From a virus: a stretch of DNA of 43,690 nucleotides. The translations under genes were made by a program, and so were the position numbers. Position 1 is the first letter of the stretch. The number at the start of each line of letters is the position of its first letter. The notes below the pieces were generated by a model. It searched no databases. It was not told the DNA's origin and saw only the letters and a list, made by a program, of their open reading frames with translations. Below are positions 1 through 43,690 of the stretch, piece by piece. The stretch lies in IMG/VR virus record IMGVR_UViG_3300043353_000042, positions 64,001 to 107,690 of that record; one strand, 5' to 3'.

Positions 1-371
1 AGCGATTTTTGGTAGCCCTCTAAGGTGCCTTCTCGTAGCTGCGGGTTGTTGTCGAAGAAGAGCTTCGTTAGCGCCTCGAAGCCTTCGCCCGTCGCCTTGC
101 GAGCGCCGTCTTCGAGCTCGACTGCGCGCTTGCGAATCTCGATCGACTTTCTGATCGCCCATTGCCTGCGCGCCTCTTTGGTCGGGTAGACAACGTCGTC
201 GAGGCGTTCGTATTTCGTCTTGCCCGTGTCCGGGTCGACGTACACCCCTCGGTGGCAGTAGACGCGGTGGGCCGGGTCCGGGCTCTTGAACCTGACCCCG
301 GGGTGTAGCGAGCGCTTGGCGCGTCGGCGCGGCCCTGTCGTTTGGTCGCTCTCAGTGGTCGTTGTCGGCAA
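1..371 (-). CDS. int: Tyrosine integrase, N-terminal part (cut by window edge)
   Basis: Site-specific recombinase expected to integrate the phage at the attachment site about 200 bases upstream of its start. The minus-strand frame is open from 371 to the window edge (123 codons). After a basic, low-complexity start it reads VYCHRGVYVDPDTGKTKYER, then a basic helix, then LTKLFFDNNPQLREGTLEGY, which is typical of the helical core-binding (SAM-like) domain of phage integrases. The catalytic domain with its Arg/His/Tyr residues lies outside the window. No ATG occurs in frame; a TTG at 371-369 preceded by GGAAGAAAG is the likeliest start, and upstream starts cannot be excluded. Family assignment rests on the N-terminal half only. 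The N-terminal segment is a candidate arm-site binding domain for the TGCWGCCCCA repeats nearby (inference). Confidence 0.8.
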   Translation of the reverse strand, partial: MPTTTTESDQTTGPRRRAKRSLHPGVRFKSPDPAHRVYCHRGVYVDPDTGKTKYERLDDVVYPTKEARRQWAIRKSIEIRKRAVELEDGARKATGEGFEALTKLFFDNNPQLREGTLEGYQKS

Positions 372-414
372 CTTGCTTTCTTCCTGTTTTGAACGGTAGA
401 CCGTCAGTTGTGTT

Positions 415-437
415 TGCTGCCCCAAAGTGCTGCCCCC
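415..437 (+). repeat. Left pair of putative integrase arm-type sites
   Basis: Two direct copies of a 10-base motif: TGCTGCCCCA at 415-424 and TGCTGCCCCC at 428-437, 13 bases apart start to start. The same motif, with A for T at position 4, occurs three times on the other side of the tRNA-like core in the same orientation. Binding by integrase is inferred from position only. Confidence 0.55.
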
Positions 438-528
438 ATAAGACGCTTTTGCATGCCATGCCGTGTCGCTGTTTGTCGTGCCGAAAATGCGCAGAATGTG
501 CTGAAAAATAAGGGATGAACCGTGACAA

Positions 529-561
529 GACATGCTCTAGCATGACATGCTAAGACATGCC
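529..561 (+). repeat. GACATGCY repeat cluster beside attP core
   Basis: GACATGCT at 529-536 and 544-551 and GACATGCC at 554-561 lie just left of the tRNA-like core. An inverted AGCATG at 539-544 makes the first two copies part of a small palindrome around CTAG. Such short repeats next to a phage core can be core-type integrase sites, excisionase sites or regulator operators; the sequence does not say which. Confidence 0.5.
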
Positions 562-570
562 AAAATGGCT

Positions 571-612
571 CTACGGAACTGGATGTCGGAGGTTCGAATC
601 CTCCTGGCCGCG
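571..612 (+). other. attP core: 3' half of a tRNA-Arg(ACG) gene
   Basis: Reading from 571: anticodon loop CTACGGA (anticodon ACG at 573-575), 3' anticodon strand ACTGG, variable loop ATGTC (583-587), T-stem GGAGG (588-592), T-loop TTCGAAT (593-599), CCTCC (600-604), acceptor strand TGGCCGC (605-611) and discriminator G612. All spacings match a standard tRNA without an encoded CCA. The 5' half is absent: no sequence complementary to the anticodon stem or acceptor strand lies upstream. Similarity starts in the anticodon loop, a known crossover place for tyrosine integrases. Integration at a host tRNA-Arg would restore an intact tRNA. The anticodon call rests on alignment by eye. Confidence 0.75.
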
Positions 613-663
613 CCCAATAAAATCAAATACTTAGCTTCTCTTTCGACGGTCACGAAAAATGAG

Positions 664-727
664 TGCAGCCCCACCTGCAGCCCCAAAGCCGACGATGATT
701 TGATCGGCCGATGCGTGTGCAGCCCCA
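664..727 (+). repeat. Right trio of putative integrase arm-type sites
   Basis: TGCAGCCCCA occurs exactly at 664-673, 676-685 and 718-727, in the same orientation as the two left copies (TGCTGCCCCM at 415 and 428). The first two are 12 bases apart. The arrangement on both sides of the tRNA-like core resembles the P and P' arms of lambda-type attachment sites. Confidence 0.55.
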
Positions 728-827
728 ATAGGCGGAAGAAACTTCGCCACTGCGCACGTGCAGGCGCAACGCGATGACGACCGGCGCACGGTAGTTTTGG
801 CTCGACCCAAAGAAAGGGGCGACGGCC

Positions 828-1244
828 ATGGGCGCAACGGTGTTTTCGCTGAACGAGTTCGTCAGGCTTGAGACGCAGGTGTGAGGCGAGTGCGGGGTGA
901 CCTTCGCCATGCCCGCGACGATGCGAGAAGCGCGCTTGCGCGATCGCAAATCGTTCTACTGCCCCAATGGGCATCAGCGGGTCTTCTGTGGCGAGACAGA
1001 GGCGACCAGGCTTCGGAGGCAGCTCGACGACGCACGCCGGGCAGCGGAGCGAGCTGAAGAGTTCCGACGGGCAGCGCTGAAGGAGGCCGAGCACAACGCA
1101 ATCGAGTGGCGCAAGAGCAAGACTCGCTTGCGAAACCTTCGCGAGCGGGTGAAGAACGGGGTGTGCCCGTGCTGCAAGCGATCGTTCGTTCAGCTGGTGA
1201 GACACATGGCGACGCAACATCCGGAGTACACACCATGCGATTGA
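828..1244 (+). CDS. Phage zinc-finger protein with in-frame TGA at its first Cys position
   Basis: The reading frame starts at ATG 828, with AAAGGGG at 813-819 as ribosome site. It reads 18 codons ending LETQV, meets TGA at 882-884, then continues GECGVTFAMPATM to a stop at 1242-1244 (139 codons). A family of small phage proteins starts with LET..C..CGV.F, then FYCPNGH, then a coiled-coil helix and CPCC...H....H. Here the TGA sits exactly at the first Cys of the C-x-x-C pair, followed by C22, C45, H49, C113, C115, C116, H126 and H131. A GTG at 897 could start a shorter form but has only a weak ribosome site and would lose the first knuckle. Possibilities are a nonsense mutation, a sequencing error, readthrough, or selenocysteine. 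Role in the phage is unknown. Confidence 0.6.
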
Positions 1245-1510
1245 GGGCCGGACGCACCCTGCAGGCCGTTCAAAACGACTTAGACAGGATCGAGAAGGTC
1301 TGCCGTGAAAGCGGCTTCACCGTCGAAGAAGCGGGTCGAGCATTTGAGCGTTTGAGTGCGTCCGGCTTTGTCGTGGACGCACGTACGGCGGAATCGATTC
1401 GAAGAGCTATCGGGCCTCGCCCGGCTTGGTTCGACCGGGCACGACGAGTTGTCGGACGCGTCTGGTCGCGTTGCGTTGGTCATGAATTCAACACAGGTGA
1501 GGCCCCATGA
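1235..1510 (+). CDS. Small hypothetical protein, basic C-terminus
   Basis: A 91-residue protein starting at ATG 1235, overlapping the end of the upstream zinc-finger frame by 10 bases. The frame is open further upstream, but the earlier part is out of frame with that gene and does not look coding. It has a helical N-terminal half (LQAVQNDLDRIEKVCRESGF, then VEEAGRAFERL) and an Arg/Trp-rich tail. I do not recognise a family. Position in the coupled early gene chain suggests an early accessory function. Confidence 0.5.
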   Translation: MRLRAGRTLQAVQNDLDRIEKVCRESGFTVEEAGRAFERLSASGFVVDARTAESIRRAIGPRPAWFDRARRVVGRVWSRCVGHEFNTGEAP

Positions 1511-1971
1511 TCGTTGTCCGAGTCGAAATGCATTCAGCGGTCACGAGCGAAGTGCGTGAGCTCGGTCGTGTCGAGATCAGCAACGACGTCGCCACGGGCA
1601 CAGACGAGATCGGCTTCTACAACGTCGAAGTACGCTCGGACGAGTCGACCAAGGTGCACCGGGGTCGAGTCGAAGGCTATGCGCGCAAGACGCGATCGAT
1701 CTGGTCGCTCGTACAGCTCGCGCTATCGTCGGCACTCGACGATCAGCTTCCGATCGAACTTCTGACGAAGAAGCTCGCGACCGTGCGCGGTCGGTCGAGC
1801 ATCTTCATGGCAGAGATCCGACGAGCCGGTGTAAACATCGACGTGCAAACACACGCGACACTGAATGACGAAGTGCTATCGCGCGTGACCGTGCTTCAGG
1901 CGCTGACTCTCGCGCTCCGAACGGGACTCGACTATTACCAAGTCGGACTCGACGAAGAGCTCAAGCGATGA
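1507..1971 (+). CDS. Conserved phage hypothetical protein, beta-rich N-terminal domain
   Basis: A 154-residue protein whose ATG overlaps the upstream stop (ATGA at 1507-1510). Residues 1-75 (MIVVRVEMHSAVTSEVRELG, IEISNDVATGTDEIGFYNVE as near text, then GRVEGYARKTRSIWSLVQLA) match a small-protein pattern common in temperate phages, with an IVNDGTGT-like turn, a YxV strand and GRVE..PR...VW.L. That family usually ends near residue 80. Here a further 75 or so residues follow, mostly helical, which I do not recognise. Function is unknown. Confidence 0.65.
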   Translation: MIVVRVEMHSAVTSEVRELGRVEISNDVATGTDEIGFYNVEVRSDESTKVHRGRVEGYARKTRSIWSLVQLALSSALDDQLPIELLTKKLATVRGRSSIFMAEIRRAGVNIDVQTHATLNDEVLSRVTVLQALTLALRTGLDYYQVGLDEELKR

Positions 1972-2339
1972 CGAGGTCGACCGAACCGGCGACGAAGGTC
2001 ATGCGGCGTCAGTGCAAGAAGTGCCCTTGGAAAATCTCGACTGACCCGCGCACGATCCCCAATGGCTACGACGAAGAACGGCATCGTCGTCTGTCGCGAA
2101 CGATCGCGCGAGTCGACTCACCGAACGAAGATGCGCACCTGCGCATAACTCTTCGCATGATGGCGTGTCACGAGACACCGGTCGGTCGCGAGAAGCCGTG
2201 CGTCGGCTGGCTTCACAATCAGCTCACCGACGGAGACAACATCGTGCTCCGGTACCTCGTCGTTTTGAAACGCATCAGCGCGGACTTCGTGATCGATGGG
2301 CCTCAACACGCGACGCTCGCAGACACGTTCCCAAAATGA
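1968..2339 (+). CDS. DUF6283-like zinc-binding phage protein
   Basis: A 123-residue protein, ATGA-coupled to the previous gene. It carries QCKKCPWKISTDPRTIPNGY near the N-terminus, MMACHETP in the middle and PCVGWLHNQL after it. The CxxCPW...IPNGY...MACHE...CVGWLHNQLG pattern is that of DUF6283 proteins, widespread in actinobacterial and proteobacterial phages. The conserved Cys and His residues suggest a metal site. Biochemical role is unknown. Confidence 0.75.
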   Translation: MTRSTEPATKVMRRQCKKCPWKISTDPRTIPNGYDEERHRRLSRTIARVDSPNEDAHLRITLRMMACHETPVGREKPCVGWLHNQLTDGDNIVLRYLVVLKRISADFVIDGPQHATLADTFPK

Positions 2340-2542
2340 TCGACGGCACCAAGATCGAACACGACCACTGTCCGTTCGATTGCGAACACCCGCAGCCGTT
2401 CTTGCGCCCGATGGGTTGGGTGACTCCGAGCGGCGACTCGCTCACGAAGGACACCTGGTATTGCGGTCGCTGCTACTTCATGTGCGATGGACTGCTCACG
2501 GAGATGGTCCCGTGCATTCCGGAAACCTGCGATGCGAAATGA
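2336..2542 (+). CDS. Small Cys-rich protein, probable zinc finger
   Basis: A 68-residue protein starting at ATG 2336 inside an ATGA overlap with the DUF6283-like gene. Cys residues fall in pairs: CPFDC near residue 12, CGRC near residue 43, then C50 and two more near the end. The pattern suggests one or two metal sites of the kind seen in phage accessory proteins. A longer open frame exists upstream but is the shadow of the preceding gene. Not recognised further. Confidence 0.6.
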   Translation: MIDGTKIEHDHCPFDCEHPQPFLRPMGWVTPSGDSLTKDTWYCGRCYFMCDGLLTEMVPCIPETCDAK

Positions 2543-2748
2543 TTGACGACGAGCGAGCGAAGGAACGCGCGAAGTCGATTCGCACCATGCGCTTCTGCAT
2601 CGGCTGCAGCGTGGTTACCGTGATCTCGTGCGCGTGGGCAGCGTACAAAGCGCACTCGTCACTTCCGCTCGCGGGCATCCCGTCAAACATGATCGCGATC
2701 ATCGTCGGAAGCTCGGCAATCGCCTACCTGCGTCGTCAGCAACCGTGA
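2539..2748 (+). CDS. Small membrane protein with two predicted helices
   Basis: A 69-residue protein, ATGA-coupled to the upstream gene. A charged N-terminus of about 17 residues is followed by a hydrophobic segment (FCIGCSVVTVISCAWAAY), a short polar turn, a second segment (LAGIPSNMIAIIVGSSAIAY) and a positively charged end. The hairpin topology and size fit small holin-like proteins, but there is no endolysin next to it, so a lysis role is only a guess. Confidence 0.55.
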   Translation: MIDDERAKERAKSIRTMRFCIGCSVVTVISCAWAAYKAHSSLPLAGIPSNMIAIIVGSSAIAYLRRQQP

Positions 2749-2759
2749 GTCAGCGCAGC

Positions 2760-2784
2760 GCCCCGGTATCCGGTATTTAGGGGC
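2760..2784 (+). promoter_or_regulatory. GC-flanked GTATTTA motif just before a start codon
   Basis: GCCCC at 2760-2764 and GGGGC at 2780-2784 form an inverted repeat around GTATTTA (2773-2779), five bases before the ATG at 2785. A near copy precedes the start at 3163. TATTTA is -10-like, and the start codon falls where transcription would begin, so this may be a promoter giving a leaderless message, or an operator. No -35 element is evident. Confidence 0.35.
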
Positions 2785-3087
2785 ATGGGCGCAGCATCAA
2801 ACGACGAAGTAACACGGGCCGAACTGATGGAGGCAAAGCGGGCGCTGATGGCGACCCGCGGCGAGCTACTCAAGTCACAGATCGTCGCGGCGACACGACA
2901 CGACGTGATCCGCTTGCTCGGCTACATTTCCAATCGGCCATGCATTCCCGACTTGTCGGCGATGCTACCGGCCGAAGTCGAGGTGCGCACCGTATTTGCG
3001 TCCGAACTTCGTGACCTCGCTTCGCACATGCGCGAACAAGCGTTGAAGTTCGAAGGCATAGCGCTACAGCTCGACACCGCGCACTGA
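2785..3087 (+). CDS. Hypothetical protein, helical
   Basis: A 100-residue protein predicted to be mostly helical: a charged N-terminal helix (VTRAELMEAKRALMATRGEL), a middle segment containing IRLLGYISNRPCIPDL, and a C-terminal helix (LRDLASHMREQALKFEGIAL). No family recognised. There is no Shine-Dalgarno at the normal distance; the start lies immediately after the -10-like motif at 2773-2779. Confidence 0.5.
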   Translation: MGAASNDEVTRAELMEAKRALMATRGELLKSQIVAATRHDVIRLLGYISNRPCIPDLSAMLPAEVEVRTVFASELRDLASHMREQALKFEGIALQLDTAH

Positions 3088-3144
3088 ATCGTCGGGCTTT
3101 CTCGGGAAACTGTTTGACCGAAAGTTTCAGCGAGAGGCGTTCGC

Positions 3145-3162
3145 GCCCCGTATTTATAGGGC
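3145..3162 (+). promoter_or_regulatory. Second GC-flanked GTATTTATA motif before a start codon
   Basis: GCCC (3145-3148) and GGGC (3159-3162) flank GTATTTATA (3150-3158) directly before the GTG at 3163. The arrangement matches the element at 2760-2784. It could be a promoter with the start codon at or near the transcription start, or a repressor operator. Confidence 0.35.
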
Positions 3163-3666
3163 GTGCCAGTTGGCGACCCTAAGCTGTCTCGCAAGGATGT
3201 CCGCTCGATCAAGCGACGCATCGTTGCAGGTGAATCACTCCGAAAGATCGCAGGCGAGTACCACGTCGGCTACATGACGATCTACAAGATCGCCACTGGC
3301 GCGACGTGGAAGACGGTCAAGCCGCGTGGCCGGTTGATCGGCAACCGCGATTACAGCTCGACGCGCACCTTGCCCGTGGCAAAGTGCGAGGCGATAGCCC
3401 TCCTGAAGATCCGAAAGCGTCTTTCGAACAGCAAGATCGCAGCGAAGCTTCGCGTGTCCGAGTCGACAGTGCGCCGGGCCGATGCGTTCGGTCATGCTGC
3501 ACTCGGCCTGCGCCTACATCAGCATATGGTGCGCGGCACATTGAAGGCGGCACAGCTTCGTATGGAGCTCACCGACGACGAGGTCGAAGACCTAATCCGG
3601 TTGTCGAAAAAGAACGTGCCAGACTGGATTCGAAAGGCGGTCGAAGACGATGTCGGAGTCGGATGA
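3163..3666 (+). CDS. DNA-binding protein with two helix-turn-helix segments
   Basis: A 167-residue protein from GTG 3163. Residues 24-46 (ESLRKIAGEYHVGYMTIYKI) form a classic HTH of the kind found in phage and HNH-associated proteins, ending ATGATWKTV. Residues 84-107 (KRLSNSKIAAKLRVSESTVR) form a second HTH. The C-terminal 60 residues are helical and acidic. Likely a transcription regulator or a DNA-recognition protein. The preceding GC-flanked motif may be its own operator (inference). Confidence 0.7.
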   Translation: MPVGDPKLSRKDVRSIKRRIVAGESLRKIAGEYHVGYMTIYKIATGATWKTVKPRGRLIGNRDYSSTRTLPVAKCEAIALLKIRKRLSNSKIAAKLRVSESTVRRADAFGHAALGLRLHQHMVRGTLKAAQLRMELTDDEVEDLIRLSKKNVPDWIRKAVEDDVGVG

Positions 3667-3853
3667 AATGAAATCGTTTTGGATGGTCGCGCATGCGAGC
3701 CCGACCGGGGTTGTCGTGACCACGTTCCCGACGCGTGAGCGTCGCTGGCGCGGGCGTTTGCATGCGGACGGCCACAGCGTCTACACAGACGCCGACTACG
3801 ATTCGATCGCCGATCTGTTTTCCGCAATCGCCGATCAGGCGCGTGGCACATGA
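3650..3853 (+). CDS. Small hypothetical protein
   Basis: A 67-residue protein whose ATG at 3650 overlaps the end of the HTH gene by 17 bases and has GAAAGG upstream; a second ATG at 3668 is an alternative. It reads as a short beta-sheet domain (FWMVAHASPTGVVVTTFPTR) followed by an acidic helix (YDSIADLFSAIADQA). Not recognised. It belongs to the overlapping early gene chain. Confidence 0.5.
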   Translation: MSESDEMKSFWMVAHASPTGVVVTTFPTRERRWRGRLHADGHSVYTDADYDSIADLFSAIADQARGT

Positions 3854-4005
3854 AGAAGCTTGTCGAGGCACGCGCGAAGCGCTGGTTTCATCTGTGGCGC
3901 TGCATGTGGACCGGTGGGATCGCCTTCACGGGATACAACGATCGCAAGGAGGTCGTGATCGTTGCGTGCACGTGCGGTCGCGTATTCTGGACAGGCGAGC
4001 AATGA
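3850..4005 (+). CDS. Very small Trp/Cys-containing phage protein
   Basis: A 51-residue gene, ATGA-coupled at both ends (3850-3853 and 4002-4005). The sequence contains RWFHLWRCMWTGGIAFTGYN and ends VACTCGRVFWTGEQ. The W..xG...TGY...VVxC.CGR.FW layout resembles small phage proteins with a CxCG knuckle. Exact coupling to both neighbours and a clean frame support it as a real gene. Function unknown. Confidence 0.6.
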   Translation: MKKLVEARAKRWFHLWRCMWTGGIAFTGYNDRKEVVIVACTCGRVFWTGEQ

Positions 4006-4280
4006 AGGCCCGTGTGCTCGTCGCTGTCGAGGCACAGCCAGATCTCAAGCTGTGCGTGAAGTTCATTCGCATTGTGGATGACGAAAACTTTGAGCCGGAC
4101 ACGCTTGTGTTCGAGTGGTTCAACATGGTCGGCAATTCGCGCGAAGACGCTCGACGCAACTGCGTCGCTTCGATCGCGTACTACGTGCGATGTCGGCCCG
4201 ACTTGCGCGAGTCGATTCTCGGTGCGCTCGACGAGACGTGTGCGCTCGAAGTCGCTGGCGCGATTGGGGTGAAGACGTGA
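4002..4280 (+). CDS. Hypothetical protein
   Basis: A 92-residue protein starting at ATG 4002 in an ATGA overlap. The first 60 residues alternate strands (VLVAVEAQPDLKLCVKFIRI) and include LVFEWFNMVG; the rest is helical, with SREDARRNCVASIAYYV. I do not recognise a family. It is the penultimate gene of the coupled chain. Confidence 0.5.
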   Translation: MKARVLVAVEAQPDLKLCVKFIRIVDDENFEPDTLVFEWFNMVGNSREDARRNCVASIAYYVRCRPDLRESILGALDETCALEVAGAIGVKT

Positions 4281-4960
4281 AGAAGAAACGACGGCACGAT
4301 GAAGACGAAGACAGGTTGACGCGCAGGCAGAAGGCCGAGCTCGCAGCGTCGATCTACTCTGGCCTTGTCGAGGGGCAGACCGAAGCCGAGATCATCGACG
4401 AGCTTGGCGTCACGGCGCAGCACTACGCCATGGCGAAGAAGTTTTTGCTCGTGTCGAAGGGCGACGAAGAAGAAGGGCTGTCGCCGAAAGAGCGCTTCGC
4501 CCGGTACGTGATCGATCAAGAGCGCAACGTCACTGACCTAAACGATCTCGTCAACAATCTGAACAGCAAGACGCAATACAGCGTGATTGTCGGCGCGATT
4601 CGTATGCGCGCCGAGATCGCGGACCGAGTCATCTCGACCGGTCAGACGCTCGGAATAATTTCGAAAGAGCCTGAGCGGAAGGTGTTGCTTGGCGGTATCT
4701 CGATCTCGGACATGAAAGACACCGACCTTCGCAAGGGCGTCATCGACGCGATCGGTGGACTCGGCAAGATGATCGAGAAGTATGGATCCGGTTCGAACGT
4801 GCGCGCACTTTCGCCGGGCCCGTTGCATCACGGCGAGGCCATCGAAAAAGTTGTTACTGCCACGCTTGGCAAGCCTCCGCTATTGGCGGCTTCAAGCGAC
4901 AAGAAGAATCGAGCGAAGTCGGGCAAGCGCGCCGCGGGCAGGCGACGCGTTCGAGACTGA
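4277..4960 (+). CDS. HTH protein, candidate small terminase subunit
   Basis: A 227-residue protein from GTG 4277, GTGA-coupled to the previous gene. A basic N-terminus leads to an HTH-like segment (IYSGLVEGQTEAEIIDELGV, then TAQHYAMAKKFL). The middle is helical (NDLVNNLNSKTQYSVIVGAI), followed by VISTGQTLGIISKEPERKVL, a pattern like the oligomerisation region of small terminase subunits. The C-terminus is basic. In that role it would recognise phage DNA and deliver it to the large terminase at 11665. The 6.7 kb separation from that gene is unusual, so a general DNA-binding role remains possible. Confidence 0.5.
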   Translation: MKKKRRHDEDEDRLTRRQKAELAASIYSGLVEGQTEAEIIDELGVTAQHYAMAKKFLLVSKGDEEEGLSPKERFARYVIDQERNVTDLNDLVNNLNSKTQYSVIVGAIRMRAEIADRVISTGQTLGIISKEPERKVLLGGISISDMKDTDLRKGVIDAIGGLGKMIEKYGSGSNVRALSPGPLHHGEAIEKVVTATLGKPPLLAASSDKKNRAKSGKRAAGRRRVRD

Positions 4961-4974
4961 AAGGAAAGAGGCCT

Positions 4975-5766
4975 ATGCCAAACATCATCGTGATCACGCC
5001 CGACCGAAACGTTCATTCGACCGACTTCAAGGGTGCGTTCGAGCCCGAGTCGCTGACCTTCATGCAAGTCGTGCCCGGTAAGCACAAGCTGATCAAGTTC
5101 GACCCGACGAAGAGCATGGCGCTGCGACAGCGCTACGTGTTCGGCGAGCTCGACGCGCTGAAGGGCAGAGACTTCAGTGGCATCGCGTTCTTCTGTCACG
5201 GATGGTCGAACGGGATTCAAGCTGGCATCCGTACGGCGGACATTCCCGAGTTCGTTCGGCTCGTGCGTTGGGCGACGAAGAACGGCATCGACGCAAAGAA
5301 CCTTCTTCACGTGCCGCTGTACTGTTGCTCGACGGCAGCTGCGACCGACACGCCCGAAGCGGCGTCGGAGGTTGGCGGCGATGGCGGCTTCGCTGACGGC
5401 GTACGTGACGCGTTTTGCCAGCAAGGCAAGCCATGGGTTCGCGTGTACGGGCACACCACGGCCGGGCACACGACGCAGAACCCACAGGTGCGAGTGTTCG
5501 AGGGCAACGGTTCGACGATCGGCGGGGCAGGAGGTGAGGCACTTGTGCGTCAGCCGCCGCCAAAGAATCCGCTTTGGTCAGTGTGGAGCGCTGCGCTCGC
5601 TGGCAAGGCGCCCTTCGACAAGGGAACGATGGAGCAACCGCAAGCGTGGTTCGCAGGTACACGCGGCGTGCCGGGCTCCATGGATCGCAAGCACTTGCGT
5701 TTTGCTGCCCCGTTCATGACGATCGCAGAGTTGCATGGCGTTCTCGCTCCTGATGGCGTGGTCTGA
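4975..5766 (+). CDS. Possible caspase-fold (C14-like) protein
   Basis: A 263-residue protein with a strong ribosome site (AAAGGAAAGAGG) before ATG 4975. It starts with a beta-strand (PNIIVITP). Residues 68-80 read FSGIAFFCHGWSN, a strand ending in His-Gly (H75-G76), and residues 110-121 read LLHVPLYCCSTA, a strand ending in Cys (C117/C118). A strand-HG and strand-C dyad at this spacing is the signature of caspase/CHAT/gingipain-type folds. Later come GGDGGFADGVRDAF and a conserved-looking HTTAGHTT at 160-167. If right, it would be a cysteine peptidase or an inactive relative, as the family allows. Fold assignment is by eye. An unrelated hydrolase fold is the main alternative. Confidence 0.45.
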   Translation: MPNIIVITPDRNVHSTDFKGAFEPESLTFMQVVPGKHKLIKFDPTKSMALRQRYVFGELDALKGRDFSGIAFFCHGWSNGIQAGIRTADIPEFVRLVRWATKNGIDAKNLLHVPLYCCSTAAATDTPEAASEVGGDGGFADGVRDAFCQQGKPWVRVYGHTTAGHTTQNPQVRVFEGNGSTIGGAGGEALVRQPPPKNPLWSVWSAALAGKAPFDKGTMEQPQAWFAGTRGVPGSMDRKHLRFAAPFMTIAELHGVLAPDGVV

Positions 5767-5790
5767 CATCCAAGCTGCTCATTCCCGAAT

Positions 5791-5821
5791 GCCCCGACCC
5801 GTGCGCGCGATGGGTCGGGGC
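5791..5821 (+). terminator. Terminator-like hairpin
   Basis: GCCCCGACCC (5791-5800) and GGGTCGGGGC (5812-5821) pair perfectly over 10 bases around an 11-base loop, 24 bases after the stop of the preceding gene. No T-run follows, so it is a strong hairpin but not a textbook intrinsic terminator. Confidence 0.55.
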
Positions 5822-5888
5822 GCTGCATTTGTGGGCCCAAACGACAACGACAAAAGATGCTTCGATCGAAACAGGGATCGGGGGAATC

Positions 5889-6392
5889 GTGATCAAGACG
5901 CGAACATGGCTGATCTACTTCTTCGGGCTTCCCGCTGACGTACTTTGCGCGTTGCTCGCATTGGCACTCGCGCCATTTCAGAAGGGCCTAGGCCTCACCT
6001 TGGAACGACGGCCGAACGGCCCGGGACTCTACGCGCTGACGCTCGACGTTCGACGACTGCCCGGCGAGATCGCCGCGGTGACAATTGCGCCGCACGTCAT
6101 TTTCTATCGAAGCGGGCGGCACTTTGGACAAGGCTGGTCGGTGCTTCAAGACCACGAACACGAGCACGTCGAGCAATACGAGGGCGCGTGTTTGATGGGC
6201 GCTGCGCTCGCCGCCATTGCCCTCGGATTCGGCGCTCGGTGGTTCGTCGCGCTCGCAATATGGGCACCTGCACCATGGCTCTTCATGCTCGCTGGCTACG
6301 CTATCGCGTGGCTTCGCGGTGAAGACCTCTACAGCGGATCGATCAACGAAGAGTCGGCCTACGTGCTGTCGGCCGATCGTAGTAACCGCTGA
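5889..6392 (+). CDS. Membrane protein with HEHEH metal-binding motif
   Basis: A 167-residue protein, taking GTG 5889 after GGGG as start; an upstream start at 5829 is open but would run through the hairpin region. Hydrophobic segments lie at about residues 8-30 and 100-142. Between them sits a soluble stretch with strands and DHEHEHVEQYE (residues 88-98), which satisfies HExxH (H89, E90, H93). A later acidic segment (NEESAY, 153-158) could give a third ligand, as in gluzincin metallopeptidases. Similar H-E-x-x-H-V-x-Q-Y membrane proteins occur in bacteria and phages without known function. Together with the preceding gene it forms a two-gene unit of possible peptidases. Confidence 0.55.
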   Translation: MIKTRTWLIYFFGLPADVLCALLALALAPFQKGLGLTLERRPNGPGLYALTLDVRRLPGEIAAVTIAPHVIFYRSGRHFGQGWSVLQDHEHEHVEQYEGACLMGAALAAIALGFGARWFVALAIWAPAPWLFMLAGYAIAWLRGEDLYSGSINEESAYVLSADRSNR

Positions 6393-6407
6393 AGCCCGAC
6401 AGCTATT

Positions 6408-6441
6408 CTTGCGCTCGTAACCCATTGGACCCGAGCGCAAG
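6408..6441 (+). terminator. Inverted repeat after the HEHEH gene
   Basis: CTTGCGCTCG (6408-6417) and CGAGCGCAAG (6432-6441) are exact inverted repeats around 14 bases, 15 bases after the upstream stop. There is no T-run on the plus strand. A factor-dependent terminator or RNA stability hairpin is plausible. Confidence 0.5.
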
Positions 6442-6492
6442 CAGGGCCGCGTGTTGAAGACGTCCCGCGGTCTATCAAGGGTCACCCACCAT

Positions 6493-6507
6493 AGGAGGTG
6501 ATCAATG
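6493..6507 (+). promoter_or_regulatory. Extended Shine-Dalgarno and ATG not in frame with the next gene
   Basis: AGGAGGTGATC (6493-6503) is an 11-base match to the usual 16S rRNA anti-Shine-Dalgarno end and is followed by ATG 6505. That ATG opens an 85-codon frame ending at 6762, out of frame with the recognisable structural gene at 6615. The 85-codon product is Ser/Arg-rich and looks like an off-frame reading. A GTG inside the site (6498) is in frame with the structural gene. Confidence 0.5.
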
Positions 6508-6614
6508 TCTTCGTGTCGCGCTTTCAGCGGCGCGGCTTCCACGAACGAGGATCAAACGGCGGTCGAAGACGCTTCGGCGGCCTCGCATTCGTCTATCCAC
6601 AGGAAGGATTCAAC

Positions 6615-6917
6615 ATGTCGAGCGGTACACAGATCACCAAAAATGGCGCAGTCACAGGGACGGGCGCGAACTTGGACGTGCTCACGGTCGGCTACAAGCC
6701 GCGTCGCGTCGAGCTCTTCAATCAGACCGGCCTCGTGCTCGCGTATTGGACCGACAGCATGACCGAGGGTCGCGGTCTGAAGCAGATCACGGCTGGCACG
6801 CTGTCGCAGATCGCTGCGGGCGCGGGCATCACACCGCTGTCGAACGGCTTCCGAATCGGAAACGACTCGGACGTGAACGTCGCTGGCGAGCTCGTCCATT
6901 GGGTCGCTCACGAGTAG
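6615..6917 (+). CDS. Small virion-type structural protein
   Basis: A 100-residue protein from ATG 6615 with AGGAAGGA upstream. It reads as one beta-rich domain: TGANLDVLTVGYKPRRVELF, a middle with YWTDSMTEGRGLKQITAGT, and an end with PLSNGFRIGNDSDVNVAGEL then VHWVAHE. This N-x-TG..YWxDsM....kx.TaGT...NGfxIG.D.dvNv.GE pattern recurs in small phage tail-fibre-associated or decoration proteins. It is followed at once by a strong terminator, so it may be an independently regulated, highly expressed virion protein (inference). Confidence 0.55.
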   Translation: MSSGTQITKNGAVTGTGANLDVLTVGYKPRRVELFNQTGLVLAYWTDSMTEGRGLKQITAGTLSQIAAGAGITPLSNGFRIGNDSDVNVAGELVHWVAHE

Positions 6918-6933
6918 GGAGCGAACGGACGAA

Positions 6934-6974
6934 GGGGCGGGCCTGTCGCTGATGACAGGTTCTCGCCCCTTTTT
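6934..6974 (+). terminator. Intrinsic (Rho-independent) terminator
   Basis: GGGGCG (6934-6939) pairs with CGCCCC (6964-6969) and CCTGTC pairs with GACAGG in the upper stem, with a six-base loop. Five T residues follow at 6970-6974. It lies 17 bases after the stop of the 100-residue structural gene and is the clearest intrinsic terminator in the window. Confidence 0.85.
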
Positions 6975-7003
6975 CCCGTCAAAAATCCAAAGGAGCGGAG
7001 CCC

Positions 7004-8263
7004 ATGAGCTACAACGATAACGCCGACGGTCGACAGAAGAGTGATCCGCTAAAGACGCTTCACACGTCACCAGCGAAAGCGCCTGACTGGCAACTCAGTC
7101 GCGTGGCGTCGGAGCTAGACGCAGATTTCACAAAGCGTTCTGACGGCGTGAATGCCGGTGGTTACAACGCTCTGCGCTTTGCAGTGACGCCAATGGCGGC
7201 CGATCCGAGTAAGGATCCCGCAGCCGTACAGGGTGGCACGGCGAACCCGAGCATCGAAGTTCGGATATGGTCGGAGCAAGCGAAAGCTTTTGTTCCGATG
7301 CCAGGTCCGCTCGCGCGCGCGGGCGCGGGCGCTGGCGAGCCCTACGTGTTCGACGTTCCGAATGCGAACGGGTCGATCGTCGGCGTGTTCGTCACGAACG
7401 ATATTGCCGGCGAGTTCGTCGCCATCTCGGCGCAAGGTCACGAGCTTGGCGGTTCAATTCCGAACGCTGTGACGCTCGAGATCGACACGAGTAGTCCGAT
7501 TCCCGTGACCATACCGACTCCGGTGCCCGTCACACAGAGCGCCCCCGTGTTGTCGATGTTCACGGACATGGCGAACTCGCTTCTCGCGCTCGCGGCGACG
7601 ATAGCGGCTGGCAACCTCAAAGTTGCTTTGCAAACTGGCGCGAACGCAGTCGGCAAGCTCGCGGCGAACGTTGGGGTGAACATCGGCACGGTCGACGTGG
7701 CGACCTTGCCAAGCTTGGCGCTTGCAGCCGGCACGAATGCGATCGGCAAGCTTGCAGCGAACGTTGGCGTGAACATCGGCACTGTCGATGTCGCATCGCT
7801 GCCGAGTCTCGTTCTTGCCGCGGGCACGAACGCTATCGGCAAGCTTGCAGCGAACGCGGGGATAAATATTGGCACTGTTGACGTTGCGAGTCTGCCGAGT
7901 TTGGTTCTCGCGGCTGGCACAAATGCGATCGGCAAGCTCGCGGCGAACGCTGGCGTGAACATCGGTACTGTCGACGTTGCGTCCGTCGCGCTGCCGACCA
8001 CCGTCTTCACCGGTTCATCGGTAACCAACGCTGGCACAAGAGTTCAGCTCTCCGTAGGTTCACAGCCCCTCAAAGAAGGCGTCGACGTCGAAGCCCATCC
8101 GGGAAATATCGGGCTCGTTTACCTCGGAGGCGCAACGGTAGGAGCCGCAAACGGAAGGCGGTTGGGCAACGGCCAAAGCGTCTTTGTGCGCATCGCTGAT
8201 CTCTCGTCGATCTACTACGACGTCAGCATCAGCGGCGAAGGCATCAGCTTCGTGGCGGTGTAA
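7004..8263 (+). CDS. Virion protein with four 31-residue repeats
   Basis: A 419-residue protein with AAAGGAG before ATG 7004. The N-terminal 170 residues contain beta-rich segments (SIEVRIWSEQAKAFVPMPG, GSIVGVFVTNDIAGEFVAIS). Residues about 212-332 are four tandem copies of a 31-residue unit of the type NAIGKLAANVGVNIGTVDVA followed by SLPSLVLAAGT. The C-terminal 85 residues form another beta domain (VQLSVGSQPLKEGVDVEAHP). Repeats of the NAIGKLAAN...IGxVDV type are seen in phage tail-associated and fibre proteins, where they probably form a shaft. A structural or adsorption role is inferred. Confidence 0.6.
   Translation: MSYNDNADGRQKSDPLKTLHTSPAKAPDWQLSRVASELDADFTKRSDGVNAGGYNALRFAVTPMAADPSKDPAAVQGGTANPSIEVRIWSEQAKAFVPMPGPLARAGAGAGEPYVFDVPNANGSIVGVFVTNDIAGEFVAISAQGHELGGSIPNAVTLEIDTSSPIPVTIPTPVPVTQSAPVLSMFTDMANSLLALAATIAAGNLKVALQTGANAVGKLAANVGVNIGTVDVATLPSLALAAGTNAIGKLAANVGVNIGTVDVASLPSLVLAAGTNAIGKLAANAGINIGTVDVASLPSLVLAAGTNAIGKLAANAGVNIGTVDVASVALPTTVFTGSSVTNAGTRVQLSVGSQPLKEGVDVEAHPGNIGLVYLGGATVGAANGRRLGNGQSVFVRIADLSSIYYDVSISGEGISFVAV
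7637..8000 (+). repeat. 93-base tandem repeats inside the virion gene
   Basis: Units begin at 7637, 7730, 7823 and 7916, exactly 93 bases apart, and encode the 31-residue repeat. Protein copies are nearly identical, while codons vary at many third positions, so the copies are not a recent duplication. The last copy diverges before 8000. Confidence 0.85.
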
Positions 8264-8265
8264 GC

Positions 8266-11205
8266 ATGGGCCGCCTACACCACGGTACGGCGCTGCAGAG
8301 TCGCAAGCCAACGCCCCGGCCGCCGCTCGCCACGCTGAAGTCGATACTCGGCAGCAAGATCGTTGTCGATCTGGACTCAGACGCAGGCGTCGTACCAGCT
8401 GGCGGCGGCCTGATATCTGCGTGGACCGATCAGGGCAGCCTAGCTAATACGCCGACGCAAGCAGTGGGGGCGAACCAACCGAGCGCTGTCGCAAACGTGC
8501 TTGACGGTCATGCGGCGATACGCTTCGATGGCTCGCGATGGCTCTCGTTGCCATCCACTTTTGCCGGGATCGCAGCCGGCGACTTTCCCCGCATCTATGT
8601 GATCGCGTCGTGGGTTGGGGATCTTACGACGTTCAACGGGATGTTGGTGTCTCTGAGTATCGGTACGTCGCAGCAAGTGATGAAGCTCGGCGCCACTGCC
8701 CAAAATGTGTACCTCACTGAGTATCGCAATAGCGCGTTCAAAAACGGCGGCGCACAGCCTATCGCCCCGGGCCGCGGGGTCAGCAACAACCCAGGGCTGA
8801 TCGACATTCGCAACGACCCCACGGTCTTTGCAATGCGGTTTCAAGACGCGTCGGAGCCCGGCTCTTTTGTATGCACCGCCACTGGCATCGACTTTACTCC
8901 GACTCGTCTCATTGTCGGCGCGGACCTGTCGGCGACCGTTGGCTCGCGCCATCTCGGCGACATCTTCCGCGTCATCATCGTGAGTCCGCCGCCAACAGCG
9001 GCAGAGCACATTGCGATCATCGGCTACTTGCGGCGACTGTACTCGTCCATGAGCATTTGGGGCACGACGCAGCCAATCGTACTCGCGTCTGCGCCGACGC
9101 TGGCGCAGATCAACGGCGCGTCGCTGGTTCTAGACCTCAACAGCGATGTCGGCGTGAGCAGCACCGCAGGTGCTGTGTCAGCGTGGGCCGATTCGAGCGG
9201 ACACAGCCCCTCCGCCATCGCGGCGCAAGCGACCGGTAGCCTACAGCCGACGGTCGTCGCGAGCGTGCTCGATGGGCACTCGGCAATCCGTTTCGATGGC
9301 TCCGACGATTGTCTCGACGCCGCGTCAGGGATCGTTGGCTTGCCGGCTGGCGCACTGCCGTACGTCTACTGTGTGTGGGCGCCACGGAACACCAGCCCGA
9401 CCTATCTCGCGGAGGTATACTCATTCGCCGGCAGTTCAGCCGAGACGCACAACCTTGCGCTTTACCACTACACAGACGGTGGGCTGTACGCTCGTGCAGA
9501 CGGTGCCGTTGCCGGGGCGACCCCCGAGTCCAATTTTACGGCGCGCGTCACGACACAGCGCCTGACCGCTGGCGCGCACACGCTCGACCTAAACAACGTT
9601 CAGATCGGCACGGTCGCGCCAAGTGCTACCGGGCTTCAGGTCCCTGAGACTCAGGTTCGCCTTGGGAAACGTTGGGACAATGCTTTCCCTGGGAACATCG
9701 ACATCTTTCGTCTCGCGGTTGTGAATCCGCCGCCAACGGCGGCGCAGCACGCCGCGAATATGGAGTTCTTTCGCCGGCAGTATCCGTCGGCGGGCTTGGG
9801 CGATGCATACCAGGCGATCTTGGGCGGCTTGATGATCGAGCGCTGGGATTGCCGGCAGAATGTGTATGCGCCGGGCGGGAACGTGTTTGCGTGGAAGGGC
9901 ACGGAACGGGGCTATCCGCTGACGCCCGTGGCGGCTGGAAACGCGCCCACGCTCGCTGTCGACACGGGCTATTTCAACAGCATTCCCGTCATCCAGTGCG
10001 CCAAAACAGGCAGCAAATATCTACAGTGCCAGGCGCTGCCTGCGCCGCTGTTCATGGCCGGCACGCGACCGTACTTGATTGTGGTCGGGCGGTACCGATC
10101 GCACAGCGGCAATAGTGTCTTGATCGACGTGCGCGGCACAGACTCCGCATCCGCGACATACAGCATGTTGACGACTGGGGTCGTCATCGTTCCGACGATG
10201 GACGCGGGCGCGATTTCTGGCACGGCCTACACGGCCACGACGCCGTCTGCATTCGCCCTGTACGAAACGGCTGCGGGCGTTCCTGTGCACGCGCGCGATG
10301 GGGTGATTGTCAGCAATGCCGGCTCCGGCTTTTCAATGAACACCGATAAGACGAAAATCGGTGTTGGCGCCCAGTGGGACGGTGGGTTCCCCGGTGATGT
10401 CTCGATCGCCATGGTGATCGCTGTTTCGTCAGTGCCGTCAGCAACGCAGTTGCTCGCGCTGGCAAAGCAGATTGGCACCGACTTCGCTACGCTCGACACT
10501 CTACCGAGCATCCTCGGAACGCAGCTGATGGTGGACCTTGATCCGGACGTTGGCATTTCGTTCGGAGTCTCACCGAAGGTGAGCGGATGGGCCGACCAAA
10601 GCGGGCGTGGAAACTCTCCATCACAAAGCACGGCCTTGAAACAGCCGACCCAAGTTCTCAGCGTGTTGGACGGTCACGCAAGCATGCGCACGGACGGATC
10701 CGACGATTCGATCCGTGTTGGAGGAACCCTTACAGGTTTGCTCGCGGGCGATCGTCCGTACATCTACTGCGCCTACACACCGCGCGCGGGCGCTGTTCCG
10801 TACAACGACACGCTCGTGTGTCTCGATACGAATGGAACGGCGGGCACCACGGCGCAGCTAGAGTTGCTCTATCACACGGCGAATACGATCAAAGGGATCA
10901 ACGGCACCACCACTGTCGCGCCGACTGACACCGTGTTGGCAACGCCGCGGCTAGCAACGCTGCGCTGGGAATCCGCGACGCTTGAGATCGATCTGAATAA
11001 CGGCGTGCTTGCTACGACACCCAGCGGCGGCCTAAGCGCGACTCCGCTATGGATGACACTGGGCGATCGCATTCAGGGCGTCTCAGTACCGGGTGCGACG
11101 GACTATTTCCGCGTGGCGATTGCTAACCCAGCGCCATCGCCCACGCAGCATGCGCGCGTGATCGCGTACCTCAAACAACGGTACCCATCACTAGGGTTAC
11201 CCTGA
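8266..11205 (+). CDS. Large adsorption protein with four lectin-like (ConA/LamG-type) domains
   Basis: A 979-residue protein, three bases after the preceding stop. Four units of about 230-240 residues begin near residues 22, 278, 514 and 744. Each opens with a strand such as SKIVVDLDSDAGV, a loop with SAWTDQG or SGWADQSGRGN, then VLDGHAAIRFDGS (residues about 78, 334 and 800). Units 1, 2 and 4 end with a segment like VSPPPTAAEH then YLRRLYS; unit 3 lacks these features. The D-G-xxxIRFDGSDD pattern is typical of concanavalin-like lectin/LamG domains in phage and surface proteins. Likely a receptor- or glycan-binding virion protein. It is placed, unusually, upstream of the terminase. Confidence 0.65.
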   Translation: MGRLHHGTALQSRKPTPRPPLATLKSILGSKIVVDLDSDAGVVPAGGGLISAWTDQGSLANTPTQAVGANQPSAVANVLDGHAAIRFDGSRWLSLPSTFAGIAAGDFPRIYVIASWVGDLTTFNGMLVSLSIGTSQQVMKLGATAQNVYLTEYRNSAFKNGGAQPIAPGRGVSNNPGLIDIRNDPTVFAMRFQDASEPGSFVCTATGIDFTPTRLIVGADLSATVGSRHLGDIFRVIIVSPPPTAAEHIAIIGYLRRLYSSMSIWGTTQPIVLASAPTLAQINGASLVLDLNSDVGVSSTAGAVSAWADSSGHSPSAIAAQATGSLQPTVVASVLDGHSAIRFDGSDDCLDAASGIVGLPAGALPYVYCVWAPRNTSPTYLAEVYSFAGSSAETHNLALYHYTDGGLYARADGAVAGATPESNFTARVTTQRLTAGAHTLDLNNVQIGTVAPSATGLQVPETQVRLGKRWDNAFPGNIDIFRLAVVNPPPTAAQHAANMEFFRRQYPSAGLGDAYQAILGGLMIERWDCRQNVYAPGGNVFAWKGTERGYPLTPVAAGNAPTLAVDTGYFNSIPVIQCAKTGSKYLQCQALPAPLFMAGTRPYLIVVGRYRSHSGNSVLIDVRGTDSASATYSMLTTGVVIVPTMDAGAISGTAYTATTPSAFALYETAAGVPVHARDGVIVSNAGSGFSMNTDKTKIGVGAQWDGGFPGDVSIAMVIAVSSVPSATQLLALAKQIGTDFATLDTLPSILGTQLMVDLDPDVGISFGVSPKVSGWADQSGRGNSPSQSTALKQPTQVLSVLDGHASMRTDGSDDSIRVGGTLTGLLAGDRPYIYCAYTPRAGAVPYNDTLVCLDTNGTAGTTAQLELLYHTANTIKGINGTTTVAPTDTVLATPRLATLRWESATLEIDLNNGVLATTPSGGLSATPLWMTLGDRIQGVSVPGATDYFRVAIANPAPSPTQHARVIAYLKQRYPSLGLP

Positions 11206-11222
11206 ACAGAAAGGCAAACTGC

Positions 11223-11603
11223 ATGACACCGCAGACATTCATTGAGATGGCCACTGATTTGCAGGCAGCACAGTTTCACGAATGGGCTGGCCGTGAATAT
11301 GCACGAAGCGTTTCGCGCCCCTATCCGATTCCGCCCGAATCATGGCCCGGAAGCGATGAAGAGCCACCCACGGCGATCCCGCTCTACGCATACACGCTGT
11401 GGTGGTCCGATCCTATCCCGAAGCTCGGCGGCGGCGCCGTGTACAAGCTGGACGACGAACTCGTCGGGTTCGCCACGCAACCGCAGACTTTGAGCGACGG
11501 GCACGAGTATTTCTGCGACTTGGCCATCGAGGCCAAGACGTTCGCGCAACTAAGCCCCGAGGGGCAGCTAGCTGCCACGCCGCCGCCGCCACCGGACCTC
11601 TGA
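11223..11603 (+). CDS. Hypothetical protein following the lectin-like gene
   Basis: A 126-residue protein with GAAAGG upstream of ATG 11223. It contains LYAYTLWWSDPIPKLGGGAV and DGHEYFCDLAIEAKTFAQL and ends in a Pro run. No family recognised. Position right after a large adsorption gene fits a fibre assembly chaperone or accessory tip protein, but nothing in the sequence proves this. Confidence 0.5.
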   Translation: MTPQTFIEMATDLQAAQFHEWAGREYARSVSRPYPIPPESWPGSDEEPPTAIPLYAYTLWWSDPIPKLGGGAVYKLDDELVGFATQPQTLSDGHEYFCDLAIEAKTFAQLSPEGQLAATPPPPPDL

Positions 11604-11604
11604 C

Positions 11605-11622
11605 GCTTGCGGGCGCAAGCGC
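11605..11622 (+). terminator. Short GC-rich hairpin before the terminase gene
   Basis: CGCTTGC (11605-11611) and GCAAGCG (11616-11622) form a seven-base stem with a GGGC loop, directly after the upstream stop. No T-run follows. It may mark a transcript boundary between the adsorption and packaging genes. Confidence 0.4.
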
Positions 11623-11664
11623 TAAGCGACGACGACGTGTGGCATTTGAACCGGGCGGTGCGGT

Positions 11665-13188
11665 GTGACGCTACCAGCAACAACAAAGGAGCGAGCCGAC
11701 AAGAAGAGAACGCGATCGCACTTGGCGCTTGTTATCCCGACGTCGAAGCAACTTCGGAGGGCCGATCGAGCGGAGCTGATCGGCTTCTACGAAAGCTCCT
11801 TCAAGCTACGTAACGATTGGATCCGCGATCAGGTCATCAACCACGACCGGATCGACATCTTGGCGACGGAAGTGCTCGGCCTTCAGGTCGAGCCCTTCCA
11901 TCTCGCCATGATGCAGTTTCAGTTCGAGCACGGAGAAAGCCTGCAGCTGTGCTTCCGCGGCGCGGGCAAGTCGACGACGTGCACCGAGGTGAAGATCATT
12001 CACCTGTTGCTCAAGAATCCGAATCTACGGATCTTGATCGCGTCGAAGACGCTGCAGAACGCGTGCGGCTTCCTGAAGAACATCAAGTCGCACTTCGAAA
12101 CAAACACACGTCTGCAAGAGATCTTCGGGCGCTACTACGACTCGAAGCGCGTCGGCAAATGGGACGAGCGCGAGATCGAGGTGCTGCCCCGCACCATCGT
12201 CGCGAAAGAAGCTTCTGTCACCTGCGTCGGCGTCGAGGGCACGGTCGTGTCGAAGCACTATGATGTGATCATCAGCGACGACTTGGTCGACGAAGACAAC
12301 AGTCGCACGAAGCTGCAGCGTGAAAAGACCCAGAAGTGGTTTTACAACACGCTCATGCCGACGCTTGAGCCGCCCGACGTCGACGTGCAGCACCGTGGCG
12401 AGCACCACATGCTCGGCACGCGCTATCACTACGACGATCTGTACGGGCACCTGATCAAGGCCGAGCTCAAGAGGCACCACCAAGTTATCCCGGCGCTCGA
12501 TCCAAAGGGGCGCAGTCCGTGGCCGAAGAAATACCCTGCGAAGTGGTTTCTCGAACGGCGCAAGCGCGCCGGCCTGATCATCTTCAACGCGCAATACCAG
12601 TGCGACACGGAGGCGATGAAGGGCGAGATCTTTCAGTACGACTACTGTCAGCAGCTTTCTGAAGAAGACTGGCCCGATCCGAAGGCGCTTCGGATCTTCA
12701 TGGGCGTCGACCTCGCGATCAGTGAAGAAGAGAAGGCCGACAAGTTTGCGATCGTCGTCATCGGCGTCAACAAGGATCGCAGCGCCTACTACGTGCTCGA
12801 CTACTTCGAGGATCAGCTTCGCTTCAGCGCGCAGACGAAGAAGATCCTCGAATATTACAAGCGTTGGCGCCCTATCCGCTGTGGAATCGAAACGAATCAG
12901 TACCAAGCGGCTCAGTATCAGACGCTGCGCGAGGTCGACGCGGACATCCGTTTGCGCCGCGTGCAGACCGATAAAGACAAAATTACCCGCGCTTGGAAGC
13001 TGTCGGCGCTATTTGAAGACAAGCGCATGTTCTTCCGCAAGGGCACGCAGAACCTCTTGATCGAACACCTCGTGCTTTTTCCGAACCACAAATACAAAGA
13101 TCTATTCGACGGGCTCGACCTTGCAGTGAGCACGAGCAAGATGCGTCGTCGCGGCAATAGTCAGCGTAGAGAACCCGGAGTCATGTAG
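11665..13188 (+). CDS. terL: Terminase large subunit
   Basis: The DNA-packaging motor ATPase and nuclease, 507 residues as drawn. Walker A is RGAGKST at 98-104, Walker B is VIISDD at 201-206, and a coupling-type motif GTRYHYDDLYGH follows at 251-262. The C-terminal RNase H-like nuclease shows D349 in GVDLA, E409 in GIETNQYQ and D484 in DGLDLA. The fold is the gp17-like type. The GTG at 11665 gives the longest frame but has no clear ribosome site; an AAAGGAG lies inside the frame near 11688, so the true start may be slightly later. The portal gene starts five bases after the stop. Confidence 0.92.
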   Translation: MTLPATTKERADKKRTRSHLALVIPTSKQLRRADRAELIGFYESSFKLRNDWIRDQVINHDRIDILATEVLGLQVEPFHLAMMQFQFEHGESLQLCFRGAGKSTTCTEVKIIHLLLKNPNLRILIASKTLQNACGFLKNIKSHFETNTRLQEIFGRYYDSKRVGKWDEREIEVLPRTIVAKEASVTCVGVEGTVVSKHYDVIISDDLVDEDNSRTKLQREKTQKWFYNTLMPTLEPPDVDVQHRGEHHMLGTRYHYDDLYGHLIKAELKRHHQVIPALDPKGRSPWPKKYPAKWFLERRKRAGLIIFNAQYQCDTEAMKGEIFQYDYCQQLSEEDWPDPKALRIFMGVDLAISEEEKADKFAIVVIGVNKDRSAYYVLDYFEDQLRFSAQTKKILEYYKRWRPIRCGIETNQYQAAQYQTLREVDADIRLRRVQTDKDKITRAWKLSALFEDKRMFFRKGTQNLLIEHLVLFPNHKYKDLFDGLDLAVSTSKMRRRGNSQRREPGVM

Positions 13189-13192
13189 CCCC

Positions 13193-15079
13193 ATGCGAAA
13201 CCTACCGACCGAAAAATCCGTGGTGTCGATCGAGAAGCAACGCCAAGCCGCGGGCGTCGCGAACACGACGAACAAGCGAGCACTTAGCAAGGTGCGCGCG
13301 CTCGTGATCGACATTCGCAAGGGTGCGTCATCGCCCAATGGCCTGACCGACGCACCTGACGACGTCGCTCCGGGCGCATCCGAAGGGTTGCCCGAAGAGC
13401 CTTTCAACGCGCTTGGCCATAAGGGCCGAGTCATCTTGCCGCCGTTCGACTTGCTGACGCTCGCGATGTTGCCAGAGAACAGCTCGGAGCTAAATCAGTG
13501 CATCGAAACGATGGAAACGAACATCGAAGCGACGGGCTATCGCTTTGTGTCCCGGCTTCGCCTCGACGACGTAACGAAGACCGAAGACGACGCGGCGCAA
13601 GACACGACGCAGGTGACCCCGGAGCAACGCAGGGTGCTCAACGAGTCGCGTGCAGAGAAGGTGCGACTGACAAACTTCTTCACCTACTGCACCGACGAAA
13701 GTTTCATTCAGTTTCGCCGACGCATTCGGCGCGATCTCGAAACGACGGGCAACGCCTACTTCGAGATCATCCGAAACGCAGCCGGTGCGATCCAGGGCTT
13801 CACGCATTTGCCGAGCTACCAAATGCGTCTTGGCAAAGTCGAAGACGAGCCCGTCGAGGTGACGCGCAAGATCCTCGAACTGCAGATCGATGGCAGTGTC
13901 GAGGTGAAAGAGCAGCGCATCATGCGCCGGTTTCGCTCGTTCGTGCAGTCGCGCTCGATCCATCAGGGCCGCACCACGTCGTCAATCTCGGGGCACAAGG
14001 TCGTGTGGTTCAAAGAATTCGGCGATCCGCGCGCGTGGTCGAAGCGCGACGGCGAGATGCGAGAGAACGTCAAGAAAGGCGACCGGGCGAGCGAGGTCGT
14101 GCACTTGAAGCTGTACAGCCCACGTAGTCCGTACGGTCTGCCACGCTTCATCGGCAACTTGTTGTCGATCTTCGGCGATCGCGCAGCCGAAGAAATCAAT
14201 TGGGTCACGTTCAAGAACAACAACATTCCGAGCATGGCTGTGCTCGTGTCGAACGGGCAGCTCACGCAGGGCACGATCGACCGCATTCAGTCGTTCGTCG
14301 AGTCGCAGATCCAGGGCTCGGACAACTACAGCAAGTTTCTGATCGTCGAGGCCGAAGCATCGGGCGAAGACACGGGCGAAGACGGCGGGCAGGTCAAAAT
14401 CGACATCAAGCCGCTGACAAAAGAGCAGCACAGCGATGCCCTGTTTCAGAACTACAGCGAGAAGAACCACGACAAGATCCGTCGCTCGTTCCGGCTGCCG
14501 CCAATCTTCGTCGGGCAAGCAGCCGACTACTCGCGCTCGACTGCGGAGTCGTCGCGCCGGCTCGCTGACGAGCAAGTCTTCTCGCCGGAGCGAACCGAGT
14601 TCGACGAGATCATGAATCGGATGATCTTCCCCGAAATGAACGTGATTTTTCACAAGTTCAAGAGCAACACGCCGAACACAACCGACAACACGCAGCTCGT
14701 GAAGATCCTCGGCGGGTCCGAGAAGACGGGCGGCATGACGCCGCGCATCGCGCGCTTCATGCTCGAAGACATTCTCGGGATCGATCTGCCCGATTTCGCG
14801 GGCGGCTTCCCCGCTGACGTGCCGTTCAGCCTGACCATGGCTGACGCGGTGAAAAATCAGGCGCAACCGACCGAGCCCGGGCAGCAAGTGACGGCGGTGA
14901 AGACCCTGAAGGCGCTCGGCATCCTGACCGACGATGACGAGCTCGATATGTCGGCGCTCGGCCTCGAAGATCTCGACGAAGACGACCCCGAAAGCGTCAT
15001 GGAAGTCGCGAAGCGCTTGCTCGCACTCAATCGCGCTGCTGAAATTGCGTGGCGCAAGAGCTTAGAGGCCAGCAAATGA
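13193..15079 (+). CDS. Portal protein
   Basis: The 12-mer vertex channel through which DNA is packaged and to which the neck attaches; 628 residues. Typical portal features are LPPFDLLTLAMLPENSSELN followed by QCIETMETNIEATGY, RRIRRDLETTGNAYFEIIRN, then VVHLKLYSPRSPYGLPRF and EINWVTFKNNNIPSMAVLVS. The wing and C-terminal region include FRLPPIFVGQAADYSRSTAE. The pattern fits PBSX/HK97-type portals. The C-terminal 50 residues are strongly acidic. It lies between TerL and the MuF-like gene, the usual order. Confidence 0.88.
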   Translation: MRNLPTEKSVVSIEKQRQAAGVANTTNKRALSKVRALVIDIRKGASSPNGLTDAPDDVAPGASEGLPEEPFNALGHKGRVILPPFDLLTLAMLPENSSELNQCIETMETNIEATGYRFVSRLRLDDVTKTEDDAAQDTTQVTPEQRRVLNESRAEKVRLTNFFTYCTDESFIQFRRRIRRDLETTGNAYFEIIRNAAGAIQGFTHLPSYQMRLGKVEDEPVEVTRKILELQIDGSVEVKEQRIMRRFRSFVQSRSIHQGRTTSSISGHKVVWFKEFGDPRAWSKRDGEMRENVKKGDRASEVVHLKLYSPRSPYGLPRFIGNLLSIFGDRAAEEINWVTFKNNNIPSMAVLVSNGQLTQGTIDRIQSFVESQIQGSDNYSKFLIVEAEASGEDTGEDGGQVKIDIKPLTKEQHSDALFQNYSEKNHDKIRRSFRLPPIFVGQAADYSRSTAESSRRLADEQVFSPERTEFDEIMNRMIFPEMNVIFHKFKSNTPNTTDNTQLVKILGGSEKTGGMTPRIARFMLEDILGIDLPDFAGGFPADVPFSLTMADAVKNQAQPTEPGQQVTAVKTLKALGILTDDDELDMSALGLEDLDEDDPESVMEVAKRLLALNRAAEIAWRKSLEASK

Positions 15080-16179
15080 AGCTCGCGGCGCTGCACAACA
15101 CGCTTTCATGCGAGTGCTGCGCACGTGAGTTCGACTTGCTTCACGACGTGCTCGTGACGTCGGACATTTCGATCGCCAAGGCGCTGATGATCAGCGAAGT
15201 GGCGCAGATCGCGCGCCTCGAAATGCGCATGCGCGACTATTTGACGGGCAAGTGGCGCGCAAGAGCGGCTGAAGCGAGCGCCCGGGCCGGTGCAATCGTG
15301 GCCCGTGGCGGCTCGCTGAAGGCTGTGCCTCCTGCAGTCGACAAGATCATGGGCAAGTGGTCCAGCGAGGTCGAGTCGCGCGTGACGAACGACCTCGCGG
15401 GCATCTACAAGCTCGCGCGCAAGGCAGGTTGGAAGAAGGCGACAGGCAAAACGAAGGCGTCGCTTCAGTACGTAGTGCCGAACTTCACCGAAGAGCTCGA
15501 CGACAGGCGCGAGAAGGTGACGAAGGGCAAGGGGAAGCTCGCCGAAGTGTCGCCAAGCCTCGACTTGGTCGACGAAAAAGCGATCGACGACCTGCAAGAC
15601 GATCAAATGATGTGGATCGGTCGTCACTACAACGAGAACTTGCGCGCCGCCGTGCGCGGCGCAGTCGAGCCCGGCATGGTGGAAGGCGTCGGGCACGATG
15701 TCGCGGGTCGGCGTGTAGCCGACGCGGTCGCAAAAGAGCTCGGCCACATCGTCGTGCCGAACGGGTTTCACGGATCGGATGCCAAATACTTCGAGGGCAT
15801 CGCTGCGAACACGGCGACGAACGCGCGCGTGCGCGGACAGGTGCGAAGCTTCGGCCTGATTGGTGTCACGAAGTACGAGATCGTGAACCCGATGGACGAT
15901 CGCACGACGCAGATCTGCGCGTTCATGAACGGCCAAGTGTTCACAGTGAAGGACGCCGAAGATCAGATCGAGCGTTCGTCTTCGGCGAAGAACCCCGCGC
16001 AGGCCAAGGACGCTCACCCATGGCTCGCCATTGGGAAGATCAAAAGCATCTTCCGGAAGGGCGGGATCAAGGGGCTGACAAGCGCCGGCTTGGCGCTTCC
16101 GCCCTACCATTTTCGGTGCCGTTCGACGGTCGACATCTGGTCGGAGCAAGTCGGCTTCGACGAGCTAGATGACGAGTAA
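15076..16179 (+). CDS. MuF-like head morphogenesis protein
   Basis: A 367-residue protein, ATGA-coupled to the portal gene. The C-terminal third carries the MuF/SPP1 gp7 signature: NPMDDRTTQICAFMNGQVFT at about 274-293, and later LPPYHFRCRSTVDIW. A Cys-rich CECC with a following Cys-free helix lies at the N-terminus. MuF-like proteins are minor capsid components that bind the portal and are often ejected with the DNA. The ATG at 15076 is preferred to the open frame start at 15049 because of the exact coupling. Confidence 0.82.
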   Translation: MKLAALHNTLSCECCAREFDLLHDVLVTSDISIAKALMISEVAQIARLEMRMRDYLTGKWRARAAEASARAGAIVARGGSLKAVPPAVDKIMGKWSSEVESRVTNDLAGIYKLARKAGWKKATGKTKASLQYVVPNFTEELDDRREKVTKGKGKLAEVSPSLDLVDEKAIDDLQDDQMMWIGRHYNENLRAAVRGAVEPGMVEGVGHDVAGRRVADAVAKELGHIVVPNGFHGSDAKYFEGIAANTATNARVRGQVRSFGLIGVTKYEIVNPMDDRTTQICAFMNGQVFTVKDAEDQIERSSSAKNPAQAKDAHPWLAIGKIKSIFRKGGIKGLTSAGLALPPYHFRCRSTVDIWSEQVGFDELDDE

Positions 16180-16194
16180 CGCGACAGCGTCGCG
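16180..16194 (+). promoter_or_regulatory. Small perfect palindrome before the protease gene
   Basis: CGCGAC, AGC, GTCGCG sits directly after the MuF-like stop and 13 bases before the GTG at 16208. With a three-base loop it can form a tight hairpin or bind a dimeric protein. No T-run follows, and the next gene has no obvious Shine-Dalgarno. Confidence 0.35.
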
Positions 16195-16207
16195 ATAAAC
16201 TCGTGAC

Positions 16208-16768
16208 GTGGACATCGAACAACACGTCATCTCAATCGCAGTGCTAGCGAAAGCCGGCAAGAAGAAGGCCGACCGAAAGCTTGTTTTGCCCGGCACGCGA
16301 GCGGAGGAAAGCCCGCCCAACGAGGCCGACTGCGACGATGAAGACGACGCAGAAGACGAAGACGACGAACAGAAGCGCGTCGAAAAGCGGTTCGAGGTCG
16401 AGATCCTCAAGGCGTCCGACGAAGAACAGACCGTAACGGGCATTGTGCTTCAGCCGGAAGTGGTCGACGCGCAGGGCGACATCATGTCGGCCGACGTGAT
16501 CAAGGCCGCGGCTTACGGCTTTCTGATGAACTTCAACAAGTCGACGAAGCTCGGCCTTCAGCACTCGACTTTCCCGAAGGGGAAGCTCGCGCTCGTCGAA
16601 AGCTACGTCGCGCCGAACGGGATCGTGCTCGGTGCAAAGACGGTTCGTCAGGGCACTTGGATCATGACGGTGAAAGTGCTCGACGGTGAGATCTGGAAGA
16701 AGGTCAAGGACGGCAAGATCGCGGGCTTCAGCATCGGCGGTCGAGCGAAGGTCGTGCCGGCGACGTGA
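16208..16768 (+). CDS. XkdF-like prohead protease
   Basis: A putative capsid maturation serine protease, 186 residues from GTG 16208. After an acidic stretch (residues 38-57) come TVTGIVLQPEVVDAQGDIMS, then STKLGLQHSTFPKGKLALVE with ESY following, GTWIMTVKVLDGEIWKKVK and GKIAGFSIGGRA. These match the XkdF family (putative phage serine protease, peptidase S78-type): VDAQGD, an H, an ESY motif and GFSIGG. H and S of the QHS and VESY motifs are the likely catalytic residues. It is followed by a scaffold-like gene and the capsid gene, as expected. Confidence 0.8.
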   Translation: MDIEQHVISIAVLAKAGKKKADRKLVLPGTRAEESPPNEADCDDEDDAEDEDDEQKRVEKRFEVEILKASDEEQTVTGIVLQPEVVDAQGDIMSADVIKAAAYGFLMNFNKSTKLGLQHSTFPKGKLALVESYVAPNGIVLGAKTVRQGTWIMTVKVLDGEIWKKVKDGKIAGFSIGGRAKVVPAT

Positions 16769-16788
16769 ACAAGAAGGGACTCGAACGC

Positions 16789-17733
16789 ATGCCGAAGCAA
16801 GCGAAGCGCAGATTCGTTGGGTTGGACACCGAAGAAGTAAGCTTGGTGGACACGCCAGCGAACGAAGTCGAATTTCTGGTCATGAAGAACACGGAGGATC
16901 CAAGCATGGGCGCAACAGCAAAGAAGGAAGTCGTGCCGGTCGACGCTGAAGAAGCTGTCGACGGTGACGTGACGAAGGCGCTTTCACACGTGAACGCCAT
17001 TGTCGACAAGATTGCCGGCCTCGTCGTCGGCACAAAGAAGGAAGCGAAGGCGCCCGTCGAAGGCGAGCCCGTCACCGATGACACCGAAGGCGATGATGCC
17101 GACGGCGACACCGAGCCGACGGCCGACACCGAGACGGCCAAGGCCGCGAGCATGAAAAGCGTCTTGGAAAAGTGCGGCTTGGATGCCGGCATGGTGAAGA
17201 CGACCATGGCCAAGCTCAAGGCCGCGGGCTTCTCGGGTGGCGCGCCTCCGTTCGGCAAAAAGCCAGGCGGCAAGGCGCCCGAAAAGGACGACTCCGAAGA
17301 GGAGAAGAAGACGTCCAAGTCTGATGATGCGCCGCTCACCATGGCGACGCTCGCTTCGGCCGTGCAGAAGGCCGCTGCGTTCACGCCTGCGCGCATCAAG
17401 GCGCTTCAGGACGCGCAAGACATTCTGAAGCTCGTGCTCGAAGCAGTCGCCCCGGGAACCTCGCCCGACGCGAACACGCCACAAGTGCAGACGCACAGCA
17501 ACCCGAGCGCCGTGGCCGAGCTGACGAAGCCGAACACGAAGCCGAGCGTGCCGACGATGAAGTCGGAAGAGCTCGTCGACACGCTGAAGGGCCTCGCTAC
17601 TGCAGTCAACGGCTTGGTGACGCGCGTCGAATCGATCGAGAAAGCTCGCCCGGCTTCGAACAGCGCCGACCCCGAAGGCGCGACCGACAGCAACGCAAGG
17701 AAATCCCGTTCCATTTGGGGCGGCGTTCTCTAG
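16789..17733 (+). CDS. Scaffold-like capsid assembly protein
   Basis: A 314-residue protein from ATG 16789, with AAGGGA upstream; GTG 16765, overlapping the previous stop, is an alternative adding eight residues. The N-terminus RRFVGLDTEEVSLVDTPANE is the motif found at the start of scaffolds that accompany XkdF-type proteases. The rest is low-complexity, acidic and Lys/Ala/Pro-rich with helical stretches (TLASAVQKAAAFTPARIKAL), ending in a predicted coiled-coil (LKGLATAVNGLVTRVESIEK). It probably guides capsid assembly and is degraded by the protease (inference from position and composition). Confidence 0.72.
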   Translation: MPKQAKRRFVGLDTEEVSLVDTPANEVEFLVMKNTEDPSMGATAKKEVVPVDAEEAVDGDVTKALSHVNAIVDKIAGLVVGTKKEAKAPVEGEPVTDDTEGDDADGDTEPTADTETAKAASMKSVLEKCGLDAGMVKTTMAKLKAAGFSGGAPPFGKKPGGKAPEKDDSEEEKKTSKSDDAPLTMATLASAVQKAAAFTPARIKALQDAQDILKLVLEAVAPGTSPDANTPQVQTHSNPSAVAELTKPNTKPSVPTMKSEELVDTLKGLATAVNGLVTRVESIEKARPASNSADPEGATDSNARKSRSIWGGVL

Positions 17734-17790
17734 TTCGCGCACGACGAAGGCCACCCCGGAAAGCAACTTTCGAAGGAGACAGGTAACAGA

Positions 17791-18987
17791 ATGACCATTG
17801 CAAACGAAGATCTTGTCAGAAAGGCCACAATCGTCGCGGACAACCTCGCGACCGGTGGCAAGCTCAACGACGCGCAGTCCGATCGCTTCATCGACTTCGT
17901 CATCGACGAGACGGTGTTGAAGGACAACGCGCGAATCGTGCGCTTCCGCAACGAGAACTTGGACATCGACAAGATCGGCGTCGGTAAGCGCGTGGCGTTG
18001 CCGAAGTCCGAAGGTGTCGACCCGCAAGTGCGTCGCGGAATCACGACCTCGAAGATCGTGCTCACGCCTCACGAGCTGATCGTGCCCTTCGAGATCGGCG
18101 ACAACTTCCGCGAGCTGAACATCGAAGGCGAGAACGTCGAAGAGACGATCATTCGTCTGATGGCAACGCAGCTCGCGAACGACCTCGAAGATCTGTACCT
18201 CAACGGCAACAAGCTCGGCCCTGCGATCCCGCAGTCCGACTTGCTCGAAGGCGGTTCGGCCGACGAGATCAAAGACAGCTATCTCGCGATGTCAAACGGC
18301 TGGTCGACGCTCGCTGACTCTGCGAACATCGTCGACGGCATGGGTCAGAACGTCGGCCTGTCCATCTTCAGCAAAGCGATCCGCGCATTGCCCACGAAGT
18401 TCCGGCGCAACCGTGCCGCGCTTCGTTGGTTCATGAGCCCCGATCTGTGGCAGCTGTACATGGAAAAGCTTTCGACGCGCGCGACTGTGCTCGGTGACAC
18501 TGCAGCCGGTGGCGGCGGCGGATCTCCTGGACCGTTCGGCATCACCGCGATCCCCGTGCCGCTTTGGGAGTTCGAGCCACTGACCGTCGAGCACGTGACG
18601 CTGACCGGTACGACTGCCGTGGCGTTGAAGAACGGCCCGGTGACCGACGTCGTCGTGCATCCCGACGAGCTCGATAAGGTGCCAACCCCTGCGTACATCG
18701 AGACGACCGACTACGTCTTGAACGCGAGCGCTGGCACCATCGCGCGCGCAGGTGGCGGTGCAATCTCAAGCGGCGACATCGTGAAGGTGACCTATCGGTC
18801 GAGCCCACAGATCTTGCTGACGCATCAGAACAACTTCGTCGTGGGTATCGGTCGCGACATCCGAATCGAAAAGGATCGCGACATCTACAAGGGCGTGAAT
18901 CAGTACGCGATCACGGCCAAGGTCGATGTGCAGTTCGAAGAACTGAGCGCGATCGTCAAGGTCCGGAACATCGGCAAGGGCGTCTAG
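17791..18987 (+). CDS. Major capsid protein (HK97 fold) with an inserted beta domain
   Basis: A 398-residue protein with AAGGAGA before ATG 17791. Order and motifs fit a major head protein: an N-terminal helix (DRFIDFVIDETVLKDNARIV), a strand (TSKIVLTPHELIVPFEIGDN), a long spine helix (VEETIIRLMATQLANDLEDL) followed by YLNG, and an end with NQYAITAKVDVQFEELSAIV. About residues 260-334 look like an insertion: VTDVVVHPDELDKVP, then TDYVLNASAGTIARAGGGAI and VKVTYRSSP, resembling Ig-like domains found in some myophage capsids. The insert would face outward or strengthen the capsid (inference). Confidence 0.85.
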   Translation: MTIANEDLVRKATIVADNLATGGKLNDAQSDRFIDFVIDETVLKDNARIVRFRNENLDIDKIGVGKRVALPKSEGVDPQVRRGITTSKIVLTPHELIVPFEIGDNFRELNIEGENVEETIIRLMATQLANDLEDLYLNGNKLGPAIPQSDLLEGGSADEIKDSYLAMSNGWSTLADSANIVDGMGQNVGLSIFSKAIRALPTKFRRNRAALRWFMSPDLWQLYMEKLSTRATVLGDTAAGGGGGSPGPFGITAIPVPLWEFEPLTVEHVTLTGTTAVALKNGPVTDVVVHPDELDKVPTPAYIETTDYVLNASAGTIARAGGGAISSGDIVKVTYRSSPQILLTHQNNFVVGIGRDIRIEKDRDIYKGVNQYAITAKVDVQFEELSAIVKVRNIGKGV

Positions 18988-19054
18988 CCGGTACGTGCTT
19001 GTGGTACGCCACTAAGCTCTGGTCGTTTTTGATTGGCCAAGGAGGCCCAAGAAA

Positions 19055-19537
19055 ATGTCGATATTCCAAGCGAAGATCAAATTGGGGCCCGTGAAAAGCG
19101 GGCCCCTTACGCACACCGGCTTCAAGGGTCGCACGACCAAGAAGGGCGAGTCATTCAACACGACAAGCCAAGAAGAAGCCGTTTACTACCGAGCACAGCC
19201 CGGCTTTTCGGTGACCGTGCTCAAGGGCCGTCTTCCGGTGCAAGCCGAGCAAGAAGTCGAGCCCGATGAAGAAGTGACCGAAGAAGACGACGAGGTCGCT
19301 GAGGCCGAGCCCGAAGCAACCGAGACCGAGGTCAAGGGTACCTACGAGCGCGCTGATCTGAAGAAGATGTCGCGCGAAGACTTGGTGTCGCTCGTCAAGA
19401 GCGACGAAGACTTGCCGCTGACCTCGAAGGACTTGCCGAAGAAGGCAAGCAAAAAAGAGATCATCAACCTGATCTTGGACGCGCAGAAGACGGGCAGTGA
19501 CGACGGTGACGACGAAGAAGAAGACGACGACGACTGA
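19055..19537 (+). CDS. Acidic head-region protein with HeH/LEM-like domain
   Basis: A 160-residue protein with a GGAGG site before ATG 19055. Residues 1-70 are beta-rich and basic. A central Glu-rich linker follows, then a helical segment YERADLKKMSREDLVSLVKS and KKEIINLILDAQ (about residues 92-145) resembling the HeH/LEM or SAP-type fold found in phage head proteins. The C-terminus is almost pure Asp/Glu. Directly downstream of the capsid gene, it may be a capsid accessory or head completion protein. Confidence 0.5.
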   Translation: MSIFQAKIKLGPVKSGPLTHTGFKGRTTKKGESFNTTSQEEAVYYRAQPGFSVTVLKGRLPVQAEQEVEPDEEVTEEDDEVAEAEPEATETEVKGTYERADLKKMSREDLVSLVKSDEDLPLTSKDLPKKASKKEIINLILDAQKTGSDDGDDEEEDDDD

Positions 19538-19555
19538 GAAAGGGATCACAGCGCA

Positions 19556-19870
19556 ATGCCGACCATCATCTTTTCGCCAAGCGCGCAGCTGTTGCAGGTC
19601 GAGGATTTCCCGGCCGACACCGAGCGCACCGTCAAGGGCGCACTCTACGTGCGCCCGGGCGCGACCAGCGTAGTCAGCGACGGGGAAGCGGCCCACCTGA
19701 AGAAGCTAGGGATCGCCTTCACGGTGTCCGGCGCTCCGAAGGTGGCGGCTTTGCCGGCGCCGAAGCCCCCGCTGGCGCCGTCCTTGCCCGTGGCTTCGTT
19801 GCCCTCGCCTTCGGTGCCTGCCCCGGGTTCGGCCCCCACAGGGGCTTCAAAGAGCTCGGACACAAAGTAG
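19556..19870 (+). CDS. Small protein with Pro/Ala-rich tail
   Basis: A 104-residue protein with AAAGGGA before ATG 19556. Residues 1-60 form a beta-rich domain (LYVRPGATSVVSDGEAAHLK). Residues 61-104 are a Pro/Ala/Ser-rich tail (LPAPKPPLAPSLPVASLPSP), probably extended and disordered. The family is not recognised; its place among head genes suggests a virion accessory protein. Confidence 0.5.
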   Translation: MPTIIFSPSAQLLQVEDFPADTERTVKGALYVRPGATSVVSDGEAAHLKKLGIAFTVSGAPKVAALPAPKPPLAPSLPVASLPSPSVPAPGSAPTGASKSSDTK

Positions 19871-19888
19871 CTTTCACAAGGGGTGGCT

Positions 19889-20296
19889 GTGCTGAAAATC
19901 CATACAGCGGACGGCCAGACCCACCCCATCGATCTGCAGGATACGGAACAGGCGCAGGTGTGGCTGTCCAGGCTGGCGCGCGAAGACTTTCAGGCGACGA
20001 TTCACGGAGTTTCGCTGGTCGAGCGCCACTGCGTGCGGGGCAAGTGTCAGGCGTGTGGGGAACCATCGGGGCGCGACATCGGCGTGCAGTATTCCGTGTC
20101 ACGTCCTGATGGCGTTCGACGTGTCTTCGTGCACGTCGAAGCGGTCGAAGCGCAGGGTCGCGTCAAGGGCGGCGAGCGCGTGACGCTCATGGCCGACGAC
20201 ATGCGACTGACGCTGATGGCGCATGCGTCGCAACCCGCGGCGCGTGTGACGATCTCGAAGGTCGGTCGACAGACATTCAATCCACTGAAGCGATAG
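19889..20296 (+). CDS. Hypothetical protein of the head-completion region
   Basis: A 135-residue protein; GTG 19889 is favoured because AAGGGG lies just before it, and GTG 19883 inside that site is an alternative. It contains CVRGKCQACGEPSGRDIGVQ, then VQYSVSRPDGVRRVFVHVEA and LMAHASQPAARVTISKVGRQ, ending FNPLKR. The C-x4-C-x2-C cluster may bind metal. The SVSRP...HxSQPAAR...GRQ.FNP layout looks like a conserved phage family, but I cannot name it. Confidence 0.5.
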   Translation: MLKIHTADGQTHPIDLQDTEQAQVWLSRLAREDFQATIHGVSLVERHCVRGKCQACGEPSGRDIGVQYSVSRPDGVRRVFVHVEAVEAQGRVKGGERVTLMADDMRLTLMAHASQPAARVTISKVGRQTFNPLKR

Positions 20297-20307
20297 GAGC
20301 CACGGCA

Positions 20308-20730
20308 ATGTCAGCAGAGACGGCAACCCACAACGTGATCGTTCAAAAGGACATCGCACTCGCCACGGGCGAAAGCCTTAGCGCCTACACGCAGAAGGTT
20401 CGTGATGCAGGCTGCAAGTACGTCAAGCAGAAGCTGAGCCTCGTGAAGGATTCAGGTTGCTATCCGGTCGAGATCTTCTCGAAGTCGGTGATCTTTAGCG
20501 TCTATCAGTACGGGCCGAGCGTCGACGAAAACCAGCGCAATCGCTACTTCGCGGCGGCGTACGCGCGCAACAAAGACGGGTCGTTCGAGTTCAGCACTCT
20601 GACCGAGGTCGAACAGGTCGTCGGCTACCAGCCGAAGGACAGCACGATGCCGACCACGAAGGCCAAGACGGTCGATGAAATGCCCGGATGGATCGCGACT
20701 ACCAAGTCGCTCTGGAACAACGTTCTGTAA
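20308..20730 (+). CDS. Hypothetical protein of the head-completion region
   Basis: A 140-residue protein with AGGAGCC before ATG 20308. It contains LATGESLSAYTQKVRDAGCK, KDSGCYPVEIFSKSVIFSVY and NRYFAAAYARNKDGSFEFST. Mixed alpha/beta, soluble, no recognised motif. It sits just before the methyltransferase-glycosyltransferase gene. Confidence 0.5.
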   Translation: MSAETATHNVIVQKDIALATGESLSAYTQKVRDAGCKYVKQKLSLVKDSGCYPVEIFSKSVIFSVYQYGPSVDENQRNRYFAAAYARNKDGSFEFSTLTEVEQVVGYQPKDSTMPTTKAKTVDEMPGWIATTKSLWNNVL

Positions 20731-20760
20731 CGAGAAACTGACACGGGAAAGCGAGGGATC

Positions 20761-22584
20761 ATGGTCGAAGCCATTGCCCAACAACAAGAGCGAGACGAGC
20801 AACAGGCGCGCATGCACAATGCGGCCGATCTGTGGGACCACCTGTGGGAAAAAGAGGATCAAGAGACGTGGCGCACGCAAGCGCTCGCGCGCGTGTACGC
20901 ACGCGTGACGCAACTCGTCGGCAGCATTCGTGCCGAGCCCTTACGCATCATCGACGTTGGCGGCGGGCTCGGTGTGCTCGGTGAACACCTGCAAGCGATT
21001 GCCACGGTGAAGTCGGTCACGGTATTCGACAACAGCGAGGTAGCGCTTCGTAGCGCGCACGATCGGGGCCTTGCGACGACGCGCATCGACCTCGAAGTCG
21101 ACGATCTCTTGGCGGCGTTCGAGGGCACCGAGCTCTTCGTGTCGACCGAGTGCGTCGAGCACCTGTCGTCGGGCACGCGTTCCGATCTGTTTTGCGCCAT
21201 GTCGCAGCCGAATCACATCGGCGCGATCATCAGCGTTCCGAACAACCGACTAGGTCCGGACGAAGAGCCACAGCACGCGGTGAAGTTCACCGCTGTATCG
21301 TTCAAGGCCGAGCTCGCTGTGCACTTCGAAGACGTGCGGGTCGAGGTGCATGGCCCGTTCTTGCTCGCGGTGTGCGGCCCCATCGCGAAAAAGAACTTTC
21401 GCCTGTCGGCGACTCTGCCCGTGCGCGACGAAGGACACGACCTCGAACCGACGCTTGCGTCGCTGCGCGGCATTGCCGACGAGCTCGTCGTCGGCGTCGA
21501 CCCGCGTACGACCGACAACACGTGGGAAGTCGCTTCGGCCTACGCGGACAAGGTCTTTTTCTTGCGCGACCCAATGGGCCCACCGACTGGACACGTCGCG
21601 GTCGAGTGCCCGGTTTGCAAGGGCGCGTGCAAAGAGTACATGGGCGAAGGCGGGATCAACTTCTCGTGGGCTCGTAACCAGTGCATTGACCAATGCACGG
21701 GCGAGTGGATCTTCATGACCGAAGGTCACGAGCGACTTGTCGCGGGCGACGACGTCTTGCGTGCGCTCGATACCGTGCTTCCGAAAAAAGCGCGCGTTGG
21801 GTTTGTGCTGCGTCAGGGCAACGGTCAGCAGTGGGCGTTCCCGTGGCTGTTTCAGAACGCGCCCGACATTCGCTTCAAGCGCCCGGTGCACAACGTGCTC
21901 GACTTTCCCGACGGCACATATTGCGTGACGCTCGGTCAGGTCAGGACGCTGCATGACCGACATCATGAACGAGGCGCGACCCGAGCCAAACAACGCAAGG
22001 CGCAGAACAGAAGCGCGCTATTAGACGACTGGCTGTCGCGCAAGTCCGAAGCCAGCCTCTTCTACCTGGGTCAGGAGTGGCGCGACATCGACGTGTCGCG
22101 AGCGCTCGATCGCCTCGAACAGTTCCTGGTGGTGTCGAACAACGGCGTGCAGAAGTACCAAGCGCGCCTGATCTTGGCCAAGGAGTACACGATCCAAGGC
22201 AGGTGGAAAGAGGCTTACGCCGTGCTTCATGCGTGCACGGCCGATGATTGGTCGCGCTCCGAGCACTTCGTGTGGATGGGCGATATCGCCTACCTGAACA
22301 AGGAGTACGAGAAGGCTCGTCGGTTCTACACGCTCGCTGCGACTGCGATCGGCGAACCACCGATCACTGTATGGTGGATCGATCTCGCCTTCTATTCGTA
22401 CTTGCCAGCGCAGCGGCTGGCCATGGTTTGCGGCGAGCTCGGGCTGTTCGCTGAAGCATTGGCATGGTGTCAGCGCGTGGTCGAGCTCTTGCCCGACGAC
22501 GCACCGCCTGAAGCTTTCTCCGAAGCGAGGGCCAACGTTACACTACTTGAGAGCGCGCTAAGCGGTCGGGTCGCAGAGGACTAA
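20761..22584 (+). CDS. Methyltransferase / family 2 glycosyltransferase / helical-repeat fusion
   Basis: A 607-residue, three-part protein. Residues 60-200 look like a Rossmann SAM-dependent methyltransferase: RIIDVGGGLGVLG (62-74), then VTVFDNSEVALRSA and a late motif FVSTECVEHL (126-135). Residues 214-400 look like a GT-A family 2 glycosyltransferase: RLSATLPVRDEGHDLEPTLA, ELVVGVDPRTTDNTW (241-255), FSWARN (301-306) and MTEGHERL (319-326), where the usual acidic D-x-D/E signature appears as E-G-H-E. An unusual CPVCKGAC (283-290) is inserted just before FSWARN. Residues 420-600 are TPR-like helical repeats. It may glycosylate or methylate a virion or host surface glycan (inference). Confidence 0.7.
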   Translation: MVEAIAQQQERDEQQARMHNAADLWDHLWEKEDQETWRTQALARVYARVTQLVGSIRAEPLRIIDVGGGLGVLGEHLQAIATVKSVTVFDNSEVALRSAHDRGLATTRIDLEVDDLLAAFEGTELFVSTECVEHLSSGTRSDLFCAMSQPNHIGAIISVPNNRLGPDEEPQHAVKFTAVSFKAELAVHFEDVRVEVHGPFLLAVCGPIAKKNFRLSATLPVRDEGHDLEPTLASLRGIADELVVGVDPRTTDNTWEVASAYADKVFFLRDPMGPPTGHVAVECPVCKGACKEYMGEGGINFSWARNQCIDQCTGEWIFMTEGHERLVAGDDVLRALDTVLPKKARVGFVLRQGNGQQWAFPWLFQNAPDIRFKRPVHNVLDFPDGTYCVTLGQVRTLHDRHHERGATRAKQRKAQNRSALLDDWLSRKSEASLFYLGQEWRDIDVSRALDRLEQFLVVSNNGVQKYQARLILAKEYTIQGRWKEAYAVLHACTADDWSRSEHFVWMGDIAYLNKEYEKARRFYTLAATAIGEPPITVWWIDLAFYSYLPAQRLAMVCGELGLFAEALAWCQRVVELLPDDAPPEAFSEARANVTLLESALSGRVAED

Positions 22585-22590
22585 AGACGC

Positions 22591-23085
22591 ATGGAAAAAG
22601 CAATTCAAGAAACCCTCGAAGGTCGCAAGTTCGGTGGCTTCGTCGACGTCGAAGTCATCCGTGACGGCGTCGACGGACCGAAGGTGATCAAGCACGTGCG
22701 CACGCACAACCTCGTCGTCAACACGGGCAAGCGCCAGACATGGCGCCAAGCGTGCGGCTTGAACGCCAACGATTGGGATCAGGGGCGCATCGGAACGTGC
22801 GGCGCTGCAGCTGCGAGCGGCCAGACGAACGTGATCAGCCCGGTGACAGGAACGATCAACACGGTCGATCTCAAGACGCTTTTGGCGGGCACGCGCACGT
22901 TTCAGCTTGTGATCAGCTACCCATCGGGTGTCAGCTCGAAGTCGGCAGCCAACATCAAAGAGCTCGTCATTCTCAATCAGAACACGAGCCCGGGCGGTTC
23001 GGCGCTCATGCGCGCGATTTTCACGCCCGTCACTAAGACCGCCGCGGACAAGCTCAAGCTTACGTACAATGTTCGGATCACCTGA
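22591..23085 (+). CDS. Probable virion structural protein
   Basis: A 164-residue protein with AGAGGA before ATG 22591. Beta-rich, with KVIKHVRTHNLVVNTGKRQT, TFQLVISYPSGVSSKSAANI, then IKELVILNQNTSPGGSALMR and a C-terminal strand KLKLTYNVRIT. The HNLVVNTGK motif and the closing xLxLTYxVxI are typical of small phage tail or decoration proteins. No precise assignment. It follows the glycosyltransferase fusion by six bases and could be its substrate (speculation). Confidence 0.5.
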   Translation: MEKAIQETLEGRKFGGFVDVEVIRDGVDGPKVIKHVRTHNLVVNTGKRQTWRQACGLNANDWDQGRIGTCGAAAASGQTNVISPVTGTINTVDLKTLLAGTRTFQLVISYPSGVSSKSAANIKELVILNQNTSPGGSALMRAIFTPVTKTAADKLKLTYNVRIT

Positions 23086-23087
23086 AG

Positions 23088-23414
23088 ATGGCCAGCGACC
23101 GCTCGCGCACGACAGACGTCATCTCGGCTTCGCTCGAAGCCGAGCTTGTCCCGCCTGTCTTTCCGTGCCCGAAGTGCGGAGCCGAAAGCCGAGCGCACGG
23201 CGAGGCGCCACGACACGACGAGTCGGAGCGGATCTGTTCGGCGGCCACGTGTCGCAAGGTTCAGTCCAGACCTGAAGAAGTGATCGGCGGCGCTGCGCGC
23301 TTTCCATGCGCGGAATGCGGACGCGAAACCAAGCAGTACATGGCAGGCCGCTCCGGTCTGTCGGCCGAACGCGTGTGTTCGAACACGGGCTGTAGGAACA
23401 TCTTCAGCACGTAA
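23088..23414 (+). CDS. Tandem zinc-ribbon protein
   Basis: A 108-residue protein two bases after the previous stop. Two similar units occur: FPCPKCGAESRAHGEAPRHD then ICSAATC, and FPCAECGRETKQYMAGRSGL then VCSNTGC. Each is C-x2-C ... C-x4-C, a zinc ribbon. The duplication is visible in the FPC..CG...(Q/H) ... (I/V)CS pattern. Such ribbons are unusual among head-neck genes. Possible roles are nucleic-acid binding or a small stabilising virion part. Function unknown. Confidence 0.6.
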   Translation: MASDRSRTTDVISASLEAELVPPVFPCPKCGAESRAHGEAPRHDESERICSAATCRKVQSRPEEVIGGAARFPCAECGRETKQYMAGRSGLSAERVCSNTGCRNIFST

Positions 23415-23478
23415 GACGGCGCTCGGTCCGCTCATGGATTCAGGGGCGCTCGTATGGGCCCTACACGGTGGTGAATCC

Positions 23479-23994
23479 ATGGTCATTGTCACGGCAAGCA
23501 ACACGGCCACGGTCACCGATTCGTTGACGAAGTCTGCCGACTTCGGAAAGCGACTTTCGGACGCGCTTGCGGTCACCGACAACGCGATCGCGCTGAAGCT
23601 CTTCGGCGGCACAGTGAAGGAGTCTGTCGCGGTCACCGACATGGTGAGCGCCGAGATCTTGAACATCGGCACCGACGTCGTTTCGACGGCCGACTCACTG
23701 CAGAGAGTCGTGTGCTACGTGCGCACGGCAAGCGACGCGAGCGACGTCGAAGACAGCATCGTCGAAGGCGAGCTCGTCTTCGTGCCCTACGGCGACGACG
23801 CGAGCGTCGGGCCGATCGTTATGCTCGCCGTCGACAACGCGGGCCCGCTTTCGATTTCAGGCGGCCCGGACCTTTCGACGGGCCCAGTCGGCTTCGTGAC
23901 GCGCAAGGGCGACTTCGTTGAGGTCACGGACCAAATGATCCAGGGCATGAGCCTTGCGGTCGAGTTTATCGATTCGGTGGAGGCAACAGGATAA
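23479..23994 (+). CDS. Virion protein with short VTD repeats
   Basis: A 171-residue protein, taking ATG 23479 as start; an ATG at 23434 adds 15 less convincing residues. Short repeats of the form (S/T)D-x-(L/V)-x-VTD occur in residues 1-75: ASNTATVTDSLTKSA, LSDALAVTDNAIALK and VKESVAVTDMVSAEI. The same motif recurs at the start of the propeller protein at 40034. The rest is a beta domain with VFVPYGDDASVGPIVMLAVD. Probably a virion fibre, decoration or neck protein. Confidence 0.5.
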   Translation: MVIVTASNTATVTDSLTKSADFGKRLSDALAVTDNAIALKLFGGTVKESVAVTDMVSAEILNIGTDVVSTADSLQRVVCYVRTASDASDVEDSIVEGELVFVPYGDDASVGPIVMLAVDNAGPLSISGGPDLSTGPVGFVTRKGDFVEVTDQMIQGMSLAVEFIDSVEATG

Positions 23995-25097
23995 TGCCAG
24001 CATTGACGCGAGGTGAAGAAAGCAACGCTTCGAATCCGAAGCTCGACGTGTTCATGAAGGATAGCAGCGGCACGCGGATCAACGTGGCCGAGCTGTCGTT
24101 TCAGATCTTCGAGAAGGTGTCGACCCCGGGCACACCGATTCAGATCTACCCGTCGACAGGGCGACAGATCGTCGACCTCAACCCGTACCCCACTGGCGAT
24201 CGTCTCGAAGACGGGCACTACGTGGCCGAGTACACGGTGCCAACGAACGGCCTGATCGGCACGTGGGAAATCCGGTGGTTCACGCGCTACCTGCCTGCGA
24301 GTCCCGAACAGTCCTTCGCGGAAGAATTCGAGGTGCTGTCGTCCGCTTCGATCGGCGCGGGCGACATGTACATCAGCGTTGCGGACGTGCGCGCGGCGGG
24401 GGTGAGCGTGAACCCGCCCGACGACGCGACGATCTTTTCATCGATCATGATCTGGCAACAGGTGCTCGAACGCGCAACACGCCAGTGGTTCAGGCCGATC
24501 GCAGTCGAGCTCTATCTCGACGGCACCGACAGCGACACGCTGTTCCTTCCGGTGCCTGTCATCTCACTCGAAACGTTGAAGATCAACAACGATGACACGG
24601 CGCTCGAAGCGAGGCGCTATCGCGTCTACAACGGCCGGCTACTGCCCGACGACCGGAAGAATCCGAAGGTGTCGTTGGTCGACAACTTCGGATACGAGCG
24701 CGACATCTACACGGCGCCCGACCGGACGCGGCGAAGTCGCTTCTTCAAGGGTCGGCAAAATCAGTACCTGAAAGGCGTCTTCGGCTACGTCGAAGCCGAT
24801 GGCTCGACGCCACTGCTGATCAAGCGAGCGCTGCTGAAGCTCGTGATCAACGACCTCGCAAACCCGCTCGTGCCCGGCACAGGTTCGATTCTGACTCCGC
24901 CTCCGATCAGCGCGCACATCGTGCGCGAAGAAGTCACCGACGGACACTCGATCAAGTTCGACACCGCGGGCGGCGACTTGAAGGCGCGCGCGCCCGGCTT
25001 GTCGGGCCTAATCACTGACCCCGAAGTGCAGACGATCGTGAAGCTGTACAAGTCGCCGATCGGAATGGCGACGCCCGCTAACCCGACATGGATGTGA
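23994..25097 (+). CDS. Head-tail connector (adaptor-like) protein
   Basis: A 367-residue protein with GGAGG and a TAATG junction to the gene before. Residues 1-120 form an Ig-like/beta domain (RINVAELSFQIFEKVSTPGT, YVAEYTVPTNGLIGTWEIRW). The rest has features of gp6-type head-tail connectors: MYISVADVRAAGVSVN, then IWQQVLERATRQWFRPIAVE, YLDGTDSDTLFLPVPVISLE with KIN, and a helical end. Connectors form a ring under the portal. The order connector, closure, completion, terminator, sheath supports it. Confidence 0.6.
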   Translation: MPALTRGEESNASNPKLDVFMKDSSGTRINVAELSFQIFEKVSTPGTPIQIYPSTGRQIVDLNPYPTGDRLEDGHYVAEYTVPTNGLIGTWEIRWFTRYLPASPEQSFAEEFEVLSSASIGAGDMYISVADVRAAGVSVNPPDDATIFSSIMIWQQVLERATRQWFRPIAVELYLDGTDSDTLFLPVPVISLETLKINNDDTALEARRYRVYNGRLLPDDRKNPKVSLVDNFGYERDIYTAPDRTRRSRFFKGRQNQYLKGVFGYVEADGSTPLLIKRALLKLVINDLANPLVPGTGSILTPPPISAHIVREEVTDGHSIKFDTAGGDLKARAPGLSGLITDPEVQTIVKLYKSPIGMATPANPTWM

Positions 25098-25101
25098 CGC
25101 A

Positions 25102-25524
25102 ATGGTCCTGCCAAAACTCATTCACCCATTGCCGACAGACATTCAACCCGTGGACACGGGCGCGACCATCCAGGACGACGGCTACAACGAGCCCGTTCAG
25201 ACCGTGGCCTATGGCGAGACGTACACGATCGCGGGTCAGTGGAAATGGATGTCGGACAAAGAGCTGCGTCTGCAGGACATCGGCGCGGTCGAGTATTCGA
25301 CCGGCTACGTGCTCCTGCGCACGTCGGACTTGCGCGCGCAAGGCAAGACGATCAACCGTGGCGATCGCATCATCGGCTACGGCTCGGGCGCTGCGCGCGT
25401 GCCGCTCGACGTGTACGTGACCAAGCTGCGTTACGAAGGACACTACCCCGATCAGCACGGGCCTGCGCTCGTGAAAGCGTTTTTCAACGACCGCGCTCCG
25501 GAGCGTCAGAAACGCGGAGGGTAG
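25102..25524 (+). CDS. Neck/head-closure type protein
   Basis: A 140-residue beta-rich protein from ATG 25102. It includes DGYNEPVQTVAYGETYTIAG, QWKWMSDKELRLQDIGAVEY, then TGYVLLRTSDLRAQGKTINR and GDRIIGYG, a beta-barrel pattern expected of head-closure (stopper) proteins. It stands between the connector and the completion gene. Assignment is from fold-like pattern and position. Confidence 0.5.
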   Translation: MVLPKLIHPLPTDIQPVDTGATIQDDGYNEPVQTVAYGETYTIAGQWKWMSDKELRLQDIGAVEYSTGYVLLRTSDLRAQGKTINRGDRIIGYGSGAARVPLDVYVTKLRYEGHYPDQHGPALVKAFFNDRAPERQKRGG

Positions 25525-25527
25525 TCG

Positions 25528-26154
25528 GTGCCGACGGAGTTCAAGATCAAGGGCCTGAAACGATGGCGCCAAGCGCTCGACGCTGGCGCCTTCGACGCGA
25601 GTGCGCGCAAGAACCTTCGGATCGCGACGACGCTGAACGGCAAGATCGCCGAAGGACTCGTGCGCAAGACGATCCAAAGCGGCGGCGGCTTCAAGAAGAA
25701 CGCGCCACTGACCAAGTCGATCAAGGGATCGCAGAAGCCGCTTGTCGACAGCGGCTTGCTGTTTCAGTCCATCACGTCGCGGGTCGAAGACGACTTCACG
25801 GTGTTCGTGGGCGTGCTGCGTACGTCGGGCGAGTACAACATCGCAGTGACTCTGCACGAAGGCGTGCAAGAGCGCGTGACACCGGAGATGCGCGGCATGT
25901 TCTTCATGCTGTGGCGCGCAAGCGAAGGCGAGATCGACGCGAGCAAGCTGACGGGCAGGGCGGCGATTCTCTTCGCGCGCATGCCGAACGGATGGAAGCC
26001 GTTAGCTGCAGAGACGCAGTTCATCATCATTCCGGGTCGGCCTTTCTTCGTCGTCGCGTTCAAGAACACACAGATGATCAAGAGGGCGCGCGACAACTGG
26101 AAAAAAGCCCTCGAAGCGAGCTTCGCCGAACGCGCCAAAGCAAAGGACGACTGA
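25528..26154 (+). CDS. Tail completion / virion morphogenesis protein (gpG/gpS-like)
   Basis: A 208-residue protein from GTG 25528 with GGAGGG upstream. Features of the phage virion morphogenesis (Mu gpG, P2 gpS, HK97 gp10) family are present: an N-terminal helix, GFKKNAPLTKSIKGSQKPLV then DSGLLFQSI, a strand with YNIAVTLHEGVQ, and IIIPGRPFFVVAF followed by a helix. The LTxSI...PLVDSGLL...H..G...PxRPF layout is characteristic. It joins the tail to the head neck. Confidence 0.72.
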   Translation: MPTEFKIKGLKRWRQALDAGAFDASARKNLRIATTLNGKIAEGLVRKTIQSGGGFKKNAPLTKSIKGSQKPLVDSGLLFQSITSRVEDDFTVFVGVLRTSGEYNIAVTLHEGVQERVTPEMRGMFFMLWRASEGEIDASKLTGRAAILFARMPNGWKPLAAETQFIIIPGRPFFVVAFKNTQMIKRARDNWKKALEASFAERAKAKDD

Positions 26155-26157
26155 CCC

Positions 26158-27390
26158 ATGCCTCGATATCGAAAGTGGATGAAGTCTTTTCAGTTCGAAG
26201 ACGCGGACCGCCGCACGATGCAGTTCGCGGGTGTGACGCTGCATCGCTCGCGTCAGAGACTCGAACTGTCCGAACAGCCGCACGGCCTGTATTCGACGGC
26301 GGCCGATTTGAACGCGCGTACGCGCGTGACGACGCCGACCGCGTGTCGCAAATGGTCGGGCTTTTTCTGCGACAGCCACACGCCCCGGAACTCGCACGGT
26401 GCGACCGACGTTCGCTTCCGCCTGAACGACGGCACGGTCGATCGTTATTGGAACAGCGGATCGTCATCGTGGGCCGTGGCTGCGCCGAACAACTGGAATA
26501 CCGAGCAAGAGGTCGCCGATCACATTGCGTCTTGGCCCACGCAAGCGCTCGGTGTGGTGCTGAACTTGAGCACGTCGAACCCGCACCTGACGCCGTATGT
26601 GAATGAAGTGCGGCTGATGTTCGATACGGATCTCGTCGCGCTCGAAGACTATGTCGTGCGTTCGTTCGTCGAAGAGATGCGCGACAAGATGCGCCCGATT
26701 TCGATCATGGCAGTCGACTCGACGGGGCAAACGACCGTCGATCTGAAGACGCTTCAAGTGCCGTATGACGTCGTCGATGTCGACGCTATCTACAACAACA
26801 ACATTGACCCGACGCACATGGCCCCGGTCACTGGGTGGGCCTTCAATCCGACGACGAAGCTTCTTTCGATTCCGGTGCAACCGAGCGGCCATCGCATCGA
26901 AGTCCGCTTCATTTGGCGTCCGCACGTGGTCCTAACGCAGTCGCAAGATTATACAGAGATCGCGAAAATCCCGGCCGTGGTCGTGACCGACGTCGCGCTT
27001 CTGGACACACGCGTGATTCGCAACAGGCCCTACGTGATCAACAAGGGCACGGGGCAGGGCTTCAGCTTCGAAGAAGGTACGCAAAGCGACGTCAATGTGC
27101 CGCTGATGCTCATCGCACCGAGCTCGCGCGACCTGCACGTGTTGACTCAAGAGGTCGATCGGTTCTTCGCCAACACGAAGTTGCTGCATGTGCGAGGGCA
27201 AGACGAGTTCTATCCCATCTGGCCCGACAGCAATTATCAGGACAACTCGTACCCCTCACAGAAAGAGACTTTCAGCGCGAGACTTCAGGCGCGCATTCGC
27301 AACGCTGTATTCTACCCCGAAGATGCCCGGCCGATCACAGGGGTATTGCGCTTCGAAATTACTGGCGGCCTGACAATCGAAGTCCCCTAG
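26158..27390 (+). CDS. Neck/tail protein, possible fused tail terminator
   Basis: A 410-residue protein, three bases after the completion gene. The first 275 residues are beta-rich (RFRLNDGTVDRYWNSGSSSW, LSTSNPHLTPYVNEVRLMFD) and not recognised. Residues 280-410 read VVVTDVALLDTRVIRNRPYV, NVPLMLIAPSSRDLHVLTQE and DRFFANTKLL, a layout like tail terminator or minor tail proteins (gpU type). It may combine a fibre-like N-domain with a terminator, immediately before the sheath gene. Inference from pattern and position. Confidence 0.45.
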   Translation: MPRYRKWMKSFQFEDADRRTMQFAGVTLHRSRQRLELSEQPHGLYSTAADLNARTRVTTPTACRKWSGFFCDSHTPRNSHGATDVRFRLNDGTVDRYWNSGSSSWAVAAPNNWNTEQEVADHIASWPTQALGVVLNLSTSNPHLTPYVNEVRLMFDTDLVALEDYVVRSFVEEMRDKMRPISIMAVDSTGQTTVDLKTLQVPYDVVDVDAIYNNNIDPTHMAPVTGWAFNPTTKLLSIPVQPSGHRIEVRFIWRPHVVLTQSQDYTEIAKIPAVVVTDVALLDTRVIRNRPYVINKGTGQGFSFEEGTQSDVNVPLMLIAPSSRDLHVLTQEVDRFFANTKLLHVRGQDEFYPIWPDSNYQDNSYPSQKETFSARLQARIRNAVFYPEDARPITGVLRFEITGGLTIEVP

Positions 27391-27404
27391 AAGGAGGATC
27401 ACAC

Positions 27405-29720
27405 ATGGTAAAGCGATTTGGCCCGACCCGTGGCGCAGGCACGGTGATCGAAGAACAAGAGGGCGACAAGACGATCTCGCCCGGTGCGCTCGGATGGGCG
27501 GGTTACGCGGGCATCATGGAAAAGGGTCGTGTCGGCGAGCTCATGCTTATCAGCTCGAAGACCGAGCTCTTCGCGCGCACGGGCGGCATCATCTCCGACA
27601 GCTTGTTGCCTGACGTCGCGCAAGACTACTTCAGTCTTGCCAACGGCGCGGGCGGGCTCGCGCTCGTGCGCGTGACCGATGGAAACGAGCTTCCGGCTGG
27701 CGCACTTCTGTACACGCGCAACGCTGACGTGTTGTCACCGATGGGTCGTCTCACTGCGGACAACGGCGGACGATGGGGCGGCAAGGCGCTTCGCAAGACT
27801 GGCGATCTCGACGACATCGGGGATCTCGCAGACACGACGCTGCAGCTTCCGACGGCGCTCGCTGATGTGTCGACCGATCTCTTCAAGGGCGGCTACATCG
27901 AGCTGACTGGCGTTCCGAACAAGCGCTATCCGATCGTCGGCAACACCAACACGGGGTTGATTTCTGTGGCCAGTGATCAGCTGATGATCACTGACTACGA
28001 CGCTCTTTCCGCCACGTCGCTTCGCTTCTATGTGGTCTTAGAGAACGCGGGCAAGGCCGTGTCGTATCGCATCAGCGACGGCGAAGACTCGCCCGATTCC
28101 GAGTTCGCGATCGAAGCGTTCGTCGACGGGGCGAGCGCGCGCAAATGGGGCAACCTGCACACCGACCCCACGAATGCGCGCTATTGGGTCAACGTCATCA
28201 ACAACGACTCCGCGAACTACTACGTGAAGGCGGAAGATCTCTGGACGGGCGCGCACACCGCGACAGTGCGACCGGCGAACTTCTACGGCCGGATCGCCAC
28301 GGTGACCAAGACGCTCTTGACCGCCAAGATCCATGACTTCCAAATTTCAAGCCCCGGTGGCGGCACGCCGACGCTTACGCTCGGGACCACGACCGACGAC
28401 AATATCGCGCAGACGATCACCATCACCATGACGACGGCCACGGCCGGCACAGTCGTCTCGGACAAGTTCGGTGCGCTCGGTACCACGACGCTTGGCACGC
28501 TCTTCAACACGACCACGGGCGCAGGTGGCGCGAAGGCCGTCAAGTGGGCGCCACCGTTCACGGCCACAGCGGGCGTTGCGCTTTCGGCGGGGGACGTACT
28601 GACGATCAACTTCAAGCCATTCGTGAAAGACGCTTTGGTCGGTGGCGCGCTGTATCCCGACAAGGCGAATGCGAAGCTCGAAAGCTATCGAATCATCGCG
28701 AACACGCACAAGGCAGTGACCGTTGCTGCGGGTTCGGATCTGACCGTCAGCGGCGCAGCCAATGACGCATTCATGGTCGTCGCGGCTGTCCAGATGGAAG
28801 GCGGCGCCGATGGAAATGCTGACGTCGTCGACGCCGACTACGAACAAAAAGCGTGGGACGTCGACGCTTCGCCGCTGAATGACGTCGCGGATCAGAACCT
28901 TGGCCTGATCAAGTTCTCGACTCCGGGCGTTGGCTCGACTGCCGTGCAAAAGGCGGGCGTTTCTTACTGCGAAGCGAAGAACCATCAGTATCGTTACGAG
29001 GCGCCAGCGAACATCGCGACCGAGCAAGCCGCACTGGCCCTCGTCAATGACACGTTGGGGCGCTCCGATTACGCGGTGATGGCGTGGCCGTCCTACGGCT
29101 ACGTGCCCGACCCTGACCCCGCATTCGCGCGCGAGGGCCGGCTCAAGCTGATCCCGACGACGGGCATGATTCACGGTCGCGAAGCGCGCATCGCAGCGGA
29201 TTTCGACGGCTACCACAAGGCAGAAGCGGGCGTCGATGCGACGTTACCGCGATTGCTCAAGCTGCCGACGGGTGACACGCGCTTGAACGAAGAGCTGTTG
29301 AATCCGGCCGGCATCGCGGTGATCAAGAAGAAGCAAGGCAACTTCGTGATCTGGGGAGATCGCATGCTGCATCGCGATCCGGCTTGGCGCTTCAAGCATC
29401 AGCGCGAACAGATGTCGTACTACGAGCAAGTTCTCGAATCGTCGTTCGACTTCATCATCTTCGCAATCAACGACACGATCAGCGACAAGCAGGCCGAAAC
29501 GGCGCTGATCACGTTCTTCCTTCCCGAGTTCGTCAAGCGTGCGCTGCGCGGAAAGACGTTTCAGGAGGCTGCGATCATCAAGGTCGATGAAGAGCTCAAC
29601 ACCGATGCGACTCGTGCCGACGCGGAGAAGTACGCGCAAGTCAGCCTTCGTCTCGCCGACACCGTCGAGCGCTTCATCATCAAGATCGGCAAGCAGGGCA
29701 TCTTCGAGGCAGTGGCGTAA
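27405..29720 (+). CDS. Tail sheath protein
   Basis: The contractile sheath subunit, 771 residues. ATG 27405 follows AAGGAGG at 27391-27397; the frame is open further upstream but that part shadows the preceding gene. The N-terminus is a typical sheath handle (LISSKTELFARTGGIISDSL, then PDVAQDYFSLANG, RVTDGNELPAGALLYTRNAD). The C-terminal region LLNPAGIAVIKKKQGNFVIW, then GDRMLHRDPAWRFKHQREQM, is the conserved sheath domain, followed by a linking strand. About 350 extra residues between are beta-rich insertions. A sheath proves contractile-tail morphology. Confidence 0.88.
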   Translation: MVKRFGPTRGAGTVIEEQEGDKTISPGALGWAGYAGIMEKGRVGELMLISSKTELFARTGGIISDSLLPDVAQDYFSLANGAGGLALVRVTDGNELPAGALLYTRNADVLSPMGRLTADNGGRWGGKALRKTGDLDDIGDLADTTLQLPTALADVSTDLFKGGYIELTGVPNKRYPIVGNTNTGLISVASDQLMITDYDALSATSLRFYVVLENAGKAVSYRISDGEDSPDSEFAIEAFVDGASARKWGNLHTDPTNARYWVNVINNDSANYYVKAEDLWTGAHTATVRPANFYGRIATVTKTLLTAKIHDFQISSPGGGTPTLTLGTTTDDNIAQTITITMTTATAGTVVSDKFGALGTTTLGTLFNTTTGAGGAKAVKWAPPFTATAGVALSAGDVLTINFKPFVKDALVGGALYPDKANAKLESYRIIANTHKAVTVAAGSDLTVSGAANDAFMVVAAVQMEGGADGNADVVDADYEQKAWDVDASPLNDVADQNLGLIKFSTPGVGSTAVQKAGVSYCEAKNHQYRYEAPANIATEQAALALVNDTLGRSDYAVMAWPSYGYVPDPDPAFAREGRLKLIPTTGMIHGREARIAADFDGYHKAEAGVDATLPRLLKLPTGDTRLNEELLNPAGIAVIKKKQGNFVIWGDRMLHRDPAWRFKHQREQMSYYEQVLESSFDFIIFAINDTISDKQAETALITFFLPEFVKRALRGKTFQEAAIIKVDEELNTDATRADAEKYAQVSLRLADTVERFIIKIGKQGIFEAVA

Positions 29721-29785
29721 CGAGCACACGGGTCACCAAAGGAAACAACGGCGCTCGGACGCGCCACTAGAAGGGATACAAGATC

Positions 29786-30229
29786 ATGTCGAGAGCAAGT
29801 CTGAATCGGTCGCTAGGTGAAGCGGGTGCCTTCTTCGATGACTCGAACGGGCGCGACAATCTCTTGCGCATTCTGCAAGCGATGGCAGCGTCGTCCGGGG
29901 AAACGATCGGCTACAGCCAAGCGACGCCGACCACCGGCATCAAAGGCGCATTGCTGTGCGATTCGCCGACGACGCTGGCGAACGTGTACATGAAGGTCGA
30001 CGTCGCGGGCACCGTCGGCGCAACCACGGTCGCTGTGCTCGTCAATGGCGTGTCGAAGGCGACGCTGTCAGTCGACAACGCCGAAACCGACGGCACGGCG
30101 AAGGGCCTTGCGATTGGGCTCAACCTCGAAGCGGGCGACAAGGTCGAGTTGTCGGTCACAGCGGTCGGCACCGGCGCCACGGGCCTGTCGGCCACAGTCA
30201 GACTCAAGCCGGTAACGGTCGAGGCGTAG
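29786..30229 (+). CDS. Small virion protein between sheath and tube genes
   Basis: A 147-residue protein with AGAAGGGA before ATG 29786. A helical N-terminus (GRDNLLRILQAMAASSGETI) is followed by a beta domain with VYMKVDVAGTVGATTVAVLV, GDKVELSVTAVGTGATGLSA and a closing strand. The beta domain resembles phage decoration or fibre-like domains. Position between sheath and tube is unusual; it may decorate the tail. Not recognised. Confidence 0.45.
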   Translation: MSRASLNRSLGEAGAFFDDSNGRDNLLRILQAMAASSGETIGYSQATPTTGIKGALLCDSPTTLANVYMKVDVAGTVGATTVAVLVNGVSKATLSVDNAETDGTAKGLAIGLNLEAGDKVELSVTAVGTGATGLSATVRLKPVTVEA

Positions 30230-30281
30230 TCGGGCGCATCGGCCGACGAACCAACATGAAACCCATGCAAGGAGGCAAACC

Positions 30282-30719
30282 GTGAAGGGCGAAATCAAAC
30301 CCGACCACATGCCAGTCAACAAGTACACGTTTCAGATCATCGGCCTGATTCCGATCACTGCGACCGAAGTTTCAGGCATCGAAGATGAACTCGAAACGAC
30401 CGAGCTGCCCGACCGAACGGTCGCGAGCGGCGGCAACCGCAAGGCGACCGAGTTCACGGCGATGGTGCCCTTGCACCATCTCATCGAACAAGCGGCGCTC
30501 GAAATCTGGTATCGCGAGTCACAGGACCCGGTCAGCCCGGGCTACAAGAAGCCGTGCACGCTTACGCACGAAAGCCTTTCGGGCAATGCGTCGCGCACGT
30601 TCTCACTCGCGGGCGTCTTTCCCAAGAAGCGCAAGCTTCCTGACCTCGAACAGAAGAACGAAGGCGAGCTCGCGCAAGTCGAGTGGACCTTCAGCGCCGA
30701 CGACGTCTTGCCGCTGTAA
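30282..30719 (+). CDS. Tail tube protein
   Basis: A 145-residue protein from GTG 30282 with AAGGAGG upstream. It opens HMPVNKYTFQIIGLIPITAT and continues EVSGIEDELETTELPDRTVA and FTAMVPLHHLIEQAALEIWY, a pattern typical of T4 gp19-like tube proteins of contractile tails. Tube subunits polymerise inside the sheath, along the tape measure. Order (sheath, small protein, tube, chaperone, tape measure) supports this. Confidence 0.82.
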   Translation: MKGEIKPDHMPVNKYTFQIIGLIPITATEVSGIEDELETTELPDRTVASGGNRKATEFTAMVPLHHLIEQAALEIWYRESQDPVSPGYKKPCTLTHESLSGNASRTFSLAGVFPKKRKLPDLEQKNEGELAQVEWTFSADDVLPL

Positions 30720-30848
30720 GCGAGGCGTACCCCACAGGGGCCGAAGCCGAAGAAGCTTCTTCACGCTCGCGACGTGACGGCCTCGCCGGAAGTTTGGTTT
30801 GGTTGACCTATCAAGGCCACTCGCGGCCGATTGAAGGGACCGGAGAAT

Positions 30849-31769
30849 ATGACGACGCAAACAACGAGTGCAGAACGTAGGGTTTCACGCGCAGCGGCAA
30901 CGGTGCGCAGCGATACGCCGCAAGAAGGTGCGCCAGTGGCGCCAGCGGGTCGCATCACGACGACGATGGCGGAGTATGGCGACAAGCTGCCGATCGGCAT
31001 CCTGGATGCCGACGGGCGCTTGCATAAGGACATCGTCACCAAGACGTGGAAGACGCGCGACGAGCGCGAGCTAGGAAGAAAGATCGCTGTCGATGCTGGC
31101 ATGGTCGAGCACGTGCCGCTCGTCGTGGCGAACATGTGTTCGCGCATTGGCCCGCACAACTTCGACGGCATGGATGACGCCAAGAAGGGCGTGATCCTAT
31201 CGACGATGTACATGGCCGACGTGTTCTACGCGTACGCGCTCCTGCGCGCGAAGACGATGGGGCCAAAGATCGTGCTGAATGTGGATTGCCCGCGACAGGG
31301 GTGCAGCGTCAACTTTCCCTATACGGGCGACCTGACCACGGTCGAAGTCATCGCGGTCGACGATATCGACTCGATCCTGTGGCGCTACGATCTCGAAGAG
31401 CCGATCGAGCTGCGACGCAAGCAAGTCACGCACTTTCAAATGGCCTACCCAAAGTGGTCGGTCATGGAGCAAGCGCGCGGCAACTCGAACGAAGCCGAAG
31501 TGAAGGCGCTCGCGATTCAGGGCTCGATCGTTGGCCTCAACGACGAACAAGCCCCGGTTGCGCTGACGCTCAACGAGCTCGACGAGCTGTCGAAGCGCGA
31601 TTTCGAAGGCATTCAGGACGGCATCAACAAGCACTTTCTAGGGCCAAAGATGGGCATTGAAGGCAAGTGCAGTCCGGCCGTGTGCGAGCGCTTCAAGCGG
31701 GGCGGGCACGAGTTCAAGTTGCCAATCGATTGGGCCTACAAAAGTTTTTTCGGGGCTTCTTCCCGGTAG
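30849..31769 (+). CDS. Tail assembly chaperone (short product)
   Basis: A 306-residue protein; ATG 30849 is chosen, though an in-frame TTG at 30831 exists. It includes LPIGILDADGRLHKDIVTKT, then a Cys pair region VDCPRQGCSVNFPYTGDLTT, LRRKQVTHFQMAYPKWSVME and KCSPAVCERFKRGGHEFKLP. Two C-x4-C pairs (CPRQGC, CSPAVC) suggest a metal knuckle as in T4-type baseplate and chaperone proteins. It ends just inside a -1 slip site, with a second overlapping frame, the hallmark of tail chaperone pairs directly before the tape measure gene. Confidence 0.72.
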   Translation: MTTQTTSAERRVSRAAATVRSDTPQEGAPVAPAGRITTTMAEYGDKLPIGILDADGRLHKDIVTKTWKTRDERELGRKIAVDAGMVEHVPLVVANMCSRIGPHNFDGMDDAKKGVILSTMYMADVFYAYALLRAKTMGPKIVLNVDCPRQGCSVNFPYTGDLTTVEVIAVDDIDSILWRYDLEEPIELRRKQVTHFQMAYPKWSVMEQARGNSNEAEVKALAIQGSIVGLNDEQAPVALTLNELDELSKRDFEGIQDGINKHFLGPKMGIEGKCSPAVCERFKRGGHEFKLPIDWAYKSFFGASSR

Positions 31770-31792
31770 CGTCACTCGACGACATCCGGGAA
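31745..31792 (+). promoter_or_regulatory. Programmed -1 frameshift site (slippery heptamer plus hairpin)
   Basis: T-TTT-TTC (31745-31751) is a canonical X-XXY-YYZ heptamer in the correct register: zero-frame codons are AGT, TTT, TTC. After an eight-base spacer, TTCCCGG (31760-31766) pairs perfectly with CCGGGAA (31786-31792). The zero-frame stop TAG is at 31767. Slipping back one base joins the short chaperone to the downstream frame. Confidence 0.85.
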
Positions 31793-31975
31793 CAGTCGTT
31801 CGCGCTCTACTACTTTTCGGAAGGCGGGATCGCGTATCGAGACGTCGAGGAAATGGAAGCGTCGGAACGCAACTGGCATTTGCGACGCATCGCAAAGCAG
31901 AAGACCGACGAACAAGAAGCCATCAAACGGGCGCAGGCCGATGCGAAGAAGGGCGCCAAACGGCGCAGGAGGTAA
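31751..31975 (+). CDS. Tail assembly chaperone, frameshift extension
   Basis: The -1 extension, 74 codons read after slipping at 31745-31751. It continues RGFFPVASLDDIREQSFALY, then YFSEGGIAYRDVEEMEASER, and ends with a strongly basic tail. The fused product would be 375 residues (30849-31751 joined to 31751-31975). It has no start codon or ribosome site suited to independent translation. Such long products of tail chaperone genes bind the tape measure, while the short form binds the tube protein. The tape measure gene starts six bases after its stop. Confidence 0.8.
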   Translation, partial: RGFFPVASLDDIREQSFALYYFSEGGIAYRDVEEMEASERNWHLRRIAKQKTDEQEAIKRAQADAKKGAKRRRR

Positions 31976-31981
31976 GCACAC

Positions 31982-34348
31982 GTGTCGCTCGAAAATGTAG
32001 GCTTGGGTGGCGTTCTCTCGTTCGACGAAAAAGCTGCAGTCGCCGGCATGAAGAGTGCAGGCAGTGCGGCCGATAAGTTCGTCGGGCAGTTCAGCGCGAT
32101 CACGGACGTCGCCAAGTCGGTCGGATCCGGCATGGGTCAAGTCGCGGGCGCGGTCGGCTCGTTCGGCGTGGCGGCGTTGCCTGCGACGGCGATCATCGGT
32201 GCAGGCACGAAGGTCGCGGTCGACTTCGAGAAGGAAATGTCAGCGGTCGGCGCGGTGTCGCAGGCGTCGGCTACCGAAATGGCGCAACTGACGAAGGTCG
32301 CCAAGCAGCAAGGCGCGACCACGGCCTTCAGCGCGACGCAAGCGGCGGAGGGTTTGGAGCTCTTGGCGCTCGGTGGCTTCTCTGCCAAGGAATCGATCGA
32401 CGCCTTGCCGGCCGTTCTGAGCGCAGCGGCGGCCGACGGGATCGAGCTGTCGCAAGCGGCCGACGTTGTGTCGAGCACGCTGAAGGCGCTCGACTTGCCA
32501 GCGACCGAAGCCGGGCGCGCAGCGGACGTGCTCGCAATGACGAGCGGCAAGACGAGCACGTCGATTCTCGGACTCGGCGAAGCGATGAAGTACGCAGCGC
32601 CGGAAGCCCACACGATGGGCATCACGCTCGAAACGACGGCGGGTGTTCTCGGCCTCGTCGCCGACGCAGGCCTGAAGGGATCGATCGGCGGCACGGCGTT
32701 CACGAGTGCGCTGGTCAAGCTCGCCAAGCCCTCTAAGCAAGGCGCCGAGTACATCCAGCAACTCGGGATCTCGATGACGAAGACCGCCGACGGCGGCCTC
32801 GACATCATCGATGTCTTCAAGCAGATCGACAACAAGACGAAGGGCGTCAGCGACGTCATGCAGCGCGCCGCGATCATCAATGAGATCTTCGGCGAACGCG
32901 GCTCGAAGGCGTTCACGGCGATGCAGACCGCGATCCGGTCGGGCAAGGCCGACTCGCTCGTCGAAGAACTGAAGAACGCCAAGGGCTACGCCGAACAGAT
33001 GGCGAAGACCCGCATGGACAACTTCGCCGGCTCAATCGAACAGCTGACCGGCGCAATCGAGGGCTTCGCGCTCGAAACGGCAGGCAGGTTCCTTGGACCC
33101 GCCAAAGAGTCGGTCGATATGTACGCCGACGTGATTTCGAACATCGTGCTTGTGCTGCAAGAGCTGAATACTGAAGAAGGTCTGACCGGAAACACAGCCG
33201 ATAAGGCGGGCGGCACGCTCACTGCGATCGCAAAGGGCATCAAAGAGGGCCTCGACTTCATCATCGATGGCTGGCGTTTTCTGCGCGAACAGGTCGTTGG
33301 CTTCATCAGTCAGTTCGTGGGCGGCCAAGCGCCGCAAATGCTCGAACAGTTTTCCAAGATCGCGACGATCATGTTCGTCGTGGCCGGCGCTGTCGCTCCG
33401 ATCATCGTCGCACTCGGCGGCGTTGCGCTGTTCATATCGAGCGTCATCCTTCCCGCATTCACCGCGATCGGCGGCGTCATAGGCGCCGTGTTCAGCGCCC
33501 CGGTTCTTGCTGCAGTCGCCATCGTGATCGGCGGCTTCATGCTGATTCGCAACGAAGGCGAGTCGGTCGGTCAGACGTTTCAACGCATCGTCGACGGCAT
33601 CGTCGCGGGCTTCAATTGGGTTATGGACACCGCCGTCAATCCCTTCATTGAGGGCTTTCAGTGGGTGCCGAACGTCTTCAAGTTCGTGCTCGAAAAGTTC
33701 GACGAGTTCGCTTTCAACATGCGCACGATCTTCGGCGACATCATCGGCGGGATCATTCAGGCCGCGAAGGCGCTGGCGCCATTCTTCAAGGTGCTGTTTA
33801 CGTTCATCGGCAATATCGTCGGCGTGATCGTGCAAGGCATCGGCCTCGCATTCACGACGATGTTCGACATCGTGACCGACATCATGCAGAAGGTACGCGC
33901 GCTTGTGCTTAGCGTCGTGGAGTCGATCGTCAATTTCATCAAAAACCTCGCATGGGGCCTTGGCTTCATCGCGGACGCTGTCGGCCTCGATTGGGGCAAG
34001 AAGATGAAGGAGTTTGGCGAGGGCGAGTTTCACGTTCAGGCAGGCGTCGAGCGCGGATTGAAACCAGAGAAGCAGGTTTCGGACTCGGGCGTCAGCGCCG
34101 CCGAAATGGCCGAGCTCGATAAGCAGGCGCAAAACGACTTGCTCGCCATGCAGGTCGGCAAAGCGGTCGGAGACAACATGCCCAAAGAGATCAACGTCGA
34201 AAGCAAGGTGTGTGTCGACGGCAAGACGATCGCGACGGCGACGGCGAAGCACAAGCAGGAGCTCGCCGATCGCGCGGGCTTCAAGGCGACGCCTTGGCAG
34301 CGTCGCGCAATGGCAGAGCACGGCGCTGCGCCGGTTGGGGGTGCGTGA
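31982..34348 (+). CDS. Tail tape measure protein
   Basis: A 788-residue protein from GTG 31982 with AGGAGGT upstream. The N-terminal half matches the TP901-type tape measure domain: VAVDFEKEMSAVGAVSQASA, LTKVAKQQGATTAFSATQAA and EAMKYAAPEAHTMGITLETT. Residues about 455-525 are hydrophobic (IATIMFVVAGAVAPIIVALG, AFTAIGGVIGAVFS), probably membrane-active. The C-terminus is helical. Its length sets tail length, about 1.5 angstrom per residue, so roughly 120 nm here (general rule). Confidence 0.9.
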   Translation: MSLENVGLGGVLSFDEKAAVAGMKSAGSAADKFVGQFSAITDVAKSVGSGMGQVAGAVGSFGVAALPATAIIGAGTKVAVDFEKEMSAVGAVSQASATEMAQLTKVAKQQGATTAFSATQAAEGLELLALGGFSAKESIDALPAVLSAAAADGIELSQAADVVSSTLKALDLPATEAGRAADVLAMTSGKTSTSILGLGEAMKYAAPEAHTMGITLETTAGVLGLVADAGLKGSIGGTAFTSALVKLAKPSKQGAEYIQQLGISMTKTADGGLDIIDVFKQIDNKTKGVSDVMQRAAIINEIFGERGSKAFTAMQTAIRSGKADSLVEELKNAKGYAEQMAKTRMDNFAGSIEQLTGAIEGFALETAGRFLGPAKESVDMYADVISNIVLVLQELNTEEGLTGNTADKAGGTLTAIAKGIKEGLDFIIDGWRFLREQVVGFISQFVGGQAPQMLEQFSKIATIMFVVAGAVAPIIVALGGVALFISSVILPAFTAIGGVIGAVFSAPVLAAVAIVIGGFMLIRNEGESVGQTFQRIVDGIVAGFNWVMDTAVNPFIEGFQWVPNVFKFVLEKFDEFAFNMRTIFGDIIGGIIQAAKALAPFFKVLFTFIGNIVGVIVQGIGLAFTTMFDIVTDIMQKVRALVLSVVESIVNFIKNLAWGLGFIADAVGLDWGKKMKEFGEGEFHVQAGVERGLKPEKQVSDSGVSAAEMAELDKQAQNDLLAMQVGKAVGDNMPKEINVESKVCVDGKTIATATAKHKQELADRAGFKATPWQRRAMAEHGAAPVGGA

Positions 34349-35142
34349 TGGTCAGTCCGCTTCTGTCGGCCGGTGCTGCCGCTGCAACGACGTTTATCCC
34401 GAACTTCAAGATCTGGAATCTGAAGAACCTCGACTCGGGCCAGACGCTGCAAGGGCAGTTCGAAGCCGAGAACGTGTCGCGCGACATTTCGGTCAATTGG
34501 GGCAAGTTCACGTCGCTGAATCGGCAGAATCCGATCCTGCAGTTCGTGAACGGCGAAGCCGACAAAGTGTCTTTCGACGGGCGACTGTTTCGCAATCACG
34601 CGCTCGACCGCTCGCCCGAAGTGAAGCTCGACTTGCTCGTGTCGTGGACGAAGATCGACCCTGCGCTTCGTCGGCCACCCATCGTGCAATTCTGGGTGGG
34701 CGACGGCCACCTGATGATCAACTGCGTGATCGTCAACATCAAGACTGACTACGCACGCCCGGACTTCTTCGGCGGATTGCGCGACTGCACCTTCACGGTG
34801 TCGCTTCTCGAGTTCAGCACGTTCAGCTTGGACGACGCCGAAGAAGTCGACACGCGCTATGCGCGTGCGCGCGAGCGCGACTACTTCGAGCTCTTGGCGT
34901 TCGAGGAATACGGCAACCCGATGATCGGTGACGTCATCCGGAAGCAGCACCCGAAACTGCAGACCTTGGAAGCGGGCGACATCGTCAAGCTTCCCTCGAT
35001 CGAAGGCGTGCGCACCGTGCAGGTGACGCAGACATCGATTCCATTGAAGACAGCTTTCGGCCGCAAGAACACTCCACAGCGCGCGCTTCGCCTGCAGTTC
35101 TTCGACAAGAGGTCAGCGAGCTACGTCTCGCATCTCAGGTAG
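34348..35142 (+). CDS. Baseplate adaptor with LysM-like domain (gp53/Afp7-like)
   Basis: A 264-residue protein from ATG 34348 (TGATG overlap). Residues 30-165 have a beta-rich tube-like pattern (TLQGQFEAENVSRDISVNWG, QNPILQFVNGEADKVSFDGR). Residues 180-240 look like a LysM fold: FELLAFEEYGNPMIGDVIRK, then LQTLEAGDIVKLPSI. This combination is that of the inner baseplate or tube-hub adaptors of contractile systems, between tape measure and hub genes, as here. Confidence 0.68.
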   Translation: MVSPLLSAGAAAATTFIPNFKIWNLKNLDSGQTLQGQFEAENVSRDISVNWGKFTSLNRQNPILQFVNGEADKVSFDGRLFRNHALDRSPEVKLDLLVSWTKIDPALRRPPIVQFWVGDGHLMINCVIVNIKTDYARPDFFGGLRDCTFTVSLLEFSTFSLDDAEEVDTRYARARERDYFELLAFEEYGNPMIGDVIRKQHPKLQTLEAGDIVKLPSIEGVRTVQVTQTSIPLKTAFGRKNTPQRALRLQFFDKRSASYVSHLR

Positions 35143-35145
35143 ACC

Positions 35146-36474
35146 ATGGTCGACGTATCCACACTCAGCCATCCGTTTTCGAACGACGTTGCCTTCAACG
35201 CGCCCGACTTCCGCCTGACGATACAGGGCGGCCAAGTCCCGCTCGGCATCAGGCAGCTTGTCGAGCGCGTTGAATACGAGTCGTCCGACGGCATGGCCGA
35301 TCTCATGCGCGTTATATTGCGCGATCCGCGCTACATCCCACCGAAGGGACTGTCGGCCAAGGGCCCGCTGTCAGGGCTAGGCGCGGGCGGAAGCGGCAGC
35401 GGAAGCCACTTGTCGTTACGCGACATCAAGGTGTTTCAGCCGGGCAACGAAATGTCGTTGTGGATGGGCTACGGCACGAACCTTCGACACGTGGGCCGAG
35501 TGGTCATTCGCAAGGTGAGGCCGAACTTTCCGCGCGACGATATCCCGAGCGTCGAGGTCATTGGCTACACCAAGGACTCGGCCATGATGGACAACGCGCC
35601 ACAGCCGCCGAAAGAGAAACCCCCGAAGGGCAAGCGCCCGAAGAAGGGCGAGTCAGGGCGCGCGTTCAGAAACACGACCTTCGCTGACGCCGTGCGTCAG
35701 CGCGCGCGTAACTACGATTTCGAGCTCGACGTCGACGACAGCCCGGATGTGAAGTCGCCGCACAGCTTCTTTCAGAAGACGGGCCTCACCGACTACGACT
35801 TCGTGAAGGGCCTGTCGAACATCACGGGCTATTACTTCTGGGTTGACGGTGACGAAACCGGCAAGTGGACCCTGCATTTCAAGGACCCGTCGAAACTGCG
35901 TCGCAACGTGTTGCAGGACAAGGTCTACACGTTTCGCTACGACCAGAAGAATCTGAGCTCGCTTCTCGACTTCGAACCCGAGCTCGCGATCCAGGGCGCG
36001 ACAACGAAGCTTCAGGCGCGCGTGAAGGATCCGCGGACGGGCAAGATCCTCGAAGCCAAGTTCAGCGAAGAGAACGAAGAGACGCCAGACCCGCTCGCGG
36101 TCGTGACCGACGATATCGAGTTCGATGTCGAGGGCAATCTCTTGCAGGGCGAGTACAAGTCGGCGTCGAGCGTGAAGCTCTTCATCAACGACTACAGCTT
36201 TCAGGCGCGCACGAATCGGCGCTTCAAGAGCGAAGCCGAGCTGATCGCATGGGCGCGCCAGTGGTACCGACGCCACCGCGAAAACTTCATCTTGTCGAGC
36301 GGAACGATCATCGGGGTCGAAAGCGTCATGGCTCGCCAGATCCACAAGCTGACTGGGATGGGGATGGGCCTCGAAGGCGAATACTTCTTCAGCAACGTCA
36401 GCCACCGAATGAACAACAACAACGGATACGAGCTGCATTGCACCATGCGCAAGGTGGTTCCCGAGCTCGCGTGA
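35146..36474 (+). CDS. Baseplate hub protein (gpD/gp27-like)
   Basis: A 442-residue protein, three bases after the previous stop. Features of late control gene D or VgrG-type hubs are a first barrel with VERVEYESSDGMADLMRVIL, a second with NEMSLWMGYGTNLRHVGRVV then PSVEVIGYTKDSAMM, a TFADAVRQRARNYDFELDVD segment, and the C-terminal RQIHKLTGMGMGLEGEYFFS then HRMNNNNGYELHC. A Pro/Lys-rich linker (about 150-168) is inserted. The hub caps the tube and carries the spike gene product next door. Confidence 0.8.
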   Translation: MVDVSTLSHPFSNDVAFNAPDFRLTIQGGQVPLGIRQLVERVEYESSDGMADLMRVILRDPRYIPPKGLSAKGPLSGLGAGGSGSGSHLSLRDIKVFQPGNEMSLWMGYGTNLRHVGRVVIRKVRPNFPRDDIPSVEVIGYTKDSAMMDNAPQPPKEKPPKGKRPKKGESGRAFRNTTFADAVRQRARNYDFELDVDDSPDVKSPHSFFQKTGLTDYDFVKGLSNITGYYFWVDGDETGKWTLHFKDPSKLRRNVLQDKVYTFRYDQKNLSSLLDFEPELAIQGATTKLQARVKDPRTGKILEAKFSEENEETPDPLAVVTDDIEFDVEGNLLQGEYKSASSVKLFINDYSFQARTNRRFKSEAELIAWARQWYRRHRENFILSSGTIIGVESVMARQIHKLTGMGMGLEGEYFFSNVSHRMNNNNGYELHCTMRKVVPELA

Positions 36475-36481
36475 AGACCCC

Positions 36482-37183
36482 ATGGCCATCAGCACAGCAA
36501 CCTACGCAGCGAAAGTCACTTTCAATCAGGACCCTGACAAGCGGGGCGTGATCCGCGTTGCGTGCATTGGGCTGATGGGCGACGAAGATACCGAAGTGCC
36601 AGTCGACGTCGAGCCGGTGCACGATTGGGGCTGGTTCTACGTCCCGGATATCGGCGAGCTTGTCGAGCTCGAATGCACCGAAGGCTCGTCGGAAGACGAG
36701 CAACAGGGTCAGATGTCGATCGACAACTGCGACCTGAAGTGGCGCAGTGCGCGTCACTACGGCAACAACGAAGGCGAGACGCCGACGCCGATCAATGCCG
36801 CTTTCACGGCGAAGAATTACGGCAAGCGACGCGGCTTCGCGACGCCAGCCGGGCACGTGTTCGTGTTCGACGATACCGAAGGGGCGGAAGAAATCACGCT
36901 GTCATGGAAGGACAGCAGTGCGCTCCTGAAGTTTGACGCGAAGGGAACGGTCACTCTGCAGAACAAGGCGGGCGCGACGCTCGTCATGGACTCGGGCACC
37001 GGCAAGATCGTGATGACGTCGGACACGATCGAAGTGAACGGCGGCGCACAGTCACAGATCCTAGGCGACCTGTTCAAGCAGTATTTCGACACGCACACGC
37101 ACCCGACGGGCGTAGGGCCGAGCGGTGTGCCGATCGTGCCGATGCCGCCAAGCACATTGAGCACGAAGTCGAAGGTAGGGTGA
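36482..37183 (+). CDS. Baseplate spike protein (gpV-like)
   Basis: A 233-residue protein. The first 85 residues form an OB-fold (KRGVIRVACIGLMGDEDTEV, WGWFYVPDIGELVELECTEG). A middle segment VFDDTEGAEEITLSWKDSSA leads into a beta-helix (KGTVTLQNKAGATLVMDSGT). The tip has DTHTHPTGVGPSGVP, with H205 and H207 as an HxH pair that binds iron in P2 and similar spikes. It is the membrane-piercing needle and follows the hub gene. Confidence 0.85.
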   Translation: MAISTATYAAKVTFNQDPDKRGVIRVACIGLMGDEDTEVPVDVEPVHDWGWFYVPDIGELVELECTEGSSEDEQQGQMSIDNCDLKWRSARHYGNNEGETPTPINAAFTAKNYGKRRGFATPAGHVFVFDDTEGAEEITLSWKDSSALLKFDAKGTVTLQNKAGATLVMDSGTGKIVMTSDTIEVNGGAQSQILGDLFKQYFDTHTHPTGVGPSGVPIVPMPPSTLSTKSKVG

Positions 37184-37187
37184 GTCG

Positions 37188-37451
37188 ATGTCACTGAACA
37201 AAGCAGGGTTGAAGTCAGACCTACAGTCCATCTTCGAGAACATCAGCGGCGACGGCCTGTCGGCTTCGGACGCAGCGACGCAGATCTCGAACGCGATCGA
37301 CACGTACGTGAAGACGGCGCTCGCGACCGTGAGCATCCCGGCTGGTAGCGTCGTGATCGCAGCGGCGCCGATCGCTGCACCTGTGCTGAATCCCGTTCCG
37401 ATCCCGCTCACAGGCGGCCCAACGACCGTACCGCCCGGAGGGCTGTCCTGA
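37188..37451 (+). CDS. Small baseplate-region protein
   Basis: An 87-residue protein between spike and gp25 genes. N-terminal helices (LKSDLQSIFENISGDGLSAS then AATQISNAIDTYVKTALATV) lead to a hydrophobic, Pro-rich tail (IPAGSVVIAAAPIAAPVLNP). Similar helix-plus-Pro proteins occur next to baseplate genes; the function is not known to me. Confidence 0.5.
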   Translation: MSLNKAGLKSDLQSIFENISGDGLSASDAATQISNAIDTYVKTALATVSIPAGSVVIAAAPIAAPVLNPVPIPLTGGPTTVPPGGLS

Positions 37452-37840
37452 TGGCAACCGGCCTCGCAATGCCCGTAGGCGTCGGTCAGGACGGCGGCGC
37501 GCGCCTGTCGGAAGGCGACGCGAACGACGACAAGATCATTCGGCTCGCGCTCGGTGACGACGCGAACGAACATGCCTTTCAACAAAATGTCGGCGTCGGC
37601 GCAGACATGGTCTTCGGCATATCCGACGAGCTCTTGCAGTCGCAGATCATGCGGCGCGTAAACGACGTCTTCAGGCGCTTCGAGGCGCAGAAGCGATACA
37701 CGCTTCAGCGCAACACGATCACGTGGTCGCAGGATAGCGGCACGCAAGAGCTGATTCTAGAGTTCAAATACATCGCGCTCGAAAGCGACCGCGAACAGAC
37801 TTTCCGCGAAAGCTTCAGCGCGGCGGCCCCTAACAAGTAA
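37451..37840 (+). CDS. Baseplate wedge protein (gp25-like)
   Basis: A 129-residue protein in a TGATG overlap with its neighbour. The sequence DDKIIRLALGDDANEHAFQQ, NVGVGADMVFGISDE, then IMRRVNDVFRRFEAQKRYTL matches the gp25/GPW lysozyme-like wedge family. It nucleates the sheath on the baseplate. The order hub, spike, small protein, gp25, J is the usual one. Confidence 0.8.
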   Translation: MATGLAMPVGVGQDGGARLSEGDANDDKIIRLALGDDANEHAFQQNVGVGADMVFGISDELLQSQIMRRVNDVFRRFEAQKRYTLQRNTITWSQDSGTQELILEFKYIALESDREQTFRESFSAAAPNK

Positions 37841-37854
37841 ACGAGGCGACTGAC

Positions 37855-40032
37855 ATGGCATCCAGGGTAATCGTAGTGCCGTCGTTCGAGTTCAGCGCCT
37901 TCTACTATGCGCAGATCTTGGAAGCGTTGATCGTGCGCAAGCGCATCGACGTCCCGGAGCTCACCGACGAAAGCGACTTCGAGCCTTTCATGCAGCTCTT
38001 GCGTTCGTTCGCGCTCGTCGGGCACCTGAATAACGTCCTGCTTGACGTGGTCGCCAATGAGAACACGTTGCCGACCTCGCAGCTCGTCGAGACGGTCCGC
38101 AACATGCTGCAGCTGATCAGCTATGACTTGGCGTCCGCTGCGCCTGCGAGCGGCGAGCTTGTCTACGAGCTTGCTCGCGTCTTCAATACGTCATTCGAGG
38201 TCGTGCCGGCGCTGGCGCAGGCTGCGACGCGAGGCGATGCGACGACCGACGTCATCTATTTCGAAGCGCTGACGGGCGTGACGGTTTCGCGCACCGATCA
38301 GTTCACGCGCGTGCAATCGTCCGACGGCGGCGTGTTCGCGGACAACACCGACGACGCGAACGATGGAACCAACTTCGTTCCATGGACGACGCCGACCACC
38401 GGGGACGCGATCTATTTCGGACACGACAGTGTCATGTGGGACGAGCTCGCGCTCGACGTGATCGCAGCGCTCGTGAACATCGTCGGCGTGTGGGAATACT
38501 ACGACGGCGACCTGTTCGACGTGCAGCCGACGTCGGTTGCGAACATCGGCGGCGGTCAGCTTTCAGTCGATCTGACGTCGCTTCTAGGCACGGCGGATCG
38601 GCGTGGCGCAACGGTGCGCGTGACGCTCAATGAAACGGGCGTGTCTGAAGATGTGCTGTCGACGTGGAACGGAACCAACAACATCGCGACGACCGGTCTG
38701 TTAGGGCAGACCTCGCCATCGGTGATCACGACTGACTACACGATTGGTAGCGCGTGGTCAGAGCTCGCGGCGTCTTCGCTCGCGTTCGCTGACGCCACCG
38801 ACGGGCTTACGGACACGGGTGTCGGCCTAAAGGTCGGCTTCGATTTGCCACAGACCGAGATCGAAAACTGGCAACGGGCCACGATCAACGGCGTCACAGC
38901 GTTCTGGCTGCGCTTTCGAATCGTGACGGTGAGCGGCCCGACGTCGCCGACGCTGGCACGCTGTCGCCTCGATACGGGCACGCAATACGCGATCGCGCCT
39001 GTGACGCAGGGCCGCTCGGTGAGCGACGACCCCGTCGGCTCTTCGAACGGCGGCCCGAACCAGTCGTTTCAGACGTCGCGCGACTACTTCATCGACGGCA
39101 GTGAAGTCGTCACTGTCGACGACGAGCCATGGACTCGGGTCAAGAACTTTCTCGGGTCCAGCCCACAAGACAAACACTACGCGATCGCATTGGGCGACAA
39201 TGACCGGGCGACCGTGCGCATGGGCGACGGCGTCAACGGGCGCATTCCGGCGCTCGGTCAGGGCAACGTGTCGATCGAGTATCGGTTCAATGCGGAGGTC
39301 GACGGCAACGTCGGCGCGAACACAATCGTCGTCGACAAGACGGGTCTGACGTACGTCAACAAGCTTTACAACCCGCGACAAGCAGGCGGATGGGCGGAAG
39401 CCGAAGGCGCTTCCACGGAAAGCCTCGAACGCGCGAAGCTTGCCGGGCCCGCGACGCTGCGCACCAAAGAGGTCGCACTCAACGGCGACGACGCGATCGT
39501 GCTCGCGCTCGCCTTCAGGGCGTCCGACGGCACCAAGCCGTTCAGCCGAGCCACATACATCGAAGAAGGTTTCGGCCCGAAGACGGTCGAGCTCATTTTG
39601 TGCGGGTCGGGCGGCGTCGTTCCGACTTCGGCGCACTTGCGAGAGATCGAGCTGTACTTCAACGGGGACAAGTTTGCGGCGCCACCAGTCCCCGGGCACT
39701 TCGTCGGCAATCAAAAGGTGTTCGCTGTGGCGTTCGACCCGTTCATCATCGACGTGGTTGTCGACGTCGAAGCACCCGAAGGCGTGACAGAAGCGCAGAT
39801 CAAGAACGGGCTCGCACAGGTCGTGCAGCCCGAAGCGTTGAAGGCCGACGGAGTCACGTTCGAGTGGAACTTCGGCGGGCGTGTGCCGGTTTCGCGACTC
39901 ACACACGAGGTCTTCAAGGTCGACGACCGAATCACCGACGTCGACATCACCACGCCCGGAGCCGATCGGGTATTGAGCTCGCGACAGCTTCCGGTCGCAG
40001 GCAACCTAACCGTCAACATCACGGAGTCGTGA
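37855..40032 (+). CDS. Baseplate wedge protein J-like
   Basis: A 725-residue protein with GAGG before ATG 37855. The C-terminal half has the J/gp6 core: NVSIEYRFNAEVDGNVGANT, YNPRQAGGWAEAEGASTESL, then ERAKLAGPATLRTKEVAL and a late VTEAQIKNGLAQVV. The N-terminal 180 residues are helical, then beta insertions of about 250 residues (VTVSRTDQFTRVQSSDGGVF and GLKVGFDLPQTEIENWQRAT) expand the protein well beyond typical J size. The insertion may add host-binding or stabilising domains. Confidence 0.8.
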   Translation: MASRVIVVPSFEFSAFYYAQILEALIVRKRIDVPELTDESDFEPFMQLLRSFALVGHLNNVLLDVVANENTLPTSQLVETVRNMLQLISYDLASAAPASGELVYELARVFNTSFEVVPALAQAATRGDATTDVIYFEALTGVTVSRTDQFTRVQSSDGGVFADNTDDANDGTNFVPWTTPTTGDAIYFGHDSVMWDELALDVIAALVNIVGVWEYYDGDLFDVQPTSVANIGGGQLSVDLTSLLGTADRRGATVRVTLNETGVSEDVLSTWNGTNNIATTGLLGQTSPSVITTDYTIGSAWSELAASSLAFADATDGLTDTGVGLKVGFDLPQTEIENWQRATINGVTAFWLRFRIVTVSGPTSPTLARCRLDTGTQYAIAPVTQGRSVSDDPVGSSNGGPNQSFQTSRDYFIDGSEVVTVDDEPWTRVKNFLGSSPQDKHYAIALGDNDRATVRMGDGVNGRIPALGQGNVSIEYRFNAEVDGNVGANTIVVDKTGLTYVNKLYNPRQAGGWAEAEGASTESLERAKLAGPATLRTKEVALNGDDAIVLALAFRASDGTKPFSRATYIEEGFGPKTVELILCGSGGVVPTSAHLREIELYFNGDKFAAPPVPGHFVGNQKVFAVAFDPFIIDVVVDVEAPEGVTEAQIKNGLAQVVQPEALKADGVTFEWNFGGRVPVSRLTHEVFKVDDRITDVDITTPGADRVLSSRQLPVAGNLTVNITES

Positions 40033-40033
40033 C

Positions 40034-41992
40034 ATGGCGGACTTTGCAGCCATCATCAACGACACCGTTGCGCTTACCGACCTCGCGCAGGTCGCGCGCG
40101 AGGTCCCGGTCACGCGCTCGGACACCGTCGCGATCACCGACGCGCTCGCGCGCTCGCTGAGATTTGGACGCGTTGCAAACGACACGATCGCGCTCGTTGA
40201 CGGCATATCGATTCAGGCGAATCAATCACTGCAGTTGATCGACGCGATCGGCGTGGTTGACTCGCTGTTGAGTCAGCCGACGATCGCTTTCAAGATCGAC
40301 GAAGTGCGCGCGCTCACCGAGTCGAAGGTGCGCATCGACTTCGAGCGACCGGCGCTTATCAACGACGCGCTGATGCAGCCTGCAAGCTACGCGTTCAGCA
40401 ACTTGTCGCCGGCATCGGTTGAAGTCACTCCGCTGTCGGTGGCAACGCCACCGGGGCAAGCCAATCCGCTGTACGTCGAGATCACGACGACCGAGCACAC
40501 GGATGGTGGCTCGTACGAAGTCGCTTTGTCGCCATCGCTGCGCGGCGCTGCGGGCGAAGTCGGCTACCCGGTCCCGTCCGCATACACAGGGATCGGCGTG
40601 GCGCCCACGCTGCAGCTCGTGATCGCGGTGTCGGCCACGGAAGCCGAAGTGCACTTCAGCGAGTCGATCGAAAACAACTCGTCGGCGCGCGACCCGGACA
40701 ACTACACTTGGTCGGGCGGCATCTCAACCGTCGACGTGCGCAGCGTCGACGGCTCGGTCGTCGTCCTGCAGACGACGGCGCAAGAGCCCGGTCAGCTGTA
40801 TACGCTGACTGTGCACGGCATCGTGCCGGGCGTGCTGTATGACATTGAGCTATTTCAAGACGATCTGGGTTTCACTGACGGGTTGATCGCGAAGCGCTTC
40901 GCCAAATACTCGGTCGCGATCGCAGAAGACGACATCAACGTGACCGACTCAGTCGCGACAGTGAAGACGGCCGGACCCGTGCTGTCGAGCTTCTTCGCGG
41001 CGGGGCGACCGGGCCCCCCGAGCTCGCCGGAGCTGCAGAAGTCGTCCAATGACAGCGCGTGGGTCAGCACGAACTACAGCCCTGCGCCGAATAAGATCGT
41101 GCGCAACGCCGCGCGTAATGTCGCCACCGGCACGATCATTTTGGCTGGTGACGCCGGCCTGTTTCTTCGCTCGACGGACGACGGCGCAACCTGGACGTTG
41201 AGTACGCCATTTCCTGTCGCGGGCACGATCAATGCGGTGTGGTTCGGTAACGGCAAATGGGTCGTGAGCTACTCGAACGCGTCGTCGTCGACTGGGATTT
41301 ACTACTCAACCGATGACGGAGTGACGTGGAGCTCGTTCATCGATCCGGACTCCGGCACGGGAACAGGACACAGCGGGACTGCGCCGGCTGGCTTCAGCGA
41401 TGTGTCCTACGATGCGATGTGGGTGCCCGCGCTGAGTCTGCACGTCGCCGTCGGCTACAGGGGCAACATCTGGACGTCGCCCGACGCGATTACCTGGACC
41501 CGCAGATCGCCAGCGAACGTGTACGTTGGTTCGTTCTATGGCTTCCGTGGGATCTGCTATTCGCCAAGTCTTGGGCTGCTTTGCGCGGTCGGCGATCCGA
41601 ATGAGATCCAGACTTCGCCCAACGGCATCAACTGGACGAAGCGAACTTCCGACGTATCGGTGACAACGTTTTGGGACGTGTGCTGGTCGCCGACGCAAGC
41701 GCTCTTCGTCGCGGTCGGCGAAGGTTCGAGCGGGTCATCGAAGATCATGACGTCGCCCGACGGCATCAACTGGACCCTACGCACTCCGGCTGTGGGCGCG
41801 AACAACTTCTACAGCTGCTCTTGGGATAGCACCAATGCGCTCTTCGTAGTCGCCGGGCGCTTCGGCAAGATTCAGACCTCGCCCAACGGTATCGCCTGGA
41901 CGTCGCGCTCGCCTGCGAACACGGGCGGCAACTTTATCGGCGACGGTTCGTCGAGCATCTTTGTCATCGTTGGTAGAGGGCAGGGGCAATGA
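40034..41992 (+). CDS. Tail protein with Asp-box (BNR-like) six-bladed propeller
   Basis: A 652-residue protein. Residues 1-100 contain short VTD/ITD/LTD repeats (DTVALTDLAQVAREV, SDTVAITDALARSLR), like those in the gene at 23479. A beta region follows to about residue 350. Residues 374-640 hold six Asp-box motifs: STDDGATWTLS, STDDGVTWSSF, SPDAITWTRRS, SPNGINWTKRT, SPDGINWTLRT and SPNGIAWTSRS. S-x-D-G-x-x-W repeats every 40-55 residues form a propeller as in sialidases. No sialidase Arg triad was looked for in detail, so it may be only a glycan-binding or receptor-binding domain. Confidence 0.7.
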   Translation: MADFAAIINDTVALTDLAQVAREVPVTRSDTVAITDALARSLRFGRVANDTIALVDGISIQANQSLQLIDAIGVVDSLLSQPTIAFKIDEVRALTESKVRIDFERPALINDALMQPASYAFSNLSPASVEVTPLSVATPPGQANPLYVEITTTEHTDGGSYEVALSPSLRGAAGEVGYPVPSAYTGIGVAPTLQLVIAVSATEAEVHFSESIENNSSARDPDNYTWSGGISTVDVRSVDGSVVVLQTTAQEPGQLYTLTVHGIVPGVLYDIELFQDDLGFTDGLIAKRFAKYSVAIAEDDINVTDSVATVKTAGPVLSSFFAAGRPGPPSSPELQKSSNDSAWVSTNYSPAPNKIVRNAARNVATGTIILAGDAGLFLRSTDDGATWTLSTPFPVAGTINAVWFGNGKWVVSYSNASSSTGIYYSTDDGVTWSSFIDPDSGTGTGHSGTAPAGFSDVSYDAMWVPALSLHVAVGYRGNIWTSPDAITWTRRSPANVYVGSFYGFRGICYSPSLGLLCAVGDPNEIQTSPNGINWTKRTSDVSVTTFWDVCWSPTQALFVAVGEGSSGSSKIMTSPDGINWTLRTPAVGANNFYSCSWDSTNALFVVAGRFGKIQTSPNGIAWTSRSPANTGGNFIGDGSSSIFVIVGRGQGQ

Positions 41993-43281
41993 TCCAAGAT
42001 CTCGCAGGCAACTTGTTCATCACGGCGTCGAGTCCGATGATCGGCTTCATTCCGGAGTCGGCCACGGTCGCGCGCGAACTGCAGCTTCGGATCTACAACT
42101 TCTTGATCGAAGGCATTCGCGAAGAAGACCAAACCAATGGCGCGAAGTTTGTCGAGCGTTTTCTCGGCGGCCCGCAAGGGGTGTGGAACGGAATCGATGC
42201 CACGACGCGGTCGCTTCCGGACATGTGGTCGGTCACGAAGTGCGCCGATCGATTCTTGCCCTATCTGAAGTGGATCGTCGGCTGGACGTCGAAGCTCGAC
42301 TACATCACCGACGACATGGATTCGGCGACACTGCGCCGGCTGATCGCAACGTCGGTGCCCTTTTGGAAGATCCGCGGGACCGAAGACGCGCTCGCGGAAA
42401 TCCTGCAGCTGACGACGGCGAAACGCGTGCGGATCTGGAATTGGTTCGACCTGCGCTACATCTCGGACGAAACGGCGCTCGGTGAAGAAAACACGGGCTA
42501 CGACCCTTGGATGATCGACCTGCCTGGTTCGCCCAATTTTGCCGAGCGCCAAATGAATGTGCGCATCGTCGACGATGGCACGCTCAATCGCCGGCTCGTG
42601 CGCAACCTCGTCAGGCTCACACGGCCAAGCGGCGAGCGCATCACGATCAGCTATCTCGGTTTCCTCGACCTATTCACGACTGACGACGATACGAGCCAAT
42701 GGGCCGAGCGCATTGGCACTGTCACGCCTGTTGTGTCGAACGGCGAAATGATGGTTTCGCATGCCAACGCGGTGTACGCGAATCCCGCTGCGGCTAGCAG
42801 TTGGCAAAACTACACAGTCAGTGCGCGTCTGCGCGGCGAGACTCTTGTCATGGAAGTCTATCGGACGGGTGACGGCGACAACTACCTCGTCTACATCGCG
42901 CCCGAGTCGAGCACGATCGTGCTCTACAGTTTTGTCGCGGGGTCGCCCATCGTTCTTGCGGAAGTGGCGACCTATCTCTCCGTGGTCGACTTTCCGAGCA
43001 CTGGCGTCGGCGCGGGCGGGTGGTTTCTGCGATCTGACCTGTTCTACATGGTTCGCGTCTCGCTCGTGCCTGAAGCGGGCGCGACTCGAATCACGGTATT
43101 TCTCGATGGCAACTTGGTGATCAGCGTACTCGACGCAGGACACACAAAGGGCACGGTCGGGTTCCCGGGACTCTTCAGCTCGACAACGATGGAAGTCAGC
43201 GAAGTCGAGATGTTCTTCAACCCGCTCGAAACGGACTTCATCGACATCGTCACGGCCGGACAAGGCGATCTGCCATCGTGA
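41989..43281 (+). CDS. Tail protein gpI-like with lectin-like C-terminus
   Basis: A 430-residue protein, ATGA-coupled to the propeller gene. Residues 45-225 look like the P2 gpI/T4-type tail protein domain: DRFLPYLKWIVGWTSKLDYI, LRRLIATSVPFWKIRGTEDA, then LAEILQL and RITISYLGF. Residues 235-420 form a ConA-like or LamG domain (SNGEMMVSHANAVYANPAAA, WQNYTVSARLRGETLVMEVY, MVRVSLVPEAGATRITVFLD). The gpI part attaches fibres to the baseplate. The lectin part may bind the host surface. Confidence 0.68.
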   Translation: MIQDLAGNLFITASSPMIGFIPESATVARELQLRIYNFLIEGIREEDQTNGAKFVERFLGGPQGVWNGIDATTRSLPDMWSVTKCADRFLPYLKWIVGWTSKLDYITDDMDSATLRRLIATSVPFWKIRGTEDALAEILQLTTAKRVRIWNWFDLRYISDETALGEENTGYDPWMIDLPGSPNFAERQMNVRIVDDGTLNRRLVRNLVRLTRPSGERITISYLGFLDLFTTDDDTSQWAERIGTVTPVVSNGEMMVSHANAVYANPAAASSWQNYTVSARLRGETLVMEVYRTGDGDNYLVYIAPESSTIVLYSFVAGSPIVLAEVATYLSVVDFPSTGVGAGGWFLRSDLFYMVRVSLVPEAGATRITVFLDGNLVISVLDAGHTKGTVGFPGLFSSTTMEVSEVEMFFNPLETDFIDIVTAGQGDLPS

Positions 43282-43318
43282 CAACGACACGCAACACCTA
43301 GGAAGAAAGGCCTCGCCC

Positions 43319-43690
43319 ATGCCCACCGAAGACGAGTTCGCATCCATCACCAACAAGAAGCTCATGGGCCACGTCGACTTCGACGCGTACCTGTTGAGGT
43401 ACCTTCGCAACAACATCGAGGGCGCGACGAAGCGTCTTTTCATTCAGGGCTCATTCGAAGAGCGCATGCCGTTGTCGAGCTCGGACGCGAACACGGTGCA
43501 AGCCGACCTGAAGCCGGCGCTTCAAGACGGCTTCGCGCACGATGGGGCAGGCCACTTGCTCGATCTCGAACAGATCGATCGCGCGGCGCTCTTCGAGAAC
43601 GTCAACTTGCAGCTGTACGAGGTCGGCGCGAGCTATGTTGAGTTCCCGCGCGGAATCAGGATCAACCCCCGCACCGGTCTGCCCGAATAC
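43319..43690 (+). CDS. Tail/baseplate-region protein, cut by the window end
   Basis: An open frame of 124 codons from ATG 43319, with GGAAGAAAGG upstream, running off the window. It reads DFDAYLLRYLRNNIEGATKR then LFIQGSFEERMPLSSSDANT, a helical then beta pattern. Place after the gpI-like gene suggests a tail fibre or baseplate-attached protein. Not recognised. Confidence 0.5.
   Translation, partial: MPTEDEFASITNKKLMGHVDFDAYLLRYLRNNIEGATKRLFIQGSFEERMPLSSSDANTVQADLKPALQDGFAHDGAGHLLDLEQIDRAALFENVNLQLYEVGASYVEFPRGIRINPRTGLPEY

Follow-up and report, generated by a model that had tools for sequence, protein, structure and literature searches.

PHROG 33336 includes gp64 of Gordonia phage Hitter with its relatives and gp17 of the Mycobacterium prophage prophiT46-2. 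The members share CxxC...CPxGH and CPCC...H...H ligands, and the actinophage copies of the gene adjoin RecT or stand a few genes away from it. The first position of a CxxC motif is also where TGA is found in the bacterial UxxC selenoproteins (thioredoxin-like proteins and others, PMC13188914). The bacterial SECIS criteria given in the same source are a loop of 3-9 nt, a G in the first two loop positions and a distance of 16-37 nt from the UGA.

The DNA analysed here (the window, 43,690 nucleotides) comprises bases 64001-107690 of a 107,690-base IMG/VR virus record (IMGVR_UViG_3300043353_000042). It carries a gene that is similar to the PHROG 33336 members over the full 138 residues and has the ligands common to them. 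Whereas all the relatives are uninterrupted at codon 19, this codon is TGA here (Table 1). The frame opened by ATG 828-830 runs for 18 codons to TGA 882-884 and is then open for another 119 codons up to TGA 1242-1244. Codons 1-18 (MGATVFSLNEFVRLETQV) aligned to the start of L002 (MGAATVYSMNEFVTLDAQV), which is the closest relative, and a purine-rich AAAGGGG precedes the ATG. A preliminary description of this DNA had claimed a ribosome site before the ATG, a family-like N-terminus, a TGA at the first Cys of C-x-x-C and an intact remainder of the protein; each of these points was borne out, the TGA coinciding with an invariant Cys of the family. This confirmed that TGA 882-884 is a single-letter stop at a predicted zinc-binding Cys of a phage zinc-finger gene.

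When the TGA was read as Cys, residues 8-135 matched positions 5-132 of the 136 in the phrog_33336 profile, and the read-through protein matched 22 Gordonia and Mycobacterium phage records at identities not exceeding 42%. Seven of the ligands C19, C22, C45, H49, C113, C116, H126 and H131 are kept, the missing one being C19. The segment 828..1244 is filed as an interrupted copy of the PHROG 33336 gene.

Table 1. Features of the interrupted gene (positions in the window)
Feature	Position	Strand	Basis
Shine-Dalgarno-like AAAGGGG	813..819	+	8 nt before ATG; sequence, similar AAAGGGAAGG upstream of the L002 start
phrog_33336 gene, interrupted at codon 19	828..1244	+	phrog_33336 E 3.2e-33; 120 distinct relatives; AlphaFold2 model pLDDT 93
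In-frame TGA, first Cys of CxxC (residue 19)	882..884	+	TGC (93) or TGT (27) in 120/120 aligned relatives
Downstream GTG-initiated ORF, 115 aa, without CxxC	897..1244	+	ORF list; GAGG 883-886 10 nt upstream
Proposed GGCGAG/TTCGCC stem	885..908	+	No fit to the bacterial SECIS model (PMC13188914); not the predicted fold

The protein was used for one scan of viral_contigs and alignments for two more; the relatives came from these, from one scan of genome_contigs and from two annotated phage loci. The homologue alignment proposed in the preliminary description gave a uniform answer: at site 19 all 120 distinct aligned relatives had Cys and none had TGA. Random stop positions among relatives, which had been named there as counter-evidence, were not seen either, since none of the 120 had a stop inside the gene; three stops that were flagged either precede its start or are its natural end. 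Three further sequences were gapped at site 19 and are not counted among the 120. One of them, L047, shares its contig with L006; a frameshift has put its sequence upstream of CPNGH out of frame. In L006:560-800 the N-terminal CCSC part lies in a different frame from the CPNGH part, a frameshift that is either real or an assembly error. Damaged or mis-assembled copies of the family thus occur in this collection. Another relative (L096:1390-1510) has the YLCGVLFGLEAGHMAHL stretch tandemly duplicated around the second Cys.

In an alignment of 30 sequences C19, C22, C45, C113, C116, H126 and H131 were invariant and H49 was nearly always present. The AlphaFold2 model (pTM 0.54; the pLDDT in Table 1 is the mean) has a beta-rich module at the N-terminus, then a helix of about 50 residues and, at the C-terminus, a finger; the gene is accordingly described as coding for an N-terminal zinc ribbon, a long helix and a C-terminal C2H2-like finger. 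No significant match came out of fold searches, in which small ribosomal chains were the best PDB hits (E 1.1). We infer that the protein has two zinc sites, the first formed by C19, C22, C45 and H49, and Cys19 is predicted to be a structural zinc ligand rather than a redox site. Several actinophage relatives were located near RecE/RecT-type recombination genes, which makes a nucleic-acid-binding role plausible.

Over the part downstream of the TGA the gene is 73% identical to its counterpart in L002, which is intact and adjoins the integrase of that phage. Comparison of the two gave dN 0.22 and dS 0.76 overall (dN/dS about 0.3), and a dN/dS of 0.32 after the TGA, indicating that this region was under constraint until recently. 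Such constraint dates the stop as recent or spurious, two cases that it does not distinguish.

The TGA is very probably the result of a single-base nonsense change, of which there are two versions: an accessory gene of the phage has recently mutated, or the metagenome assembly has a wrong base in its consensus. The preliminary description had listed a lost gene and a point change or sequencing error among its options, and these are supported by the universal Cys of the 120 relatives and the intact downstream frame; the nonsense change is further favoured by the lack of a SECIS-like element and of tRNAs (see below). Against it stand the undamaged frame on both sides of the stop and the result of a coding-potential scan, which found no other interrupted gene in the record. 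This result means that the phage is not generally decayed; the loss of this one gene would need to be very recent, or else the stop an error. The error branch, in which the phage really has a Cys codon, is part of the nonsense change and not an addition to it, and we put it somewhat short of an even chance. A singleton stop in an otherwise intact and constrained gene, on an IMG/VR contig without a second copy for comparison and in a record with no other interrupted gene, is what an error would look like, but nothing positive points to one. If the change is real, the course of events could be as follows. Beside the integration site of a temperate tailed phage there is a small zinc-binding gene, and one substitution, present in this single record, would have made an ordinary TGA stop of the codon for the invariant zinc-ligand Cys (codon 19 of 138). 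Ribosomes starting at ATG 828 would then terminate after 18 residues and the protein would be lost, at most a C-terminal fragment being made via reinitiation at GTG 897. We infer that the stop is recent and that it is not recoded in the host.

The exact coincidence of the TGA with a Cys is the pattern of a selenoprotein and speaks against a nonsense change, yet it is expected at about 16% here. With codon 19 taken as TGC, 8 of the 50 one-step nonsense routes in the gene lead from Cys to TGA, and so do 8 of the 15 one-step routes that give TGA. A TGA at a Cys is therefore unremarkable in this Cys-rich gene and the coincidence is weak. As a general caution, Cys-rich genes of metagenomic phage contigs should show singleton Cys to TGA changes at an appreciable rate. 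Of the 110 called genes of the record 70 end in TGA, more than in any other stop; global recoding of TGA was rejected on this count, in agreement with the earlier statement that TGA is an ordinary stop.

A real stop might also be tolerated, with reinitiation at GTG 897 providing a C-terminal fragment or low-level UGA readthrough providing some full-length protein, but we consider this improbable. In its favour, GAGG 883-886 is found 10 nt ahead of GTG 897, the first codon of the 115-codon frame; this GTG, however, is an ordinary conserved Val codon, which is GTG also in the stop-free L002, and a reinitiation fragment would be without the C19/C22 half of the zinc site. As for readthrough, the context of the UGA is undistinguished and the phage has no suppressor tRNA. 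Nothing was found in favour of programmed readthrough, readthrough being one of the options raised in the preliminary description.

The same description had raised selenocysteine, in which case SelB and tRNA-Sec of the host would decode UGA 882-884 to give a UxxC zinc-ribbon selenoprotein. The TGA does replace the conserved Cys exactly, in a UxxC arrangement and with the downstream frame intact. FmdB is a zinc-ribbon-like family. Since FmdB (UxxU) is among the predicted selenoproteins listed in PMC13188914, a metal-binding context does not in principle disqualify a candidate by itself. The SECIS test suggested earlier was carried out with minimum-energy folds, as a stand-in for the published program, on stretches of 36-60 nt after the TGA. 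In none of the six fold lengths did a hairpin fit the bacterial model of PMC13188914: the loop obtained was either UGAC, at a distance of 13 nt, or CCU, at 16 nt, and the additional hairpins formed by longer stretches failed as well. When 1500 sense codons of this phage were taken at random, 31% passed the same test, thus a pass at TGA 882-884 would have carried little meaning. The local fold was ordinary when compared with shuffles (z -0.8 and -0.45). The pairing of GGCGAG (885-890) with TTCGCC (903-908), pointed out before, can be drawn (6 bp, one of them G-U, with a loop of 12 nt) but is not the predicted minimum-energy fold; because it starts directly after the TGA and has a 12-nt loop, it fails the SECIS model in both loop size and distance. 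No tRNA was detected in the whole 107.7-kb record by ARAGORN or Rfam, and there was no Rfam match of any kind; a phage-borne tRNA-Sec, which would be helpful for a selenoprotein though not required, was thus not among the findings. Selenocysteine was rejected on account of the relatives, in which no further homologue with TGA at the site was found (0/120), the hairpin test and the role of Cys19 as one of four predicted structural zinc ligands outside any redox motif; a fold no better than that of shuffles and the commonness of the nonsense route point the same way. We regard it as very improbable, and its specific form, a phage-encoded selenoprotein in which Sec takes the place of a structural ligand in a zinc ribbon and is decoded by the host via an atypical SECIS, as slightly more improbable still. 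A phage-encoded selenoprotein at a zinc site would be surprising, and before selenocysteine is considered one would need another homologue with TGA as well as a SECIS element.

The record encodes a terminase, a portal, a tail sheath and a tape measure, indicating a contractile-tailed phage. Similarity of the terminase was too low to help in host assignment, no closely related phage DNA was found in the phage collection and there was no plasmid match. An integrase is encoded on the minus strand, just to the left of the interrupted gene. Between the two, at about 560-617, is a stretch that looks like the 3' portion of a tRNA (tRNA-Arg with anticodon ACG when judged by eye) and is probably the phage attachment site. 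It has no exact repeat of at least 20 bases elsewhere in the record, and was matched neither in viral_contigs nor in a set of 392 genomes from a single phylum. In L002:4400-4930 the integrase is likewise followed by a tRNA-like 3' fragment, different from that of the window, and then by this gene, so that in both phages it seems to be the first gene past the attachment site. In viral_contigs there were no relatives of the neighbour gene at 1507. A phage gene in L032:12641-14386 is similar to the family of the CobT subunit of cobaltochelatase (phrog_17276, E 3e-20), although another family scores better.

General decay of the phage was rejected after inspection of the 13 stop-cut candidates of the coding-potential scan: the six examined looked like ordinary neighbours, mostly with their own starts, and the remaining ones follow the ends of called genes. 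An SbcD/SbcC overlap suspected of being a frameshift proved not to be one, the two proteins matching separate families, and the TGA at record position 56278, another candidate, was a normal gene boundary.

Like the bacterial UxxC selenoproteins (PMC13188914), this gene has TGA at the first CxxC position, but it differs from them in having no SECIS-like hairpin, no TGA-bearing relative and a structural zinc site in place of a redox motif. At the level of the consensus sequence, no difference was found from ordinary nonsense-disrupted phage accessory genes, in which, as here, a single substitution interrupts a gene near the attachment site and leaves the remainder intact.
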